Assembly: GCA_000687695.1 (NCBI GenBank)
Contig: JHWZ01000007.1
Span: forward strand, 1 to 64,000
Direction of reading: 5' to 3'
Source: Lachnospiraceae bacterium P6B14
Lineage (GTDB): Bacteria; Bacillota; Clostridia; Lachnospirales; Lachnospiraceae
Length of the DNA stretch: 64,000 nt
This document shows, in pieces, positions 1 through 64,000 of the stretch (position 1 is the stretch's first letter; every line of letters begins with the position of its first letter). The notes beneath the pieces were generated by a model, which ran no database searches, was not told the DNA's origin, and saw only the letters and a list, made by a program, of their open reading frames with translations. The translations under genes were made by a program, and so were the position numbers.

Positions 1-27
1 TGATATGTACCCAGAATCCTGGACACA
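1..27. repeat. IS left terminal inverted repeat
   Basis: Begins TGATATGTACCC and contains CTGGACA. It pairs with 1446-1472 at about 21 of 27 positions, and both ends obey the TG...CA rule of IS3 elements. Confidence 0.85.
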
Positions 28-37
28 TATTTATGAA

Positions 38-850
38 CTAGGCTGAACACATGGATGCTTCCCTGTATTTTTGGGGAGGCATCCATTTGGTTTTTGCCTG
101 AATTCGTTTGTTGTTGTAGTAATCGATGTATTCTTCAACAGCTTTTGAGAATCCTTCGAAAGAAGTGTATTCTTTCTCATATCCGTAGTACATCTCATTT
201 TTTAATCTTCCAAAGAATGTCTCCATAATGCAGTTGTCATAGCAGTTTCCTTTTCGTGACATGGACTGTGTTATACCGTGTTTTTTGAGTTCTGTTCTAT
301 AGTAGGCGTGTTGATACTGCCAACCCTGATCCGAATGGAATATAAGACCGTTTAAATCAGGGAATCTTTCGAATGCTTTTTCAAGCATACGATGGATTTG
401 CTCCAGATTTGGACTCATTGACAAGTCATAGGATATGATTTCATTAGTGTTCATATCAAGTATCGGCGAAATGTAGCATTTTCCCCAGCTAAAATTGAAC
501 TGAGATACATCCGTCGTCCATTTCTGCAATGGTGCAGTCGTGCTGAAATCCCTGTTGACAAGGTTATCAGCAACCTTGCCGACCTCCCCTTTGTAAGAAT
601 GATACTTTTCCTTGGGCCGCTTCCCCATTAAACCGGCTTCATGCATCAGGCGTTGAACTCGTTTATGGTTTACCTTATAACCACGGTTCAGCAATTCCTG
701 ATACACTCTTCGAACCCCATACCTGCATTTATTGTCTTCGAAAATTTCGCTAATCTTACGCATTAAGTCCTTGTTCCTTTCGGCAACCACATCATCCTTG
801 CTTATTTCGAAGTAGTAGGTGGATTTGGACATCGGCACAGCCTTGAGCAA
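38..850 (-). CDS. IS3-family transposase OrfB (DDE integrase core)
   Basis: Catalytic half of the IS transposase. The order is an HTH_21-type N-terminal segment (ENKCRYGVRRVYQELLNRGY) and then an rve integrase core with the DDE signature: D in WTTDVSQF, D in FHSDQGWQYQ, and E in METFFGRLKNE. The GNCYDN motif before the final E is typical of the IS150 group. The reading frame stays open upstream of the nominal TTG at 850 into the end of orfA (translating KAAIIKELRSKG), so the natural product is almost certainly an OrfAB fusion made by -1 frameshifting. No internal stop is visible and the element looks capable of transposition. Confidence 0.93.
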   Translation of the reverse strand: MLKAVPMSKSTYYFEISKDDVVAERNKDLMRKISEIFEDNKCRYGVRRVYQELLNRGYKVNHKRVQRLMHEAGLMGKRPKEKYHSYKGEVGKVADNLVNRDFSTTAPLQKWTTDVSQFNFSWGKCYISPILDMNTNEIISYDLSMSPNLEQIHRMLEKAFERFPDLNGLIFHSDQGWQYQHAYYRTELKKHGITQSMSRKGNCYDNCIMETFFGRLKNEMYYGYEKEYTSFEGFSKAVEEYIDYYNNKRIQAKTKWMPPQKYREASMCSA

Positions 851-855
851 GTGCT

Positions 856-1425
856 TCAGTTTGAATCCTTTGGAACGGAGTTCCTTGATGATCGCTGCTT
901 TTTCGCCTTGAGTCGCGCAGCTTCCTTTTCTTCTCTCAAGGCGATCTCTTTTTTTATCACTTCGATTTCAGCTTTCATATATTCATTTTCAGCCCTTAAA
1001 CGGATTAGTTCTTCGTATTCGGATTCATCAGGTTTTGGTGGCTTTCTCGTTCCTACTTTTTTCATATCTGGATTCCTCGATTTACGTCCTTTCTGTTTTG
1101 GTATAAGACCATTATAACCGTAAATCTTGTATTTGTGAACCCATTGATAAAGTTGACCTGAAGCAATTCCTGCTGAAACAGCAACAGAGCGGCATGATTC
1201 GCCAGCTAACACCCGCGCAACTAAGGCATATCGTTCTTCTGGTGTCCATTCTTTGTATTGACACTTATTTCGTAAAGCTTCCGGACCACAAGATTCTTCA
1301 ATTCTAACCCATTCTCGTATTTTATCATGAAAACTCCTGCTCCGAATCCCATCGGGAGTATCAGGATATTCACCACGATAATACATTTCCACACATTTTC
1401 TTTTGAATTCATAACTATAGCGCAT
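856..1425 (-). CDS. IS3-family transposase OrfA (helix-turn-helix)
   Basis: 189-aa DNA-binding subunit. The start ATG at 1425 is preceded by a strong AAGGAGG site (1431-1440), so I use it and not the in-frame upstream extension into DUF1836. Two HTH-like segments are visible (YSYEFKRKCVEMYYRGE; then SCRSVAVSAGIASGQLYQWV), followed by a charged coiled coil rich in E, K and R (EYEELIRLRAENEYMKAEIE) that serves oligomerisation in this family. The frame is also open to 1737, so the insertion has produced an in-frame chimera with the N-terminus of the interrupted gene. Confidence 0.9.
   Translation of the reverse strand: MRYSYEFKRKCVEMYYRGEYPDTPDGIRSRSFHDKIREWVRIEESCGPEALRNKCQYKEWTPEERYALVARVLAGESCRSVAVSAGIASGQLYQWVHKYKIYGYNGLIPKQKGRKSRNPDMKKVGTRKPPKPDESEYEELIRLRAENEYMKAEIEVIKKEIALREEKEAARLKAKKQRSSRNSVPKDSN
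898..903 (-). other. Probable -1 ribosomal frameshift site orfA to orfB
   Basis: On the minus strand the orfA codons GCG AAA AAG form an A5G slippery run. Shifting -1 here enters the frame that continues without a stop into OrfB. Location and direction fit IS3-family practice. Frameshifting itself is inferred. Confidence 0.65.
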
Positions 1426-1445
1426 AAAAATACCCTCCTTACTGG

Positions 1446-1472
1446 TTTGTCCAGTAAAGAGGGTACATATCA
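1446..1472. repeat. IS right terminal inverted repeat
   Basis: Inverse of 1-27, ending GGGTACATATCA. It lies just upstream of the orfA ribosome binding site, as expected for the promoter-proximal end of an IS3 element. Confidence 0.85.
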
Positions 1473-1737
1473 GATCCTTGCTGTATTTTTTCTTGATAGG
1501 CGGCGGAAGGACGTCGTTTTTGGTATAATTGTTGATCATCGTTTTCGTCAGGACCTTCTCCTCAGACGTGCGTCTGCAGGCGCCCAAATGCAGATCCATA
1601 AAGGTCGTCACCTGATCCATATATAATTCGATGTCCGGGATGATCTCGGGATCGATGTAATCAATCTCTTTCATTTTGTTTATGAGACCGAGCAGACTTT
1701 CCTCGGTTTCAAGCTGTTTATCGGATTTCGCTGTCAT
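1473..1737 (-). pseudogene. DUF1836 domain protein, 5' fragment interrupted by IS
   Basis: About 88 residues remain, from ATG at 1737 with GGAGG just upstream (1741-1746). The segment PDIELYMDQVTTFMDLHLG followed by LTKTMINNYTKNDVLPPP and KKKYSKD matches the N-terminal half of the DUF1836 family, proteins of about 150-200 aa common in Firmicutes and of unknown role, possibly MerR-like. At the IS boundary the frame runs on into the IS without a stop, producing a hybrid ORF of 293 codons. The 3' half must lie left of the window. Function is presumably lost. Confidence 0.8.
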
Positions 1738-1792
1738 ATATCCTCCATATGTGTTTTTATAGTGTACAGGCTATATATTAACACATTTATAC

Positions 1793-1821
1793 TTGAAAGT
1801 CTATCAGTTTTTCGGTATAAT
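1793..1821 (+). promoter_or_regulatory. Sigma-A promoter for the TrmA-family gene
   Basis: TTGAAA (1793-1798), 17-bp spacer, perfect TATAAT (1816-1821). It lies 50 bp upstream of the start at 1871, in the gap divergent from the DUF1836 fragment. Confidence 0.8.
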
Positions 1822-1870
1822 ATAAACACGTGGCAAATGTCGTCTGCCACAGAGAAAAGAGTGAGAGAAT

Positions 1871-3088
1871 ATGAGCAGAAAATCAAAAAAACGAATTCCC
1901 GAAGGGCCGGAAAAGCCTTTTTGTATACATTTTCCCGAGTGTGGAGGCTGTCTGTACCAGCAGTTTTCCTACGAGGGACAGGCGCTTGAGAAGCTTAAAA
2001 AAGTCCAGAACCTGATATCAGACGTATGTCCCGAGGCGGTACCGAATGAGTGTCTGGCGTCTCCGAGGACAACCGGATATCGCAACAAAATGGAGTTTTC
2101 CTTCGGCGATGCCGAAAAGGACGGACCTTTGACACTGGGACTGCATCAGAGAGGAAGCTTTTATAACATTGTGCCTATCAGTGATTGTCAGATCGTCGAT
2201 AGCGATTACAGAGCGATCGTGTGGGCAACGATGCAGTATTTCAGGGAGAAGGGGCTAAGCTACGTTCATAAAAAGACTCACGAGGGGTATCTCAGACATC
2301 TGCTGGTACGAAAAAGTGTAGCGACAGGCGAGATCATGGTGGCCTTGGTCACGAGTTCGAAGGACTGTTACGAGGGCGGTTCCTACAGTCATACAGAGTG
2401 GATAGATGACTATGTTGACAGGCTTTTGGTACTTGACCTGTATGGGCATATATCCGGGATCCTCCATATAGTCAATGATTCCCTTGCCGATATTGTTCAG
2501 TCTGATCATACCGAACTTTTATATGGCAGTGACTATATTACCGAGAAGCTACTCGGATTGGATTTTAAGATCACGCCGTTTTCATTTTTTCAGACAAACT
2601 CGACCGGTGCTGAGGTTCTGTATTCTGTAGTGAGAGATTACATCGGCGACATCAACGGGATGACCGTTTTTGATCTGTATTCCGGGACCGGTACCATCGC
2701 ACAGCTTTTGGCGCCTGTTGCCAAAAAGGTCATAGGCGTGGAGATCGTAGAGGAGGCTGTGGAGGCCGCCAGAGAGAACGCGGCACTTAATTGCCTTGAT
2801 AATTGTGAGTTTATAGCGGGAGATGTCCTGCAGGTGATGGACGAGATAACGGAGACACCTGATGTAATGGTTCTCGACCCACCGAGAGAGGGGATACACC
2901 CGAAAGCACTTCCGAAGCTGCTTTCATACGGAGTTGAGCATTTTGTATATGTGTCGTGCAAGCCGGATTCGCTTGCCAGGGATCTGACGCCGATACTTGA
3001 AGCCGGCTACCATCCGGTCAAGAGTGTCTGCGTGGATATGTTCCCATGGACAAAACATATAGAGACTGTTTGTCTTTTTGAAAAATGA
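1871..3088 (+). CDS. rlmD: 23S rRNA (uracil-5-)-methyltransferase, RlmD/RlmCD family
   Basis: SAM-dependent m5U methyltransferase of the TrmA/RumA/RlmCD family, acting on 23S rRNA (or possibly tRNA). An iron-sulfur cluster motif lies at C18, C24 and C27 (CIHFPECGGC), with a likely fourth ligand in SDCQIVD near residue 106. The SAM-binding motif is FDLYSGTGTIAQ, the substrate loop LDPPREGIHP, and the catalytic nucleophile is the Cys in YVSCKPDSLARDL. It is 405 aa, shorter than many family members because the N-terminal TRAM domain appears absent, with only 17 residues before the first cluster Cys. A good promoter lies at 1793-1821. The ribosome binding site is weak (GAGAG). Confidence 0.88.
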   Translation: MSRKSKKRIPEGPEKPFCIHFPECGGCLYQQFSYEGQALEKLKKVQNLISDVCPEAVPNECLASPRTTGYRNKMEFSFGDAEKDGPLTLGLHQRGSFYNIVPISDCQIVDSDYRAIVWATMQYFREKGLSYVHKKTHEGYLRHLLVRKSVATGEIMVALVTSSKDCYEGGSYSHTEWIDDYVDRLLVLDLYGHISGILHIVNDSLADIVQSDHTELLYGSDYITEKLLGLDFKITPFSFFQTNSTGAEVLYSVVRDYIGDINGMTVFDLYSGTGTIAQLLAPVAKKVIGVEIVEEAVEAARENAALNCLDNCEFIAGDVLQVMDEITETPDVMVLDPPREGIHPKALPKLLSYGVEHFVYVSCKPDSLARDLTPILEAGYHPVKSVCVDMFPWTKHIETVCLFEK

Positions 3089-3119
3089 CAATAATTAAGC
3101 ATATTGAGAGGAATACTGC

Positions 3120-5621
3120 ATGGAAGAAATCTTCAAAAAGAACGGTATGTTAAGCGGGTCCCACCTGATAATCCTTATTGGAAATACAGTTATGTCATCT
3201 CTTCTCGTATTCGAATCACTTCGAAACAGTTGGGAGACATGGGCTGTTGTTCTCATTGCTATCATGGGTATCATGTGCTGGGTCATGCATATAATCCAGT
3301 TTGGAACCGACAATGAGAGAACATGGATATATGCCATATGCATGATGATCACATTTTTCTATTACGGAGTCCATCCGACAAGCACTTTTGATATGTCCGT
3401 TGTCATGGGTGCTATTATAATGCTGTTTACCATGGCGGGCATCAGTGCGTTAGTCCTGATGGCACAGGTTGTTTACTATTTAACCTTTATATACAATGTA
3501 GTTGCTTATTATGTGAACGGTGGCACGTTTGATCCTCTGATGATCAGCAGGATATGTTTGCATGTAACGGTCATGACACTTATCGCGTGGTTTGCGAGAG
3601 TAATAGTACGCAAATGGAAAAGGATGCTTGATGATATCGGAGAGAGAGTAAACGATATTTCAGAGACTACAGAGAGACTTGATGACTTCCTTGCGAACGC
3701 TTCACACGAGATAAGAACACCCGTTAATGCTGTTATCGGCCTGACATCTGTTTGCGTTGACCGTGGTATAAATGAAGCAAACAAGGATGATGTTGATGCC
3801 ATCAGAAACGCCGGAAGACGAGTGGCGAGTCAGATGAGCGACATTCTGGATTATTCTGAGATTGACAGAAATCTTCTTGTGACAAATAAAGAAAACTACA
3901 TGATATCATCACTTCTTTTTGATCTGGTATCTGAGCTTAAGCCTTATATTATTCCTGAGGTGGAGCTTATCTTTGACGTGGATCCCGCGATCCCTTCCAT
4001 TATGTATTCCGATCTCGGAAAGATTAAAAAAATACTCTGGCACCTGATCATGAACGGTATGAAATATACAAATGCCGGAGGTGTATATGTGAGACTGACG
4101 TCCGAGGAAGGACAGCTTGACTCAGAGGTAAGTCTTTGTATCGATGTAAGCGATACCGGTATCGGTATGACTCAGGAAGAAATAGAGCAGATATATGACA
4201 GATTCTATCAGGTCGATTCATCGAGAAGCCGAGTTAAGGGCGGTTTGGGTCTCGGCATGCACATAGTAAGCGGATTTGTAAGGATTTTGGGAGGCTTTGT
4301 TACCATAAAAAGCGAGATAGGAAAGGGAACCACCGTTCACGTTTGCCTCCCGCAAAAGGTTATCGATCCTTCCGGTTGTGTATCCGTAAGAAATCCTGAA
4401 AAGGTTGTTCTCGGTGCATTTTTCAGCTTTAAAAAATATCCCATACCTGCTGTCAGAGAGTATTATAATTCCATGATAACAAATATTGTCAAGGGAATGG
4501 GTGTCGGTATCCACGGTGTTGATTCCGCGGAGAATCTGAAAAAGGTTGTTGATACAACAGGTGTAACACATATATTTGTCGGTATGAAGGAGTATGAATC
4601 TGCATCAGAGTACATCGAGAGTATAGCTGAAAAGATACCCGTATTCATTACTGCAGATCCCGGATATCAGCTGCCTGCCGGCTCGAAGGTCAGATTCTTT
4701 GAAAAGCCATTGTATTGCTTCCCGGTTATCTCGGCCATAAATGCCACCATGGAAGGCGGAGTTTCCGATAATGTCCGCATCATGCTTGACGGCGTTCGAG
4801 CTCTCGTAGTTGATGATGAGCCGATGAACCTGATTGTTGCTAAGAGTATTTTCTCGGGATATGGTATGGTCATAGACACAGCCGAGTCAGGTCCGGAGTC
4901 CATAGATATGTGTTCGAAAAATGAATACAATATTGTATTTATGGATCATATGATGCCGGGCATGGACGGCGTAGAGGCTATGAAGAGGATCAAATCCCTG
5001 TCTAAGGGCAGAAGTGAGATGGCGATAGTTGCCCTCACCGCAAACACGGTGAGTGCTGCAAGGGATATGTTTATGAAGGAAGGCTTTGATGGATTCGTAG
5101 GAAAGCCGATTGATGCTATGGAGCTTGAAAGAACACTTAAAAACGTACTTCCGAAGAAGTTTATCAGATATGTTGAAGAGGATGATGTAAAGCCTGTTCA
5201 GAATATAAAAAAGACCGAGAGTGTCAGGGGTAAGCATATGGAGAATAATGATAACGAGAGCAAGAGTAATGATTTTGTGTCACTGAAAGCGTTCGGGCTT
5301 GATGCATCAATAGGTCTGGGTTACTGTGATGATGACTCAGAACTGTTTACTGAAATACTGAGAGATTATGCTGCCAATGCTCCTGATAACAGAGCATTTC
5401 TTGACGATATGCTGGCAGCTGAAAACATGGAAGAATATGAGATAAAGATACATTCTGTAAAGAGTACATCGAGGATGATAGGTGCGTTGGAGCTTGGAGA
5501 TATTTCCGAGCGACTAGAGCTTGCTGCTCATGAAGGCAGAATCAATGATGTGAGGAACGAACACGGAGATGCGATGACTATGTACACAGGCCTTACCGAG
5601 GCTATAGATGCTACACTGTAA
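3120..5621 (+). CDS. Hybrid sensor histidine kinase with receiver and HPt domains
   Basis: 833-aa membrane phosphorelay kinase. Hydrophobic segments fill residues about 15-160 (five or so TM helices, no recognised sensor fold), followed by a HisKA dimerisation helix with the phospho-His at H196 in NASHEIRTP. Next come the HATPase (N-box LWHLIMNGMKYTNAGG, G-box DTGIGM, later GGLGLGMHI), a degenerate receiver-like segment, a true receiver (ALVVDDEP, phospho-Asp D609 in FMDHMMPGMDG), and a C-terminal HPt domain with H778 in IHSVKSTSRMIG. All four phosphorelay stations are therefore in one chain. The gene stops 12 bp before a second hybrid kinase, so the two are probably co-transcribed. No DNA-binding regulator is adjacent. 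Confidence 0.9.
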   Translation: MEEIFKKNGMLSGSHLIILIGNTVMSSLLVFESLRNSWETWAVVLIAIMGIMCWVMHIIQFGTDNERTWIYAICMMITFFYYGVHPTSTFDMSVVMGAIIMLFTMAGISALVLMAQVVYYLTFIYNVVAYYVNGGTFDPLMISRICLHVTVMTLIAWFARVIVRKWKRMLDDIGERVNDISETTERLDDFLANASHEIRTPVNAVIGLTSVCVDRGINEANKDDVDAIRNAGRRVASQMSDILDYSEIDRNLLVTNKENYMISSLLFDLVSELKPYIIPEVELIFDVDPAIPSIMYSDLGKIKKILWHLIMNGMKYTNAGGVYVRLTSEEGQLDSEVSLCIDVSDTGIGMTQEEIEQIYDRFYQVDSSRSRVKGGLGLGMHIVSGFVRILGGFVTIKSEIGKGTTVHVCLPQKVIDPSGCVSVRNPEKVVLGAFFSFKKYPIPAVREYYNSMITNIVKGMGVGIHGVDSAENLKKVVDTTGVTHIFVGMKEYESASEYIESIAEKIPVFITADPGYQLPAGSKVRFFEKPLYCFPVISAINATMEGGVSDNVRIMLDGVRALVVDDEPMNLIVAKSIFSGYGMVIDTAESGPESIDMCSKNEYNIVFMDHMMPGMDGVEAMKRIKSLSKGRSEMAIVALTANTVSAARDMFMKEGFDGFVGKPIDAMELERTLKNVLPKKFIRYVEEDDVKPVQNIKKTESVRGKHMENNDNESKSNDFVSLKAFGLDASIGLGYCDDDSELFTEILRDYAANAPDNRAFLDDMLAAENMEEYEIKIHSVKSTSRMIGALELGDISERLELAAHEGRINDVRNEHGDAMTMYTGLTEAIDATL

Positions 5622-5633
5622 AGGAGTACGTGT

Positions 5634-8318
5634 ATGAATATAATTAAAAAATCACGTGAATACCTGAATAACCCCGAATACGATATTAATGAACGTATCT
5701 TTGCGCTGCTTTCCGTTATCGGTCTGTTTGGGTTGCTTCTCGCTATAATCGGCGGTTTCTTTACCGGTGAGGCGTTCTGGTCGATGGTTGTTGCCGTCAG
5801 TTGTTTTGTTGCATTTATATTTCTGATCATACTGGCATTTAAATTTCACAAGGTCAAGATTGTATCAGTGATAGTTGCATTTGTTTTATCTGTTATATTT
5901 ATTCCATTAAACTTTTTTACAAGCGGAGCCATTCATGGCGGAGCTATCTGCTGGAATGTTTTTGTTACAGTTTATATCGGTATGATGCTCAGCGGAAAGA
6001 TAAGAGTATTCTTTTTGATTCTTGAAACGGTTTCCGTTATAGTTACTTATTATGTTTATTACAGATTTCCGAATCTTGCTACGGAAAGAGGCGCATACAC
6101 GGAGTTTGCAGACTCGATCGTGTCATTTTTCCTGGTGAGCTTTATTATAGTTTTCATGATAGCTTTCCAATCGGGACTGCTATTAAAAGAGAATGAGAGA
6201 ACCGTTAAACAGAAGGATGAGATAGATGATCTGAACCGTGCGCAGAATACGTTTTTCTCGAGTATGAGTCATGAGATCCGTACGCCTATCAATACCATAG
6301 TCGGATTAAATGAGATGATACTTCGTGAAAATGCATCGGATGAGATCAATGAGGATGCGATAAATATTCGTTCGGCAAGTCAGCTTTTGTTGCATCTGAT
6401 AAATGATATACTTGATATGTCAAAAATGCAGTCGGGGCAGATGAAACTAACAGAGAGTTCCTATTATGCTGCTGACATGATATCCGATGTAACAAACATG
6501 ATCATGACCAGAGCGAATGAAAAGGGACTTGAGTTCAACATTGATGTGGCTCCGGGAATCCCTGAGGAGCTGTTCGGTGATGATGTGAGGATCAGGCAGA
6601 TTCTGATCAATGTTCTAAATAATGCAGTAAAGTATACCTCAGAAGGTAGTGTGGCACTTTCGATAAATGCCGAGCCTGATACTGAAAAAATAGTAAGGAT
6701 GATCTTTACAATTTCAGATACAGGTATGGGAATACGTAAAGAAAACATACCTTATCTTTTTGATGTATTTAAGCGTGTTGATGAGCAGAAGAATGCGAGG
6801 GTAGAGGGATCCGGTCTTGGTTTGTCTATCGTAAAACAGCTTATAGATATGATGGGCGGTAAGATCTCAGTGAACAGTGTATACACAAAAGGATCAACCT
6901 TCGTAATAGAGATTCCGCAGAAGGCAGTCGGAGAGAAACTCATAGGTGAGGTTGATTTCTTCAAAACCAAGAGGACTAATGAATTAAGGGAATACAGTGC
7001 AAGCTTCGTAGCTCCTGATGCGAGCGTTCTCGTGGTAGATGACACTCCTGCAAACCTGATGGTGGTAGCAAAGCTTCTTCGTGAAACAAAGGTTAATGTG
7101 ACAACCGTTTCATCTGCGGAGGAGGCATTGTCAAAGACTCTTGAGAACCATTATCATGTTATCTTTATGGACCATTTGATGCCGGATATGGACGGAATCG
7201 AGTGTCTGAAGAGAATAAGGAACCAGACGGGAGGCATGTGCAGAGATTCGAAGATTGTCGCCCTGACTGCAAACGCAGGTTCAGACAAGGCAAAGCTTTA
7301 TATGAGAGAGGGCTTTGATACATATCTGGTCAAACCTGTGAGGGGTGTAGAGCTTGAAGATGAGCTTATTAAGCTTTTGCCGAGTGAACTGGTTACCATA
7401 ACAGATGCAAAAACTGACATAGAGAAGAATGCAAGTCTGTGGAGAGACGTTCATAAAGCAAGAGCATCAGTTGTTATTACTACTGACAGTGTCGCTTCGA
7501 TACCGAAGGATGTTCTGGATAAATTCGGTATCAGAGTTATCCCGATCAGAATCCAGACATCGGACGGAGTTTTTCGTGATGGTATTGATATAGATTCAGA
7601 GGGGCTTGTTAAGTACATGACGGAGGAGGACAAAAGAGTTATCGTAAGACCTGTATCCGTTGAAAGGTTCGAGTCGTTTTTTGCTTCATGCTTAAAGGAT
7701 GCAAAAAATGTTATCCATATTTCCGGGTCCGATGTTGTTAATAAGTCAAGCTATCCGAATGCTGTTGAGGCAGCAAAGACATTTGATAATGTTCATGTGG
7801 TCAACAGCGGTCATTTGGCAGGCGCACTCGGCGCTATGTGTATGCTTGCATCCAAAGCCGCAGCTGAGGGTGTCGAGACTGAGGAGCTTCTCGGAATGAT
7901 AGATTCGTTCAGAGACAGCGTAAAGGCTGAGTATATTCTTCAGAATCTTGACTATATGTATGAATCGGGACAGATTGGCAAGTTGTCTGCAAAAATAGTC
8001 AGAGCGTTTTCTCTTCATCCGGTTGTTTATGTAAATGAAACCAAGATGAAGCTTTACCGTGCTTATATGGGTGGTACAAAGAGCGCCTGGAGCAGATATA
8101 TAAAGAGAATGTTGAAAAACAGTGCGGCAGTTGAGAATGATGTAGTTGCAGTCTTTGGTACCAATCTGAAACGTCAGGACAGAGAGTTTATTCAGGAACA
8201 GATCATGAAGCATGTAAAGTTTAAATCTGTTCAGTTTTACACCGGTTCATCTGTAATGGCACTTAATTGCGGCCCCGGATCGTTCGGAATGGTTACGTAT
8301 AAAAAACAAAAAAGATAG
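5634..8318 (+). CDS. Hybrid sensor histidine kinase fused to a C-terminal DegV domain
   Basis: 894 aa. Residues about 22-185 hold five to six TM helices. HisKA has H213 in SSMSHEIRTP, and the HATPase has an N-box at about 326-335, DTGMGI and GSGLGLSIV. The receiver has VLVVDDTP at about 464 and phospho-Asp D513 in FMDHLMPDMDG. From about residue 612 to the end the sequence becomes a complete DegV/EDD fold: VVITTDSVASIP, ISGSDVVNKSSYPNA, VVNSGHLAGALG and a terminal NCGPGSFGM. DegV-family proteins bind fatty acids (FakB in fatty-acid kinase), so lipid sensing or lipid output is a reasonable inference. The ribosome binding site AAGGAG is good. No HPt is present, and the preceding kinase could supply one. 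Confidence 0.88.
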   Translation: MNIIKKSREYLNNPEYDINERIFALLSVIGLFGLLLAIIGGFFTGEAFWSMVVAVSCFVAFIFLIILAFKFHKVKIVSVIVAFVLSVIFIPLNFFTSGAIHGGAICWNVFVTVYIGMMLSGKIRVFFLILETVSVIVTYYVYYRFPNLATERGAYTEFADSIVSFFLVSFIIVFMIAFQSGLLLKENERTVKQKDEIDDLNRAQNTFFSSMSHEIRTPINTIVGLNEMILRENASDEINEDAINIRSASQLLLHLINDILDMSKMQSGQMKLTESSYYAADMISDVTNMIMTRANEKGLEFNIDVAPGIPEELFGDDVRIRQILINVLNNAVKYTSEGSVALSINAEPDTEKIVRMIFTISDTGMGIRKENIPYLFDVFKRVDEQKNARVEGSGLGLSIVKQLIDMMGGKISVNSVYTKGSTFVIEIPQKAVGEKLIGEVDFFKTKRTNELREYSASFVAPDASVLVVDDTPANLMVVAKLLRETKVNVTTVSSAEEALSKTLENHYHVIFMDHLMPDMDGIECLKRIRNQTGGMCRDSKIVALTANAGSDKAKLYMREGFDTYLVKPVRGVELEDELIKLLPSELVTITDAKTDIEKNASLWRDVHKARASVVITTDSVASIPKDVLDKFGIRVIPIRIQTSDGVFRDGIDIDSEGLVKYMTEEDKRVIVRPVSVERFESFFASCLKDAKNVIHISGSDVVNKSSYPNAVEAAKTFDNVHVVNSGHLAGALGAMCMLASKAAAEGVETEELLGMIDSFRDSVKAEYILQNLDYMYESGQIGKLSAKIVRAFSLHPVVYVNETKMKLYRAYMGGTKSAWSRYIKRMLKNSAAVENDVVAVFGTNLKRQDREFIQEQIMKHVKFKSVQFYTGSSVMALNCGPGSFGMVTYKKQKR

Positions 8319-8332
8319 TATTTGGAGATAAT

Positions 8333-9163
8333 ATGAGTAATAAAGTCCTTATGGATAAATACGAGGTTCTGTTAAAGACCATCGAGTCATACAGAAAGGT
8401 TGCGGTTGCTTTTTCGGCAGGTGTTGACTCGACATTTTTGCTGGAAGCCTGCGTGAAGGCTCTCGGAAAAGATAACGTAGTTGCTATCACAGCCAAGTCA
8501 TGCCTGATGCCAAAGGCCGAGTGTGATGAAGCGAAAAAATACTGCAAAAAAAGATGCATCCGATGGGTATCCTTTGATCCGAAGATAATGCAGGTTGAGG
8601 GCTTAAGTGAGAATCCGAAAAACAGATGTTATATTTGTAAAAAACACATTTTTTCAGTGATGAAAAGAGCGGTTTTTTCGGAAGGCTATAAACACCTTTT
8701 GGATGGATCAAACTTTGATGATGATGGTGATTTCAGACCGGGTATGAAGGCTTTGGACGAGCTTGGGATAAAAAGCCCATTACGAGATCTGGCATTTTCC
8801 AAAGATGAGATAAGATCTCTTTCCCGAGCGCTTGATATCCCTACGTGGGAAAAGCCTTCCTATGCGTGTCTGGCTACGAGAATACCATATGGAGAGACGA
8901 TAGATGAGGCGAAGCTGAAGCTCGTTGAAAAGGCTGAGGATTATTTAAGAGGACTCGGTTTTAAAGAGGTAAGAGTGCGTGTTCATAACACTGTTAATGC
9001 GAGAATAGAGCTTAATCCTAACGATTTTTCAACCTTTATGAGGGGTGATATCAGACTTGAGGTAAATAATACATTCAAGGGCATGGGGTTTGCTTATGTA
9101 AGTCTTGATCTGCAAGGCTACAGGACAGGAAGTATGAATGAAGTTCTGCCGGAGAGTCTGTAA
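8333..9163 (+). CDS. larE: LarE-type ATP-dependent sulfur transferase (PP-loop)
   Basis: 276 aa. The N-terminal PP-loop ATP pyrophosphatase motif is FSAGVDST (residues 27-34). The conserved ACLATRIPYG holds the Cys that aligns with the sacrificial Cys of LarE, which gives its sulfur to the nickel-pincer precursor. An extra CxxC pair (C99, C102 in NRCYICKK) recalls LarE proteins reported to carry an iron-sulfur cluster and not to sacrifice the Cys. That subtype assignment is inferred. No larA, larB or larC is visible in the window, so its in vivo substrate is uncertain. Lies 14 bp after the DegV-kinase and 13 bp before surE, suggesting a single transcript. Confidence 0.85.
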   Translation: MSNKVLMDKYEVLLKTIESYRKVAVAFSAGVDSTFLLEACVKALGKDNVVAITAKSCLMPKAECDEAKKYCKKRCIRWVSFDPKIMQVEGLSENPKNRCYICKKHIFSVMKRAVFSEGYKHLLDGSNFDDDGDFRPGMKALDELGIKSPLRDLAFSKDEIRSLSRALDIPTWEKPSYACLATRIPYGETIDEAKLKLVEKAEDYLRGLGFKEVRVRVHNTVNARIELNPNDFSTFMRGDIRLEVNNTFKGMGFAYVSLDLQGYRTGSMNEVLPESL

Positions 9164-9176
9164 AGGAGAACGACTG

Positions 9177-9896
9177 ATGAAAAAGATCCTGATAACAAAT
9201 GATGATGGAATACTTTCTGACGGATTGATAAGGCTTGTTACCGTCGCAAAAAAATACGGAGAAATATGGGTGGTTGCTCCTGAGGGTGAGAGGAGTGCAA
9301 TGAGCCATTGTATCACACTTAGAGATACTATAGAGGTTAAACCCGTAGAGGATTTCCCGGTAGAGGGAGTGCATGCTTTTTCCTGCAGTGGAACACCGGC
9401 TGACTGCGTCAGGGTCGGTGGGCTGAGTGTACTTCCGGAGCGCCCTGATGTTTTGATCTCGGGCATCAATTACGGATATAACGCGGCTACGGATATTCAG
9501 TATTCAGGCACCCTCGGAGCCGCATTTGAAGGCTCTTTTCAGGGCTATCATGCAATCGCTGTTTCAGAGCCTGCGGAAAAATGTCACGAGATAACTGATG
9601 CTTATCTCGAGGAGGTTTTAGATGAAGCCATGGAGGTCAGGCTTGATTACGGTCAGGTATATAATATAAATTTCCCAAAGGGAAAGCTTTCAGACTGCAA
9701 GGGTATACTTCGTGACAGAAAGGTTTCCAGAGGGATGTTCTATACCGACAGATACAAGCAGACCAGAGAGCGCGAGGACGGCGTGATGGAGCTGATGGTA
9801 GATGGCAGATGGACCGCTGTGGGAGAAGAAGGAACAGACCTCGCTGCTATTGTTGATGGTTATATTTCTGTGGGGATTGTTAATAATGTGAGCTGA
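9177..9896 (+). CDS. surE: 5'/3'-nucleotidase SurE
   Basis: Divalent-metal nucleoside monophosphatase of the SurE family, 239 aa, close to the usual 250. The N-terminal metal site is ILITNDDGI (D9, D10), followed by PEGERSAMSHCIT and the substrate/metal loop LISGINYGYN, with GTPADCV between them. The start at 9177 is chosen because AAAGGAG lies 10 bp upstream. An in-frame start at 9138 would overlap larE and add non-family sequence. It closes the operon-like group beginning at the kinases, and a new promoter follows at once. Confidence 0.93.
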   Translation: MKKILITNDDGILSDGLIRLVTVAKKYGEIWVVAPEGERSAMSHCITLRDTIEVKPVEDFPVEGVHAFSCSGTPADCVRVGGLSVLPERPDVLISGINYGYNAATDIQYSGTLGAAFEGSFQGYHAIAVSEPAEKCHEITDAYLEEVLDEAMEVRLDYGQVYNINFPKGKLSDCKGILRDRKVSRGMFYTDRYKQTREREDGVMELMVDGRWTAVGEEGTDLAAIVDGYISVGIVNNVS

Positions 9897-9900
9897 AGAC

Positions 9901-9929
9901 TTGCGCAATATGACATGATATGTTATAAT
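9901..9929 (+). promoter_or_regulatory. Sigma-A promoter for the DUF5684 gene and copA
   Basis: TTGCGC (9901-9906), 17-bp spacer, perfect TATAAT (9924-9929). It lies 57 bp upstream of the next start codon. Confidence 0.65.
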
Positions 9930-9985
9930 GCCTAAGTCTTTTGATATAACAAATACTATTAGTAAAGAAAGGACAGGTAACGAAT

Positions 9986-10738
9986 ATGGATATTGGTGAT
10001 ATTGATTTTGGTAATATCGACTGGGGAGATTTCGGTAGAGTAAGAGATTACAATGACTACAGTGGCGTAGCAGATGGTGCTCTGTTGGGCGTTAATCTCG
10101 TTACAAACCTGATCTCGCTTGCAATCATTGTTCTTATGATCATCGCACTTTGGAAGATATTTACAAAGGCAGGAAAGCCTGGTTGGCACGCGCTTATACC
10201 ATTTTTGAACTTGTATGATCTTTTCATCATCGCATGGAAGAAAAAGGTTGCCGTAGCGATGCTGATACTCAATATATGTACATTTGTTGTGACATTTGCA
10301 GGCGTTATTATGTTTATCGCGGGTCTGGGAGGCAGCTTTTTCAGCTTCTTTACTCACGGATATCAGATCGATAACAGTATCAACGGTCCGGTTACACTTT
10401 TCTTTGTCGGACTCGGAATAATGCTTCTGGGTGCATGCTGCTCGATCACTTGTATGGTATTTATGATCATTAACTATGTAAAGCTTGGAAAGGCCTTCGG
10501 AAAGAGTGGCGGATTCCTCGTAGGTTTGGCGCTGGTTCCGATCGTATTTTTATGCATTCTCGCGTTTGGCGATGCACAGTACCAGGGATATTGGGACAAT
10601 GAAGGATACCAGCCGTATACACCGTCGCAGACCAGATCAGAGATTCCCGAACCGCCGAGATATTGTAGCGGTTGCGGTACTCAGATAACACCGGGATCGA
10701 AGTTTTGTAATAATTGTGGGAAGCAGTTGGTGAAATAA
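9986..10738 (+). CDS. DUF5684 membrane protein with C-terminal zinc ribbon
   Basis: 250 aa. Four hydrophobic segments: about 30-50, the DUF5684 core GKPGWHALIPFLNLYDLFIIAW near 60-90, about 90-115, and two more to residue 200. After a Pro-rich spacer comes a short zinc-ribbon of the zf-ribbon_3 type, CSGCGTQITPGSKFCNNCG, with four Cys near the C-terminus on the cytoplasmic side. DUF5684 proteins have no established function. It ends directly on the copA start (TAA then ATG), so the two are translationally coupled. A link to metal handling would be only guilt by association. Confidence 0.75.
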   Translation: MDIGDIDFGNIDWGDFGRVRDYNDYSGVADGALLGVNLVTNLISLAIIVLMIIALWKIFTKAGKPGWHALIPFLNLYDLFIIAWKKKVAVAMLILNICTFVVTFAGVIMFIAGLGGSFFSFFTHGYQIDNSINGPVTLFFVGLGIMLLGACCSITCMVFMIINYVKLGKAFGKSGGFLVGLALVPIVFLCILAFGDAQYQGYWDNEGYQPYTPSQTRSEIPEPPRYCSGCGTQITPGSKFCNNCGKQLVK

Positions 10739-13012
10739 ATGAATTATAACGTTACGGGTATGGGATGCGCCGCATGTCAGGCGCGTGTGGAGAAGGCCGT
10801 ATCGGCCGTACCGGGAGTAACATCCTGTACGGTTAGTCTTCTTACTAACTCTATGACTGTTGAGGGCAGCGCTGACAGTGCTGCCGTGATACAGGCAGTT
10901 ACTGATGCCGGATATGGCGCATCTATATATAATGACTCTGATTCAGCTTCGGAAGATGATTCCGAAGCTGATCATTTTGAGCCGGATATAAAACATCTTA
11001 AACACAGGCTGATCTGGTCTGTGCTATTTTTGATTTGTCTTATGTATATCACAATGGGACATCATATGCTGGGACTGCCTTTGCCTTCATTTTTGCATGA
11101 AAAATATGTAGCACTCGGACTGATACAGATGGTCCTGGCTCTCGTTGTGATGTGCATAAACAGTGCATTTTTTACAAGCGGTTTTAAGTCTGTTTTACAC
11201 ATGGCGCCGAATATGGACACTTTGGTCGCGCTCGGAAGCTCGGTTTCATTTTTATGGAGCTCGTATATTCTTGTCAGGATATATATGCTTTCCAGTGTAA
11301 ATATGAGCTTCGATATAAGTAAGCTTTATCATGAGGGACTATACTTTGAGTCTGCCGCGATGATACCTGCTCTCATTACAGTCGGAAAACTCCTCGAGGC
11401 TATTTCGAAAGGACGTACGACAAATGCTCTTCGCAGTCTAATGAAGCTGAGACCGAAAACCGCCGTATTGATACGTGACGGGGCTGAGATCGAGGTAGGT
11501 ATAGAGGAAGTAAAAATAGGTGATGTATTTACAGTAAAAGCCGGTCAGATAATACCTGTTGACGGAGTGGTTATCGATGGAGCCGGAGCAGTGAATGAGT
11601 CTGTGCTTACGGGCGAATCAATACCGGTTGATAAAAAGGGCGGAGATAAAGTCAGCGCCGCCACCGTAAATATGTCAGGATATCTCAAGTGTGAAACTAC
11701 GCGTATAGGAAAGGATACCACATTATCTCAGATAATAAAGATGGTAACTGATGCTGCCACTACTAAAGCACCTATCGCAAGAATCGCGGATCGTGTCTCA
11801 GGTGTTTTTGTACCGGTTGTGATAGGAATCGCTTTGATCGTTTTCATCGGATGGATGATCGCCGGTGTAGAGATGGATCATGCGCTGGAGCATGCGATAT
11901 GCGTGCTCGTTATATCTTGCCCTTGCGCGCTGGGTCTTGCGACGCCGGTTGCGATCATGGTTGGTAACGGAATCGGTGCGAGGAACGGGGTTCTTTTTAA
12001 GACGGGTGAAGCTCTGGAGATGATGGGACGTGTCGATACGGTTATCCTTGATAAGACCGGAACCATCACATCGGGAGAGCCTGAGGTGACGGATGTTATC
12101 ATAACGGGTGATATGAATGAGAAGGAGCTACTTAAGTATGCGACTTCGATCGAAAAGCTTAGTGATCATCCGCTTGCTAAGGCAATAGTAAGGCGTGTGA
12201 TGTCGTCTGAGGGATCTGATGATGTTAAAGAGACAGGAACAGGATCATATGATGTTTCTGACTTTGAAGAGCTCGCCGGGAACGGACTTCGCGGTAACAT
12301 AAACGGAAAGAGCGTAAGAGTCGGTGGAGCATCGTTTATTCTTGATGATAACGGGTATACAAATGACGGCGGCGATGAAGTGAAATCTTTATCCGAAAAG
12401 CTTTCCGATGAAGGAAAGACCCCTGTATATGTTGAGATAGACGGAAGCGTTTCAGGTATCATTGCTATAGCTGATACGATAAGAGATGATTCGGTATCAG
12501 CCATAAAGCGCATCCGATCACTCGGCATACGTGTAAAGATGCTTACCGGTGATAATGAAAGAACTGCAAAGGCTATCGGGAACATGGTCGGGGTTGACGA
12601 CGTAATAGCGGGAGTTTTGCCTGACGGAAAGGCTGACGTAATAAGGTCTGAGGCCGGAACCGTGGTTATGGTAGGTGACGGCATAAACGATGCTCCGGCG
12701 CTTACGATAGCTGATGTAGGAGTTGCTATAGGGGCCGGTACGGATGTCGCTATCGACTCCGCTGATGTTGTGCTTATGAACAGTTCGATCTCAGATGTTG
12801 CCAAGGCTATCGTGCTCAGCAGAAAGACACTCAGGAATATACATCAGAATCTGTTCTGGGCGTTCTTTTATAACGTTATATGCATACCGATGGCGGCGGG
12901 GCTGTTTGGTTTTAGCATGAGTCCGATGATCGGTGCGGCGGCGATGTCGCTGTCGAGTTTCACGGTGTGTATGAATGCGCTCAGGCTTAATTTGGTTAAA
13001 CTATCCAAGTGA
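10739..13012 (+). CDS. copA: Copper-translocating P1B-type ATPase CopA
   Basis: 757-aa heavy-metal efflux pump of the inner membrane. One N-terminal HMA domain carries the metal-binding GMGCAACQ (C10, C13). Then come two TM helices before the conserved four-helix bundle, the actuator loop LTGES, the transport-site CPC at residues 394-396 (SCPCALGLATP), the phosphorylation site DKTGT with D438, an HP locus (DHPLAKAI), and the hinge motif GDGINDAP. CPC with the HMA CxxC favours Cu(I) over Zn or Cd. It has no strong ribosome binding site of its own and abuts the previous stop codon. No copper repressor gene or chaperone is next to it. Confidence 0.93.
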   Translation: MNYNVTGMGCAACQARVEKAVSAVPGVTSCTVSLLTNSMTVEGSADSAAVIQAVTDAGYGASIYNDSDSASEDDSEADHFEPDIKHLKHRLIWSVLFLICLMYITMGHHMLGLPLPSFLHEKYVALGLIQMVLALVVMCINSAFFTSGFKSVLHMAPNMDTLVALGSSVSFLWSSYILVRIYMLSSVNMSFDISKLYHEGLYFESAAMIPALITVGKLLEAISKGRTTNALRSLMKLRPKTAVLIRDGAEIEVGIEEVKIGDVFTVKAGQIIPVDGVVIDGAGAVNESVLTGESIPVDKKGGDKVSAATVNMSGYLKCETTRIGKDTTLSQIIKMVTDAATTKAPIARIADRVSGVFVPVVIGIALIVFIGWMIAGVEMDHALEHAICVLVISCPCALGLATPVAIMVGNGIGARNGVLFKTGEALEMMGRVDTVILDKTGTITSGEPEVTDVIITGDMNEKELLKYATSIEKLSDHPLAKAIVRRVMSSEGSDDVKETGTGSYDVSDFEELAGNGLRGNINGKSVRVGGASFILDDNGYTNDGGDEVKSLSEKLSDEGKTPVYVEIDGSVSGIIAIADTIRDDSVSAIKRIRSLGIRVKMLTGDNERTAKAIGNMVGVDDVIAGVLPDGKADVIRSEAGTVVMVGDGINDAPALTIADVGVAIGAGTDVAIDSADVVLMNSSISDVAKAIVLSRKTLRNIHQNLFWAFFYNVICIPMAAGLFGFSMSPMIGAAAMSLSSFTVCMNALRLNLVKLSK

Positions 13013-13118
13013 TAAAAGTGCATATCTGCTCGGACACGCGAGAAACTCATAGAGTTTCTTACGTTTCTTTTATCATACGTCACGTTGCACGACACCAAAA
13101 TACGGTGTCTGCGCAACG
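13010..13118. repeat. Nested hairpin intergenic element A
   Basis: Two adjacent structures. The first pairs TGATAAAAG (13010-13018, including the copA stop) with CTTTTATCA (13067-13075) around an 8-bp hairpin AGAAACTC-ATA-GAGTTTCT. The second is the shared core module: CGTTGC (13083-13088), AC, GACACC (13091-13096), loop AAAATAC, GGTGTC (13104-13109), TGC, GCAACG (13113-13118). The same core, with compensated stem changes, is in elements C and E. No U-tract follows, so a simple terminator is unlikely. Confidence 0.8.
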
Positions 13119-13139
13119 ACTACAACTATGGGGAATAAT

Positions 13140-13745
13140 ATGAGAAACTATCAGAAAGAGCTGGATGAGTTCATATCAATGAATTGCGCGGAGGAGAAGC
13201 CGCGGCTGTTTTTACACTGCTGTTGTGCACCTTGCTCCAGCTATGTCACTGAGTATCTGCATGAGTTCTTTGATATTACTGTGTTTTTTTACAATCCGAA
13301 TATAACCGAGCCGGACGAGTATGAGAAGAGAAAAGCCGAGCTTAAGAGGTATTTGAGCGAGGTGAGCTACGGTAAAGAGATCGGTTTTATAGATGCCGAC
13401 TATGATCCGGAAAGCTTTTTTAAAGCAGCAAATGGACTGGAAGATGAGCCTGAAAGAGGAGCGAGATGTGATAAATGCTTCAGACTCAGGCTGTCGAAAA
13501 CAGCAGAAGCTGCCAAAGAAAACGGTTTTGAGCTTTTTTGTACAACGCTGTCGATCAGTCCGCACAAGGATGCTGATCTTCTTATGAGTATAGGTGAGGA
13601 GCTGGCTGAGAAATATGGTCTGAAGTATCTGCCATCTGATTTCAAGAAGAAAAACGGTTATAAGCGAAGCATAGAGCTGTCAGCCGAGTATGATCTGTAC
13701 AGACAGAATTACTGCGGGTGTGTTTATTCCAAACCCAAAGAATAA
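13140..13745 (+). CDS. queH: Epoxyqueuosine reductase QueH
   Basis: Catalyses the last step of queuosine biosynthesis, reducing epoxyqueuosine in tRNA. It is the non-cobalamin enzyme that replaces QueG. Family signatures are HCCCAPCSSYV near the N-terminus, FYNPNI, the CDKCFRLRL pair, TTLSISPHKD, and the C-terminal NYCGCVYS, which together supply the Cys ligands for its Fe-S cluster and adjacent metal. At 201 aa it is normal length. Start 13140 is preferred over 13128 because GGGGA lies about 5 bp before it. No other queuosine genes are in the window. Confidence 0.92.
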   Translation: MRNYQKELDEFISMNCAEEKPRLFLHCCCAPCSSYVTEYLHEFFDITVFFYNPNITEPDEYEKRKAELKRYLSEVSYGKEIGFIDADYDPESFFKAANGLEDEPERGARCDKCFRLRLSKTAEAAKENGFELFCTTLSISPHKDADLLMSIGEELAEKYGLKYLPSDFKKKNGYKRSIELSAEYDLYRQNYCGCVYSKPKE

Positions 13746-13765
13746 TGGATCAATGCGATTTTAGG

Positions 13766-13796
13766 GCATATTCGATTATTCGGATATGCTTTTTTT
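13766..13796 (+). terminator. Intrinsic terminator after queH
   Basis: GCATAT..CGA paired with TCG..ATATGC (13766-13789) followed by seven T. It lies 20 bp after the queH stop and separates it from dgt. Confidence 0.85.
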
Positions 13797-13877
13797 GTTC
13801 TAAAAAAAAGGAAATACCTTTTTTATGTTGTAGCTTATATATGCAGGTGTTGTTCTAATGGGAAAGGAGCCTGAAAA

Positions 13878-14882
13878 ATGACTATCCGTGAGGAACTCGA
13901 GCAGCGTGAACATAGCATTTTATGCGCGGAAGCATCTTTTTCTGATACTTCTAAGGGAAGAGATGTCCATGAGGAACAGTGTGACATACGCCCTGTATAT
14001 CAGAGGGATCGCGACAGAATCCTGCATTCAAAGAGTTTCAGAAGGCTGAAAGGAAAGACTCAGGTTTTCCTTGCACCTAAGGGAGATCACTACAGAAACA
14101 GGCTTACACACACTCTTGAGGTGTCACAGAACGCAAGGACAGTAGCGAAGGCGCTCAGGCTTAACGAGGATCTGACCGAGGCGATAGCGCTTGGACATGA
14201 TCTCGGACATACACCGTTCGGACATGCGGGAGAGAGAGAGCTCAATCTCATAGTACCGGGTGGCTTCAAGCACCAGGAACAGAGTATTCGTGTGGTAGAG
14301 AAGCTCGAAAAGGGTGGAAAGGGATTAAATCTTACCGTGGAGGTTCGAGACGGAATACTGAACCATTCAACGGCCGGAAGCCCTTCAACACGCGAAGGAA
14401 AAATAGTAAGGATTTGTGACAAGATAGCATATATTAATTCTGATATAGATGATGCGATACGAGGTGGGGTTATCCGAGATGAGGATATCCCGGAAAAATA
14501 CAAAAAAGCTTTTGGATACAGTCTCAGAGAGAGACTGAATACTTTGATACATGATCTGATCATTTCTTCTGAGAAGGCAAATGATATAACGCTTTCCGTA
14601 GAGATGGAAGAAAACCTCATGGAATTAAGAAAGTACATGTTTGACAATGTGTACGTTAACTCGATAGCAAAAACTGAGGAAGGCAAAGCTCAGGCGCTGA
14701 TCAGAAGGCTGTATGAATACTATGTTGATCATACGGATTTGCTCCCTGATGAATACAAGGCAATGATCGGTGATGAAACCAAGGAGAGAGTTGTTTGTGA
14801 CTTCATCGCCGGGATGACTGATAATTACGCGGTAAAGATCTATACGGAGCTTGCAATCCCTCAGATGTGGTCTGTATACTAG
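13878..14882 (+). CDS. dgt: dGTP triphosphohydrolase-like HD protein
   Basis: 334-aa HD-domain deoxynucleotide triphosphohydrolase, which cleaves dNTPs to nucleoside and triphosphate. Metal-binding HD motifs are RLTHTLEVSQ (first His) and ALGHDLGHTPFGH (the HD pair), then GILNHS and a late aspartate (CDKIAYINSDIDDA). The FRRLKGKTQVF segment is typical of Dgt type 2. AAAGGAG sits 8 bp upstream of the start. It is followed after 31 bp by dnaG and rpoD, a conserved Clostridia arrangement that links nucleotide pool control with replication priming. The substrate among dNTPs is not evident from sequence. Confidence 0.9.
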   Translation: MTIREELEQREHSILCAEASFSDTSKGRDVHEEQCDIRPVYQRDRDRILHSKSFRRLKGKTQVFLAPKGDHYRNRLTHTLEVSQNARTVAKALRLNEDLTEAIALGHDLGHTPFGHAGERELNLIVPGGFKHQEQSIRVVEKLEKGGKGLNLTVEVRDGILNHSTAGSPSTREGKIVRICDKIAYINSDIDDAIRGGVIRDEDIPEKYKKAFGYSLRERLNTLIHDLIISSEKANDITLSVEMEENLMELRKYMFDNVYVNSIAKTEEGKAQALIRRLYEYYVDHTDLLPDEYKAMIGDETKERVVCDFIAGMTDNYAVKIYTELAIPQMWSVY

Positions 14883-14913
14883 ACTGCTTGATATTTTTGG
14901 AAAGAGGATGAGA

Positions 14914-16665
14914 ATGTATTACGGTGACGATATACTCGAGGACGTGCGAAGCCGGACGGATATTGTTGATCTGATCGGCACGTATGTGTCCCTGAAGCGG
15001 GCCGGTGGTTCGTACAAGGGACTGTGTCCTTTTCATAATGAAAAGACGCCTTCGTTTACCGTGACGCCCGATAAAAGGATGTATTATTGTTTCGGATGTC
15101 ACAAGGGCGGAGATGTCTTTACATTTTTACAGGAATATGAGAATATGACCTTCACCGAGTCGGTGCAGTATTTGGCTGAGCGGGCGGGGATACAGCTGCC
15201 TACGCAGGATATGGATCCTGACAGAAGACGGAAGGAGTCATTACGAGATACATTATTTAAGGTAAACTCTTTGGCGGCGCAGTACTATTTTGCTTGTCTC
15301 AGAGATCCGAAGGGTAAAGAAGGACTTGATTATCTTTCCGGGCGAGGCCTTGATGAGGAGACGATGAAAAAGTTTGCTTTGGGATTCGCGCCGCAAAACA
15401 GCTCGTTATACAGGTTTTTAAAAAGTAAGGGATTCACGGATGAAGTATTGAAGCCCAGCGGGCTTTTTGTCTATGATGAAAAGCGCGGGCCGTATGACAA
15501 GTTTTGGAACAGGGTAATGTTTCCGATAGTCGACCGCAGGAATCATGTAATCGGATTCGGTGGACGAGTGATGGGTGACGGAAAGCCTAAATATATGAAC
15601 TCACCCGAGACTATCGTTTTTGACAAAAGCCGAAATCTGTTCGGAATCAATTATATACATGGAAAGCTCACAGACGGACTTATCCTGTGTGAGGGATACA
15701 TGGATGTGATCGCTCTGCATCAGGCGGGCTTCACGAATGCTGTGGCGGCTCTGGGGACGGCATTTACGCCCGGACACGCGCAGCTGATAAAAAGAATGAC
15801 GGATCTCGTATATGTATGCTTTGACTCGGACGGCGCCGGAACATCGGCCGCTATGAAGGCGATACCGATGCTGAAAAATGAAGGCATCAGGTCGAAGGTG
15901 ATACGAATGAGTCCGCACAAGGATCCTGATGAGTTTATAAAGGCTCTCGGAGCTGATGAGTTTAAATTAAGGATCAAAAATTCGCTGACAAGCTTTTTCT
16001 TTGAGGTCGATGTTATCGCGAGGGATTATGATCTCGATGATCCCGAGAGAAAAACGCGGTTTATGAATGAGATCGCAAAAAAGATTTGTGAGTTTGAGGA
16101 TGAAGCTGAACGTACAAATTATATAGAAGCTTTTTCGAGAGAGTATCATGTCAGGAGCGAGGACTTCAGAGCTCTCGTCAGAAAGCAAAGCGCTCAGATG
16201 GTAGGAATAGACCTTGATGAGCGGGCAAAGCGAAGCGAACACAGACGGGGCATCCCCGAAGACGATGCTCTATCGGAAAGCCAGGGGATACTTCTTACAT
16301 GGCTATGTGAGCATCCTGATAGCTTTGAGAAGCTACGCACGTATGTTTCGGTGGATGACTTTATCGACGAGCCTTATCACGAGGTAGCGCGGTATGTGTA
16401 CGAGCAGCTGTTGAGTACGGGTAAGGTAGATGCGGCATCTATACTCGGACATTTCGAAGATGTCGAGATGCAAAGCAAGGTCGCGGGCATTTTTCATAAA
16501 GAAGTTGATGAAGATGGCGCCAAAGACCGCGCGATAAATGAGGTTGTACATGTGATCCTGAAAGCGTCGCTTGATAAAAAAAGCAGAAACGCCACAGGCA
16601 TCGAAGAGGTTCAAAAACTGCTGGAGGAAAAAAAGAAACTTCAGCAGCTTCACATAGATATTTAG
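14914..16665 (+). CDS. dnaG: DNA primase DnaG
   Basis: Synthesises RNA primers at the replication fork. 583 aa. An N-terminal CHC2 zinc finger (CPFHNEKTPSF ... YYCFGCHKGG), then the catalytic core with FGGRVMGDGKPKYMNSPET, a Toprim domain (LCEGYMDVIALHQAG, then CFDSDGAG), and a C-terminal helicase-binding region of lower similarity. Start 14914 is chosen because GAGG lies 6 bp upstream. ATG 14908 has no spacing and 14851 overlaps dgt. Part of dgt-dnaG-rpoD. Confidence 0.95.
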   Translation: MYYGDDILEDVRSRTDIVDLIGTYVSLKRAGGSYKGLCPFHNEKTPSFTVTPDKRMYYCFGCHKGGDVFTFLQEYENMTFTESVQYLAERAGIQLPTQDMDPDRRRKESLRDTLFKVNSLAAQYYFACLRDPKGKEGLDYLSGRGLDEETMKKFALGFAPQNSSLYRFLKSKGFTDEVLKPSGLFVYDEKRGPYDKFWNRVMFPIVDRRNHVIGFGGRVMGDGKPKYMNSPETIVFDKSRNLFGINYIHGKLTDGLILCEGYMDVIALHQAGFTNAVAALGTAFTPGHAQLIKRMTDLVYVCFDSDGAGTSAAMKAIPMLKNEGIRSKVIRMSPHKDPDEFIKALGADEFKLRIKNSLTSFFFEVDVIARDYDLDDPERKTRFMNEIAKKICEFEDEAERTNYIEAFSREYHVRSEDFRALVRKQSAQMVGIDLDERAKRSEHRRGIPEDDALSESQGILLTWLCEHPDSFEKLRTYVSVDDFIDEPYHEVARYVYEQLLSTGKVDAASILGHFEDVEMQSKVAGIFHKEVDEDGAKDRAINEVVHVILKASLDKKSRNATGIEEVQKLLEEKKKLQQLHIDI

Positions 16666-16698
16666 TTATAATAAAAATATATGAATGGGGGAAGAAAA

Positions 16699-17847
16699 AT
16701 GAGGAAGGAAAAGAATGTGGAGATCGAAGAGGAAGATGAGCTTGAGGTAATGAAGGACATCATCACAACTCTCGTCGAGATGTCGAAAAAGAGTGACAAT
16801 GCTCTTTACGTGGCTGACGTTGAGAAGGTCATCTCGGAGAAAGGCGTTGCGATCGATGAGGAGAAGAAGGACAGGCTTTATGAGGAACTCGACAAGGTCG
16901 GTATAACGATGATGGTCGAGGACGAGGAGCCTGAGGATGACAAGATCCTTTCTGATGTGGACGATGAGCCTACCGAAGAAGAGCTTGAGAACATCGAACT
17001 CGCCGTGCCTGAGGGTATCAGTATCGAGGATCCGGTCAGAATGTATCTGAAGGAGATCGGTAAGGTGCCGCTTCTTTCTGCTGAGGAGGAGAAGGAACTC
17101 GCTATGCGTATGGAGAAGGGTGATGAGGATGCTAAAAAGCGCCTCGCTGAGGCGAACCTTCGTCTGGTTGTCAGCATTGCGAAGAGATATGTTGGACGTG
17201 GTATGCTTTTCCTTGACCTGATCCAGGAGGGTAACCTCGGCCTTATTAAGGCTGTTGAAAAGTTCGATTATAAAAAGGGTTACAAGTTCTCTACTTATGC
17301 TACATGGTGGATTCGTCAGGCTATCACGCGTGCTATTGCAGATCAGGCTCGTACGATACGTATCCCCGTTCATATGGTGGAGACAATCAATAAGCTTATT
17401 CGTGTTCAGAGGCAGCTTTTGCAGGAACTCGGACGCGAGCCGTATCCGGAGGAGATCGCAGAGAAGATGAATCTGCCTGTTGATCGTGTTCGTGAGATAC
17501 AGAAGATCTCTCAGGAGCCGGTATCGTTGGAGACTCCGATCGGTGAGGAGGAGGATTCACATCTTGGGGACTTCATCCAGGATGACAATGTTCCTGTTCC
17601 GAGTGAGGCCGCTGCTGAGACTATGCTGAAGGAGCAGCTTGATGAGGTTTTGAAGACGCTTACCGAGCGCGAGAAAAAGGTTCTGAGGCTGCGTTTTGGT
17701 CTGGATGATCAGAGGGCGAGGACCTTGGAAGAAGTCGGCAAAGAATTTGATGTTACCAGAGAGCGTATCAGGCAGATAGAGGCGAAGGCGCTCAGAAAGC
17801 TTAGACATCCGAGCCGTAGTAGAAAGCTTAAGGATTATTTGGAGTAA
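16699..17847 (+). CDS. rpoD: RNA polymerase primary sigma factor RpoD (SigA)
   Basis: Housekeeping sigma factor, 382 aa. Region 1.1 is acidic (residues about 10-85). Region 1.2 starts at [17 protein letters not shown], and region 2 holds [17 protein letters not shown] and the -10 recognition helix [18 protein letters not shown]. Region 3 is [13 protein letters not shown]..., and region 4 ends with the -35 helix [20 protein letters not shown]. Start 16699 has GGGGGAAG 5-7 bp upstream and is preferred over 16681. The TTGACA/TATAAT promoters found across the window match what this sigma should recognise. Confidence 0.97.
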
Positions 17848-17853
17848 TATGTC

Positions 17854-17933
17854 GCGCGAGACGCGGTCGTAGCTTTTCTTCCTCGCTCGCCCATATAAAG
17901 GGCTCCTCGGAAGAAAACTACTGCCGCTCGCGC
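17854..17933. repeat. Nested hairpin intergenic element B1 (family 1)
   Basis: Outer stem GCGCGAG (17854-17860) with CTCGCGC (17927-17933). Next GTAG with CTAC, then a 9-bp stem TTTTCTTCC (17874-17882) with GGAAGAAAA (17909-17917), and an apical GCCC-atataaa-GGGC. The internal loop TCGCTC on the 5' side is shared with element D1. It lies 6 bp after the rpoD stop. There is no U-tract. Confidence 0.75.
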
Positions 17934-17954
17934 TTCCGTAGCACTAGAGTACTC

Positions 17955-18175
17955 GCGTCCATACGGAGTAGACATCTGTTAGATCCGTAGGACCTCGGGA
18001 AAACGCCGTGTGCGAAGGGAACTCGTAGAGTTCCCGACACCGCTGCGTTTTGAAATGGAACACACGATGTGTTCATATATGCTCGAGGGCACAGCGAGAC
18101 AAGGATGACGAGCGCCGAGAGCTTATATACGCAACGTGGAGTCCGAAGGATCAACAGATGCTACGGTATGGACGC
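17955..18175. repeat. Composite nested hairpin element B2
   Basis: Perfect 10-bp outer stem GCGTCCATAC (17955-17964) with GTATGGACGC (18166-18175). Inside it CATCTGTT (17973-17980) pairs with AACAGATG (18153-18160), and GATCC with GGATC. The shell is filled with further hairpins: AAAACGC/GCGTTTT (18000-18051) around GGGAACTC-gta-GAGTTCCC, and GAACACA-cga-TGTGTTC (18058-18074). The shell arms match element E in reverse orientation. Element B1 with B2 fills the 343-bp gap between rpoD and trmK. Confidence 0.75.
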
Positions 18176-18190
18176 ATGGAGAAGTTAAAA

Positions 18191-18895
18191 ATGAAAATCA
18201 ACCTGTCTGTACGAATGAAGATGATAGTTGGATTAGTTCCGGATGGAATAACCATGGCGGATATCGGGACTGATCATGGGTATGTTGCCAGCTTTCTGGT
18301 GAAAGAAAAGAAGTATAAGAAAGCTATTGCGACGGATGTTAATGAAGGTCCGATAAAGAGGGCGAAAAAGAATATCGAGGCGCTTAGGCTTACGGATAAG
18401 ATTGAGACCAGGCTTGGGGACGGGCTAACTGTTTTAAATGATGGCGAGGTCGAGACTGTGGTGATCGCGGGGATGGGCGGGATGCTCATATGCGGGATGC
18501 TGTCGGAGAGTATGGATATTTTGAAAGGGATAAAGACTCTGGTGCTTCAACCGCAGTCTGATATTGAGGAAGTAAGACGTCATCTTCACAAGATAGGATT
18601 CAAGATCGAACGTGAGTCGATCTGTATGGAAGACGGTAAGTTTTATATCGCAATCCGTGCCGTGCATGGCGAGGAGGATACGCCGTATACTGATACGGAA
18701 TACAGGTTTTCGAGGATACTTGCAGAAGAAGGCGGGACTATTTTCAGAAGTTATATGAGGATGATGACCGACAAAATGGCATCATTGCTCGAAACGCTTG
18801 ATGCACCCGGGCTTGAGCTCGGTGAAAGGGCTACGGAGCGTAAGGAAGAGTTAAAGAAGGAAATAAAGGAGCTGAAGGAGAGCTTCTATGATTAG
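18191..18895 (+). CDS. trmK: tRNA (adenine(22)-N1)-methyltransferase TrmK
   Basis: SAM-dependent methyltransferase modifying A22 of bacterial tRNAs, 234 aa. The Rossmann motif I is ADIGTDHGYVASFL, the downstream catalytic loop is VVIAGMGGMLI, and LQPQSDIEEVRRHL follows. The C-terminal charged helix (ERKEELKKEIKELKE) is the coiled-coil typical of TrmK. Start 18191 follows GGAGAAG at 7 bp. Longer in-frame starts reach back into the repeat element and encode unrelated residues. Its place after rpoD is the conserved Firmicutes order. Confidence 0.92.
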   Translation: MKINLSVRMKMIVGLVPDGITMADIGTDHGYVASFLVKEKKYKKAIATDVNEGPIKRAKKNIEALRLTDKIETRLGDGLTVLNDGEVETVVIAGMGGMLICGMLSESMDILKGIKTLVLQPQSDIEEVRRHLHKIGFKIERESICMEDGKFYIAIRAVHGEEDTPYTDTEYRFSRILAEEGGTIFRSYMRMMTDKMASLLETLDAPGLELGERATERKEELKKEIKELKESFYD

Positions 18896-18958
18896 TAACT
18901 GCTTGATATTTTTACAGATGGAAAATGGGAAGTATGAACATCAAATGGAGGGCATGAT

Positions 18959-20608
18959 ATGAAGATTTATTTGGAAGGAAATGAGATCGAGGTTGCGTCC
19001 GGGACCACGCTTAGGGATTTGGCGGAAAAGCATGCTTCCGAGTACCCTTATCCGCTTATCATGGCGAAGGTAAACGGAAGAGTGCAGGAGTTTTATCATA
19101 CTGTAGAGGAAGGGAGTCATGTAAAACTTTGCACGATGCAGGATAATGATGGTATGCGTGTGTATGAGCGTGGTATAACAATGCTCGTATTAAAGGCTAT
19201 ACATGAGATCGTTCCCGCAAATAAGCTTGAAGGTGTAAAGGTTGAATATACGCTTTACACGGGACATTTTTGTCATATATTCGGAAAGATCGATCTTGAT
19301 CAAAAGCTTTTGGATCTGATCGAAGATAAAATGCGAGAGTATGTAGCTGCTGATCTGCAGTTCCAGAAGCGAGTGATCCGTACGAGAGATGCCGAGGAGA
19401 TGTTCGGACTCCTTAATATGAACTCAAAAGTACAGCTTTCAAAATATCGCAGAAACTCACGTATGACAGTGTATGAACTCGGTGAGTATACTGACTATTT
19501 TTACGGAGCAATGCCATATAGTACGGGAGTTTTGGGTGATTTTAAACTCCAGCTTTACATGGACGGATTTGTATTTATCTTACCAAAGAAAAATGAGCCG
19601 GACAAGATCCAGGATTTCAGAGTATCAAAGAAGTTTTTCGATGTGATGCAGTATACAAATGACTGGATTGAAATGATGGGAGTATCAAATGTCGGAGAAC
19701 TGAATGATGTTATCGTTCGTGGTGAGTTCACTGAGCTTATGAGCACTCAGGAGGCTCTGCATGAGAAGAAGATTGGCGATATCGCCGAGCAGATAGTAGA
19801 GAGCGGAGCGAGGATCGTTACTATTGCAGGTCCTTCGTCCTCAGGAAAGACTACATTCTCATACAGACTTTCGACACAGCTTAAGACGCTTGGTGTCAAT
19901 CCGCATCCGATCGGACTTGATGATTATTTTGTTAACCGTGAGGATACTCCGAAGGATGAGGATGGAAAGTATAATTATGAATGCATAGAGGCCATCGATA
20001 CTGCAGGCTTCCAGGAAGATATGATGAATCTTCTGGATGGTAAGAGCGTACAGCTTCCGACTTATAATTTCATCACCGGAAGACGTCAATACGACAAGCC
20101 GTTTTTGCAGATAGGAGATAATGATATTCTTGTTATCGAGGGTATACATGGCCTGAATGATAAGCTTACAAGTCAAATTCCTGATGATGAGAAATTCAGG
20201 ATATATATTTCGGCGCTGACAACATTAAATCTCGATGATCACAACCGTATCCCGACCACTGACGGTCGACTGATACGCCGTATCATCAGGGATGCAAGGA
20301 CTCGGGGAAATACAGCGCAGAGAACCATAGCTATGTGGGACAGCGTAAGAAGGGGCGAGGAGCAGAACATCTTCCCGTTCCAGGAAAGAGCTGATGTGAT
20401 TTTTAACTCGGCTTTGATTTATGAGCTTGCGGCGATGAAGCTGTATGCGGATCCTGTGCTTTTCCAGGTGCCGCAGGATTCGCCTGAGTATTCGGAGGCT
20501 CAGAGGTTACTTAAGTTCCTTGATTATTTTCTTCCGGTAGATCCGCATCATGTGCCGCTTAATTCGGTGCTTAGAGAGTTTATCGGCGGAGGTATATTGT
20601 TAGGATAA
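18959..20608 (+). CDS. Nucleoside kinase with TGS and threonyl-tRNA synthetase-like domains
   Basis: 549 aa. Residues 1-60 form a TGS domain (MKIYLEGNEIEV, ending VKLCTMQD). A middle region resembles the second additional (editing-type) domain of threonyl-tRNA synthetase (TGHFCHIFGKIDL). The C-terminal half is a uridine-kinase-like P-loop kinase with Walker A GPSSSGKTTFS near residue 300, LDDYFVNRED, and VIEGIHGLND. The combination is a known Firmicutes and Thermotogae architecture annotated as nucleoside kinase, and the natural nucleoside is not settled. GGAGG precedes the start. The RNase P RNA gene begins 15 bp after its stop. Confidence 0.85.
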   Translation: MKIYLEGNEIEVASGTTLRDLAEKHASEYPYPLIMAKVNGRVQEFYHTVEEGSHVKLCTMQDNDGMRVYERGITMLVLKAIHEIVPANKLEGVKVEYTLYTGHFCHIFGKIDLDQKLLDLIEDKMREYVAADLQFQKRVIRTRDAEEMFGLLNMNSKVQLSKYRRNSRMTVYELGEYTDYFYGAMPYSTGVLGDFKLQLYMDGFVFILPKKNEPDKIQDFRVSKKFFDVMQYTNDWIEMMGVSNVGELNDVIVRGEFTELMSTQEALHEKKIGDIAEQIVESGARIVTIAGPSSSGKTTFSYRLSTQLKTLGVNPHPIGLDDYFVNREDTPKDEDGKYNYECIEAIDTAGFQEDMMNLLDGKSVQLPTYNFITGRRQYDKPFLQIGDNDILVIEGIHGLNDKLTSQIPDDEKFRIYISALTTLNLDDHNRIPTTDGRLIRRIIRDARTRGNTAQRTIAMWDSVRRGEEQNIFPFQERADVIFNSALIYELAAMKLYADPVLFQVPQDSPEYSEAQRLLKFLDYFLPVDPHHVPLNSVLREFIGGGILLG

Positions 20609-20623
20609 ATTACGTAAATAATT

Positions 20624-21016
20624 GAGCGGTGCGGGTGATCGCGGGCGTATTTTTACGCGCGAGGAAAGTCCGGGCTACACAGGGCAGGTTGCCGGATAAC
20701 GTCCGGCGGAGGAGACTCCCGGGAAAGTGCAACAGAAATTATACCGCTCGTCAGTTCACTTTTTAATTGTTTCACAGTCTAAAGATGGGTAAGACAGTTA
20801 AAAAGCGAGCTGGCGAGTAAGGGTGAAATGGCGAGGTAAGAGCTCACCGCTTCGGTGGTAACATCGGAGGCGTATGTAAACCCCATCCGTAGCAAGACCA
20901 AGCAGAAGACCATACGGCGGCCCGTCGTGTCTTCGGGTAGGTTGCTTGAGGCCGTCGGTAACGGCGGTCCTAGATAGATGATCACCTATTACAGAACCCG
21001 GCTTATAGCACCGCTT
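20624..21016 (+). ncRNA. rnpB: RNase P RNA component, bacterial class A
   Basis: Catalytic RNA that trims tRNA 5' leaders. Diagnostic segments: GAGGAAAGTCCGGGCT (P4 5' half region) near 20661, CACAGGGCAGGTTGCC, CAACAGAAA, GGGTGAAATGGCGAGGTAAG, GGTAAACCCCA-like joining sequence, AGATAGATGATC and ACAGAACCCGGCTTA (P4 3' half) near 20990. The ends pair: AGCGGTGC at the 5' end with GCACCGCT at the 3' end (P1). The P1 through P4 order and about 393 nt length fit type A. I see no clear promoter in the 15 bp before it. It may share the upstream transcript or have a promoter inside the kinase gene. Confidence 0.95.
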
Positions 21017-21031
21017 ATTATGTAAACTTAA

Positions 21032-21180
21032 CGGAACACACCGTAGAAACTGTTGTTCCTACGGGATCCGTTTGCACCATTCGAAAACGTAGCACTGCAT
21101 GGCACCAAAAAACGGTGCCTACGCAGTGACGTTTTCGACAGTCCCTTCGGAACAAACAGTTTCTTACTCCGTGTGTTCCG
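21032..21180. repeat. Nested hairpin intergenic element C (family 2, full copy)
   Basis: Five nested stems in 149 bp. CGGAACACAC (21032-21041) pairs with GTGTGTTCCG (21171-21180), GAAACTGTT (21046-21054) with AACAGTTTC (21155-21163), GTTCC with GGAAC, and GGGA with TCCC. TCGAAAACGT (21081-21090) pairs with ACGTTTTCGA (21129-21138). Innermost is the core: CACTGC, AT, GGCACC, loop AAAAAAC, GGTGCC, TAC, GCAGTG. It lies 16 bp after rnpB and before the M29 peptidase, filling most of that gap. Confidence 0.85.
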
Positions 21181-21249
21181 CGGGAGCTATGCAGAAAAAT
21201 AGATCGGTGCGTGGGGCGCCGATAAATTTTGAGGAGAATAGTATTTTTG

Positions 21250-23280
21250 ATGGATGAGTTGGAAGTAGAAGAACGCTTTGAGATGGCCTGCGAGAGGCTG
21301 CGCGAGTGGGTGGCTGAGAATGAAGCATCCTCTTTGCCGGAGGAGTTTCGCGAGTATATGAAAGTACAGGCGGGGTTACTTGAACACTGTGTGGCCGTGT
21401 GCAATGATCCCAAGAAGATGGCTACGGCTGAGGTTAACAGCGTTTTATACAGTGATATAGCAGGAGATGCATACGAAAAGTCGTTTACCAATCCGAGAGT
21501 ATGCGCTGAGCGTTTTAAAAAGTATGGAGACAAAACCGCTCAGGAATTAAACTGGATCGCGACCAATATCAGAGAGGTTATAGTTTCGTCATATGAGAAA
21601 GATGTATGGACGTTGCTGATTTGGATCGAATTATTCTTAGAGATTGCAGGCTTTCTTGCAGATGATCCGGAAACAAATGAAATAGAGTCGTCGATTAAGG
21701 AAATGATCTATTATTTTGTTCATGACTATGATGAGCTTCGAGTAGATAAATCAATAAATAAGTTGGTCGTTTCGGATGATGATAGTTTGGTTTATCAGCT
21801 CCTTATGAACAGAGACCACAGTGACGAGTCATTTTTGTATGAATATGGTGAGTTTATATCCGACAATGAGATAAAGGTACTTAAGTATCTGAATACAATG
21901 AGCGATGATGAGCTCGAGAAGATGGCTGAGACCTATACCGAGGGTTATAAGAAAGGATTTGAACTCGCGGGGATCGACCTCGGACAGAAAGAAACCGTCG
22001 AAATAAGATATCCGATCGGGTTTGAGCCGATGGTTAAAAAAGCTGTCTTACAGTTAGATAAGATGGGACTTAAGCCGACTTTCAGAAGGCAGACAAATAC
22101 AAAAGCTATCGGTGTGATCTCTACTCCTGCAAACAGACAGTATCTGCATGATCACAGATTTGATGATGCACTGTATCTGAATAATGCGTTGGTCAGCGAG
22201 AAACTGAAGCATGCAAAGAAGTCCTTTGAAGAGTATAAAGACTATGCGATCACCTATGCAGGGCCGGCTGTTATCGAGACATTTGGTGAAAAACTGTTTG
22301 TACCGGAGGTAAAGCCTGAAGCCCCGAAGTATACCAAGGAGCAGGAAGAAGTAAGTCTCGGATATCGCAGGGATTACATGATCATGCAGGATGATTACAT
22401 CCCGGGAGATAAAAGGAGCTTTACGATCATCGCTTATCCGATCCCTGAGATCGGCGATGAGTTTGACGATATTTTTAAAGAAACAGTCAGGATCAATACG
22501 CTTGATAAGGATATGTATCAAAGGATACACCAGGCGATCATCGATGCGCTCGATACCGGGGAATATGTCAGAGTACAGGGGCGCGGTGATAATCAGACTG
22601 ATATGAAGGTTATGCTTCATGAGCTTAATGATCCACAAAAACAGACAAACTTTGAGAACTGTCTGGCTGATGTAAATATCCCTGTCGGAGAGGTGTTTAC
22701 TTCACCGGTTTTGACCGGATCAGAAGGAACGTTACATGTATCAAGAGTGTTCCTGAACGGCCTTAAATACGATGATCTGAAGATCACCTTTAAGGATGGA
22801 ATGATCACCGATTATGAATGCGGTAACTATCCAGATAAGGCTGAAGGTAAGGCATATATAAAGGAAAATGTGCTTCATAACCATGAAACACTGCCGATAG
22901 GCGAGTTCGCTATCGGAACCAACACCGCAGCTTATGTGATGGGTCGAAAATACGATATCGAGGCAAAACTGCCTATCCTGATTGCTGAAAAAACAGGTCC
23001 GCACTTCGCTGTGGGAGATACCTGCTACTCGATGAGCGAGGATGTCGTGGTCCATAATCCTGACGGCAAGGAGATCATCGCAAAGGATAACGAACGATCG
23101 ATCTTAAGAAAGACCGATATAAAGAAGGCGTATTTCCAGTGCCATACCGATATCACGATACCGTTCGACGAGCTCGGAAAGATTTCTGTCTTTACAAAGT
23201 CGGGTGATGAGGCTATAATCATTCAGGATGGACGATTTGTCCTTCCAGGTACAGAAACGCTGAATGAGCCATTGAACTAA
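21250..23280 (+). CDS. M29-like aminopeptidase with long N-terminal extension
   Basis: 676 aa, far longer than the roughly 400 aa of AmpS-type M29 metallopeptidases. The C-terminal 400 residues carry the family pattern: IPVGEVFTSPV (first metal Glu), GTLHVSRVFLNG, LPIGEFAIGTNTAAY (second Glu), GPHFAVGDTCYS (His) and VVVHNPDGKEI. Cytosolic two-metal aminopeptidase activity is therefore likely. The first 270 residues are acidic, mainly helical and unrecognised. ATG 21250 is preceded by GAGGAG with 13-bp spacing. The in-frame TTG at 21247 would give a better distance and cannot be excluded. Confidence 0.72.
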   Translation: MDELEVEERFEMACERLREWVAENEASSLPEEFREYMKVQAGLLEHCVAVCNDPKKMATAEVNSVLYSDIAGDAYEKSFTNPRVCAERFKKYGDKTAQELNWIATNIREVIVSSYEKDVWTLLIWIELFLEIAGFLADDPETNEIESSIKEMIYYFVHDYDELRVDKSINKLVVSDDDSLVYQLLMNRDHSDESFLYEYGEFISDNEIKVLKYLNTMSDDELEKMAETYTEGYKKGFELAGIDLGQKETVEIRYPIGFEPMVKKAVLQLDKMGLKPTFRRQTNTKAIGVISTPANRQYLHDHRFDDALYLNNALVSEKLKHAKKSFEEYKDYAITYAGPAVIETFGEKLFVPEVKPEAPKYTKEQEEVSLGYRRDYMIMQDDYIPGDKRSFTIIAYPIPEIGDEFDDIFKETVRINTLDKDMYQRIHQAIIDALDTGEYVRVQGRGDNQTDMKVMLHELNDPQKQTNFENCLADVNIPVGEVFTSPVLTGSEGTLHVSRVFLNGLKYDDLKITFKDGMITDYECGNYPDKAEGKAYIKENVLHNHETLPIGEFAIGTNTAAYVMGRKYDIEAKLPILIAEKTGPHFAVGDTCYSMSEDVVVHNPDGKEIIAKDNERSILRKTDIKKAYFQCHTDITIPFDELGKISVFTKSGDEAIIIQDGRFVLPGTETLNEPLN

Positions 23281-23287
23281 AGCTCTC

Positions 23288-23378
23288 GCGCAATGGTAGC
23301 TTTATATCCTCGCTCGCACGAATACGAACTGAAACAGTTCGTTGTGCTCACTCGGATATAAACTACCGCCGCTCGCGC
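23288..23378. repeat. Nested hairpin intergenic element D1 (family 1)
   Basis: GCGC (23288-23291) with GCGC (23375-23378). GGTAG (23295-23299) pairs with CTACC (23363-23367), TTTATATCC (23301-23309) with GGATATAAA (23354-23362), and GCAC with GTGC. The apical ACGAACTG-aaa-CAGTTCGT is 23324-23342. The 5' internal loop TCGCTCG and flanking GCCGCTCGCGC are shared with B1. Begins 8 bp after the M29 gene stop. Confidence 0.78.
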
Positions 23379-23389
23379 ATAAGTAATTA

Positions 23390-23467
23390 GCATCGGCGGC
23401 AGGAGTATTCTCACAGCGAACCAGCGAAGCTGTGAGTCGTGAGAATAGCTCCGACAGCGCCCGATGC
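23390..23467. repeat. Nested hairpin element D2 with alternative pairings
   Basis: GCATCGG (23390-23396) pairs with CCGATGC (23461-23467), and GGAG with CTCC. The inner arm ATTCTCAC (23407-23414) can pair with GTGAGAAT (23439-23446), while the overlapping CTCACAGC (23410-23417) can pair with GCTGTGAG (23429-23436). The two inner stems share five bases, so they exclude each other in full form. Ends 33 bp before purE. Confidence 0.7.
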
Positions 23468-23500
23468 GGCTGTTATATAATTAGAATGGAGGAAAATGTT

Positions 23501-24013
23501 ATGCCAAAAGTAGGAATCCTGATGGGAAGCGATTCTGATCTGCCGATCATGAAAAAAGCTTCCGACACACTTGAAGAGTTGGGAATCGATTATGAGATGA
23601 CGATCATATCTGCGCATCGCATGCCGGATATTTTTGTTGATTATGCGTCTCATGCGCAGGATAGAGGAGTAAAGGTTATCATTGCCGGTGCCGGCGGTGC
23701 GGCGCATCTTCCGGGCATGTGTGCGGCTCTTTTTGATCTGCCTGTCATCGGTATTCCGATCCATACGAAGAGTGTCGGTGGAGTTGACTCACTTTACTCT
23801 ATCGTTCAGATGCCAAGCGGAATCCCGGTAGCAACAGTAGCTATCGACGGATCAACAAACGCGGCGCTTCTTGCTGCCGAGATGCTGGCAATATCGGATG
23901 ATGAGCTTCATCAGAAACTCAAGGACTATCGTCAGAAAATGAAGGACGGCGTTATCAAAAAAGGCGAGAAGCTAAACAAGCTCGGAGCCAAGGCTTATAT
24001 TGAGGAGATGTAA
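23501..24013 (+). CDS. purE: N5-carboxyaminoimidazole ribonucleotide mutase PurE
   Basis: Purine biosynthesis enzyme converting N5-CAIR to CAIR (class I PurE). 170 aa. Signatures are the N-terminal GILMGSDSDLPIM phosphate/substrate loop, SAHRMPD with the catalytic His, AGAGGAAHLPGM and GVDSLYSIVQMPSG. Start 23501 follows GGAGG at 9 bp. Upstream in-frame codons from 23432 lie within element D2 and are not homologous. It overlaps the next gene by one base (TAATG). No other pur genes are in the window. Confidence 0.96.
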   Translation: MPKVGILMGSDSDLPIMKKASDTLEELGIDYEMTIISAHRMPDIFVDYASHAQDRGVKVIIAGAGGAAHLPGMCAALFDLPVIGIPIHTKSVGGVDSLYSIVQMPSGIPVATVAIDGSTNAALLAAEMLAISDDELHQKLKDYRQKMKDGVIKKGEKLNKLGAKAYIEEM

Positions 24014-24861
24014 TGCTTTTTTGGTTGATCATTATCGTTGTGATAGTTGTCATGCTCGCGTATGGCTATCTTTCTAATTATCACCTCGTTACGACCAAGT
24101 ATCGCCTGACGACATCAAAGGTCACGTCGCCAAAAACCTTTGTTTTGCTCTCGGATCTGCATTGCTGTAAGCATGGAAAGGATTATAACAGGCTTATAAA
24201 CAGGGTGCGTGTGCTGTCACCTGATTACATTTTTATTCCCGGTGATATGATCACAAAGCACATGAGTGTATCCGATAAAAGAGTGCAACAGGTGCTCAGG
24301 CTTTTATCTGAGCTGAAAAGAATATGTCCTGTTTATTATGCTCCGGGTAACCATGAGATCAGGCTGTATGATGAATATGATGCATACAAGGCTGAACTAA
24401 AAAAGCTTGGTATCACGTATATTGAAAACGAGCATATTGATCTGGCTGATAATATAAAAGTTTACGGACTTGATCTGCCGCTGATACAGTACAGGACTAA
24501 GGACCTTATCAGTAAAGAGGATGTCGCAGAGCTGTTAAATACAGAATGCGCAGACGAAGAATCATATTCAATTCTGCTTGCGCATGATCCGAGATACTTT
24601 AAGGCATATGTAGCCTGGGGAGCTGATCTGACACTGTCGGGTCATGTGCATGGCGGAATAGTAAGGCTTCCTTTTTTGGGAGGACTTGTTTCTCCGTATC
24701 TGAGACTTTTTCCTAAATATGATGCGGGAGAGTTTAAAGAGGATAAAAAAACGATGATAGTCGGCAGGGGACTGGGAACTCACCATGTGAAGTTCAGATT
24801 TTTTAACCCACCGGAGGTCATCGAAATTAGGCTTGAGCCCGGACGAGTTATACAGTCATAG
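24013..24861 (+). CDS. Membrane-anchored metallophosphoesterase (YkuE-like)
   Basis: 282 aa. One N-terminal TM helix (LFWLIIIVVIVVMLAYGYL) is followed by a calcineurin-like phosphoesterase fold: VLLSDLHCCKHG (metal D and H), PGDMITK, YAPGNHEIR, LAHDP and LSGHVHGG. This order matches the YkuE/YaeI group, which acts on lipid-linked or UDP-sugar-type substrates at the membrane face. The actual substrate here is unknown. The start overlaps the purE stop, which suggests coupling. A 26-bp gap separates it from scpA. Confidence 0.88.
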   Translation: MLFWLIIIVVIVVMLAYGYLSNYHLVTTKYRLTTSKVTSPKTFVLLSDLHCCKHGKDYNRLINRVRVLSPDYIFIPGDMITKHMSVSDKRVQQVLRLLSELKRICPVYYAPGNHEIRLYDEYDAYKAELKKLGITYIENEHIDLADNIKVYGLDLPLIQYRTKDLISKEDVAELLNTECADEESYSILLAHDPRYFKAYVAWGADLTLSGHVHGGIVRLPFLGGLVSPYLRLFPKYDAGEFKEDKKTMIVGRGLGTHHVKFRFFNPPEVIEIRLEPGRVIQS

Positions 24862-24887
24862 CGTGCTCGAACCGCGAAAGGATTTTT

Positions 24888-25679
24888 ATGGCAATAAATG
24901 TTAAACTTGAGGTCTTTGACGGACCGCTCGATCTGCTGTTACATCTGATCGAGAAGAATAAAGTTGATATTTTTGATATACCGATAGTTATCATTACGGA
25001 CCAGTATCTTGACTATGTGTCTCAGATGCAGGAGCGTAATATGGATGTCATGAGCGAGTTTCTCGTGATGGCAGCGACACTTCTTCGTATAAAGTCAAAG
25101 ATGCTCCTTCCGAAGGATGAAAATGATGACGAAGAGGAAGAAGAGGATCCACGTCAGGAGCTCGTCGAAAGACTTTTGGAGTACAAGCTCTATAAGTATG
25201 CATCGTTCGAGCTTAAGGATCGTCAGCTTGATGCAGGAAAGGTGTTTTACAAGGAGCCCACTATCCCTGATGAGGTAAAAAACTTCGATGAGGGTGTTGA
25301 CTATGACGAGCTTTTGAGTGATGTGACCTTGGCGAAGCTTCAGGAGGTTTTCGACATGGTCATGCAGAAGCAGGTTGACAAGATCGATCCGATCAGAAGT
25401 AAGTTCGGTGAGATCGAAAAAGAGGATATAAATATCGAGGATCAGATGATCCATGTTGAGGAATACGCAATGCTGCACGGAAGGTTTTCTTTCAGGCAGC
25501 TTTTGGAGGAGAAAAAAGGAAAGAGCTATCTGATTGTTACTTTTATGAGCGTTTTGGAGCTCATGAAAACAGGAATCCTCAAGATCGTTCAGGATTCGCT
25601 TTTTGGAGAGATAGAGATAGAATACAATAATAAGAATAAAAATGCCATAAAGAAAGAGGGCGCGCCTGCAAACGCGTAA
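24888..25679 (+). CDS. scpA: Segregation and condensation protein A
   Basis: Kleisin subunit of the SMC-ScpAB condensin, bridging SMC heads. 263 aa. N-terminal LEVFDGPLDLLLHLIEKNKVDI with DIPI, then SEFLVMAATLLRIKSKMLLP, an acidic central stretch (about residues 82-90, run of D and E), and a C-terminal winged helix (SFRQLLEEKKGKSYLIVTF). AAAGGA precedes the start at 5 bp. Adjacent to scpB, and smc itself is at 60935 in this window. Confidence 0.95.
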   Translation: MAINVKLEVFDGPLDLLLHLIEKNKVDIFDIPIVIITDQYLDYVSQMQERNMDVMSEFLVMAATLLRIKSKMLLPKDENDDEEEEEDPRQELVERLLEYKLYKYASFELKDRQLDAGKVFYKEPTIPDEVKNFDEGVDYDELLSDVTLAKLQEVFDMVMQKQVDKIDPIRSKFGEIEKEDINIEDQMIHVEEYAMLHGRFSFRQLLEEKKGKSYLIVTFMSVLELMKTGILKIVQDSLFGEIEIEYNNKNKNAIKKEGAPANA

Positions 25680-25705
25680 CCAGGCGCAAAATAAAGGAGA
25701 GAGTG

Positions 25706-26320
25706 ATGCATATCAAAGAATTGGAAGCGGCTATAGAGTCAATACTATTTGCGCTAGGTGAGTCAGTGGAGCTCGAGCGTATCGCGGGTGCCGTGGATCA
25801 TGACGAGGAGACAGTCAGAAATGTTATAAGAAATATGATGGCCCGTTATGACGAAGAGGACAGAGGTATACATATAATCGAGATGGATGGTGCGTTCCAG
25901 CTCTGTACAAAACCGGATATGTTCGAGTATCTTATAAAGGTTGCACATATTCCGAAGAAGCATGTTCTGACGGATGTGCTTTTGGAGACCTTGTCAATAG
26001 TTGCTTACAAGCAGCCTATCACTCGTATTGAGATTGAGAAGATACGTGGTGTGTCCTGTGATCATGCGGTCAGCAAGCTTGTAGAATACGGACTTATCCA
26101 GGAGGTAGGACGTATGGATGCCCCCGGTAGGCCGATGATGTTCGGAACTACCGAGGAGTTTTTGAGATACTTTAATTACGAATCTCTTGATGATCTGCCG
26201 ATACTCAACCAGGAAACTATAGAGGATTTCAAATCTGAGGTTGAGGCAGAGTTGGGATTCGAATTATCAAAGGACGATTCCGAAGATGATTTAGAGGAGC
26301 TTTTTAATCAGGATGAGTAA
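25706..26320 (+). CDS. scpB: Segregation and condensation protein B
   Basis: Dimeric winged-helix partner of ScpA in condensin. 204 aa. AAIESILFALGESVELERIA (first winged helix), ALETLSIVAYKQPITRIEIEKIRGV-like core (here LLETLSIVAYKQPIT), VSKLVEYGLIQEVGRMDAPGRP and FGTTEEFLRYF. The acidic tail ends in EDDLEELFNQDE. ATG 25706 is preferred with GGAG upstream, and GTG 25703 is also possible. It overlaps the next gene by 8 bp. Confidence 0.95.
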   Translation: MHIKELEAAIESILFALGESVELERIAGAVDHDEETVRNVIRNMMARYDEEDRGIHIIEMDGAFQLCTKPDMFEYLIKVAHIPKKHVLTDVLLETLSIVAYKQPITRIEIEKIRGVSCDHAVSKLVEYGLIQEVGRMDAPGRPMMFGTTEEFLRYFNYESLDDLPILNQETIEDFKSEVEAELGFELSKDDSEDDLEELFNQDE

Positions 26321-27002
26321 GAGTAAAAAGAAAAAGAAACCGATTAAAAAGATCCTACTGATCGTGTTGCTCGTTTTGGTAGGGTTTATTCTGATATGTG
26401 TCGGGTTCAACGTATATGTCAGTATAAAAGCGAATAAATATATAGTGGCTGATAAAAGTGAAATACCTGACAAGGTTGATTGCATCATTGTTCCCGGGGC
26501 AGGTTTGGCGCCTGATGGAACACCGGGAGCAGTTTTAAAAGACAGGCTTGATAACGCTATAAAGCTTTATAACGAGGGCGTTTCCGACAGACTTCTGATG
26601 TCAGGTGATCACGGTGAGGAGTATCATAATGAGGTTCGGGCGATGAAGGACTATGCTATCGAAGCAGGTGTTCCGTCCGAGAATATTTTTATGGATCATG
26701 CCGGTTTCACGACATATGAGACCATGATCAGAGCCAGGGATGTATTTCAGGTAAAAAGCTGCGTTATATCCACGCAGAAGTACCATCTCATACGTGCAGT
26801 GTATACTGCCAGAGGCCTTGGTTTAAAGGCGTGGGGGATTCACTCAGGATTTCATATCAGCAGTGCGAAATATCTTGTGTTGGAAGCAAGAGAGTTTTTA
26901 GCAAGGATCAAGGCTGTATTCAGTATAACGGTTGAACCACCGCCTACCTATACCGGTGATGAGATACCGATCAGCGGAAATGGTGATGTGACTAACGATT
27001 AG
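26313..27002 (+). CDS. SanA/YdcF-family DUF218 membrane protein
   Basis: 229 aa. A Lys-rich N-terminus (SKSKKKKKPIKK) and one TM helix (ILLIVLLVLVGFILICVGF) place the rest outside the membrane. The DUF218 domain shows CIIVPGAGLAPDGTPG, LMSGDHG, GVPSENIFMDHAGFTTYE (the acidic substrate-loop motif) and STQKYHLIRAVYTARGLGL. Family members SanA and ElyC affect envelope integrity and lipid-carrier metabolism in enterobacteria. The role here is inferred only from similarity. Translationally coupled to scpB. Confidence 0.85.
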   Translation: MSKSKKKKKPIKKILLIVLLVLVGFILICVGFNVYVSIKANKYIVADKSEIPDKVDCIIVPGAGLAPDGTPGAVLKDRLDNAIKLYNEGVSDRLLMSGDHGEEYHNEVRAMKDYAIEAGVPSENIFMDHAGFTTYETMIRARDVFQVKSCVISTQKYHLIRAVYTARGLGLKAWGIHSGFHISSAKYLVLEAREFLARIKAVFSITVEPPPTYTGDEIPISGNGDVTND

Positions 27003-27055
27003 TGTGAGTGTATGCATTCGGACAGTATTGATGGGGTTTGTGGAGGAAGTATCAG

Positions 27056-27472
27056 ATGGAAGAGAAGAAGCCACATGCTAGAGCGGCGCTTTTGTTCGGA
27101 CTTTTCGGAATACTTGTTGCACTGGTCTGTGGAGTATTGTTCGGCTGGATCGGCGGGAGCGTGGCATTTTTATTCGGTTTGATCGCTTTCGGCCTTGGAA
27201 GACAATCCAGAAAGAGGACCGAAAAGGAAAAAGGAAAAGGCGGTATCGCTACCGGTGTGATAGCCATTCTTTTTGCGGTAGGTGTATCATTGACTCTGAT
27301 TTTCGGCGCCGGAAAGATAGGCGAGATAGCAGAGCAAAAAGGTTTTCCGCTTATAGCGAAGCACGTCAGAGCGCTGTCTGAGGGCATAGTCGGCCTGATG
27401 ATAGAGATTGATAAAGAGAATGAGGGACTCGCAAAAGCTCATGCGGAGCTGCAGGAGTTGAAGAAGAAATAG
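27056..27472 (+). CDS. Small membrane protein of unknown function
   Basis: 138 aa, not recognised. Two TM hairpin-like stretches rich in Gly (ALLFGLFGILVALVCGVLFG, then GGSVAFLFGLIAFGLG), a basic loop RQSRKRTEKEKGKGG, a third TM (ATGVIAILFAVGVSLTLIFGAG) and a charged C-terminal helix ending LQELKKK. GGAGGAAG lies 8 bp before ATG 27056, so the longer in-frame start at 27038, which overlaps that site, is rejected. It ends 15 bp from the convergent GT39 gene. Confidence 0.65.
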   Translation: MEEKKPHARAALLFGLFGILVALVCGVLFGWIGGSVAFLFGLIAFGLGRQSRKRTEKEKGKGGIATGVIAILFAVGVSLTLIFGAGKIGEIAEQKGFPLIAKHVRALSEGIVGLMIEIDKENEGLAKAHAELQELKKK

Positions 27473-27487
27473 TTTTTGCGGAAGGAT

Positions 27488-29122
27488 TTACTTGTAGAAG
27501 ACAGTATACCTTCCGCTTTTATAGTTATTATATCCACATTCATAAAGTCTTGAAACCAGGTATGAATCGTCAAATGAATTATCTACAACGTATGCCGAGG
27601 TGTTGTCCGGCTCGGATTCGGTGTTTAAGTCAAAGCTGTATCTTCCGAAAGATTTTACATCCAAAAAAGCAGATGGATAATTCGTATATTCTACTGTGTC
27701 TAAGTATTCATCGAGATCCTGTTCCGTCAGAAACATTACACGTGCATAGTTTAGTCCGGGAGCTATGTATATTAAGTTTTCATCTGCCAAATCATCTTTT
27801 ACAAAGGTCAGAGCATCTTCTATACCTTCACAAAAATCAAAATTGATATTCTTTTTATATTCAGTGAAATAGTACATCTCAAATCTGACAAAACTGAACA
27901 GATACACTGCCAAAGGCAACCAGACCAATCTGTCGCGTATCCATTTTATTTCATAGAATACAAAGTATATGCCGTAAGCTGTCAAAAGGATCAACGGCAG
28001 CCAAAGTATGTTTACTCTGTTGACGTTTACGGAAATGAGAGCGCCTACAACAAATCCTGCAATCAAATGAACAATAAGGAAAAAAACCAAGGAAATGTTT
28101 TTGTTTCCTTTTGTCTCGGTTGTGTTATCAGATTTATTTACTATGTTGTTTGATTCTGAAGATGATATTGACATGTTTTTCAATACGACCGGTGCAGTGA
28201 TCGCGCCCAATCCTACTACAGAAAACGGCAGACTATATTTATATATCAGTCCAAACTCATTTGTGGTATTCCAGATGAGACCGTCATTCTGGTTCAGTAT
28301 GATATTGAATAAGTTGTCTAAGTTTTCGGATAGATTTGAAAACGATATTTCACCGCCTCTAAAGCCTACCAGCTTCGGTATTGAAAGAATACCCGATCTG
28401 AACTCATCCATATAGCCCATATTGACAAGAAGGAATAATACAGCGGGCAGAGATATCATTATAAGTATGATGCCGGCTGAGATCGTATACTTTGTGAGCC
28501 TGATCTTTTTCTTTAAGATGAAATATATGACTTCGGCAAGGATTATGAATGGAACGACCACCCAAATGGTTGCATAAGAATAAAGGGAGAGCCCGTAGCA
28601 TACCGCGGCGAATATGTAATATTTTTCTTTTTCCAATCCCTTAAGAAAGAAATAGCAACCAAATAATAAAAATGCTGGTGCGAGGTTAGATTCCAGAGCC
28701 CACCTCGACAGCATGATGTGCCATGGCATGATGCCTGTAAAAAGCATAGCAAACAGTGCAAAAACGTCATTTTTCATGAAATTGTGAATGAGCTTGTAGA
28801 TGGTTACCAGTGACAGGACGGATAATATCAACGGGACCAGTCTGAGAGACCATGTGTGAGGACCAAAAAGAGCAATGAAAGGTATCGCCAGATAAGATTC
28901 AAGTGCATTCATGCCTGAGCCCCAGGCTGTAAGATACATAGGCATGCCATATCCAAAAGAATCTCTGCCGTCATGGAACAGTGTATATGCGTTGTACCCG
29001 GCGAAAGCCTCGTCCTGATTTATATCTCCCGGGACCAGGCCGAACTGATAAAGCCTCGCAAAAATGAGTAATGCAAGGATACACCAAAACGCTATAAGAC
29101 GGGTTCTTTTGTCGAGTATCAC
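27488..29122 (-). CDS. GT39-family polytopic glycosyltransferase
   Basis: 544 aa, a GT-C fold enzyme of the dolichyl/undecaprenyl-phosphate-mannose type. It has a catalytic DE near the N-terminus (VPGDINQDEAFAGYNAY, residues about 30-46), then some 11 TM helices with PWHIMLSRWALESNLAPAFLLFG, and a C-terminal extracytoplasmic domain. It would move a sugar from a polyprenyl-phosphate donor to an envelope acceptor. The GTG start at 29122 has GGAGG 6 bp upstream. A further upstream ATG (29188) lacks a site. Transcribed away from the adjacent envelope operon from a divergent promoter pair. Confidence 0.82.
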   Translation of the reverse strand: MILDKRTRLIAFWCILALLIFARLYQFGLVPGDINQDEAFAGYNAYTLFHDGRDSFGYGMPMYLTAWGSGMNALESYLAIPFIALFGPHTWSLRLVPLILSVLSLVTIYKLIHNFMKNDVFALFAMLFTGIMPWHIMLSRWALESNLAPAFLLFGCYFFLKGLEKEKYYIFAAVCYGLSLYSYATIWVVVPFIILAEVIYFILKKKIRLTKYTISAGIILIMISLPAVLFLLVNMGYMDEFRSGILSIPKLVGFRGGEISFSNLSENLDNLFNIILNQNDGLIWNTTNEFGLIYKYSLPFSVVGLGAITAPVVLKNMSISSSESNNIVNKSDNTTETKGNKNISLVFFLIVHLIAGFVVGALISVNVNRVNILWLPLILLTAYGIYFVFYEIKWIRDRLVWLPLAVYLFSFVRFEMYYFTEYKKNINFDFCEGIEDALTFVKDDLADENLIYIAPGLNYARVMFLTEQDLDEYLDTVEYTNYPSAFLDVKSFGRYSFDLNTESEPDNTSAYVVDNSFDDSYLVSRLYECGYNNYKSGRYTVFYK

Positions 29123-29159
29123 GTCAACCTCCGTAAAATTGAAAGATGGCACGAAATCT

Positions 29160-29188
29160 ATTTTATACGATGCATACCAAAAAATCAA
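29160..29188 (-). promoter_or_regulatory. Promoter for the minus-strand GT39 gene
   Basis: On the minus strand TTGATT (29183-29188), 17-bp spacer, TAAAAT (29160-29165), 37 bp before the GTG start at 29122. Confidence 0.65.
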
Positions 29189-29195
29189 GTTATAC

Positions 29196-29224
29196 TTGCA
29201 GATATTTGGAACATATGGTAAAAT
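29196..29224 (+). promoter_or_regulatory. Promoter for the acyltransferase/GtrB/YfhO operon
   Basis: TTGCAG (29196-29201), 17-bp spacer, TAAAAT (29219-29224), 27 bp upstream of ATG 29252. It is back to back with the promoter at 29160-29188. Confidence 0.65.
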
Positions 29225-29251
29225 ATTTTAGTTAAAGAAAGGGGAGAATCT

Positions 29252-30412
29252 ATGCTGTCGAAATACATTGGTTTATACTCGCGTAACGTCAAGCGCGACT
29301 CTTCTGTTGAGTTATTGAGAGTGTATGCATGTTTTATGGTTATACTGGCGCATATTCAGTTGTCATATGTTGTCGGCGAAGGAAATGTTGACAGTGTTAT
29401 TCTTGGGATCAAATGTTTGATTGCGGATAATGTTCCCATATTCTTTACGATACTTGGGTTCTTCTTTTTTTCAAAAGTCCAAGGTGAAGACAGACTGAAA
29501 AGAATCCCTGGTGTTTTTGGGGAGAAGATTAAAGGCTTTATTGTGAGGGTTTACATTCCTACTATAATTGTTACCCTGATTTGTGTTTTTGCTTTTGATA
29601 TAATATACAAAAATGAAGAATACAGTGTTCACTGGGAACTGCTTACCGGTTATATCTTTAAACAGAGCCCTCAGGATATGGTTGGTCAGTTTTGGTACAT
29701 TATTGATTATGTCAAACTTCTAATCTTATTCCCATTATTTGCGCTGGTTTGTGTTGATGAACGCAAATACAATATAATCAGACGTTCGTATATGGCTTTA
29801 GTTTTCTTAGTTGTTGCCATAAATGACATTTCATTTTTGACAAAGACTGAGTCGTTTGTTGATCTTTCAAAATATGTTCCGAATATAAATGTTTTATTTA
29901 TATTCGTTGGATATGAAGTGTATTTGCTTACTAAAAAAGAATCTGTTCGCAGAAGAACAAAAGCAATAATCGGACTAATTCTGTTTTTGGTCGGATTCTT
30001 CCTCAGATATTCGTTGACCATGATTTCCTTTAATCAGTATGGTGTTGGTAACGCGGATCACTTTATGGTTATGGAATGTGCTCCGGCTTATTTATGCGCA
30101 GGAGGACTTCTACTCTTGTTTGTTGAACTTTTCAAGGGTATAAGATCCGGAATAATACAGCTTATCGGCGAAATGACCTTATACGTGTTTATGCTTCACG
30201 GTATGTTTATGAGGATACTCGGCGAGTACGGTGGAAGTATTATGCAAAGTTTAAATGAGGGGCAAATGGTCGGTGTATATGCTGTGCTATATTATCTGCT
30301 ATATGGTGGATTATTGTTTGTGGCTTCATTTGTGTTGGGACTTGTGATCAGAGAGATATATGGCTTGATAAGAATGGCTTTTGCAAAGTGTTTTGTAAAG
30401 AATGAGGGCTAA
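29252..30412 (+). CDS. Acyltransferase family 3 membrane protein
   Basis: 386 aa with about ten TM helices, matching the Acyltransferase_3 (PF01757) family that adds acetyl or other acyl groups to surface polysaccharides. The N-terminal SVELLRVYACFMVILAHIQL with the catalytic-type His in the first TM and the later FWYIIDYVKLLILFPLF are characteristic, and the last TMs include MLHGMFMRIL. AAAGGGGAG precedes the start. First gene of a five-gene envelope operon, 6 bp before the GT2 gene. Confidence 0.83.
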   Translation: MLSKYIGLYSRNVKRDSSVELLRVYACFMVILAHIQLSYVVGEGNVDSVILGIKCLIADNVPIFFTILGFFFFSKVQGEDRLKRIPGVFGEKIKGFIVRVYIPTIIVTLICVFAFDIIYKNEEYSVHWELLTGYIFKQSPQDMVGQFWYIIDYVKLLILFPLFALVCVDERKYNIIRRSYMALVFLVVAINDISFLTKTESFVDLSKYVPNINVLFIFVGYEVYLLTKKESVRRRTKAIIGLILFLVGFFLRYSLTMISFNQYGVGNADHFMVMECAPAYLCAGGLLLLFVELFKGIRSGIIQLIGEMTLYVFMLHGMFMRILGEYGGSIMQSLNEGQMVGVYAVLYYLLYGGLLFVASFVLGLVIREIYGLIRMAFAKCFVKNEG

Positions 30413-30418
30413 GTATAA

Positions 30419-31372
30419 ATGAAGAGTTCAGTATGTGTTGTAGTACCATGCTACAATGAAGAAAAAGCTATCCCGATTTTTTATAAGGAACTGATTTCGG
30501 TTATTGATAAGATGGATGACCGTCGTTTTTGTGTGCTCTTTATCGATGACGGCTCAACTGATGAGACACGATCAAGTATTCTTGAACTTGCCAAGAAGGA
30601 TGATAGAGTCAGGTACATATTCTTCTCCAGGAATTTCGGTAAAGAAGCCGGTATCTATGCCGGACTTAAGCATAGTAAAGAGGATATAACTGTCGTTATG
30701 GATGTAGATCTCCAGGATCCGCCATCACTTCTTGATGATATGATCCACGGAATAGAAGAGGAAGGATATGATGCGGTTGCAACCAGAAGAGTTAACCGAA
30801 AAGGTGAACCGAAGATAAGATCATTCTTTGCAAGGATGTTTTATCGTATCATGAATCATATCGCAGATGTTGAGCTTGTGGATGGAGCCAGAGATTTCCG
30901 CATGATGAGCAGGAAGTTTGTTGATGCTCTTTTGCAGTATAAAGAGCATAACAGGTTCTCAAAAGGACTATTTGGATCTGTAGGATTTAAAACCAAATGG
31001 CTTGAGTATGAAAACGTGGAGCGCTCCGCAGGCGAGACTAAATGGTCGTTTTTCAAGCTTGTAAAATACAGCATAGAGGGCATAGTTGCATTTACTACGG
31101 CTCCGCTAATGATAGCTTCAATTGTTGGTATAATACTTTGTTTGATATCTGTTATCTTTATTATCTTTATTATAGTCAGAAAGCTTTTGATGGGTGATCC
31201 TGTTGCAGGTTGGCCATCTTTGGTATGTATTATAAGCTTTATTGGAGGCATTCAGTTGTTTGCGTTGGGAGTTATCGGTCAGTATCTGGCAAAGACATAT
31301 ATGGAGATAAAGGACAGACCGATTTATATAATTGATGAGGAGAACGTATCTGGTGAGTACGGGGACGAGTAA
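30419..31372 (+). CDS. GT2 polyprenyl-phosphate glycosyltransferase (GtrB/CsbB-like)
   Basis: 317 aa. Cytoplasmic GT-A domain: VVVPCYNEEKAIP, FIDDGSTDETR, FFSRNFGKEAGIYAGL, and DVDLQDPP where the metal-binding DxD lies. Two C-terminal TM helices (about residues 235-262 and 270-295) follow an amphipathic segment. This is the DPM1/GtrB/CsbB architecture that charges undecaprenyl phosphate with a sugar. In Bacillus the same enzyme type works with YfhO, and a yfhO homologue follows here with a 20-bp overlap. The sugar is not predictable. Confidence 0.88.
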   Translation: MKSSVCVVVPCYNEEKAIPIFYKELISVIDKMDDRRFCVLFIDDGSTDETRSSILELAKKDDRVRYIFFSRNFGKEAGIYAGLKHSKEDITVVMDVDLQDPPSLLDDMIHGIEEEGYDAVATRRVNRKGEPKIRSFFARMFYRIMNHIADVELVDGARDFRMMSRKFVDALLQYKEHNRFSKGLFGSVGFKTKWLEYENVERSAGETKWSFFKLVKYSIEGIVAFTTAPLMIASIVGIILCLISVIFIIFIIVRKLLMGDPVAGWPSLVCIISFIGGIQLFALGVIGQYLAKTYMEIKDRPIYIIDEENVSGEYGDE

Positions 31373-33791
31373 ACTTAGTGCTTTATTTGAAAAGCATAAA
31401 CGTGCATGGCTTTTCCTTATCGCATTTCTTTTGCCTGCACTTTTATATTTGATAGTCTTGTGGAGTCTTGATTTCTATCCGTTTGGCAACAAGACTGTTC
31501 TTTTTATGGACTTGAAAGGGCAATACACTGAGTTTTTGGCGTCGTTACGTCATGTCGGCGGTTCGACGGATAATTCTTTATTGTTTAACTGGTCTCGTTC
31601 CATGGGTGGTAATGCACTGGGACTATATGCCTATTATAGTGGTGGAATATTCGGATTTCTGACATGCCTGTTTCCGTTATCTAAGATCTATTTAGGTGTA
31701 ATGTTTTTGGAGATCCTTGGGATTGGACTCTGCGGACTGACCTTTATGGTCTACCTGGAGTATGGGATATCTGAAAAAAAGACACAGCCTGCATTTTTGG
31801 TTTTCTCGACCTGCTATGCAATGATGTCTTATTTTATCGTATATGCAGGCTGTTATATGTGGCTTGTTGGAGGTATATTCCTGCCTTTGGTTTTGCTTGG
31901 TATAGAAAGAATACTCGATGGGAAACACGGACTGATTCTATATTTATCATTGTTTGGTGCAATGATAAATAATTATTATACAGCTTATATGATCTGTATT
32001 TTCTCTGTATTGTATTTTGCTCTTCGCGTGATATCCGTTCACGAATGGAAGAAAGGAAATGTAGCTTCAGAGCTAAAGGATTCAGGAAAACAGTTATTAA
32101 GATATGCCGGAGTTGGTGTGTTGTCAACACTTTCTTCCCTGCCGGTTTTGCTGCCGGTATATTTGGATCTTACAAGCGGAAAGCTATCAAACGCGGGCGG
32201 TGATGTAGAGGGAACCAACTTTATTTTCAGCAGAGTGTTTAGTAAGTTATTGCCGGGACAGGAGGATTCGATAACTAATGTCGGCCAGGAGGAAGGCGCA
32301 TTACCTTCTATCTTTGCAGGCTCTGTTATGCTGATTCTGGCATTGATTTTCTTTGTTCAGATCAAAAGAAGACTAAAGGAGAAAATAGGCGCGGCTATCA
32401 TAATAGGCATAATGCTTTTAAGCTTTTGGAACAGAAAGATTGATTCCATATGGCACGGTTTTCAGCCGCCGAACTGGTTTCCGTACAGATATGCGTTTGT
32501 TTTTGGTTTTTTTATCGTGTTTCTTGCATTTATGGCATACAGGCTTTGGGATGAGGACGGAAGGAGTATTCCAAAATCGGTACCATATATCGCTTTGATT
32601 ATTTGTTGTGTCGAACTCGTATATAATGCTCGTGTTTGTGTTGACAAAAACGGCAAAGACTTCGGTTATATGGAAACGAATGAGTTAGAGTCCTTCCTTG
32701 ATGAGACTGAGCCCTTGGTAGATGTGGTAAAGGAAAATGATCAAGGTCTTTATCGTATGTCTCAGGATTATCAGTTTTCACTGAATGACTCAATGATGCT
32801 TGGTTATAATGGAACTATGCATTATTCATCTACATATCACGATGGGATAAATAGATTAACACCGCAGATAGGATTGGCACAGGGATGGTTTTGGAATTCC
32901 TGGTATGGAGCGAATCCGATCACTGATTCATTGTTTGGTGTGAAATACAAGCTTGTTAAGCATATGGTGCCTAATTGGTATGCATTTATTGAAAAAAGCG
33001 AAAGTGTAAACTTATACACGAATCAAAATGCGTTGTCTATTGCCTATGCTGCTGATAAAAAATGCTTGAATCTTGACAACCTTGATTCGGATGTGTTTAC
33101 AAACCAAAACAGAGTTCTATCTGCATTAGTAGGAGCAGAGCGGGAGTATTTTTCAGGTATTGACTTTGAACGTATGGATGGCGATGGAGTAACTACTCTT
33201 GAATTCGTTGCGCCCGATGATAAGCCTGTATATATATATGCTCAGCCGCAAGAGCTATCAGGTGGTCAGATATATGTAAACGGAAACTACGTTGAAGACT
33301 GTTACATGTATGAACATATATGTTCGACTTATTTGGGAACGTTTTCACCGGGTGAAAGAGTGTCAGTTGAAATAAGATGCGAATGGACCGGGCTTGCGAA
33401 TGCCTGGATTTCAAGTTTGGATACGGCCTTGGTTGAACAGGATATAAATGAGTTAAAGAAGTCTGAATTAAAGATAGAAAAGCATGGTGGTAGCACATTC
33501 GAAGGAACTGTTTCAATCCCTGAAGGAAAAACAATGGTAACAACGATTCCGTATGATAAGGGATACTCGATTAAAGTTGATGGAGAGTATATCAAGTACG
33601 ACAAATGGCTTGATTCATTGATTTGTTTTGATTTGGATGCCGGTGATCATGAAATCGTTATCAGTTATTCTCCGCAAGGGTATGAAATTGGTTGGTTCAT
33701 TGCTATTATAGCAGTTTTGATTACAGTAATGTATTTTTGTTACGATTACGTAAAAACATTAATAATAAAAAAGAAAAGGGGAACAATATGA
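31353..33791 (+). CDS. yfhO: YfhO-family polytopic membrane glycosyltransferase
   Basis: 812 aa. A short cytoplasmic head, then about 12-14 TM helices to residue 420, including the conserved N-terminal LYLIVLWSLDFYPFGNKTVLFMDLKGQY and NWSRSMGGNALG, then a large extracellular domain (about 430-780) and a final TM followed by KKKRG. YfhO proteins are GT-C enzymes transferring a sugar from an undecaprenyl-phosphate carrier to teichoic acid or similar polymer (YfhO with CsbB in Bacillus). GTG 31353 is chosen, with GAGGAG 9 bp before it. It overlaps both neighbours (20 bp and 4 bp). Confidence 0.82.
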   Translation: MSTGTSKLSALFEKHKRAWLFLIAFLLPALLYLIVLWSLDFYPFGNKTVLFMDLKGQYTEFLASLRHVGGSTDNSLLFNWSRSMGGNALGLYAYYSGGIFGFLTCLFPLSKIYLGVMFLEILGIGLCGLTFMVYLEYGISEKKTQPAFLVFSTCYAMMSYFIVYAGCYMWLVGGIFLPLVLLGIERILDGKHGLILYLSLFGAMINNYYTAYMICIFSVLYFALRVISVHEWKKGNVASELKDSGKQLLRYAGVGVLSTLSSLPVLLPVYLDLTSGKLSNAGGDVEGTNFIFSRVFSKLLPGQEDSITNVGQEEGALPSIFAGSVMLILALIFFVQIKRRLKEKIGAAIIIGIMLLSFWNRKIDSIWHGFQPPNWFPYRYAFVFGFFIVFLAFMAYRLWDEDGRSIPKSVPYIALIICCVELVYNARVCVDKNGKDFGYMETNELESFLDETEPLVDVVKENDQGLYRMSQDYQFSLNDSMMLGYNGTMHYSSTYHDGINRLTPQIGLAQGWFWNSWYGANPITDSLFGVKYKLVKHMVPNWYAFIEKSESVNLYTNQNALSIAYAADKKCLNLDNLDSDVFTNQNRVLSALVGAEREYFSGIDFERMDGDGVTTLEFVAPDDKPVYIYAQPQELSGGQIYVNGNYVEDCYMYEHICSTYLGTFSPGERVSVEIRCEWTGLANAWISSLDTALVEQDINELKKSELKIEKHGGSTFEGTVSIPEGKTMVTTIPYDKGYSIKVDGEYIKYDKWLDSLICFDLDAGDHEIVISYSPQGYEIGWFIAIIAVLITVMYFCYDYVKTLIIKKKRGTI

Positions 33792-35344
33792 AAAGAGTAG
33801 TGATCATAGGAGGAGGACCTGCAGGACTTACTGCAGCTTATGAACTTCTGAAGGACGGAAATGGCGAGTATCAGGTTGTTGTTTTGGAAGAGAGTGATAC
33901 GCTCGGAGGTATTTCCCGTACAGTCAGATATGAAGGGAACCGTATGGACATCGGTGGTCACAGGTTCTTTTCACGTGATGACAGCATTATGGAATGGTGG
34001 GAAGAGTTGCTGCCGATTCAGGGGAAGCCTGCTTATGATGATAAGGTCCTGAAGAGAAAAAAAGCATGGAAGAAGAATGGCCCTGATCCCGAGAAAACAG
34101 ATGAAGTAATGCTTCTTCGTGAGCGTGTTTCCAGGATATACTACAAGAATACGTTTTTCGATTATCCGGTAACCATGAGCTGGCGAACGATACGTGGAAT
34201 GGGCTTTTTGACGACAATTCGTGCCGGTTTCAGTTATCTCGGTGCCTGCATTCACAAGCGCAAGGAAACTAACCTTGAAAACTTTTATATTAATCGATTC
34301 GGTAAGGTTTTATACCGAATGTTTTTTGAGGGATATACTGAAAAGCTGTGGGGACGTCATCCTCGTGATATATCTGCGGATTGGGGTGCTCAGCGCGTCA
34401 AGGGACTATCAATCCGTGCTGTTATCAGCGACATATTCGGAAAGATATTTAAAAAGAAAAACCGTAAGGTCGAGACATCACTGATCGAAGAGTTTTGGTA
34501 TCCAAAATACGGTCCCGGACAGCTTTGGGAGTTGGTAGGAAAGAAGATAGAAGAGAAAGGCGGTTTGATCCGTTACCATCATTGTGTAAAAAAGATAAAT
34601 GTAAAGGATGGACGTATTGAATCTGTTGTATGTGATACCGGTAGAGGAGATATGGAGTTCGCCGGAGATGTATTTCTTTCTTCCATGCCTGTAAAGGATT
34701 TGATTCAGGGGCTCGATGGAGCAGATGATATCAAACCACTTGTTAAAAAGGCAGCGATAGAACTTCCGTACAGGGATTTTGTAACTGTAGGACTTCTTGT
34801 AAATCGTATTGAACTTGAAAACGAAACCAGTAAAAAAACTCTTGGAAATATTGTACCCGATTGCTGGATCTATGTTCAGGATCGAGGGGTGAAGCTTGGA
34901 AGAATCCAGATTTTTAATAACTGGTCACCTTATATGGTGAAGGATCCCGAAAATACAGTATGGATCGGCCTGGAGTATTTTTGTAATGAAGGTGATAAGT
35001 TCTGGGAGCTTCCGGAAGATAAGTGTGTTAAATTCGCCATCAAGGAGCTTTGCAAGATCGGAGTAATAAAGAAGGATAGTGTATTAAAATCTCATAGAGA
35101 ACGTGTGAAGAAGGCTTATCCTGCGTATTTTGACGGCTATTCACATATGGATGATATTATTGAGTATCTTGATAAGTTTGATAATCTTTTCTGTATTGGT
35201 AGAAACGGTCAGCACAGGTACAATAACATGGATCATTCCATGGCTACGGCATTAGAAGCTGTATCGCTTATTCGTGAAGGTAAAACAGATAAGCAGGCGG
35301 TGTGGAGCGTCAATACGGAGGCTTCTTATCATGAAAAAAAATAG
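33788..35344 (+). CDS. FAD-dependent oxidoreductase, UDP-galactopyranose mutase-like
   Basis: 518 aa soluble flavoprotein. N-terminal dinucleotide fold MKRVVIIGGGPAGLTAAYEL, LEESDTLGGISRTV, then NRMDIGGHRFFSRDD, a helical substrate region with EKLWGRHPRDISADWGAQRVKG, and a C-terminal FAD closure GRNGQHRYNNMDHSMATA. The layout is that of the amine-oxidase/UGM superfamily. Family relatives cluster with GtrB and GT39 genes, which suggests redox modification of a carrier-linked sugar, but the reaction is unknown. GGGGA precedes ATG 33788, which overlaps the yfhO stop as ATGA. Confidence 0.78.
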   Translation: MKRVVIIGGGPAGLTAAYELLKDGNGEYQVVVLEESDTLGGISRTVRYEGNRMDIGGHRFFSRDDSIMEWWEELLPIQGKPAYDDKVLKRKKAWKKNGPDPEKTDEVMLLRERVSRIYYKNTFFDYPVTMSWRTIRGMGFLTTIRAGFSYLGACIHKRKETNLENFYINRFGKVLYRMFFEGYTEKLWGRHPRDISADWGAQRVKGLSIRAVISDIFGKIFKKKNRKVETSLIEEFWYPKYGPGQLWELVGKKIEEKGGLIRYHHCVKKINVKDGRIESVVCDTGRGDMEFAGDVFLSSMPVKDLIQGLDGADDIKPLVKKAAIELPYRDFVTVGLLVNRIELENETSKKTLGNIVPDCWIYVQDRGVKLGRIQIFNNWSPYMVKDPENTVWIGLEYFCNEGDKFWELPEDKCVKFAIKELCKIGVIKKDSVLKSHRERVKKAYPAYFDGYSHMDDIIEYLDKFDNLFCIGRNGQHRYNNMDHSMATALEAVSLIREGKTDKQAVWSVNTEASYHEKK

Positions 35345-36728
35345 AGCTTTCTTTAACAATGCACTTGTAATAAGATTTCTCTTTGTTGGCGGTTTTCTTA
35401 TACGTTGGTTTTATATACTTTATACATCTATATATGAAAGACAACATGATGTTGCTTATTTTGATCAGGATGGACACTATGGTTATATAAGTTACATTCT
35501 AAAAAACGGATTGTTGCCTGATTTTGATCCGACAACAAAGTTTCAATTTGCGCATCCCCCTTTACATCATCTTATTTGTTCATGGTGGATTGATATCCAA
35601 ACAAATTTTTTTGGATTGACATTTGAAGAGGCAGCAGAGAGTCTTCAATACCTGACGCTACTTTACGGTGTCGCGCTTATGTATATTGCATATAAGATAT
35701 TCAGATATTTTGGCCTAAAAGGACTGCCTTTACATATCGCAACATGTATCGTTTGTTTTCATCCTACATTTATATTTTTATCCGGAAGTGTGAATAATGA
35801 TATGCTTTCTACACTTTTGATTGCAATTACGCTTTACTTTGCACTTAAATGGTATAGGGATGAAAAATGGAAAGACCTAATTTTGTCCGCGATCACCGTG
35901 GGGCTTGCATTGATGACGAAGTCTTCGGCTGTGTTTGTTGCATTACCTATTGGGTTTTTGATTCTGATCAAATTGATAGAGCATATAAAAGAACACAGCT
36001 TTAAGCGCTGTTTCGGCCAGATTGCTACCTATGGAGTGATCAGTCTGCCCATAGGTATGTGGTTCCATATATACAATTTGATAAGGTGGAATATGCCACT
36101 GTTTTTCGTTTATCCAATGCCGGAAGGTCTTCCGATGTACGTTGGTGATGTTCCTGTTGTAAAGAGATTGTTTGATTTTTCATTGGGTCAGTTTTCCAGT
36201 GTTTATCAACAGTGGCTTGAATACTCTGAAGCGGGTGCTTTATCTTATAATGATTATAATCCTGCGATAACAGCATTAAAAACGTCGTTGTTTGGTGAAT
36301 TTGTAAGGGATCATACTTTTGATCCTAAGCCTGAATATAGAGTTTATACTTACATTTTGTTTTACTCCGCTGCAATTCTTGCCGTTGGTGGATTTATCTA
36401 TATGATATATAATCTGGCCAGAAAGTTTGACTCGATGTATATGGAGAAATTAGCGATGGGTGCATTTTTCATCTTCATGATGATTGGGTTCTATATTGCA
36501 TCGATCAAGTACCCGTTTGAATGCACCATGGATTTTAGGTATATTCCTCTGACTGCAATGGTGGGTGCATTTTTCATTGGTGTATTTGTTAAACAGATGA
36601 CTGATAAACCTAAAGAAGAACGGAGTCGAGCAAGAAGTGTGGCTATTTATGGAACCATTATACTTGTTGCAGCATTTGCGATGTCTTCAGTAATGATGTT
36701 TGTCGGATTATATAGCATTAATCATTAA
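35331..36728 (+). CDS. GT39/ArnT-like membrane glycosyltransferase
   Basis: 465 aa, about 11 TM helices. The first extracytoplasmic loop carries YFDQDGHYGYISYILKNG, with a DxD-like acidic pair, and LPDFDPTTKFQFAHPPLHHLI, the usual GT-C active-site loop of the PMT/ArnT type. LSGSVNNDMLSTLLI later is also typical. It would use a polyprenyl-phosphate sugar donor made by the GT2 gene upstream. GGAGG lies 9 bp before ATG 35331, and the start overlaps the flavoprotein stop by 14 bp. Last gene of the operon. Codon use is more A+T-rich than in the flanking housekeeping genes. Confidence 0.78.
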   Translation: MKKNRAFFNNALVIRFLFVGGFLIRWFYILYTSIYERQHDVAYFDQDGHYGYISYILKNGLLPDFDPTTKFQFAHPPLHHLICSWWIDIQTNFFGLTFEEAAESLQYLTLLYGVALMYIAYKIFRYFGLKGLPLHIATCIVCFHPTFIFLSGSVNNDMLSTLLIAITLYFALKWYRDEKWKDLILSAITVGLALMTKSSAVFVALPIGFLILIKLIEHIKEHSFKRCFGQIATYGVISLPIGMWFHIYNLIRWNMPLFFVYPMPEGLPMYVGDVPVVKRLFDFSLGQFSSVYQQWLEYSEAGALSYNDYNPAITALKTSLFGEFVRDHTFDPKPEYRVYTYILFYSAAILAVGGFIYMIYNLARKFDSMYMEKLAMGAFFIFMMIGFYIASIKYPFECTMDFRYIPLTAMVGAFFIGVFVKQMTDKPKEERSRARSVAIYGTIILVAAFAMSSVMMFVGLYSINH

Positions 36729-36741
36729 AATAAAAAAAGTC

Positions 36742-36770
36742 TTTACAAACGCCAATTTATGTGGTAGTAT
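36742..36770 (+). promoter_or_regulatory. Promoter for rpsO
   Basis: TTTACA (36742-36747), 17-bp spacer, TAGTAT (36765-36770). It gives a leader of about 95 nt before the rpsO start. Confidence 0.75.
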
Positions 36771-36798
36771 ACATAAAGTCGCATTTGTGACATTACCG

Positions 36799-36838
36799 TA
36801 GCTTAGGTACCGGATCTACTCCGACCGTTCCTCAGTTA
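36799..36838 (+). promoter_or_regulatory. Structured rpsO leader, candidate S15 autoregulatory site
   Basis: TAGCTTAGG (36799-36807) can pair with CCTCAGTTA (36830-36838) with one mismatch and one G-U. Inside, CGG (36811-36813) pairs with CCG (36821-36823). S15 represses its own mRNA through diverse leader structures in many bacteria. Assignment here rests on position and pairing only. Confidence 0.45.
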
Positions 36839-36870
36839 TCGGCAAATATCAAATAAAGGAGGATAAACTC

Positions 36871-37137
36871 ATGATGACAGCAGAGAAGAAAAAAGAGATC
36901 ATCGAGGCTTACGGTCGTACCCCTAACGATACGGGTTCACCGGAGGTTCAGGTTGCACTTCTCACAGAGCGTATCAACACGCTCACTGAGCATCTGAAGG
37001 AGAACAAGAAGGATCATCATTCACGTCGTGGACTCCTTAAGATGGTTGGTAAGAGAAGAGGACTTCTTGATTATCTCATGAAGACTGATCTTGATGGCTA
37101 TCGTGCGCTTATAGAGCGTCTTGGCCTCAGAAAGTGA
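36871..37137 (+). CDS. rpsO: 30S ribosomal protein S15
   Basis: 88 aa, typical length. [54 protein letters not shown] and [12 protein letters not shown] are hallmark S15 segments that bind the central domain of 16S rRNA. AAAGGAGG is 8 bp before the first of two ATGs (36871, 36874). It carries its own promoter, structured leader and terminator, so it appears to be monocistronic. Confidence 0.98.
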
Positions 37138-37143
37138 TTTAAT

Positions 37144-37176
37144 AAGGCACTGCCGAAGGGTGGTGCCTTTTTATTT
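37144..37176 (+). terminator. Intrinsic terminator after rpsO
   Basis: AAGGCAC (37144-37150) pairs with GTGCCTT (37163-37169), enclosing a GC-rich loop, followed by TTTTTATTT. It is 6 bp after the rpsO stop. Confidence 0.85.
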
Positions 37177-37193
37177 CTTGGAAGGGTGGTTAT

Positions 37194-37667
37194 ATGGCAG
37201 AAAAGCGAGATAGAGCGCAGTGCCTGGTTTGTCGTGGTGATCAGATATTAATGATCGAACATAAGATGAGAGGTCGGGACTTTTTTAATCTCCCCGGAGG
37301 CGGAGTTGAAGAGGGCGAGAGTCCCGAGGAGGCTGCTTTGCGTGAGCTTTTTGAAGAAGCAAAGGTCAGTGGGAAGATACTCAGACCGCTTGCCAGAGAG
37401 TATAAGCCTGACGGAGTTAGCCGTGTCTTTACATTTTTGGTGGAGATAGATGACGATGCGGCGCCGGAAAAAGGCGTAGATCCGGAGCTTGGCGAGGGTG
37501 AGCAGACTATCGTCGGATTCGCTTGGAAAAGGCTTTGTGAGATACCTGAGAGGGACAGAGCATATCTGTTTGGCGCAGGTCTGATGAGAGTACCGCTTTT
37601 CCATGATGAAGTATTGAATTGGGGAGATGAGGACTATTCGTATCCGGGTGACTCGGACGTAAACTGA
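37194..37667 (+). CDS. Nudix hydrolase
   Basis: 157 aa. The Nudix box is nearly canonical, in the form GGGVEEGESPEEAALREL-FEEA (G x5 E x7 REL x EE), residues about 37-59, and coordinates the metal for pyrophosphate hydrolysis. Family substrates include nucleoside diphosphates linked to other moieties, but nothing here fixes the substrate. The N-terminal KRDRAQCLVCRGDQILMIEH is the usual first strands. Located between rpsO and pnp, which are normally adjacent, with its own terminator. Confidence 0.88.
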   Translation: MAEKRDRAQCLVCRGDQILMIEHKMRGRDFFNLPGGGVEEGESPEEAALRELFEEAKVSGKILRPLAREYKPDGVSRVFTFLVEIDDDAAPEKGVDPELGEGEQTIVGFAWKRLCEIPERDRAYLFGAGLMRVPLFHDEVLNWGDEDYSYPGDSDVN

Positions 37668-37688
37668 CGCGAGATGTATGCGTGAGTG

Positions 37689-37709
37689 ACCCGTCCGGGT
37701 TATTTTTTT
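37689..37709 (+). terminator. Short intrinsic terminator after the Nudix gene
   Basis: ACCC-GTCC-GGGT (37689-37700) followed by TATTTTTTT. The stem is short. The upstream gene ends 22 bp earlier and a new promoter follows. Confidence 0.55.
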
Positions 37710-37740
37710 CTTAAAAATGCTGATTTTCCGTAATTTATGG

Positions 37741-37769
37741 TTGATTTTTCGGTGGAAATCGTATATAAT
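37741..37769 (+). promoter_or_regulatory. Promoter for pnp
   Basis: TTGATT (37741-37746), 17-bp spacer, perfect TATAAT (37764-37769), 32 bp before ATG 37802. Confidence 0.78.
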
Positions 37770-37801
37770 ATAGAAAGTTTGTGACAAGGGAGGAAAATTT
37801 A

Positions 37802-39895
37802 ATGTACAAGACTTACAGTATGGAGCTTGCAGGACGTACACTGACCTGTGAAATCGGTCGTGTGGCAGCTCAGGCAAATGGTGCGGCTTTGATGCGTTAT
37901 GGTGATACGGTCGTACTTTCAACAGCGACGGCTTCGGAGAAGCCAAGAGAGGGAATCGACTTTTTCCCGCTTAGTGTAGAGTATAGTGAAAAAATGTATG
38001 CCGTAGGAAAGATCCCGGGCGGATTTACACGTCGCGAGGGCAAGCCTTCGGATAATGCAATCCTTACCGATCGTGTTATCGATCGTCCGATGCGTCCTTT
38101 GTTCCCGAAGGACTATCGTAATGATGTAACTTTGGAGAATCTCGTGCTTGATGTGGATCAGGACTGTGCGCCGGAGGTTCTGGCTATGCTTGGTTCCGCA
38201 CTTGCCACGACTATTTCAGACATCCCGTTTGACGGACCGGTTGCTGCTACGCAGGTAGGTCTCGTGGATGGCGAGCTCGTTTACAATCCGACTGCTGCTC
38301 AGCGTGAGGTATCTGATCTTGCTCTGACAGTTGCGTCAACTCGTGATAAGGTTATCATGATCGAGGCAGGAGCAAATGAGGTTCCTGAGGATCTGATGAT
38401 CAAGGCTATCTATGGTGCACATGATCTGAACGGTGAGATTATACGTTTCTTTGATACCATCGTTGCTGAGTGTGGTAAAGAGAAGCATGAGTATATCCAT
38501 TTTGACTTCCCGGGTGATATGTTCCAGGATATGGTTGATTTCATCACTCCGGAGGCTATGGAAGAGGCAGTATTTACTGATGTTAAGCAGGATCGTGAGG
38601 CAAACATCCGTGTGATCAAGGATCGTCTCGAGGAGCGTTACGCACCTGAGCATGAGGATTGGCTGCCGTATATCGATGAGGCTGTATATCAGTTCCAGAA
38701 GAAGACAGTCAGAAAGATGATCCTGAAAGATCAGAAGCGTCCTGATGGTCGTGATATCAAGCAGATCCGTCCGCTTTCAGCAGAGGTTGATATTCTTCCG
38801 ACTGTTCATGGTTCAGGTCTTTTCAAGCGTGGACAGACTCAGGTATTGAATATCACTACCTTGGCTCCGCTTTCAGAGAAGCAGAGGATCGACGGACTCG
38901 ATTTGGCAAAGACTACTAAGAGATATATTCATCATTATAACTTCCCGTCATGGTCGGTTGGAGAGACCCGTCCGAGCCGTGGACCGGGACGTCGTGAGAT
39001 CGGACATGGTGCACTCGCAGAGCGTGCGCTCCTTCCGGTTATCCCTTCAGAGGCTGATTTCCCGTACACAATCCGTACGGTATCTGAGATCCTTGAGTCA
39101 AACGGATCTACATCACAGGGTAGTATCTGTGCATCCACACTGTCACTTATGGCGGCAGGTGTACCGATCAAGGCTCCTGTAGCAGGTATCTCTGTAGGAC
39201 TTGTAACAGGTGAGACAGATGATGATTATCTGATCCTTACCGATATCCAGGGTCTTGAGGACTTCTTTGGTGATATGGACTTTAAGGTAGCAGGTACTCA
39301 CAAGGGTATCACAGCTATTCAGATGGATATCAAGATCCATGGTTTGACCCGTCAGATCGTAGAGCAGGCTATAGAGAGAACCAGAGAGGCAAGACTCTAC
39401 ATCCTTGATGAGATCATGAAGCCTTGTATCGCTGAGCCGAGACCTGAGGTTAATGAGTTCGCTCCGAAGATCGTTCAGATTCAGATCGATCCTCAGAAGA
39501 TCGGTGATGTTGTTGGTCAGAGAGGAAAGACGATCAACGCACTTATCGAGCGTACAGGTGTTAAGATTGATATCGATGATGAGGGTAACGTTTCCGTATG
39601 CGGTACCGATAAGGCTGCTATGGAAGAGGCTATCCGCCTGATAAAGATTATCGTAACTGATTTCGAGAAGGGCCAGATACTCACCGGAAAGGTTGTTTCC
39701 ATCAAAGACTTCGGTGCATTCGTAGAGTTTGCTCCGGGCAAAGAGGGAATGGTTCATATCTCAAACATCGCTAACAGAAGAATCAACCATGTTGAGGATG
39801 AGCTTACACTCGGCGACGAGGTTAAGGTTATCTGCCTCGGCAAAGACAAGATGGGACGCATTTCGTTCTCAATCAAGGACGTGCCGGCTGAGTAA
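37802..39895 (+). CDS. pnp: Polyribonucleotide nucleotidyltransferase (PNPase)
   Basis: 3'-5' phosphorolytic exoribonuclease, 697 aa. Two RNase PH cores: the first includes RREGKPSDNAILTDRVIDRPMRP-type residues near 80-100, and the second includes VGETRPSRGPGRREIGHGALAERAL with the phosphate site and ESNGSTSQGSICAS. Then come a KH domain (IGDVVGQRGKTINALIERTGVKIDI) and an S1 domain (GKVVSIKDFGAFVEFAPGKEGMVHIS). GGGAGG is 8 bp before ATG 37802. It works with RNase III (rnc at 60206) in RNA turnover. Confidence 0.98.
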   Translation: MYKTYSMELAGRTLTCEIGRVAAQANGAALMRYGDTVVLSTATASEKPREGIDFFPLSVEYSEKMYAVGKIPGGFTRREGKPSDNAILTDRVIDRPMRPLFPKDYRNDVTLENLVLDVDQDCAPEVLAMLGSALATTISDIPFDGPVAATQVGLVDGELVYNPTAAQREVSDLALTVASTRDKVIMIEAGANEVPEDLMIKAIYGAHDLNGEIIRFFDTIVAECGKEKHEYIHFDFPGDMFQDMVDFITPEAMEEAVFTDVKQDREANIRVIKDRLEERYAPEHEDWLPYIDEAVYQFQKKTVRKMILKDQKRPDGRDIKQIRPLSAEVDILPTVHGSGLFKRGQTQVLNITTLAPLSEKQRIDGLDLAKTTKRYIHHYNFPSWSVGETRPSRGPGRREIGHGALAERALLPVIPSEADFPYTIRTVSEILESNGSTSQGSICASTLSLMAAGVPIKAPVAGISVGLVTGETDDDYLILTDIQGLEDFFGDMDFKVAGTHKGITAIQMDIKIHGLTRQIVEQAIERTREARLYILDEIMKPCIAEPRPEVNEFAPKIVQIQIDPQKIGDVVGQRGKTINALIERTGVKIDIDDEGNVSVCGTDKAAMEEAIRLIKIIVTDFEKGQILTGKVVSIKDFGAFVEFAPGKEGMVHISNIANRRINHVEDELTLGDEVKVICLGKDKMGRISFSIKDVPAE

Positions 39896-39940
39896 TCCGT
39901 GGTGGATTTGCTTAAGTCGTCACAATAATCAATGATAATA

Positions 39941-39977
39941 AATAAACCCCTGTATCGTTTTGTTACAGGGGTTTATT
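39941..39977. terminator. Strong bidirectional hairpin between pnp and ftsK
   Basis: Perfect 14-bp stem AATAAACCCCTGTA (39941-39954) with TACAGGGGTTTATT (39964-39977) and a 9-nt loop. On the + strand the trailing tract is only TTTATT. It follows pnp by 45 bp and precedes the ftsK start by only 14 bp. Confidence 0.75.
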
Positions 39978-39991
39978 AAGAGGAAAAGTAA

Positions 39992-42643
39992 ATGGCATTA
40001 GGGTTTAAGGAAGAAAACGAGAAAAAGAAAAAAGAGAGACAGAAGCAGGTGGAGAATAATCCGATCGTTCACGAGATTATCTTTCTGGTTGTTCTTGTTG
40101 TTGCTCTTTTGATTGCGGTCAGCCTTATTGGATGGGGTGGCTTTGTTGGTAATGCCGTAGCTTTTGTTCTGTTTGGAATGTTTGGCGCGGTGGCCTTTGC
40201 TCTGCCGTTTGTTTTGGCTTTTCTGGGTGTTATCGTTATAAGTAATCATAAAAATGATGTTATTAAGAATAAGGTATGGTATGGGCTTGGATTCTATGCG
40301 TCTGTTTGCGGATTTGTTCAGTGGTTTTTTATCAGTGATGTAAAAACCGTTTTTGAGACGTTTTCTCACAGCGCAGAGTATCATACAAGAGGTGGCTTTA
40401 TCGGAGGTCTTTTATCCTACGAGCTTTCAAAGCTTATTGGTCGTGCAGGTGATCTGATCCTGATAATCGGCCTGCTGTTTTTGTTCTTTATTCTGTTTTC
40501 GAGAAAGCTTCTTTTCCATTCGATGGGTAAGAAGATGAAGGATAAAACCGAAGAGATGAGAAGGCGTTCTGCGCTCAGTGAAGAGGAACTTGCTGAGAGA
40601 CAAATGCAGATCCATACCTTTGATTCGACGCTTAGAGATGAACAGGCTGCTCATGTGGCTGAGCCGAAGGTACTTACATCGTCACAGTCGATCGCTCCGA
40701 AGCTGGATGCTTCCCGGGAAAAGCCGGAAAAGAAGTCGATTATAAGACGTAAAAAGGATATGAAGGATACGGCCGTACTTGAGTCGGTGAAGCCGGAGTT
40801 GCCGGAGACTGATCAGGAGAGGGCGTTAGCGGATGTGCATATTCGCGGCATCGAAAGAAATGCCGGTGCGGATGATAGTGGCATCGCTGATAAGGTGATG
40901 GCCGAGAAGTTTGGTACATTCGTTGCTGACAGTAATGTCGGCGCCTCAATTGATTCGTCAAAGACGGATGTGCAAAATTTAGGCGATCAGGCTGATTTGG
41001 GCGATGCTAAAAGATCATTCGCAGCAGGAGAACTGAGTAAAGATAAATCAACTTCTGATTCGCAGCGCGAGCGGCAGGAGTTTTCTCCTGAGGAGGGCTC
41101 TGATGCCCGAGCGAAGGAGAAAAGCTCCGACCGCGTGAGCGCGGAACCTGAAGTGATTCCATATCAGTTCCCGTCTCTCGATCTTCTTAGCAAGCCGAAG
41201 GGCGGATCGGGACGAATCAGTGAGAAAGAGTTAAAGGAGACGGCGCTGAAACTGCAGGAAACACTGGGAAGTTTTGGTGTAGGGGTTAGTCTCGGTGATA
41301 TCAGTGTCGGACCGAGTGTTACGAGATATGAGCTTATTCCCGATCAGGGTGTTAAGGTTAGTCGTATCACAGCGCTTGCTGATGATATAAAGTTGAGCCT
41401 GGCTGCATCGGATATTCGAATAGAGGCTCCGATACCCGGTAAGTCTGCTGTTGGTATCGAGGTTCCGAATGCCAGTCGAGTGACCATCACGCTCAGGGAG
41501 TTGCTTGAGAGCGATGAGTTCCAGAGCAGCAAATCCAAGCTTTCATTTGCCGTAGGTAAAGATATCAGCGGAAAGACAATCGTTACCGACATTGCAAAGA
41601 TGCCTCATGTTCTGGTGGCGGGTTCTACCGGATCAGGTAAGTCGGTGCTTATAAATACGCTAATTATGAGTATCATTTTCAAAGCTGATCCGAATGATGT
41701 CAAGCTGATCATGGTCGATCCGAAGATGGTCGAGTTTATGGCATTTAAGGATATACCGCATCTGATGATACCTGTTGTCGATGATCCGAAGAAGGCTTCA
41801 GCTGCGCTCGCATGGGCTGTTGCCGAGATGGAGAAGAGGTACAAGACCTTTGCCGAGCTGGGTATAAGAGATATCGCAACCTACAACAAAAAGGTTGAAA
41901 GACTTGGCAAAAAGGCAGATCCGCAATATAAAAAGATGCCGCAGATAGTTATTATCGTTGATGAGTTTGCAGATCTGATGATGGTAGCTTCTCATGATGT
42001 TGAGGACAGTGTTATGCGACTTGCACAGAAGGCGAGAGCTGCAGGTATTCACCTCGTTCTCGCAACTCAGAGGCCATCAGTCAATGTCATCACGGGTGTC
42101 ATAAAGGCAAATATCCCTTCGAGAATAGCTCTTTCGGTTTCATCTCAGGTGGATTCGCGTACGATAATCGATCAGGTCGGAGCGGAGAAGCTTCTCGGAA
42201 ACGGAGATATGCTTTTCGCGCCTCAGTCGTTACCGAAGCCGATACGTGTACAGGGTGCGTTTGTATCAGATGATGACAGAGACAAGGTCGTGACATTTTT
42301 GAGGGAACATGGTGGCGCTGCTTACGATCAGGAGGTCACCGAGTCAATAGAGAGTGTTCAGGCAGAGGGAGATGCAGGTTCTGCAGATATTCAGGCGCCT
42401 GCTTTCGGAAATGACAGAGACGAGTATTTCGCTGAGGCGGGTTACTTTATCATAGAAAAGCAGAAGGCGTCCATCGGAGCTCTGCAGAGAGCCTTTCGTA
42501 TCGGGTTTAACCGAGCTGCGAGGATCATGGATCAGCTTTCCGACGCAGGAGTGGTCGGCCCTGAGGAGGGCACAAAGGCTCGTGAGATCATCATGACCAG
42601 AGAACGATTTGATGAATACCTGGCTAATGAAGCTGATGAATAA
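39992..42643 (+). CDS. ftsK: DNA translocase FtsK/SpoIIIE
   Basis: 883-aa septum-anchored motor that pumps chromosomal DNA. N-terminal TM bundle (about residues 25-175, four helices), a long hydrophilic linker (about 180-400, rich in E, K, S, D), then the FtsK alpha/beta motor with Walker A GSTGSGKSVLIN near residue 545, Walker B IVIIVDEFADLMM, and LATQRPSVNVITGVIKANIPSR. The C-terminal gamma winged helix is IEKQKASIGALQRAFRIGFNRAARIMDQL, which reads orientation sequences. Sporulation use as SpoIIIE is possible. AGAGGAAAAG precedes the start. Confidence 0.96.
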   Translation: MALGFKEENEKKKKERQKQVENNPIVHEIIFLVVLVVALLIAVSLIGWGGFVGNAVAFVLFGMFGAVAFALPFVLAFLGVIVISNHKNDVIKNKVWYGLGFYASVCGFVQWFFISDVKTVFETFSHSAEYHTRGGFIGGLLSYELSKLIGRAGDLILIIGLLFLFFILFSRKLLFHSMGKKMKDKTEEMRRRSALSEEELAERQMQIHTFDSTLRDEQAAHVAEPKVLTSSQSIAPKLDASREKPEKKSIIRRKKDMKDTAVLESVKPELPETDQERALADVHIRGIERNAGADDSGIADKVMAEKFGTFVADSNVGASIDSSKTDVQNLGDQADLGDAKRSFAAGELSKDKSTSDSQRERQEFSPEEGSDARAKEKSSDRVSAEPEVIPYQFPSLDLLSKPKGGSGRISEKELKETALKLQETLGSFGVGVSLGDISVGPSVTRYELIPDQGVKVSRITALADDIKLSLAASDIRIEAPIPGKSAVGIEVPNASRVTITLRELLESDEFQSSKSKLSFAVGKDISGKTIVTDIAKMPHVLVAGSTGSGKSVLINTLIMSIIFKADPNDVKLIMVDPKMVEFMAFKDIPHLMIPVVDDPKKASAALAWAVAEMEKRYKTFAELGIRDIATYNKKVERLGKKADPQYKKMPQIVIIVDEFADLMMVASHDVEDSVMRLAQKARAAGIHLVLATQRPSVNVITGVIKANIPSRIALSVSSQVDSRTIIDQVGAEKLLGNGDMLFAPQSLPKPIRVQGAFVSDDDRDKVVTFLREHGGAAYDQEVTESIESVQAEGDAGSADIQAPAFGNDRDEYFAEAGYFIIEKQKASIGALQRAFRIGFNRAARIMDQLSDAGVVGPEEGTKAREIIMTRERFDEYLANEADE

Positions 42644-42683
42644 AACGATACGTTGATGTTGATTTGTTTTTGGAGGAACTCTA

Positions 42684-43604
42684 GTGCGTGGAGTACTGAT
42701 AACAAATGGGTTTCTATGGAGCACCAAGTTTGATGAGCTTGCTGATATGCTCGTGCGTTCTGCAAAAGAACGAGGCGTGGAACTCACCAAGATGGAAAAC
42801 ACTGGTTGTCTTGTAGATACCGGGCTTACTATTTTCCCGGGATTCAGAGGACAGCCGGATTTTGTTATACTTTGGGACAAAGATGTTTTGCTTGCTGAGT
42901 TTCTCGAGCATATGGGGATACCCGTATTTAACTCATCAACAGCTATAGCCACCTGTGATGATAAAAGAAAAACGCATATGGCTCTATTGGCTAACGGACT
43001 TCCGACTCCGAGGACAATATTTGCCCCGATGACCTACGATAATATCGGATTTACCGATCATGTTTTTCTGAATCGCGTCTCTGACAGACTAGGTTTCCCT
43101 TTTGTCGTAAAGGAGGCATTTGGATCATTTGGACAACAGGTTCATCTGGTAAAAGACAAGCAGGAACTTTATGAGCTTTTCGGTCTAAACACAAACGGAA
43201 AAAAGGTCACGGACAGTAAGCTGACCAGCAATCAGATACTTTTCCAGGAGTTCATCGAGTCATCAAAGGGAAGAGATGTAAGACTTCAGGTCGTGGGCTC
43301 GGATGTTATAGCAGCCATGTATCGTTCTTCTGAGACTGATTTCAGGTCAAATGCGTCAATCGGCGGTGAATGCAGAGCTTATGAGCCTGATGACGATGAA
43401 GTTTGGCTCGCAAAGCAGGCAGTACATGCTGTCGGTGCTGATTTCGCCGGGGTAGACCTGCTTTTCGGTGATGAGGGCATGCTGGTATGCGAGGTCAACT
43501 CGAACGCACATTTCAAAAATCTCCTGCAGGCCACGGGAATCAACACTGCAGATGAGATCATCAATCACATAATCAGATCATGCTACAGAAATTCCTTTTA
43601 TTAA
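42684..43604 (+). CDS. RimK-like ATP-grasp ligase
   Basis: 306 aa ATP-grasp enzyme related to RimK/LysX, which joins amino acids (often Glu) to a carboxylate of a protein or small molecule. N-terminal domain GVLITNGFLWSTKFDELADML, central ATP-grasp with FPFVVKEAFGSFGQQVHLV and LFQEFIESSKGRDVRLQVVG, and the C-terminal metal ligands AGVDLLF and CEVNSNAHFKN. The GTG start at 42684 has GGAGG 7 bp upstream. It is 40 bp after ftsK. No acceptor protein or cyclase gene is adjacent, so the acceptor is unknown. Confidence 0.82.
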   Translation: MRGVLITNGFLWSTKFDELADMLVRSAKERGVELTKMENTGCLVDTGLTIFPGFRGQPDFVILWDKDVLLAEFLEHMGIPVFNSSTAIATCDDKRKTHMALLANGLPTPRTIFAPMTYDNIGFTDHVFLNRVSDRLGFPFVVKEAFGSFGQQVHLVKDKQELYELFGLNTNGKKVTDSKLTSNQILFQEFIESSKGRDVRLQVVGSDVIAAMYRSSETDFRSNASIGGECRAYEPDDDEVWLAKQAVHAVGADFAGVDLLFGDEGMLVCEVNSNAHFKNLLQATGINTADEIINHIIRSCYRNSFY

Positions 43605-43667
43605 GGCGATTTGAGCGATATTTGGATTGTGTCGTGCTTGTTATTTTTTAAAAAACAGAAAATTATG

Positions 43668-43720
43668 ATGGAGTTTTCTCGTAAAGTGTGATACACTAGA
43701 CGGGTAGGCTCCATTTTTTT
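43668..43720 (+). terminator. Two-stem hairpin with T-run upstream of fhs
   Basis: ATGGAG (43668-43673) pairs with CTCCAT (43709-43714) and is followed by seven T. Inside is AGTGT-gat-ACACT (43685-43697). It can terminate the ATP-grasp gene. The same bases include an extended -10 (TGATACACT, 43689-43697), so the stretch may instead hold the fhs promoter. Confidence 0.45.
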
Positions 43721-43743
43721 AATTCATGAGGAGGGGAATCATT

Positions 43744-45429
43744 ATGAAGATGAAAAAGGTTAAGTCGGATATTGATATCGCTAAAAGCGCTAAGCTTAAG
43801 CCGATTACGGAGATTGCCGAGGGGCTCGGGATCTCTGACACGGAGATCGATCCGTACGGCAGATATAAAGCAAAGCTTACGGATGAGCTTATGGACAGGG
43901 TCGAGAGTAACCCTGATGGAAAGCTGATTTTGGTGACTGCGATCAACCCGACGCCGGCAGGAGAGGGAAAGACTACCGTGACTGTTGGTCTCGGTGAGGC
44001 TATGCAGGTTATCGGTAAAAAGGCTATTATCGCGCTCAGAGAGCCTTCTTTGGGACCTTGTTTCGGTCTGAAGGGTGGTGCTGCAGGTGGCGGATACGCA
44101 CAGGTTGTTCCTATGGAGGAGCTGAATCTGCACTTCACAGGTGATTTTCACGCTATCACAGCTGCTAATAACCTTCTGGCTGCTATGCTTGACAACCACA
44201 TCCAGCAGGGGAATGATCTTCGCATCGATCCGAAGCAGATCGTTTGGAAACGCTGCATGGATATAAATGACAGAGTCTTGAGAAACATTACTGTAGGTCA
44301 GGGTCGCAAGGTTGACGGTGTGACCAGAGAGGATCATTTCATCATCACTGTTGCATCTGAGATCATGGCTATTCTCTGCCTGTGTGCAGGTATGAAGGAT
44401 CTGAAGGAGAGACTTTCAAAGGTTATCGTTGCATATACATATGAAGGTAAGCCTGTTACTGCAAAGGATTTGAAGGCTGTCGGCGCTATGGCGGCACTTC
44501 TTAAGGATGCCATCAGACCGAACCTGGTTCAGACTTTAGAGCATACTCCTGCTTTGGTTCACGGCGGACCTTTTGCAAATATCGCTCATGGTTGTAACTC
44601 GATCCGTGCGACGAAGACTGCTCTTAAGCTTGCTGATTATACTATCACAGAGGCGGGATTCGGTGCTGATCTGGGTGCTGAGAAGTTTATGGATATCAAG
44701 TGTCGTTTCGCCGGACTTCATCCGGATGCGGTTGTTCTCGTATGTACTGTGAGAGCGCTTAAGTATAACGGCGGAGTTCCGAAGGATAAGCTGAAAGAAG
44801 AGAATCTCGAGGCATTAAAGACCGGTATTGCGAATCTGGAGAAGCACATCGAGAATATAGCAAAGTTCGATGTGCCATGTATCGTGGCTCTTAACCATAT
44901 TCTTACAGATACAGATGCTGAGATTCAGTATGTCAAGGAGTTCTGTGAGTCGAAGGGAGCCGAGTTTGCGCTTGCCGATGTATGGGCAGACGGTGGCGAC
45001 GGTGGTGTCGAGCTTGCAAATAAGGTTGTTGAGACCATAGAGAAAAAGCCGAGCAAGTATCATCCGCTTTATCCGGATTCGATATCACTCAAGGAAAAAA
45101 TCGAGACCATCGCTACCGAGATTTACGGAGCAGGCAGGGTAGAGTTTTCAAATGAGTCACTGACACAGCTTGCAAAGCTGACAGAGCTTGGATTCGGACA
45201 CTTCCCGGTATGTATGGCGAAAAATCAGTATTCGCTGTCGGATGATAAGTCCGTACTCGGACGTCCTATAGATCATGTGGTACACATAAGAGAGGTATAT
45301 GTAAGTGCCGGAGCCGGATTCGTCGTAGCTCTGACAGGCACGATTGTGACTATGCCGGGACTTCCGAAGAAGCCTGCGGCAGAGCACGTGGATGTAGACG
45401 CACAGGGCAAGATAAAAGGGCTCTTCTAA
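43744..45429 (+). CDS. fhs: Formate-tetrahydrofolate ligase
   Basis: ATP-dependent synthesis of 10-formyl-THF for purine and one-carbon metabolism, or in reverse for ATP. 561 aa, standard length. Signature P-loop [18 protein letters not shown] at residues 71-88, [28 protein letters not shown], and [25 protein letters not shown] precedes ATG 43744 by 7 bp, so the upstream ATG at 43726 is rejected. It supplies the substrate chain for folD (50956). The stop codon lies inside a hairpin shared with the convergent CAP gene. Confidence 0.97.
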
Positions 45430-45443
45430 ACACTACGTGTTTA
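45427..45443. terminator. Perfect hairpin containing both convergent stop codons
   Basis: TAAACAC-TAC-GTGTTTA. The fhs stop TAA is 45427-45429, and the CAP stop reads as CTA at 45433-45435. A TTTTT run follows at 45451-45455 on the + strand after a 7-bp gap. It is a likely weak bidirectional terminator. Confidence 0.5.
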
Positions 45444-46176
45444 TCAGAGTTTTTGGTGAGTTTTCGAAGAATACCGCGCACCAGGTCGATTTCGTCAATG
45501 CGATCGCCCCGCAGCGGTATTCTTTTCTTAACATGTTTTTTCTGTGACGATCAGAGTTTTTCCATAGCTTTACAGCCATTGCGGGCGGATGCGTGACTGT
45601 AGACCAAATCAGGTTTTCTCCGACCTTGATATGTGCAGTATAATAGCTTTGTCCGAAGAACAGCTTGGCATCGTTTTGAAGATTCTGATGTCTGTCGAAT
45701 CCGCTGCTCTTCAGTCTGAACTGAGCGAACCTGTACGCGACATCTGACCACTTGATCGGCTTTTTTTTATGTCTTTTTCTGTACTTATTCTGTCTTTTGA
45801 AGGCAAGCTTAGCGTATTTTTTTTTGTAAGTGACCAGTACTCTGACAGTGAGTTTGCGCCATTTTTTCTTGCCTTTCACTTTATACTTGATATGGAAGAT
45901 GGTTTTTCCGCGGGTTTTCGCTTTAATATCGTAGCTTCCCCAGTATTTATCGATCTTGATGGAGGCGCTGGTTCCGGTTTTCTTGACCTTGTATCTTTTG
46001 AGTCTGTCAGGTTTGGTAAAGCCGGCTCCTCTGGATGATTTGTTTATCATCATATACGATATGGTCTTTGCATTTGAAACCTTACAGCATAGAATCATCG
46101 TGCAGGACATAATGAGAGCAAGAAGAATAAGCGCTGATTCTATATGAAATATCGATTTTTTTGGGGTGCTTGTCAT
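45433..46176 (-). CDS. Secreted CAP-domain protein
   Basis: 247 aa. An N-terminal hydrophobic signal sequence (SALILLALIMSCTMILCC, about residues 13-30) is followed by a basic Lys/Arg-rich region (about 50-130) that resembles Ig-like surface modules. The C-terminal 120 residues fit a CAP/SCP domain: FKRQNKYRKRHKKKPIKWSD, FRLKSSGFDRHQN, VGENLIW, AVKLWKNSDRHRKNMLRKEYRCGAIAL, and WCAVFF. The usual HxxH/Glu cluster is only partly preserved. Function in the family ranges from binding to proteolysis and is unknown here. It has a consensus promoter and a sequestered ribosome site. Confidence 0.8.
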   Translation of the reverse strand: MTSTPKKSIFHIESALILLALIMSCTMILCCKVSNAKTISYMMINKSSRGAGFTKPDRLKRYKVKKTGTSASIKIDKYWGSYDIKAKTRGKTIFHIKYKVKGKKKWRKLTVRVLVTYKKKYAKLAFKRQNKYRKRHKKKPIKWSDVAYRFAQFRLKSSGFDRHQNLQNDAKLFFGQSYYTAHIKVGENLIWSTVTHPPAMAVKLWKNSDRHRKNMLRKEYRCGAIALTKSTWCAVFFENSPKTLINT

Positions 46177-46184
46177 TTTTTTGT

Positions 46185-46200
46185 CTCCTGAGTTTAGGAG
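46185..46200 (-). promoter_or_regulatory. Hairpin covering the CAP gene ribosome binding site
   Basis: On the minus strand CTCCT-aaactc-AGGAG. The AGGAG (46185-46189) is the only Shine-Dalgarno candidate, 8 bp before ATG 46176. Pairing could hold translation down. Confidence 0.5.
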
Positions 46201-46231
46201 CCGTGGCTCGAAAATTGGTTTTGATATTCTG

Positions 46232-46260
46232 ATTATAGATAATCAGATTTAGAATGTCAA
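46232..46260 (-). promoter_or_regulatory. Full-consensus sigma-A promoter of the CAP gene
   Basis: On the minus strand TTGACA (46255-46260), 17-bp spacer, TATAAT (46232-46237). Both hexamers are perfect. Confidence 0.88.
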
Positions 46261-46271
46261 TGAATAAATTC

Positions 46272-46300
46272 TTGAAAAACTCCACAAAATGTAGTATAAT
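46272..46300 (+). promoter_or_regulatory. Promoter of the pyrB operon
   Basis: TTGAAA (46272-46277), 17-bp spacer, perfect TATAAT (46295-46300), 33 bp before ATG 46334. Only 11 bp separate its -35 from that of the divergent CAP promoter. Confidence 0.82.
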
Positions 46301-46333
46301 ATCATAAATGTGTGTTTGAGAGAGGAGGAAGCC

Positions 46334-47257
46334 ATGCGACACCTGATGAATGTACTTGATCTGTCGGTTCAGGAGCTCGATGATCTGCTGGAGCTGGCGG
46401 GTAAAATCTATGATAATCCTGATGAGTACAAGGATGTGTGTTATCGAAAAAAATTGGCGACCTGTTTTTATGAACCAAGCACGAGAACGAGACTCAGCTT
46501 CGAATCAGCGATGCTGAACCTCGGCGGTCAGGTGCTTGGTTTTTCTTCGGCTGATGCGTCATCGGCGGCGAAGGGTGAGAGTGTAGCCGATACGATCAGG
46601 GTTATTTCATCGTACGCCGATATCTGCGCCATGAGGCATCCGAAGGAGGGTGCGCCTTATGTAGCGAGTGTTCATTCGAAAATACCCGTGATAAACGCCG
46701 GTGACGGTGGACACAATCATCCAACTCAGACTCTTACGGATCTGATGACGATCAATAAGCTTAAGGGAAGCTTCAGCGGATTGACAATCGGTTTGTGCGG
46801 TGACCTGAAGTTCGGACGTACCGTGCATTCGCTGGTTGAGGCGATGGTAAGGTATCCTGATGTCCACTTCATCATGATCTCACCTGACGAGTTAAAGATT
46901 CCTGATTATCTGAGAAAGGATATACTTGACAGAAATCTGATCGACTATCGCGAGGTGGGTGTTCTCGAGGATGTTATGCCTGAGCTCGATATCCTGTATA
47001 TGACAAGGGTCCAGAGAGAACGCTTCTTCAATGAGGAAGACTACATCAGGTTGAAGGACAGCTTTATCCTTGACAGAAAGAAGATGGAGCTTGCCCGCGA
47101 TGATATGCTGGTTCTGCATCCGCTGCCTCGTGTGAACGAGATTTCGACGGAGATCGATAATGATCCCAGGGCGGTGTACTTCAAGCAGGCTCAGTTCGGA
47201 GTGTATGTGAGGATGGCACTGATCATGACGCTCCTGAAAGAAGCGGGGTCAATCTGA
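46334..47257 (+). CDS. pyrB: Aspartate carbamoyltransferase catalytic chain
   Basis: Commits carbamoyl phosphate and aspartate to pyrimidine synthesis. 307 aa, normal. Carbamoyl-phosphate motif [16 protein letters not shown], the 80s-loop segment [42 protein letters not shown], and the aspartate-side [21 protein letters not shown] lies directly before ATG 46334. Followed by pyrI, so the holoenzyme should be the allosteric PyrB6-PyrI6 form, regulated by nucleotides. Confidence 0.97.
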
Positions 47258-47259
47258 TC

Positions 47260-47295
47260 TAAAAATGTACCGATTCGAGTGTCGCGGCATTTTTA
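47260..47295 (+). other. Hairpin between pyrB and pyrI
   Basis: TAAAAATG (47260-47267) pairs with CATTTTTA (47288-47295), with an inner CCG/CGG. It might lower pyrI expression or stabilise the pyrB message. There is no T-run after it beyond the stem. Confidence 0.5.
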
Positions 47296-47321
47296 CGGAT
47301 TATAAATGAAAGGATATGTCT

Positions 47322-47765
47322 ATGGAAAACGGAGAACTTAGAATAGGCGGTCTGCAGGAGGGTGTCGTGATCGATCACATCCGTGCGGGCGGCGCTATGG
47401 AGATATACAACTATCTTAACCTGGAGGATCTGGATGCGTCTGTCGCTATCATCAAGAACGCCAGATCGTCGAAGATGGGAAAGAAGGATATTATCAAGAT
47501 CGAGGGGCCGATCACGATCGATCTTGAGATGTTGGGTGTCCTCGACGAGAATATAACCATCGACGTGATCAAAGAAAATAGGATAGTGGAAAAGCGGGTT
47601 TTGCCGCTTCCTGAGGTGGTGACGAATATTATTAAATGTAAGAATCCGCGTTGTATCACTTCCATAGAGCAGGAGCTTCCGCATAAGTTCAAGCTCACTG
47701 ACCGTGATCACAGGGTGTATCGTTGCATGTACTGTGAACAGAGATGGGACAGAAAGAAAAGGTGA
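47322..47765 (+). CDS. pyrI: Aspartate carbamoyltransferase regulatory chain
   Basis: 147 aa allosteric subunit. N-terminal nucleotide-binding domain includes [19 protein letters not shown] and [14 protein letters not shown]. The C-terminal zinc domain has CKNPRC and CMYC (four Cys) that contacts PyrB. ATG 47322 is used because AAAGGA is 8 bp upstream. 47316 is too close to that site. Directly upstream of the hydratase gene (17 bp). Confidence 0.95.
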
Positions 47766-47782
47766 AAGGAGATCATAGAGAA

Positions 47783-50041
47783 ATGATTAGTTTAAGAGAG
47801 GGTGGAGCGTTTTTAGTTAATGGAGACAAGCTTGTAAGCGAAGGGGCTCCGGAGGCTGCAGGATACGATAAAGAGGCTGCAAAGACCGGAACCATGGCGT
47901 ATGGCATACTTACAAGCCATAATAAATCCGGAGACAATACAAATCTGAATATAAAGTTTGACAAGCTGACTTCGCATGATATCACGTTTGTAGGTATCCT
48001 GCAGACAGCCAGAGCATCAGGACTTGAGAAATTCCCCGTGCCATATGTGCTGACGAACTGCCACAACTCACTTTGTGCTGTAGGTGGTACGATCAATGAG
48101 GATGACCATATGTTTGGTCTGTCATGCGCAAAGAAGTACGGCGGTGTTTATGTACCGCCTCATCAGGCTGTTATCCATCAGTTTGCAAGAGAGATGCTGG
48201 CTGAGGGTGGAGCGATGATCCTCGGATCAGATTCACATACCAGATACGGTGCTCTCGGAACGATGGCTATCGGAGAGGGAGGTCCGGAGATCGTAAAGCA
48301 ACTCCTCGAGCAGACTTATGATATCCCTATGCCGGGTGTGGTTGCCATCTATCTGACCGGTAAGCCTAAAATCGGAGTCGGTCCTCAGGATGTGGCTTTG
48401 GCCATCATCGGGGCTGTTTTTGAAAACGGTTATGTAAATAATAAAGTAATGGAGTTCGTTGGACCGGGTGTCGATAACCTTAGTGTTGACTTCAGAATCG
48501 GTGTGGATGTCATGACAACCGAGACCACGTGCCTTTCATCTATCTGGAAGACTGATGATCAGGTTAAAGATTTCTATGAGATTCATAAGAGACCTGAGGC
48601 ATATAAGGAGCTAAATCCTGCTGATGTTACATACTATGACGGCGTGGTTGAGGTCGATCTGTCGCAGATCAAGCCTATGATCGCTATGCCGTTCCACCCA
48701 AGCAACGTTTATACGATCGAAGAGGTGAATGCAAATCCGGGTGACATATTAAGAGATGTTGAGAAAAAGGCTTTAGTCAGCCTTGATAACAATGATATCG
48801 AGTACAAGCTTACTGACAAAATCCATGACGGTAAGGTGTATGTTGAGCAGGGAGTCATCGCAGGTTGTGCAGGTGGTGGTTTTGAAAACCTTTGTGCTGC
48901 TGCCGATATTCTGAAGGGGCACACGATCGGTTCGGATGCTTTTTCACTCAGTGTATATCCTGCGAGTCAGCCTATTCTTATGGAACTTGTTAAAAATGGC
49001 ACGGTTGCAACATTCCTTGAGGCAGGAGCTACTTTACGTACTGCATTCTGTGGTCCTTGCTTCGGTGCCGGAGACGTGCCGGCAAACAGAGGTCTGTCGA
49101 TCAGACATTCAACCAGAAACTTCCCGAACAGAGAGGGTTCTAAGGTTACAAATGGTCAGATTGCGTCGGTTGCACTGATGGATGCGAGATCTATCGCAGC
49201 AACAGCGGCAAACAAGGGCTATCTGACCGCTGCAACGGATATTGATGTTAATTTCTCGAATCCGAAGTATTTCTTTGACAAGAGTATTTATGATAATCGT
49301 GTATATAACGGTATCGGAAAGGCTGAGCCTGATACGGACATCGTTTTCGGACCGAATATCGTCGATTGGCCGAAAATGTATCCGCTTACGGACAATATCC
49401 TCCTCAAGGTGGTTTCCATGATCCATGATCCCGTAACTACGACAGATGAGCTGATCCCTTCGGGAGAGACCTCGTCATACAGATCGAATCCGCTTGGCTT
49501 GGCCGAGTTTACACTGTCCAGAAAGGATCCGGCTTACGTAGGTAAGGCTAAAGAGGTTCACAAGGCAGAGGTTGCCAGAATCGAGGGCGGGGATATTTTT
49601 GCTGCGGATGATAAACTGGCAGGTGTTTATGATAAGATAAAGACTGTTTCCGATGCTGACCCGAAAGATGTGGAGATCGGTTCGGTTATCTTTGCCGTAA
49701 AACCGGGTGATGGTTCTGCGAGAGAGCAGGCGGCCAGCTGCCAGAGAGTGCTCGGCGGACTTGCAAATATCTCACGTGAGTATGCTACGAAGAGATATCG
49801 CTCTAACCTGATCAACTGGGGTATGCTTCCATTTGTTTATGATGGCGATCTCGTATTTGACAAGGATGATTATATCTTTGTTAAGGATATCAAAAAGGCT
49901 GTCACCGAGAAAATCGATGAGGTCAAGGCTTATGTGATCGGTGATGATGTTAAGGAGATCACTTTGAGACTCGGAGCTCTCACTGATCATGAGCGTGAGA
50001 TCATAAACAAGGGTTGTCTTATCAACTACAACAGGAAATAA
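47783..50041 (+). CDS. Aconitase-family hydratase
   Basis: 752 aa, single-chain aconitase superfamily protein with both Fe-S large domains and the C-terminal swivel domain. Seen: [77 protein letters not shown] (the last two together supply the cluster Cys and substrate Arg/Ser), and swivel [17 protein letters not shown] followed by [10 protein letters not shown]. Likely interconverts citrate and isocitrate or a related 2-hydroxyacid. The substrate is not resolved by sequence. AGGAG is 11 bp before ATG 47783. It is probably in the pyrB transcript. Confidence 0.83.
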
Positions 50042-50077
50042 GCTGTGTCCAGGTATTTTTCTGAAAGGAAATGAAAA

Positions 50078-50755
50078 ATGAACGATCAGTATATGATGGC
50101 GCATCAGGAGTATGCTGTGCTGCCGGGTGATGATAATAACCTGTTTGAGGGCAGCAAAGAAGAGTTTACTCATATGATGATGATGTACAATGGCGCGATC
50201 CGTGAGATGAAGACGAAGCTTCAGGTGCTGAATGATGAGCTTTCGATGACGAGAAATCGTAATCCGATCGAGTTTATCGAGACACGTATCAAAAGCCCGG
50301 ACAGTATCGCTACAAAGCTGAAGAAAAAGGGTGTTGCGCTTACCGTTGATAATGTTAAGGAGCATCTTAATGATGTTGCCGGAGTCAGGGTTATCTGCGC
50401 GTTTTTGGATGATATCTATCAGGTTGCTCAGATGTTAGAGGAGCAGGATGATGTCGAGATCATAAAGACGAAGGATTATATCAAAAAGCCCAAGAAAAAC
50501 GGTTACAGAAGCCTTCATCTGATCGCTACAGTGCCTGTGTTTTTCTCGAATGGAAGAGAGGATGTCCGTGTTGAAATCCAGATCAGGACGATCGCGATGG
50601 ACTTTTGGGCGAGTTTGGAGCATTCGGTGAAGTATAAGAGGAATGTCAGGGATGCTGAGGATATCGTCTATGAGTTGAGGGCGTGCGCGGATGTGATCAA
50701 CAGGACCGATGTGCATATGCAATCGATACGCGATAAGATCGAGTACCTGGAATAG
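50078..50755 (+). CDS. Small alarmone synthetase (RelQ/YjbM-like)
   Basis: 225 aa, RelA_SpoT synthetase domain alone, with no HD hydrolase, TGS or ACT region. It transfers pyrophosphate from ATP to GDP or GTP to make (p)ppGpp. Motifs: SIATKLKKKG, DVAGVRVICAFLDDIY, KDYIKKPKKNGYRSLHLIATVPV, VEIQIRTIAMDFWASLEHSVKYK. N-terminal 60 residues form a helical segment used for tetramerisation in RelQ. AAAGGA precedes the start by 8-9 bp. Element E begins 13 bp after its stop. Confidence 0.92.
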   Translation: MNDQYMMAHQEYAVLPGDDNNLFEGSKEEFTHMMMMYNGAIREMKTKLQVLNDELSMTRNRNPIEFIETRIKSPDSIATKLKKKGVALTVDNVKEHLNDVAGVRVICAFLDDIYQVAQMLEEQDDVEIIKTKDYIKKPKKNGYRSLHLIATVPVFFSNGREDVRVEIQIRTIAMDFWASLEHSVKYKRNVRDAEDIVYELRACADVINRTDVHMQSIRDKIEYLE

Positions 50756-50767
50756 TTTGGCACCCGT

Positions 50768-50908
50768 CCATACCGTAGCATCTGTTGATCCTACGGGCTA
50801 CGCTTACGCCATAATGAAACGCAGCACTGCATGGCTCCAAAATACGGAGCCTACGCAGTGGCGTTTCATTGAGGCCCTTCGGATCTAACAGATGTCTACT
50901 CTGTATGG
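50768..50908. repeat. Nested hairpin intergenic element E (family 2, full copy)
   Basis: CCATAC (50768-50773) pairs with GTATGG (50903-50908). CATCTGTT (50779-50786) pairs with AACAGATG (50887-50894), GATCC with GGATC, and GGGC with GCCC. AATGAAACGC (50813-50822) pairs with GCGTTTCATT (50861-50870). The core is CACTGC, AT, GGCTCC, loop AAAATAC, GGAGCC, TAC, GCAGTG (50825-50860). The shell matches B2 in reverse orientation. Fills the gap before folD. Confidence 0.85.
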
Positions 50909-50955
50909 CCGCTTGGAAACTTGTGACAATTATAATAAATTAGGAGAGTTGACCT

Positions 50956-51813
50956 ATGGCTGAAATTATTGACGGGAAAGCGATTTCTGCTCAGATAAAG
51001 GAAGAGTGCAAGGCAAAAGTTGAGAAAGAGAAACTTAACCGATGCTTGGCGGTGGTGCTGGTGGGGGATGATCCGGCATCCGCGGTTTATGTCGGGAATA
51101 AGAAGAAGGCCTGCGAGTTTTGCGGGGTGAAGAGTGTTTCTCATGAGTTACCGGCGAGTACGACTGAAGAAGAGTTGTTGAAGCTGGTGGATGACTTGAA
51201 TAGGGATGACAGTGTTGATGGCATCCTGGTTCAGCTGCCTCTTCCGGTACATATTGATGAAGATAAGGTTATTAAGGCTATTTCGCCTGATAAGGATGTA
51301 GATGGTTTCCATCCGGAGAATGTAGGTAGATTGAGTATCGGTCAGCCGGGCTATCTCTCATGTACGCCGGCAGGGATTATTCAGCTTCTGAAACGATCAA
51401 ACGTTGATATGGATGGAAAAAACTGCGTAGTGATCGGGCGTTCAAATATCGTCGGTAAGCCGATGGCGCTTTTAATGCTTCGTGAAAATGCTACGGTTAC
51501 GGTTTGTCACTCACATACTAAAGACCTTAAAGAAGTGTGCAAACGTGCTGATATCCTGATCGTGGCTATCGGTAAGCCTAAGATGATCGATGCTTCTTAC
51601 GTCAAAGATGGTGCCGTTGTTATCGATGTAGGTATCCATCGTATGGAAAATGGCAAATTATGTGGAGATGTTGACTTCGATTCAGTTGAGCCTGTCGCAT
51701 CCAAGATAACGCCGGTTCCCGGCGGCGTAGGCCCGATGACAATAGCTATGCTCATGCATAACGTCGTTTATGGTAACGGCGCAGATAAAGCCATGCCATA
51801 TGTGGTAATCTAA
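50956..51813 (+). CDS. folD: Methylenetetrahydrofolate dehydrogenase/cyclohydrolase FolD
   Basis: Bifunctional one-carbon enzyme, 285 aa. [35 protein letters not shown] (catalytic Tyr and Lys), [15 protein letters not shown], the NADP site [17 protein letters not shown], and [15 protein letters not shown]. Complements fhs at 43744: fhs makes formyl-THF and FolD reduces it to methylene-THF. GGAGAG is the ribosome site. A TATAAT occurs at 50931-50936 just after element E, but a matching -35 at the right distance is not obvious. Confidence 0.96.
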
Positions 51814-51860
51814 AGACAAATTAGCGCGTCCGATGCGCGGTTGTGATAAAGTGAGGTTTC

Positions 51861-53216
51861 ATGATAACTGTTTTCTTCGCCTCTTTAGGCTGCGATAAAA
51901 ACCTGGTTGATACCGAAAAAATGATGGCGCTTTTACCGGCGCCTGAGTTTGAGTTGACCGAGGATGAGTCTGAGGCCGATGTGATCGTCGTAAATACATG
52001 CGCCTTCATACTGGATGCAAAGCAGGAGAGTATCGAGACTATCCTTGATCTCGCGCAAATGAAAGAGGATGGCCGCTGCAAATCTTTGATAGTGACGGGA
52101 TGTCTTGCTCAGAGATATCAGGATGAAGTAAAGAAAGAAATCCCCGAGGTTGACGTTATCGTAGGAACTACTGCGTTTGACAGTATAGCAGATGTCATCA
52201 GAAACGCAATGGAAGAAAAACATGATTCAAAAAATCCGGATGATATCACTGAAAATGGCGTGTTTAAGCCGCTTGATCACCTGCCGAAAGATTTAACAGG
52301 CCGTGTTCGTACAGGATTCGCCCCATACAGATATTTGAAAATAGCCGAAGGGTGTAATAAACGTTGCACCTACTGTGCAATACCTGACATGAGAGGCCCA
52401 TACAGGTCCGTACCTATGGAGGAGCTTGTAAAAGAAGCCGAGCTTTTGGCCGCTGACGGTGCTGTTGAACTGATCCTGGTCGCACAGGAAACCACGCTGT
52501 ATGGAGTTGATATATATGGCGAAAAACGGCTCCCGGAGTTGCTTCACAAGCTTTGCGCCATCGACGGTATCGAATGGATACGCCTGATGTATTGTTATCC
52601 CGAGGAGATAACGCGCGAGCTTATCGAGACCATGAAAAATGAACCGAAGGTATGCCATTATCTTGATATACCTATCCAGCATGCAGACGATGAAGTGCTC
52701 AGAAGGATGGGAAGACGCACAAATCAAAATGAGCTTGTTGAAAAGATCAATATGATCCGTGATATTCTTCCTGATGTTTCTATCAGAACAACACTTATCA
52801 GCGGTTTTCCGGGCGAGACTGAAGCTCAGCATGATGCATGTACAGACTTCGTAAAGAAGATGCATTTTGACAGGCTGGGCGTGTTTCCTTACTCAGAGGA
52901 GGAGGGTACGCCTGCTGCCGGGTTTGAAGGTAGTATAGACGAGGAAGAGAGAATAAGACGAGCTGATGAGATCATGAAGATTTCACAGGATGTTATTTTT
53001 GAGAAGAACAAAGAACTGATCGGCAAAAAGCTTCAGGTTTTAGTTGAGGGATATCTGCCCGAGGAAGGCTGCTATATGGGACGTAGCTACAGGGATGCGC
53101 CTGAGATCGACGGCTTGGTATTTTTCGAATCCGAAACAGAAAGGTTGACATCAGAGTTGGTTTGCGTTAACATAACAGAGGCCAAGGGTTATGACCTGAA
53201 AGGAGATATCGAATGA
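51861..53216 (+). CDS. rimO: Ribosomal protein S12 methylthiotransferase RimO
   Basis: Radical-SAM enzyme that methylthiolates an aspartate of S12. 451 aa. UPF0004 N-terminal domain with SLGCDKNLVDTEKM, NTCAFILDAKQES and VTGCLAQRY (three cluster Cys), then radical SAM CNKRCTYCAIP, RTTLISGFPGETEAQHD, and a C-terminal TRAM domain. The KNLVD signature separates RimO from MiaB. Overlaps pgsA by 4 bp (ATGA). Confidence 0.95.
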   Translation: MITVFFASLGCDKNLVDTEKMMALLPAPEFELTEDESEADVIVVNTCAFILDAKQESIETILDLAQMKEDGRCKSLIVTGCLAQRYQDEVKKEIPEVDVIVGTTAFDSIADVIRNAMEEKHDSKNPDDITENGVFKPLDHLPKDLTGRVRTGFAPYRYLKIAEGCNKRCTYCAIPDMRGPYRSVPMEELVKEAELLAADGAVELILVAQETTLYGVDIYGEKRLPELLHKLCAIDGIEWIRLMYCYPEEITRELIETMKNEPKVCHYLDIPIQHADDEVLRRMGRRTNQNELVEKINMIRDILPDVSIRTTLISGFPGETEAQHDACTDFVKKMHFDRLGVFPYSEEEGTPAAGFEGSIDEEERIRRADEIMKISQDVIFEKNKELIGKKLQVLVEGYLPEEGCYMGRSYRDAPEIDGLVFFESETERLTSELVCVNITEAKGYDLKGDIE

Positions 53217-53767
53217 ATCTGCCAAATATACTGACTATACTTCGTGTGGCCATGATTCCGCTTTTTGTGGTTGCCATGCTATGCGATTTCCCACAAGGAT
53301 TCCCAAATCCGGACATCGTTGCAGGGTGTATTTTTATTGCGGCCTGCGTTACGGATTTCTTTGATGGTTATCTGGCGAGAAAATACAACCAGATAACCAC
53401 TTTCGGTAAGTTTATGGATCCTTTGGCGGACAAGCTGCTTGTTTGCGCAGCTCTTATATGCTTCTTGGCGGATGAGCATCCGGAGATTCCTGCATGGGTG
53501 GTTATTGTTATCATCAGCCGTGAGTTTATAATCAGCGGATTCCGCCTGGTTGCAGTGGAAAAAGGCGTAACTATCGCTGCAAGCTGGTGGGGGAAAATAA
53601 AGACTTGTTCGCAGATGCTGATGGCGCTGCTTCTGATTTTTCATTTTGAGCATGAGGTTTTCAGGATCATAGATACGATCGTGGTATACTTGGCATTGGT
53701 TCTGACAGTGCTCTCGCTTATAGACTATATCTATAGAAATCGTGCGGTCATGAAGGATATCGAATAA
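53213..53767 (+). CDS. pgsA: CDP-diacylglycerol-glycerol-3-phosphate 3-phosphatidyltransferase
   Basis: Makes phosphatidylglycerol phosphate in the membrane. 184 aa, about five TM helices. N-terminal NLPNILTILRVAMIPLFV and the CDP-alcohol phosphotransferase motif DFFDGYLARKYNQITTFGKFMDPLADKLL (the DG..AR..G..D..D pattern) around residues 43-71. Coupled to rimO by a 4-bp overlap, a common Clostridia pairing. Confidence 0.95.
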   Translation: MNLPNILTILRVAMIPLFVVAMLCDFPQGFPNPDIVAGCIFIAACVTDFFDGYLARKYNQITTFGKFMDPLADKLLVCAALICFLADEHPEIPAWVVIVIISREFIISGFRLVAVEKGVTIAASWWGKIKTCSQMLMALLLIFHFEHEVFRIIDTIVVYLALVLTVLSLIDYIYRNRAVMKDIE

Positions 53768-53851
53768 TTTGGGCTTTTCGCCTATTCTGTCAATAAAGTG
53801 ACAAAAAAATCATCTATAATGTACAGAGTGATCATATATGGGAGGTCAGGT

Positions 53852-54370
53852 GTGAGAAAACTAACCGGATTACTCTGTATAGTGCTTCTTTTATTCGCAC
53901 TTACAGCGTGCGGCTCGGACAGTGTTGATACTCCTGAGCCAACTACCAATCAAACAACTGAACAAGAACCCAGCGAGGAGCCGATACCTTCACCGAATAT
54001 GGAAACGATTACGGTGTTTACTATCGACCCTGCCAATATGGCCATCATGCCTTCTCAAGTGAAAAAGAACGAGGCTGATGACTCTGTTGAGTATATCACG
54101 GAATTGGTTCTTCAGAACCTTGAGGATGATGAGATCCGCATCGCAAGTGCTATTTCAGACGGGGATCGTGCTATTATTGCTTTTGACAGTGAGTCAAAGC
54201 CTGTCAAGGGGTGCGATGAAGAGATGGAGGATCTGATTCTTGAGTGTTTCGCAAACAGCATCTTGGACAATGTAGAAGGTATTCACTCTATCAGCTTCTG
54301 TACTGAAAAGGGGCCTTACATCAGCGAGAACAAGGAGATGGCTGCTGATGAGATCTACGCATCGCGATGA
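53852..54370 (+). CDS. GerMN-domain lipoprotein
   Basis: 172 aa. N-terminal lipoprotein signal with lipobox LTAC (RKLTGLLCIVLLLFALTACGS), then a Pro/Glu/Thr-rich spacer (about 25-50), and a GerMN-like domain (TITVFTIDPANM ... ITELVLQNL ... IAFDSESKPVKG). GerMN domains occur in GerM and other envelope proteins of spore formers. A sporulation link here is not shown. GTG 53852 follows GGGAGG at 7 bp. Upstream in-frame ATG 53798 would break the signal. Overlaps the next gene by 23 bp. Confidence 0.78.
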   Translation: MRKLTGLLCIVLLLFALTACGSDSVDTPEPTTNQTTEQEPSEEPIPSPNMETITVFTIDPANMAIMPSQVKKNEADDSVEYITELVLQNLEDDEIRIASAISDGDRAIIAFDSESKPVKGCDEEMEDLILECFANSILDNVEGIHSISFCTEKGPYISENKEMAADEIYASR

Positions 54371-55622
54371 GTATGACGTAATAATTGTCGGAGGCGGTGC
54401 GGCCGGATTGATGGCCGCTATTTTTGCTGCGAACAGCGGAGAGAAGGTTCTTCTTCTCGAAAAAAATGAAAAAACAGGGAAAAAGCTATATATAACGGGA
54501 AAGGGACGATGCAACTTCACTAATGCCTGCGATATCGAGGATATATTTCCGCAGGTGGTGAGCAATGCAAAGTTCCTTTATTCATCTCTTTATGGTTTCT
54601 CGAACACTGATGTCGTGGCATTTTTCGAAAATAATGGACTGAAGGTTAAGGAAGAACGTGGGAAAAGGATGTTTCCCGCTTCGGATAAGTCTTCTGATGT
54701 TATTAGAACGCTTGATAAGGCCTGCAAAAATGCAGGCGTTACCGTTCGTTTAAGAACAGAGGTGGTCAGCCTGATCATCTCGGATACGAAATCCATAATG
54801 GGAGTAATGACCTCTGAATCCAAGAGGTACATGGCAAAAAGAGTGATACTGGCCACGGGAGGTGTCTCTTATCCCTCTACCGGCTCTACAGGTGATGGAC
54901 ACAGGATGGCCAGAGCATGCGGTCACCGCATAATCGATATGAGACCCGGGCTTACCGGGATGACTACAGCTGAGACCGATATTCGAAAGCTGCAGGGGTT
55001 GACGCTGCTGAACTCGGCGATAAAAATCCGGGATAAGGATTCGAAGAAGACACTTATGGAGGGCTTTGGAGAGGTTTTATTCACGCATTTCGGTGTGAGC
55101 GGGCCTACAGTTTTGACTGCCAGCTCTCAGCTTGGTGACAGGCTCAGAGAGGAGCATCTTTCGATGCATATCGATATCAAGCCTGCTCTGGATTTCGAAC
55201 AGCTTGATAAACGGGTTTTGAGAGAGATTGAAAATGACGGGAAAAAGGCAATGTCGAATCTTATGAGGAGTATGCTCCCTCAAAGTCTGATTCCTGTGAT
55301 TTTAAAAAGATGCGAGATCGATCCTCAAAAGAGAGGAATAGATATCACGAGAGAGGAAAGACAGCTTTTGGTTGAGACCATGAAAGATTTCTCGGTGATG
55401 CTTACAGGGGTCAGAGGGTTCGATGAGGCTATCATTACCAGAGGCGGAGTGAGTGTAATGGACGTAAATCCGCAAACAATGGAGAGTAAAGTTATATCCG
55501 GGTTATATTTTGCCGGTGAGATTCTGGACGTAGATGCGTTGACCGGCGGATATAATCTTCAAATAGCCTGGTCTACAGGTGCTGCCGCGGGGAGAAGTGG
55601 CAGAGAAGGAGGAGAATCATGA
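54348..55622 (+). CDS. HI0933-family flavoprotein
   Basis: 424 aa, FAD-binding oxidoreductase of the HI0933/YhiN/aminoacetone-oxidase-like group. DVIIVGGGAAGLMAAIFAANSG (FAD fold), GKKLYITGKGRCNFTNAC, ATGGVSYPSTGSTGDGHRMA, and C-terminal GLYFAGEILDVDALTGGYNLQIAWSTG. The function of the family is not well established. AAGGAG lies 10 bp before ATG 54348, inside the lipoprotein gene. Its stop overlaps cmk as ATGA. Confidence 0.87.
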   Translation: MRSTHRDEYDVIIVGGGAAGLMAAIFAANSGEKVLLLEKNEKTGKKLYITGKGRCNFTNACDIEDIFPQVVSNAKFLYSSLYGFSNTDVVAFFENNGLKVKEERGKRMFPASDKSSDVIRTLDKACKNAGVTVRLRTEVVSLIISDTKSIMGVMTSESKRYMAKRVILATGGVSYPSTGSTGDGHRMARACGHRIIDMRPGLTGMTTAETDIRKLQGLTLLNSAIKIRDKDSKKTLMEGFGEVLFTHFGVSGPTVLTASSQLGDRLREEHLSMHIDIKPALDFEQLDKRVLREIENDGKKAMSNLMRSMLPQSLIPVILKRCEIDPQKRGIDITREERQLLVETMKDFSVMLTGVRGFDEAIITRGGVSVMDVNPQTMESKVISGLYFAGEILDVDALTGGYNLQIAWSTGAAAGRSGREGGES

Positions 55623-56278
55623 GAAACATTGCAATAGACGGTCCGGCAGGCGCAGGTAAAAGCTCTATAGCCAAGCTTGTAGCGAAAAAGCTCGGGATAG
55701 TTTACGTAGATACCGGTGCCATGTACAGAACCATGGCTCTTGCTTGCCTTAAGAGTGATGTTGATATTTTAAATGAGGATTTAGTTTCTGCTAAGATAAG
55801 TGGTGTAGATATAAGAATCGATTATCAGGACGGGACTCAGCATATTTATCTTGGAAATCAGGACGTTTCCACAGATATCAGGCAGGAGGAGGTCGGAAAG
55901 GCCGCTTCGTCTATCGCCAGGTATGCCGATGTCAGGGCAAAGCTGGTCGCATTGCAGCAGAAACTTGCCTGTACACAGGATGTCATTATGGATGGCCGTG
56001 ATATAGGGACTGTTGTGCTTCCGGATGCCTATCTAAAGGTGTTCCTGACGGCGAGCTCCAGAGTAAGAGCTGAGAGAAGGTATAAGGAGCTTATCGAAAA
56101 GGGTGAAAGCTGCGATATTGACGAGATTGAAAAGGATATCATTGCCAGAGATGAACAGGACATGAATCGCGAGGTTTCGCCTCTGAAGCAGGCTGATGAC
56201 GCCGTGCTCGTTGATACTTCGGATTTGACGATCGATCAGGTGGTTGAGCGAATAATGGAGCTTTATGATGCAGATTAA
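55619..56278 (+). CDS. cmk: Cytidylate kinase
   Basis: Phosphorylates CMP and dCMP. 219 aa. P-loop IDGPAGAGKSSIAKLVA, VDTGAMYRTMAL, MDGRDIGTVVLPDA, and TASSRVRAERR in the lid area. Overlaps the preceding gene by 4 bp and the next by 11 bp, so the chain from the lipoprotein to S1 is probably one operon. Confidence 0.96.
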   Translation: MRNIAIDGPAGAGKSSIAKLVAKKLGIVYVDTGAMYRTMALACLKSDVDILNEDLVSAKISGVDIRIDYQDGTQHIYLGNQDVSTDIRQEEVGKAASSIARYADVRAKLVALQQKLACTQDVIMDGRDIGTVVLPDAYLKVFLTASSRVRAERRYKELIEKGESCDIDEIEKDIIARDEQDMNREVSPLKQADDAVLVDTSDLTIDQVVERIMELYDAD

Positions 56279-57116
56279 GGTGGCAGAGCATGCCGGGTTT
56301 TGTTTTGGCGTAAAACAGGCTGTTGACAGGGTTTATGAGCTGAGTGATGAGAGTCCGGAGCTTGGTATTTTTACGCTGGGGCCTATAATTCATAACGAAA
56401 GAGTGGTTGAAGACCTGAATCAGCGCGGAGTAAAGGTTGCAGATGATGTGACCGACGTGCCGGACGGGTCTTTGGTTGTTATCAGGAGCCATGGTGTTCC
56501 GAAATCTGTCGTGGATCAGCTTGAGAAGCGGGGGGGTTCATACGAAAATGCGACATGTCCTTTTGTGAAAAAGATCCATGAGATCGTAAGGGACAGAAGT
56601 GAGGACGGGGAGGAAATTGTCATAGTCGGATCGGCCGAACACCCCGAAGTTAAGGGAATTCTCGGTTGGACAAAGTCAGGCGGGACGGTTATTGAAACCC
56701 ACGAGCAGGCTGAGTCATTTGCACCCTCTGATCCACGTTCGAAGGTTTGTGTTGTATCTCAAACCACATTTAATTCGAAAAAATTTAAAGAATTTGTTGA
56801 AATTCTTGAAAAAAAAGAGTATAATCTAAATGTTGTCAATACGATTTGTCGTGCGACCAAGGAAAGACAGGAAGAAGCAGCTGCTCTTGCTGCTGAATGT
56901 GACGCGATGATCGTGATCGGAGGAGCAGACTCGTCGAACTCGAGAAAGCTCTACGAGATATGCAAACAACAGTGTGAAAACACTTTTTTCATACAGACAG
57001 CAGATTCGATCGATGAAATATCCTTCGACGGATTTGCAGCCTTAGGCATTACCGCAGGGGCTTCGACCCCAAATACTTTAATTCAGGAGGTTTTAGAGGC
57101 ATGTCAGAGGAAATGA
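56268..57116 (+). CDS. ispH: 4-hydroxy-3-methylbut-2-enyl diphosphate reductase
   Basis: Last step of the MEP isoprenoid pathway, Fe-S enzyme, 282 aa. Conserved cluster Cys in EHAGFCFGVKQAV, NATCPFVKKIH and NTICRATKERQ. Substrate-binding GSAEHPEVKGI, VVSQTTFN, and IGGADSSNSRKLYEIC are also seen. Start 56268 is the second of two ATGs, with GGAG 7 bp upstream. Its stop overlaps the S1 start by 16 bp in another frame, whereas many Clostridia have a single fused IspH-S1 polypeptide. Confidence 0.95.
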   Translation: MQIKVAEHAGFCFGVKQAVDRVYELSDESPELGIFTLGPIIHNERVVEDLNQRGVKVADDVTDVPDGSLVVIRSHGVPKSVVDQLEKRGGSYENATCPFVKKIHEIVRDRSEDGEEIVIVGSAEHPEVKGILGWTKSGGTVIETHEQAESFAPSDPRSKVCVVSQTTFNSKKFKEFVEILEKKEYNLNVVNTICRATKERQEEAAALAAECDAMIVIGGADSSNSRKLYEICKQQCENTFFIQTADSIDEISFDGFAALGITAGASTPNTLIQEVLEACQRK

Positions 57117-58303
57117 GTTTTGAGCAGTATTTAGAGGAGGAGGCCAATTTTAAACAACCGCACAAGGGCGAAGTTGTTGAGGGGACTGTTATTGATGTCA
57201 AGGATAATGAGATCATCCTGAATATTAAAGCAAAGTCTGATGGTGTTTTGACCAAGAATGAATACAGCAATAACCCTGATGTTGATCTTAAGAGCGAAGT
57301 AAAGATCGGCGATGAGTTGACTGTTAAAGTAGTTAGCGTTAACGACAGCGAAGGCCAGGTGCTGGTTACTTATAAACGTCTCCAGCAGGACAAGGTTAAC
57401 AAGCGTTTTGAAGAGGCGTTTGAGAACCATGAGATCCTCACAGGAAAGGTTACACAGGCGCTTAAAGGCGGACTTAGCGTCAGCTACGGAGAGGGACGTG
57501 TATTCATCCCTGCCAGCCTGGTTTCCGACGTGTTCGAAAGGGATCTGAGCAAGTACACTGATCAGGAGATCCAGTTTGTACTTACAGAGGTTAACGTACA
57601 TAAGCGTCGTATCATCGGTGACAGACGCTGCCTCATCGTAGAGGAAAAGAAAAAGCTTCAGGAGGAGCTTCTCGGTCGTATCGAGGTTGGTCAGATGATC
57701 GAGGGTACTGTAAAGAACCTCACAGATTTCGGTGCTTTTATCGATCTCGGTGGTGCAGACGGACTTCTTCACATCTCAGAGATGAGCTGGGGACGTGTTG
57801 ATGATCCGAAGAAGCTTTTCAAGGTTGGTGATAAAGTAAAGGTTAAAATCAAAGATATCAACGATACAAAGATCGCTCTTACCATGAAGTTCGACGAGAA
57901 CAATCCATGGAAGGATGCTGCAGAGAAGTACGCAGTCGGCAACGTGATCACCGGTAAGGTTGCACGTATGACTGATTTCGGAGCATTTGTAGAACTTGAG
58001 GAGGGTATCGATGCACTTCTTCATGTTTCTCAGATCGCTATCGATCATGTTGAGAAGCCTTCTGACGTTCTGAAGGTAGGTCAGGAAGTAACAGCCAAGA
58101 TCGTTGATTTCAACGAGGAAACAAAGAAGATATCACTTAGTGTGAAGGCTATAGAGATTGAGAAGCAAAAGGCTGAGCAGGCTGCTGCAGGTGATGCAAA
58201 GGAAGAAGCACCTGCCGAGGCGTCTGTAGAAGAATCTGCTGCTGAGCCTGCTAAGGAGGCACCTGCTGCCGATGTTGCAGAAGAGGAAGCTGCAGAGGAA
58301 TAA
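57101..58303 (+). CDS. rpsA: 30S ribosomal protein S1-like RNA-binding protein (four S1 domains)
   Basis: 400 aa. Four S1 domains: GEVVEGTVIDVKDNEIILNI (about 22-95), GKVTQALKGGLSVSYGEGRVFIPASLV (about 108-180), GTVKNLTDFGAFIDLGGADGLLHISEM (about 203-270), and GKVARMTDFGAFVELEEGIDALLHVSQI (about 288-355). Then comes an Ala/Glu-rich disordered tail (about 365-400). mRNA binding on the small subunit is likely, although Firmicutes S1 proteins differ from the six-domain E. coli S1. Start lies inside ispH, with GGAGG 10 bp upstream. Confidence 0.88.
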   Translation: MSEEMSFEQYLEEEANFKQPHKGEVVEGTVIDVKDNEIILNIKAKSDGVLTKNEYSNNPDVDLKSEVKIGDELTVKVVSVNDSEGQVLVTYKRLQQDKVNKRFEEAFENHEILTGKVTQALKGGLSVSYGEGRVFIPASLVSDVFERDLSKYTDQEIQFVLTEVNVHKRRIIGDRRCLIVEEKKKLQEELLGRIEVGQMIEGTVKNLTDFGAFIDLGGADGLLHISEMSWGRVDDPKKLFKVGDKVKVKIKDINDTKIALTMKFDENNPWKDAAEKYAVGNVITGKVARMTDFGAFVELEEGIDALLHVSQIAIDHVEKPSDVLKVGQEVTAKIVDFNEETKKISLSVKAIEIEKQKAEQAAAGDAKEEAPAEASVEESAAEPAKEAPAADVAEEEAAEE

Positions 58304-58332
58304 TTAAAGAGTATTGAAGGATTTTGCGTATT

Positions 58333-59118
58333 ATGGCAAATACATATGAGGATTTTAAAAACTGGTTTTTGAGACTCTCCGGAATAGACTTAAACTGCTA
58401 CAAAGAAAGCCAGATGAAACGAAGAATCGATAATTTTTATACACGTCGTAAATTTAACGGATATGAAGATTTCTTTGCTGCGTTGTCAAAGGATGCTGAG
58501 ATGCAGGCAGACTTCACCGGGTATCTTACGATAAACGTTTCCGAGTTTTATCGTAATCCGCCCCAATGGCAGATGGTTGAGAAGGACGTGTACCCTACAC
58601 TCATTGAACGTTTCGGTAAAAACCTGAACATTTGGAGTGCGGCTTGCTCAACAGGCGATGAGCCATATACGCTCGCGATGCTTTTGGCTGAGCATGTGCC
58701 TTTACAGCAGGTGAACATACTGGCAACCGATCTGGATGTGGATATTCTTAAAAAAGCACAGGAAGGACGCTATGTTGAAAAGAGTATAGCCGGTCTTCCG
58801 AAGATTTACAAGGATAAGTATTTTACATCGGACGGTGACGGATATGTGCGGATCTCCGATGAGATCAAAAAAAGGATCACCTTCAAGCATCATAACCTGC
58901 TCAAAGATCCTTATCCGCGCGGAATGCACCTGATAGTCTGTCGAAATGTTATGATATACTTCACAGAGGAAGCCAAAGATGAAATCTACCATAAGTTTTC
59001 TAATTCCATGGTAGATAACGGAATCTTCTTTGTGGGAAGTACGGAGCAGATAATCAAGCCTGCACAGTACAACTTTGTAAGTGCAAAATCATTTTTCTAT
59101 GAGAAAACCAAGGAATAG
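58333..59118 (+). CDS. cheR: CheR-type protein-glutamate O-methyltransferase
   Basis: 261 aa. CheR N-terminal helical domain (FLRLSGIDLNCYKESQMKRRIDN), then a SAM fold with TINVSEFYRNPPQWQMV, IWSAACSTGDEPYTLAM, ILATDLDVDILKKA, ITFKHHNLLKDPY and HLIVCRNVMIYF. It methylates chemoreceptor glutamates in chemotaxis. No other che genes are in the window. The ribosome site is ambiguous: GAAGG is far from ATG 58333 and close to TTG 58324. Confidence 0.9.
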   Translation: MANTYEDFKNWFLRLSGIDLNCYKESQMKRRIDNFYTRRKFNGYEDFFAALSKDAEMQADFTGYLTINVSEFYRNPPQWQMVEKDVYPTLIERFGKNLNIWSAACSTGDEPYTLAMLLAEHVPLQQVNILATDLDVDILKKAQEGRYVEKSIAGLPKIYKDKYFTSDGDGYVRISDEIKKRITFKHHNLLKDPYPRGMHLIVCRNVMIYFTEEAKDEIYHKFSNSMVDNGIFFVGSTEQIIKPAQYNFVSAKSFFYEKTKE

Positions 59119-59137
59119 ACATTTGAAAAAATGATAA

Positions 59138-59167
59138 GGCCACCCCGCGTTTTTAACACGGGGTGGT
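59138..59167 (+). terminator. GC-rich hairpin after cheR
   Basis: CCACCCCG pairs with CGGGGTGG within GGCCACCCCG ... CGGGGTGGTC. Loop about 10 nt. Little U-tract follows (TTACTGTTT), so termination may be partial. It is 38 bp before the plsX start. Confidence 0.6.
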
Positions 59168-59205
59168 CATTACTGTTTAATAGGAGATTGAAAAGGAGGT
59201 TGCAT

Positions 59206-60213
59206 ATGGACGTAACGGTAGCTCTCGATGCAATGGGTGGAGATTATGCTCCAAAGGAGACTGTGAGCGGTGCTATAGAGGCTGTAAAGGAGTTCGACCA
59301 GATATCGGTCATCCTGGTTGGAAGAGAGGCTGAAATAAATAAAGAGCTTTCCGGATATGAGGATTACCCGAAGGACAGGATCAGAGTGGTCAACGCTGAT
59401 GAGGTCATAGACATGGGCGAGGTTCCGACGATTGCGATAAAGGAGAAAAAGAACTCGTCACTGGTCGTAGCGATGAAGCTCGTACGTGACGGCGAGGCAG
59501 ATGCCATCGTATCTGCCGGATCCACAGGAGCCATCCTGGTTGGAGGCCAGCTTGTAGTCGGTCGTATAAAGGGCGTAAAAAGACCTGCTCTTTGTCCGTT
59601 TTTGCCGACCAAGAAGGGTATGAGTCTTCTGATAGACTGTGGCGCAAATGTAGACGCGAAACCTGAAAACCTCGTACAGTTTGCTCAGATGGGTTCTATA
59701 TACTATGAAAATGTTATGGGTGTAAAGAATCCGACAGTCGGTATCGTAAATATCGGTACAGAGGAGGAAAAGGGAAACAAGCTTGTTAAGGAAACAGGAC
59801 CGTTACTCAAGGAATGCAAGGATATTAACTTCATCGGAAGTGTAGAAGCCAGAGATATTCCGTCGAAGCCTTCGAATGTACTTGTATGCGAAGCTTTCGT
59901 AGGAAATGTGATCCTTAAGCTTTTTGAAGGTTTGGCTCTTACATTCCTCGGTGTTGTCAAAAAAGCGCTTTTAAAGAGTGCAAAGACGAAGATTGGAGCA
60001 GTGCTTATTAAGAAGTCGTTGAAGGAGCAGCTTGCTCTTTTCAGTACAAAGGATCAGGGAGGGGCACCTCTGTTGGGACTTAAGGGTCTCGTGGTCAAGG
60101 CTCATGGAAACTCAAAGAGTTTTGAGATCAAAACGGCGATCGGGCAGTGTATCACTTTTAAAGAAAACGATATAAGCGGTAAGATTTCAAAGGTTGTTGG
60201 TGGTAATGAGTAA
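59206..60213 (+). CDS. plsX: Phosphate acyltransferase PlsX
   Basis: Converts acyl-ACP to acyl-phosphate for phospholipid synthesis, 335 aa. VALDAMGGDYAPKETV at the N-terminus, then VSAGSTGAILVGG, RPALCPFLPTKKG, DCGANVDAKPENLVQFAQMG, GIVNIGTEEEKGN and GFEGLALT-like KLFEGLALTF. AAAGGAGG is 6 bp before ATG 59206. In many Firmicutes acpP lies between plsX and rnc. Here rnc starts inside plsX, so acpP must be elsewhere. Confidence 0.96.
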   Translation: MDVTVALDAMGGDYAPKETVSGAIEAVKEFDQISVILVGREAEINKELSGYEDYPKDRIRVVNADEVIDMGEVPTIAIKEKKNSSLVVAMKLVRDGEADAIVSAGSTGAILVGGQLVVGRIKGVKRPALCPFLPTKKGMSLLIDCGANVDAKPENLVQFAQMGSIYYENVMGVKNPTVGIVNIGTEEEKGNKLVKETGPLLKECKDINFIGSVEARDIPSKPSNVLVCEAFVGNVILKLFEGLALTFLGVVKKALLKSAKTKIGAVLIKKSLKEQLALFSTKDQGGAPLLGLKGLVVKAHGNSKSFEIKTAIGQCITFKENDISGKISKVVGGNE

Positions 60214-60919
60214 ATCAAATCAAGAATTATTTTTAGAGTCCATAGGATACCGATTTTCTGACATTTCATTGTTTGAAAATGCTCTAACCCATTCATCTTA
60301 TGCTAATGATAAGGGACTTGAGTATACAAAGAACAATGAACGGTTGGAGTTTCTCGGTGATGCTGTATTAGAGCTGGTTTCCAGCAGGTTTATCTATGAT
60401 GCGCATCCTAATATGGTCGAGGGAGAGATGACGACTCTCAGAGCAAGCCTTGTTTGTGAACAGAGTCTCGCAGAAGCTGCAAGGCAGATAGGACTTGATA
60501 AGCATCTGATCCTCGGTCATGGTGAAGAAAAGACAGGCGGAAGAAATCGTGATTCGATACAATCCGATGCTTTCGAAGCGCTTATCGGTGCGATTTACTT
60601 GGACGGCGGATATGATGAGGCCGAGAAGTTTATTAAAAAGTATATTCTGACAGATATTGATAATAAGCGACTTTACTACGATTCGAAATCAAAACTTCAG
60701 GAAATCGTTCAAAGCTATTTTCATAACAGCACGAATATCGAATATAAAGTAATCGATGAATCGGGACCGGCTCATGAAAAGGTGTTCACCATAGGACTTA
60801 TCATCCAAGGGAAAGAGATCACGAAGGCAACCGGTCACACAAAGAAAAAAGCCGAGCAGGAGGCCGCTTATCAGGCATTACTTGTGCTGAAAGATAAGGA
60901 TCTTTTGTCATTATTATAA
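60206..60919 (+). CDS. rnc: Ribonuclease III
   Basis: Double-strand RNA endonuclease for rRNA and mRNA processing, 237 aa. Catalytic signature [14 protein letters not shown] (residues about 45-58), [16 protein letters not shown], then a C-terminal dsRBD ([12 protein letters not shown] ... [16 protein letters not shown]). Start 60206 overlaps the plsX stop by 8 bp and precedes smc by 15 bp. It is a plausible processor of the long hairpin elements in this window. Confidence 0.96.
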
Positions 60920-60934
60920 AAGGGGCATAACAAG

Positions 60935-63900
60935 ATGTATTTAAAAAGTATAGAAGTACACGGATTCAAATCGTTTGCAAATAAATTGGTTTTTGAGTTC
61001 AATAACGGAATTACGGGCATTGTAGGCCCGAACGGTAGCGGAAAGAGTAACGTAGCTGACGCTGTGCGTTGGGTACTTGGCGAGCAGAGTGCCAAGCAGC
61101 TTCGTGGAGCAAGCATGCAGGATGTCATTTTTTCCGGTACCGAGCTTCGCAAACCGCAGAGTTATGCATATGTTGCGCTGACTATTGCAAATGACGACCA
61201 CAAGCTGGATACTCCGTTTGAGGAGGTTCAGATTGCGAGAAAGGTCTACAGATCAGGAGAGAGTGAGTACCTGCTGAATGGAGCGGTATGCCGTCTTCGT
61301 GACGTCCAGGAGCTTTTTTTTGATACCGGTATCGGAAAGGAAGGATATTCGATCATCGGTCAGGGACAGATCGATAAGATTCTTTCAGGAAAGCCGGAGG
61401 ACAGACGTGAGCTTTTTGATGAGGCCGCAGGAATCGTTAAGTTTAAGAAGAGAAAGGCTTCTGCAGAGAAAAGCCTCGAAGCCGAAAAGCTAAACCTGAC
61501 TCGTGTTGAGGATATCCTCGGAGAGCTGACGCTTCGCGTGGAGCCGCTTAAGGAGCAGTCAGAAAAGGCGAAAAAGTATATCGATCTCAAAAATGAGCTG
61601 AAGGACATGGAAATCGGCCTTTTTCGTTTGGAATATGAGGCGCTGAACAATGATAAAGAAAAGCTTGACGAGACCATACAGACAGCTAACGACGATCTGA
61701 CAAAGGCAAAGGAAGAGAAGGAAGCTACAGCCGAGACATTCAGTCAGCTTGATGAAACGATCCAGAACTTTGATCAGTCTATTCAGGATAAAAAGGACAA
61801 AATCCAGGAGAATCAGCTTGCTTTGCAGAACTGTGAATCCGAGATCAGAGTATGTAAAGAAAAGATTTCCTCTATTGAGCAGGGAAAATCATATTTCCGT
61901 GACCGCGAAGAGGCTATTCTTGAGTCGATCAGAGAGATCGAGGAGGAACAGGCTCAATATACGGATGAGAAAGCTCAGATTGAAGAAAGCCTGAAAGACA
62001 TGGAGATTCGTGAGCAGAACGCTCAGGAGGCTCTGACGGAACTCGAAAAGGAGATCCTTGAAAAAGAGATCAGACTCGGCGAGGAGAATGAGGCGATCAT
62101 TGACTCCATGAACCGTTCTTCTGAGATTACACTTCGTCAGCAGAAGCTGCGTTCACAGCTTGATCAGAATCGTCTTCGTCAGGCAGAGATGAACCAGAAG
62201 ATCATTACAAATCAGTCAAAGGTCGATGAGGCTACTCAGGTCATGAAAAATGAGGAGGCTGATTTCAAAGAGGCCAAGGCAAAATATGATGACGAGTATA
62301 TCGCGCATAAGAACGTCCTCGCAAAGATCGAAGCTAAGCGTGCGGAGATCCTCGAGGAGAATCGCAAGATAGATGAAACGAAGAGTGAGTATCACAGAGA
62401 GAACTCACGTCTTGAAACACTGAAAAACATGACTGAGCGCTATGAGGGTTATGGTCAGAGTATCCGCCATGTCATGGAGCAGAAAAAGACGAATAAGGGC
62501 GTCCTTGGTGTAGTAGCAGATATCATCAAGGTTGATCGCAAATATGAGATAGCTGTTGAAACCTGTCTCGGAGGAAATATCCAGAATATCATCACGAAAG
62601 ATGAGCAGGTCGCAAAGGATATGATCGAGTTCCTCAAGGAGAATCATTACGGCCGCGCGACTTTTTTGCCTTTGACAACCGTAACTCCTACCGGAAAGGA
62701 GCCATGGCCTGAGGAGGCAGAGAGTAAAAAGGGAGTTTTGGGCCCTGTCGACAGTTTTGTTCAAAGAGATGATAAGTACGATAAGATCGTCAGATACCTG
62801 CTTGGCAGATATTTGCTTGTTGATACTATCGATAATGCGCTAAAGATCAATAAAGAGTTCGGATACTCTATCCGAATCGTTACACTTGACGGTGAGTTAA
62901 TGAACCCCGGTGGTGCGATTTCCGGTGGTGCGTTTAAGAATAAGAACCATCTGCTTGGAAGAGGCCGTGAGATTGAAAAGCTCGGCGACTCCCTGAAAGA
63001 GATCGAGAAAAAGCTTGAGAAGATACGTGCAGGCATTGCCGATCGCGAAGAAGAGATCGTGATGATGACTGAGACTGCCACTGAGAAAGCTACAAAGCTT
63101 CAGGAACTCGAGCTTCGCCAGAAAACTGCAAAGATCAAATATGACCAGGCAGTCAGCATCAAGGAAGAAACAGAGAAAGAGTATAATGCCATAGCCGACG
63201 ATAAAAAGGCTCTCGAGAGAGAAAAGAGTGATATCGAGACTGCCATTAAGTCTATCGACGAATCGCTTGAGCTTTCGAAAAATGAAGAGGAGTTGTCTAA
63301 ACAGCAGGTTGAGACTCTCGGAAATGAGATCAGTGATGCACATGACAAACAGACAGCTGATCAGGAAGCTCTGAATGAACTTCGACTTGAGATGACGTCT
63401 GTTCGTGGTAAGCAGAGCTTTATCGATGAGAATATCGAGCGTCTCACAAACGCAGCGGCTTCTGCAAAAGAGCAGCTTGATGCCATACATGCCGAGGCTG
63501 ATAACTCTGATTCTTCCATCAAGGAGCATGAAAATCAGATAAAGGCATATGAGCTTCGTATCGAGGAACTCAAGGAGGCAAATGTTGAGCTTGATAAGAC
63601 TGTAGAGGAAGAAAAGATAAAGAAACAGGAGCTTATCGACTCTCAGAAACAGGCATTTGAGTCCAGAGAAAAGCTGCTCACTCGTATCGGAGACCTGAAT
63701 AAAGAGGTGTTCCGACTGGAGTCTCAGCGCGAGAAAGTTGATGAGAAGCTTGAAAATCAGATAGATTACATCTGGAATGAGTACGAGCTTACTTATCATA
63801 ATATTACCGAGATGGAGTTTGACGACTCTATTTCTAAAACCGAGAGAAGCCAGAGAGTAGGCAAGCTTCGTTCGAACATCAGAGCACTCGGGGATGTAAA

Positions 63901-64000
63901 TGTTAACGCTATCGAGGAATATAAAGAGATCTACGAGCGTTATACAGTGCTGACAACCCAGCATGATGATCTCGTTGCTTCGGAAGAAAAGCTTCGCGGT
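60935..64000 (+). CDS. smc: Chromosome segregation protein SMC (3' end outside window)
   Basis: Open reading frame from ATG 60935 to the last base, 1022 codons without stop, so partial. Walker [11 protein letters not shown] at residues 31-40, [10 protein letters not shown], and the LGLGQG-like [11 protein letters not shown]. Coiled coil arms run to about 500, then the hinge ([10 protein letters not shown] ... [11 protein letters not shown] ... [19 protein letters not shown], about 505-660) with NPGGAISGG, then the returning coiled coil. The C-terminal head with the ABC signature and Walker B lies beyond the window. Partners scpA and scpB are at 24888-26320. AAAGGGG precedes the start. Confidence 0.97.

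Follow-up and report, generated by a model that had tools for sequence, protein, structure and literature searches.

The closest described systems are the REPs, with their GTAG or CGTC tags, and the REPINs. In the excerpts of PMC3733652, these repeats are palindromic, occur in high copy number and form head-to-head dimers, some REPs sit within longer palindromes, and the CGTC class is without a known transposase. REPs are 20-40 bp long and consist of an unpaired tag and one short stem, which in the CGTC class has 8-9 bp and a loop of 4-5 nt (PMC3733652). In another group, formed by YPAL/RU-2, ERIC, Correia/NEMIS and RPE, the repeats are stem-loops of roughly 100-170 bp that are proposed to be mobile and lie between genes, RPE being found also inside genes, and for YPAL both filled and empty sites and insertion at or beside dyad symmetry are described (excerpts of PMC2229807 and PMC10969869).

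The element presented here shares all these traits of the REPs other than their size and build, and it resembles the second group in length, stem-loop form, location between genes and proposed mobility, and YPAL also in having filled and empty sites. It differs from a REP by having a 91-nt core in a palindrome of about 150-240 nt, with a junction that bears a GNRA hairpin. MITEs are defined by shared ends, and the element resembles those of DDE transposons in that some of its lineages have terminal inverted repeats; however, whereas MITEs share ends, the element conserves its centre. It behaves like the REP/MITE repeats but inside-out, with a conserved centre and variable ends. Neither a GNRA junction nor stem-wide change is described for YPAL/RU-2, ERIC, Correia/NEMIS and RPE in the excerpts of PMC2229807 and PMC10969869, and these descriptions set them apart from the element. 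In the main text of PMC3733652, Firmicutes, Clostrid- and Lachnospir- appear nowhere.

Results

Copies of the element in the window

The window is the whole stretch of 64,000 nt of contig JHWZ01000007.1 from Lachnospiraceae bacterium P6B14. A preliminary description of this DNA had reported three short cores at 13083-13118 (copy A), 21093-21128 (copy C) and 50825-50860 (copy E), each with two 6-bp stems, an AY/TRC internal loop and an apical loop AAAAWAC, and the sequence agrees with it, including the matched double changes at four pairs, two per stem. The three cores are part of a larger dispersed element, made up of a 91-nt folded core inside arms that vary between copies and are still complementary (Table 1). 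Their presentation as three equivalent cores holds for copies C and E, which are 77% identical across 139 ungapped nt, whereas copy A is degenerate: its inner hairpin at 13083-13118 is intact, its outer junction is lost or replaced, and the R1 model matches the inner part alone. A broken fourth copy has to be added, which scores 15.9 bits with R2 (E 0.035) at 17986-18076.

Table 1. Copies of the element in the window and genes next to copy E.
Feature	Position	Strand	Remarks
Copy A, degenerate	13046..13132	(-)	R2 38.9 bits, E 4.9e-9
Broken fourth copy	about 17942..18174	(+)	inverted repeats I1, I2; copy E arms; other hairpins in core region
Copy C, full palindrome (core and arms)	21032..21180	(-)	immediately 3' of the RNase P RNA
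Copy C, 91-nt conserved core, three-way junction, GNRA strand	21059..21149	(-)	R1 106.4 bits, R2 93.9 bits
Copy C, P3 mini-hairpin	21070..21077	(-)	loop 21072-21075 = GCAA (GNRA), minus strand
RelA/SpoT-domain ORF beside copy E	50078-50755		
Copy E, full palindrome	50766..50910	(-)	between RelA/SpoT-domain ORF and folD-like ORF; site without copy in relatives
Copy E, conserved core	50791..50881	(-)	R2 93.3 bits; P3 loop 50804-50807 = GTAA, minus strand
folD-like ORF beside copy E	50956-51813		

A 30-nt core pattern with up to three mismatches found 14 matches in the own genome and 0 with the reversed control, and copy C folds with -75.1 kcal/mol compared to -36.9 +/- 3.9 for its shuffles (z -9.7; opposite strand, -85.6 kcal/mol and z -10.2). 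Pattern control and z-scores exclude chance as the origin of the cores in the window.

The RNA of RNase P (bacterial class A) occupies positions 20623-21021, and copy C follows immediately behind it. A second kind of imperfect hairpin, with similar internal mismatches, occurs in the window at 17862-17940, 23289-23385 and 23392-23480, its types being CCTCGCTCGC ... CCGCTCGCGC and GGCAGGAG ... CTCC, and one such hairpin occupies the copy E site in the related genome G061. A hairpin of GGCTCTTCTAAACACT..GTGTTTATCAGA is single in the window (45417-45448) and tandemly repeated in G061 (L264 7200-7345). Behind the folD-like gene, the window has only a short palindrome (51822-51840) where an additional hairpin of about 87 nt lies in G061 (L264 13625-13740), and this comparison suggests that a hairpin may have been gained or lost there.

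A three-way-junction core with a GNRA side hairpin

The strand given in the preliminary description is probably the complement of the folded strand. On the opposite strand, termed the GNRA strand, the core comprises 91 nt and 31 pairs folded into a three-way junction, which is closed by P1 (5 pairs). The long hairpin P2 is interrupted by a bulge of 2 nt (mostly CU) and by a bulged A, and its loop is usually the 7-nt GUNUUUU; P3 is a 2-bp side hairpin with a tetraloop. For the AY/TRC internal loop the letters had been given correctly, and on this strand they are better read as two pairs, one G.U (or G-C) and one covarying (U-A/C-G), together with a bulged A. In some copies the apical loop of P2 is swapped for another hairpin. 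Small hairpins at this place, as in L010 and L050, recur as a nested module and are of the GAAACTC..GAGTTTC or AAAACTC..GAGTTTT type.

Among the 110 distinct rows of the genus, the P3 loop is GNRA in all 108 with letters at this place (2 are without), as GCAA 64, GAAA 29, GCGA 9, GGAA 3, GUAA 1, GUGA 1 and GAGA 1. Outside the genus, a first set had GNRA in 23 of 24 distinct rows, the exception being ACAA, and a second set in 48/48 (30 genomes, 27 genera); the two sets have no row in common and together give 71/72, all these counts being partly non-independent of the models that found the rows and that mildly favour GNRA-like loops. One G.U pair is nearly fixed in the genus (99/110 rows, G-C in 10) and is partly replaced outside it. 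Mismatches of 2x2 inside the stems are readable as tandem G.A on the GNRA strand; tandem G.A mismatches are taken as sheared pairs. Because single-stranded DNA can form these loops as well, they do not prove the fold to be one of RNA.

The columns with the string CGYC (CGTC or CGCC) are Watson-Crick paired in 109/109, 110/110, 109/110 and 109/110 genus rows. Because this string is base-paired, the core has 91 nt and 31 pairs and the loop is mostly of 7 nt, the element is not a CGTC-tagged REP. The GNRA strand forms the more stable fold in 89/100 genus clusters and in 54/66 other clusters, a comparison confounded by strand composition; it is weak evidence because the two strands of random stretches of the window differ as well (median -9.9 kcal/mol).

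The element is dispersed in one bacterial family

By blastn and the pattern, around a dozen good copies had been found in this genome. With R1, a covariance model built from 28 copies with matches counted at E 0.001 or better, 64 copies were detected in this genome of 2.7 Mb, many more than the three first described. R1 matched 19 of the 39 genomes of the genus, the richest relatives having 58, 53, 36 and 28 copies, and across the order it matched 18/295 genomes, all of the same family, in 9/129 genera. The model R2, built from 48 copies of several genera, matched 138/397 sampled genomes of the family in 123/334 genera, many of them with at least 10 matches, the copy numbers per genome in this survey being lower bounds. 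In a sample of the phylum 5/398 genomes were matched by R2, of which four belong to the same family and one (G1058) to another. The carrier family is probably Lachnospiraceae: near carriers among the matches listed by the pattern scan were assemblies of rumen Eubacterium, uncultured Lachnospiraceae and uncultured Clostridiales. Two pattern hits in Paenibacillus were not matched by the covariance model and were treated as chance.

As to known RNA families, Rfam 15 gave nothing at the element: RNase P alone reached the gathering score in the window, a permissive search of four loci had no match at the element, and a search of 20 loci from other genera returned only a ZTP riboswitch. This ZMP/ZTP riboswitch (L399 2226-2356) lies directly beside a copy of the element. 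A phage or plasmid origin was considered and rejected, as copy C had no blastn match in phages or plasmids and L312 none in plasmids; a pattern scan of viral contigs did not match the element. No title or abstract among those listed from the open-licence text of PubMed Central describes the element, and of 105 papers there that contain short strings of its core, the 15 listed do not look related by title.

Stems change on both sides, in part as blocks

In an alignment of 48 diverse copies fitted to the model structure, 30 of the 31 pairs had changed on both sides and 95.1% of the cells pair. Double-changed cells numbered 396, compared to 102 in shuffled alignments (0/500 shuffles reach 396) and 44-78 in slid controls, and the covariation is far above that of the shuffles. 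When the near-fixed G.U pair is set aside, the genus has 27 cells with G.U versus 21 with A.C, and outside the genus there are 11 versus 4.

Orthologous sites of close species, with an overall identity of about 76-94%, were compared as 11 locus pairs. The core was 96-100% identical in six of them (L006/L194, L029/L173, L031/L218, L108/L172, L103/L161 and L103/L189), the sole core difference in L031/L218 being GCAA to GAAA, and 40-90% identical in the remaining five. In L012/L160 entire blocks of the stems have been exchanged while pairing was preserved; flanking pairs included, 9 both-side changes are still Watson-Crick, 2 both-side changes no longer pair and 6 changes are one-sided. The differences in L010/L163 concern the nested loop hairpin and the outer arms, and L102/L205 was compared in the arms only. 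L011/L197 and L104/L177 are very different, and a separate insertion at the same site is possible for them. Among the eight copies of genome G022 that have identical cores, two have arms in which a change on one side is matched by one on the other.

Part of the matched stem change looks like concerted copying that arrives in blocks, and template switching at palindromes or exchange between copies may be a main source of such changes. The argument is made in the same general form for RNA genes, in which template switching is described as creating and maintaining hairpins (excerpts of PMC8794818); these hairpins resemble the element in their multi-base matched stem changes, but they belong to RNA genes whereas the element is a dispersed repeat. 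The matched double changes had at first been taken as selection on base pairing. The changes themselves are borne out, and three findings weaken the conclusion, namely the stem-block swap in L012/L160, the split of orthologous cores into nearly identical and much more changed ones, and the small excess of G.U over A.C cells in the genus: because some changes arrive in blocks, matched stem changes alone are no proof of selection on RNA. The stronger sign of selection on the fold is the persistence of loops and bulges, which such copying would be expected to erase.

Copies are mobile and differ in arms and ends

G022 contains eight copies with identical 92-nt cores and unrelated flanks, of which six agree in their arms, and at least two further cores lie between arms closely similar to these. 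In G002, G015, G011, G007 and G027 the copy E site is empty, with a gap of only about 13-32 nt; in G061 and G010 it is taken up by hairpins of a different kind and in G009 by a divergent copy of the element. A 12-nt direct repeat flanks one G022 copy (L097), and no consistent target-site duplication was seen by eye in the other copies viewed. Arms and terminal repeats vary among lineages and the centre is conserved. Rearranged versions include nested hairpins, copies with deletions inside them, isolated ends and 3' ends in tandem, and L275 and L279 have the G022 3' arm without a core. Of the three readings in the preliminary description (structured RNA, processing signal, palindromic mobile repeat), the mobile repeat stands, one that carries a conserved folded core.

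That the element is an ordinary MITE of a DDE transposon, with arms matched through palindrome correction and a core conserved only through the youth of its copies, appears unlikely. Some lineages do have neat terminal inverted repeats (e.g., GGNNATTGCGAAACTC), copies with identical cores exist in G022, G433 and G363, and nested and deleted versions are what palindromes would give. Against this stands the inside-out conservation, with ends that differ by lineage and a core fold common to 123 sampled genera; because the fold spans these genera with heavily changed stems, youth alone cannot explain the core. Moreover, no autonomous copy was seen at 22 places with the G022 arm (about 185 nt upstream viewed) or in the G326-type loci viewed.

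Neighbouring copies face each other and lie between genes

Adjacent copies within 700 nt are arranged head-to-head in 20 cases, in tandem in 3 and tail-to-tail in 0, so that opposite-facing neighbours are head-to-head in 20/20; several of these 20 pairs are of common descent and one is 488 nt apart. Three places in G363 (L406, L407 and L408) have a composite about half a kilobase long, made up of two head-to-head hairpins and a common linker, with one core identical in all three and the partner altered. A linker conserved between head-to-head pairs in general was rejected, since by eye none was seen in 19 pairs except within one genome.

For placement, ORFs were called by a crude length rule and element-spanning ORFs (12 in the genus set) were ignored. 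Of 121 genus hits, 13 had no neighbour on one side and the other 108 lie between co-directional (91), convergent (16) or divergent (1) genes; with one copy per 85% cluster (n = 90) the numbers are 75, 14 and 1. Among 62 clusters outside the genus, with 7 copies without neighbour left out, 41 are co-directional, 10 convergent and 11 divergent. Siting between co-directional or convergent genes, as in REPs (excerpts of PMC3733652), is shared by the element in the genus, but outside it there are 11 divergent versus 10 convergent clusters among the 62; a general preference for sites behind genes was rejected, as it holds in the genus and fails in the larger outside set.

These placements bear on the idea that the element is a cis-acting structured RNA in transcripts, serving stability, RNase III processing or insulation and domesticated from, or riding on, a mobile repeat. 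It would fit the motifs that resemble those of RNA (the GNRA loop, the bulges and the 2x2 mismatches that can be read as tandem G.A), the single divergent site among 90 genus clusters, and the six orthologous cores that are 96-100% identical while some nearby non-coding DNA drifts more. However, in 53/75 co-directional genus clusters the GNRA strand runs antisense to the genes on either side (p 4.5e-4), and most mRNAs would bear the other strand; no such bias exists outside the genus (20/41 antisense), where 11 of the 62 clusters lie between divergent genes, and neighbouring genes are varied and sites differ between close species. We regard this function as rather unlikely.

Strict lagging-strand insertion was unsupported, with 17/25 copies oriented one way relative to the replication fork. 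GC skew and gene direction flip near 100 kb of contig C7 of G000, beyond the window, probably at the replication terminus. No common neighbour gene family was present among 110 of the 120 listed neighbours, the 10 left out being mostly from loci that mirror kept ones. The 25 commonest of the 210 Pfam families in these 110 proteins are housekeeping families, and transposase is not among these 25.

Candidate mobilising enzymes

A Y1 (REP-associated tyrosine) transposase, as in the GTAG REP/RAYT system, is disfavoured as mobiliser: PF01797 is present in 10/39 genus genomes, all with 0-4 copies, and in 0/10 of those with at least 11 copies. Reverse transcriptase is likewise disfavoured, as PF00078 (RVT_1) is missing from 6/10 high-copy genus genomes (G022, G061, G015, G008, G010 and G009); its absence from G022 and G061 also speaks against a derivative of a group II intron or retron. 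Spread by such an enzyme through an RNA intermediate, in the manner of a retro-element, would agree with the RNA-like fold, with copies without the 5' part and repeated 3' ends, and with RVT_1 in the other four high-copy genomes (G000, G002, G023 and G026), the own genome included; but G022 and G061, among the richest in copies and 98% and 96% complete, have no PF00078 match, and this route seems very improbable.

Discussion

The element is a family-wide, mobile palindromic repeat, and the conserved part is the folded core on one strand and not the ends. We lean towards the view that it is non-autonomous and that its folded single strand is recognised for movement by an enzyme supplied in trans. 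The features recognised on this strand, which may be of DNA or of RNA, would be the GNRA hairpin, the bulges and the apical loop, and the enzyme would insert copies between genes.

A further proposal, which we put forward tentatively and consider possible though doubtful, is that the element is defined by shape: a three-way-junction core, read as a folded single strand with fixed polarity, would be recognised family-wide by an enzyme of its own, and arms and ends would be freely rewritten by template switching. If true, this would be a structure-encoded mobile element with its own enzyme.

The element is a case in which compensatory changes, which commonly count as proof of selection on RNA, can be seen to arrive as a concerted block. 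Non-coding and dispersed in the chromosomes of rumen bacteria and their relatives, it occurs in about one in three sampled family genomes and is absent from Rfam 15. Its copies are hundreds of natural variants of a single fold and give a handle on the movement of palindromic repeats without a known transposase, and, with a core fold that is kept while most stem bases change, the element makes a good test case for the movement and evolution of such repeats.
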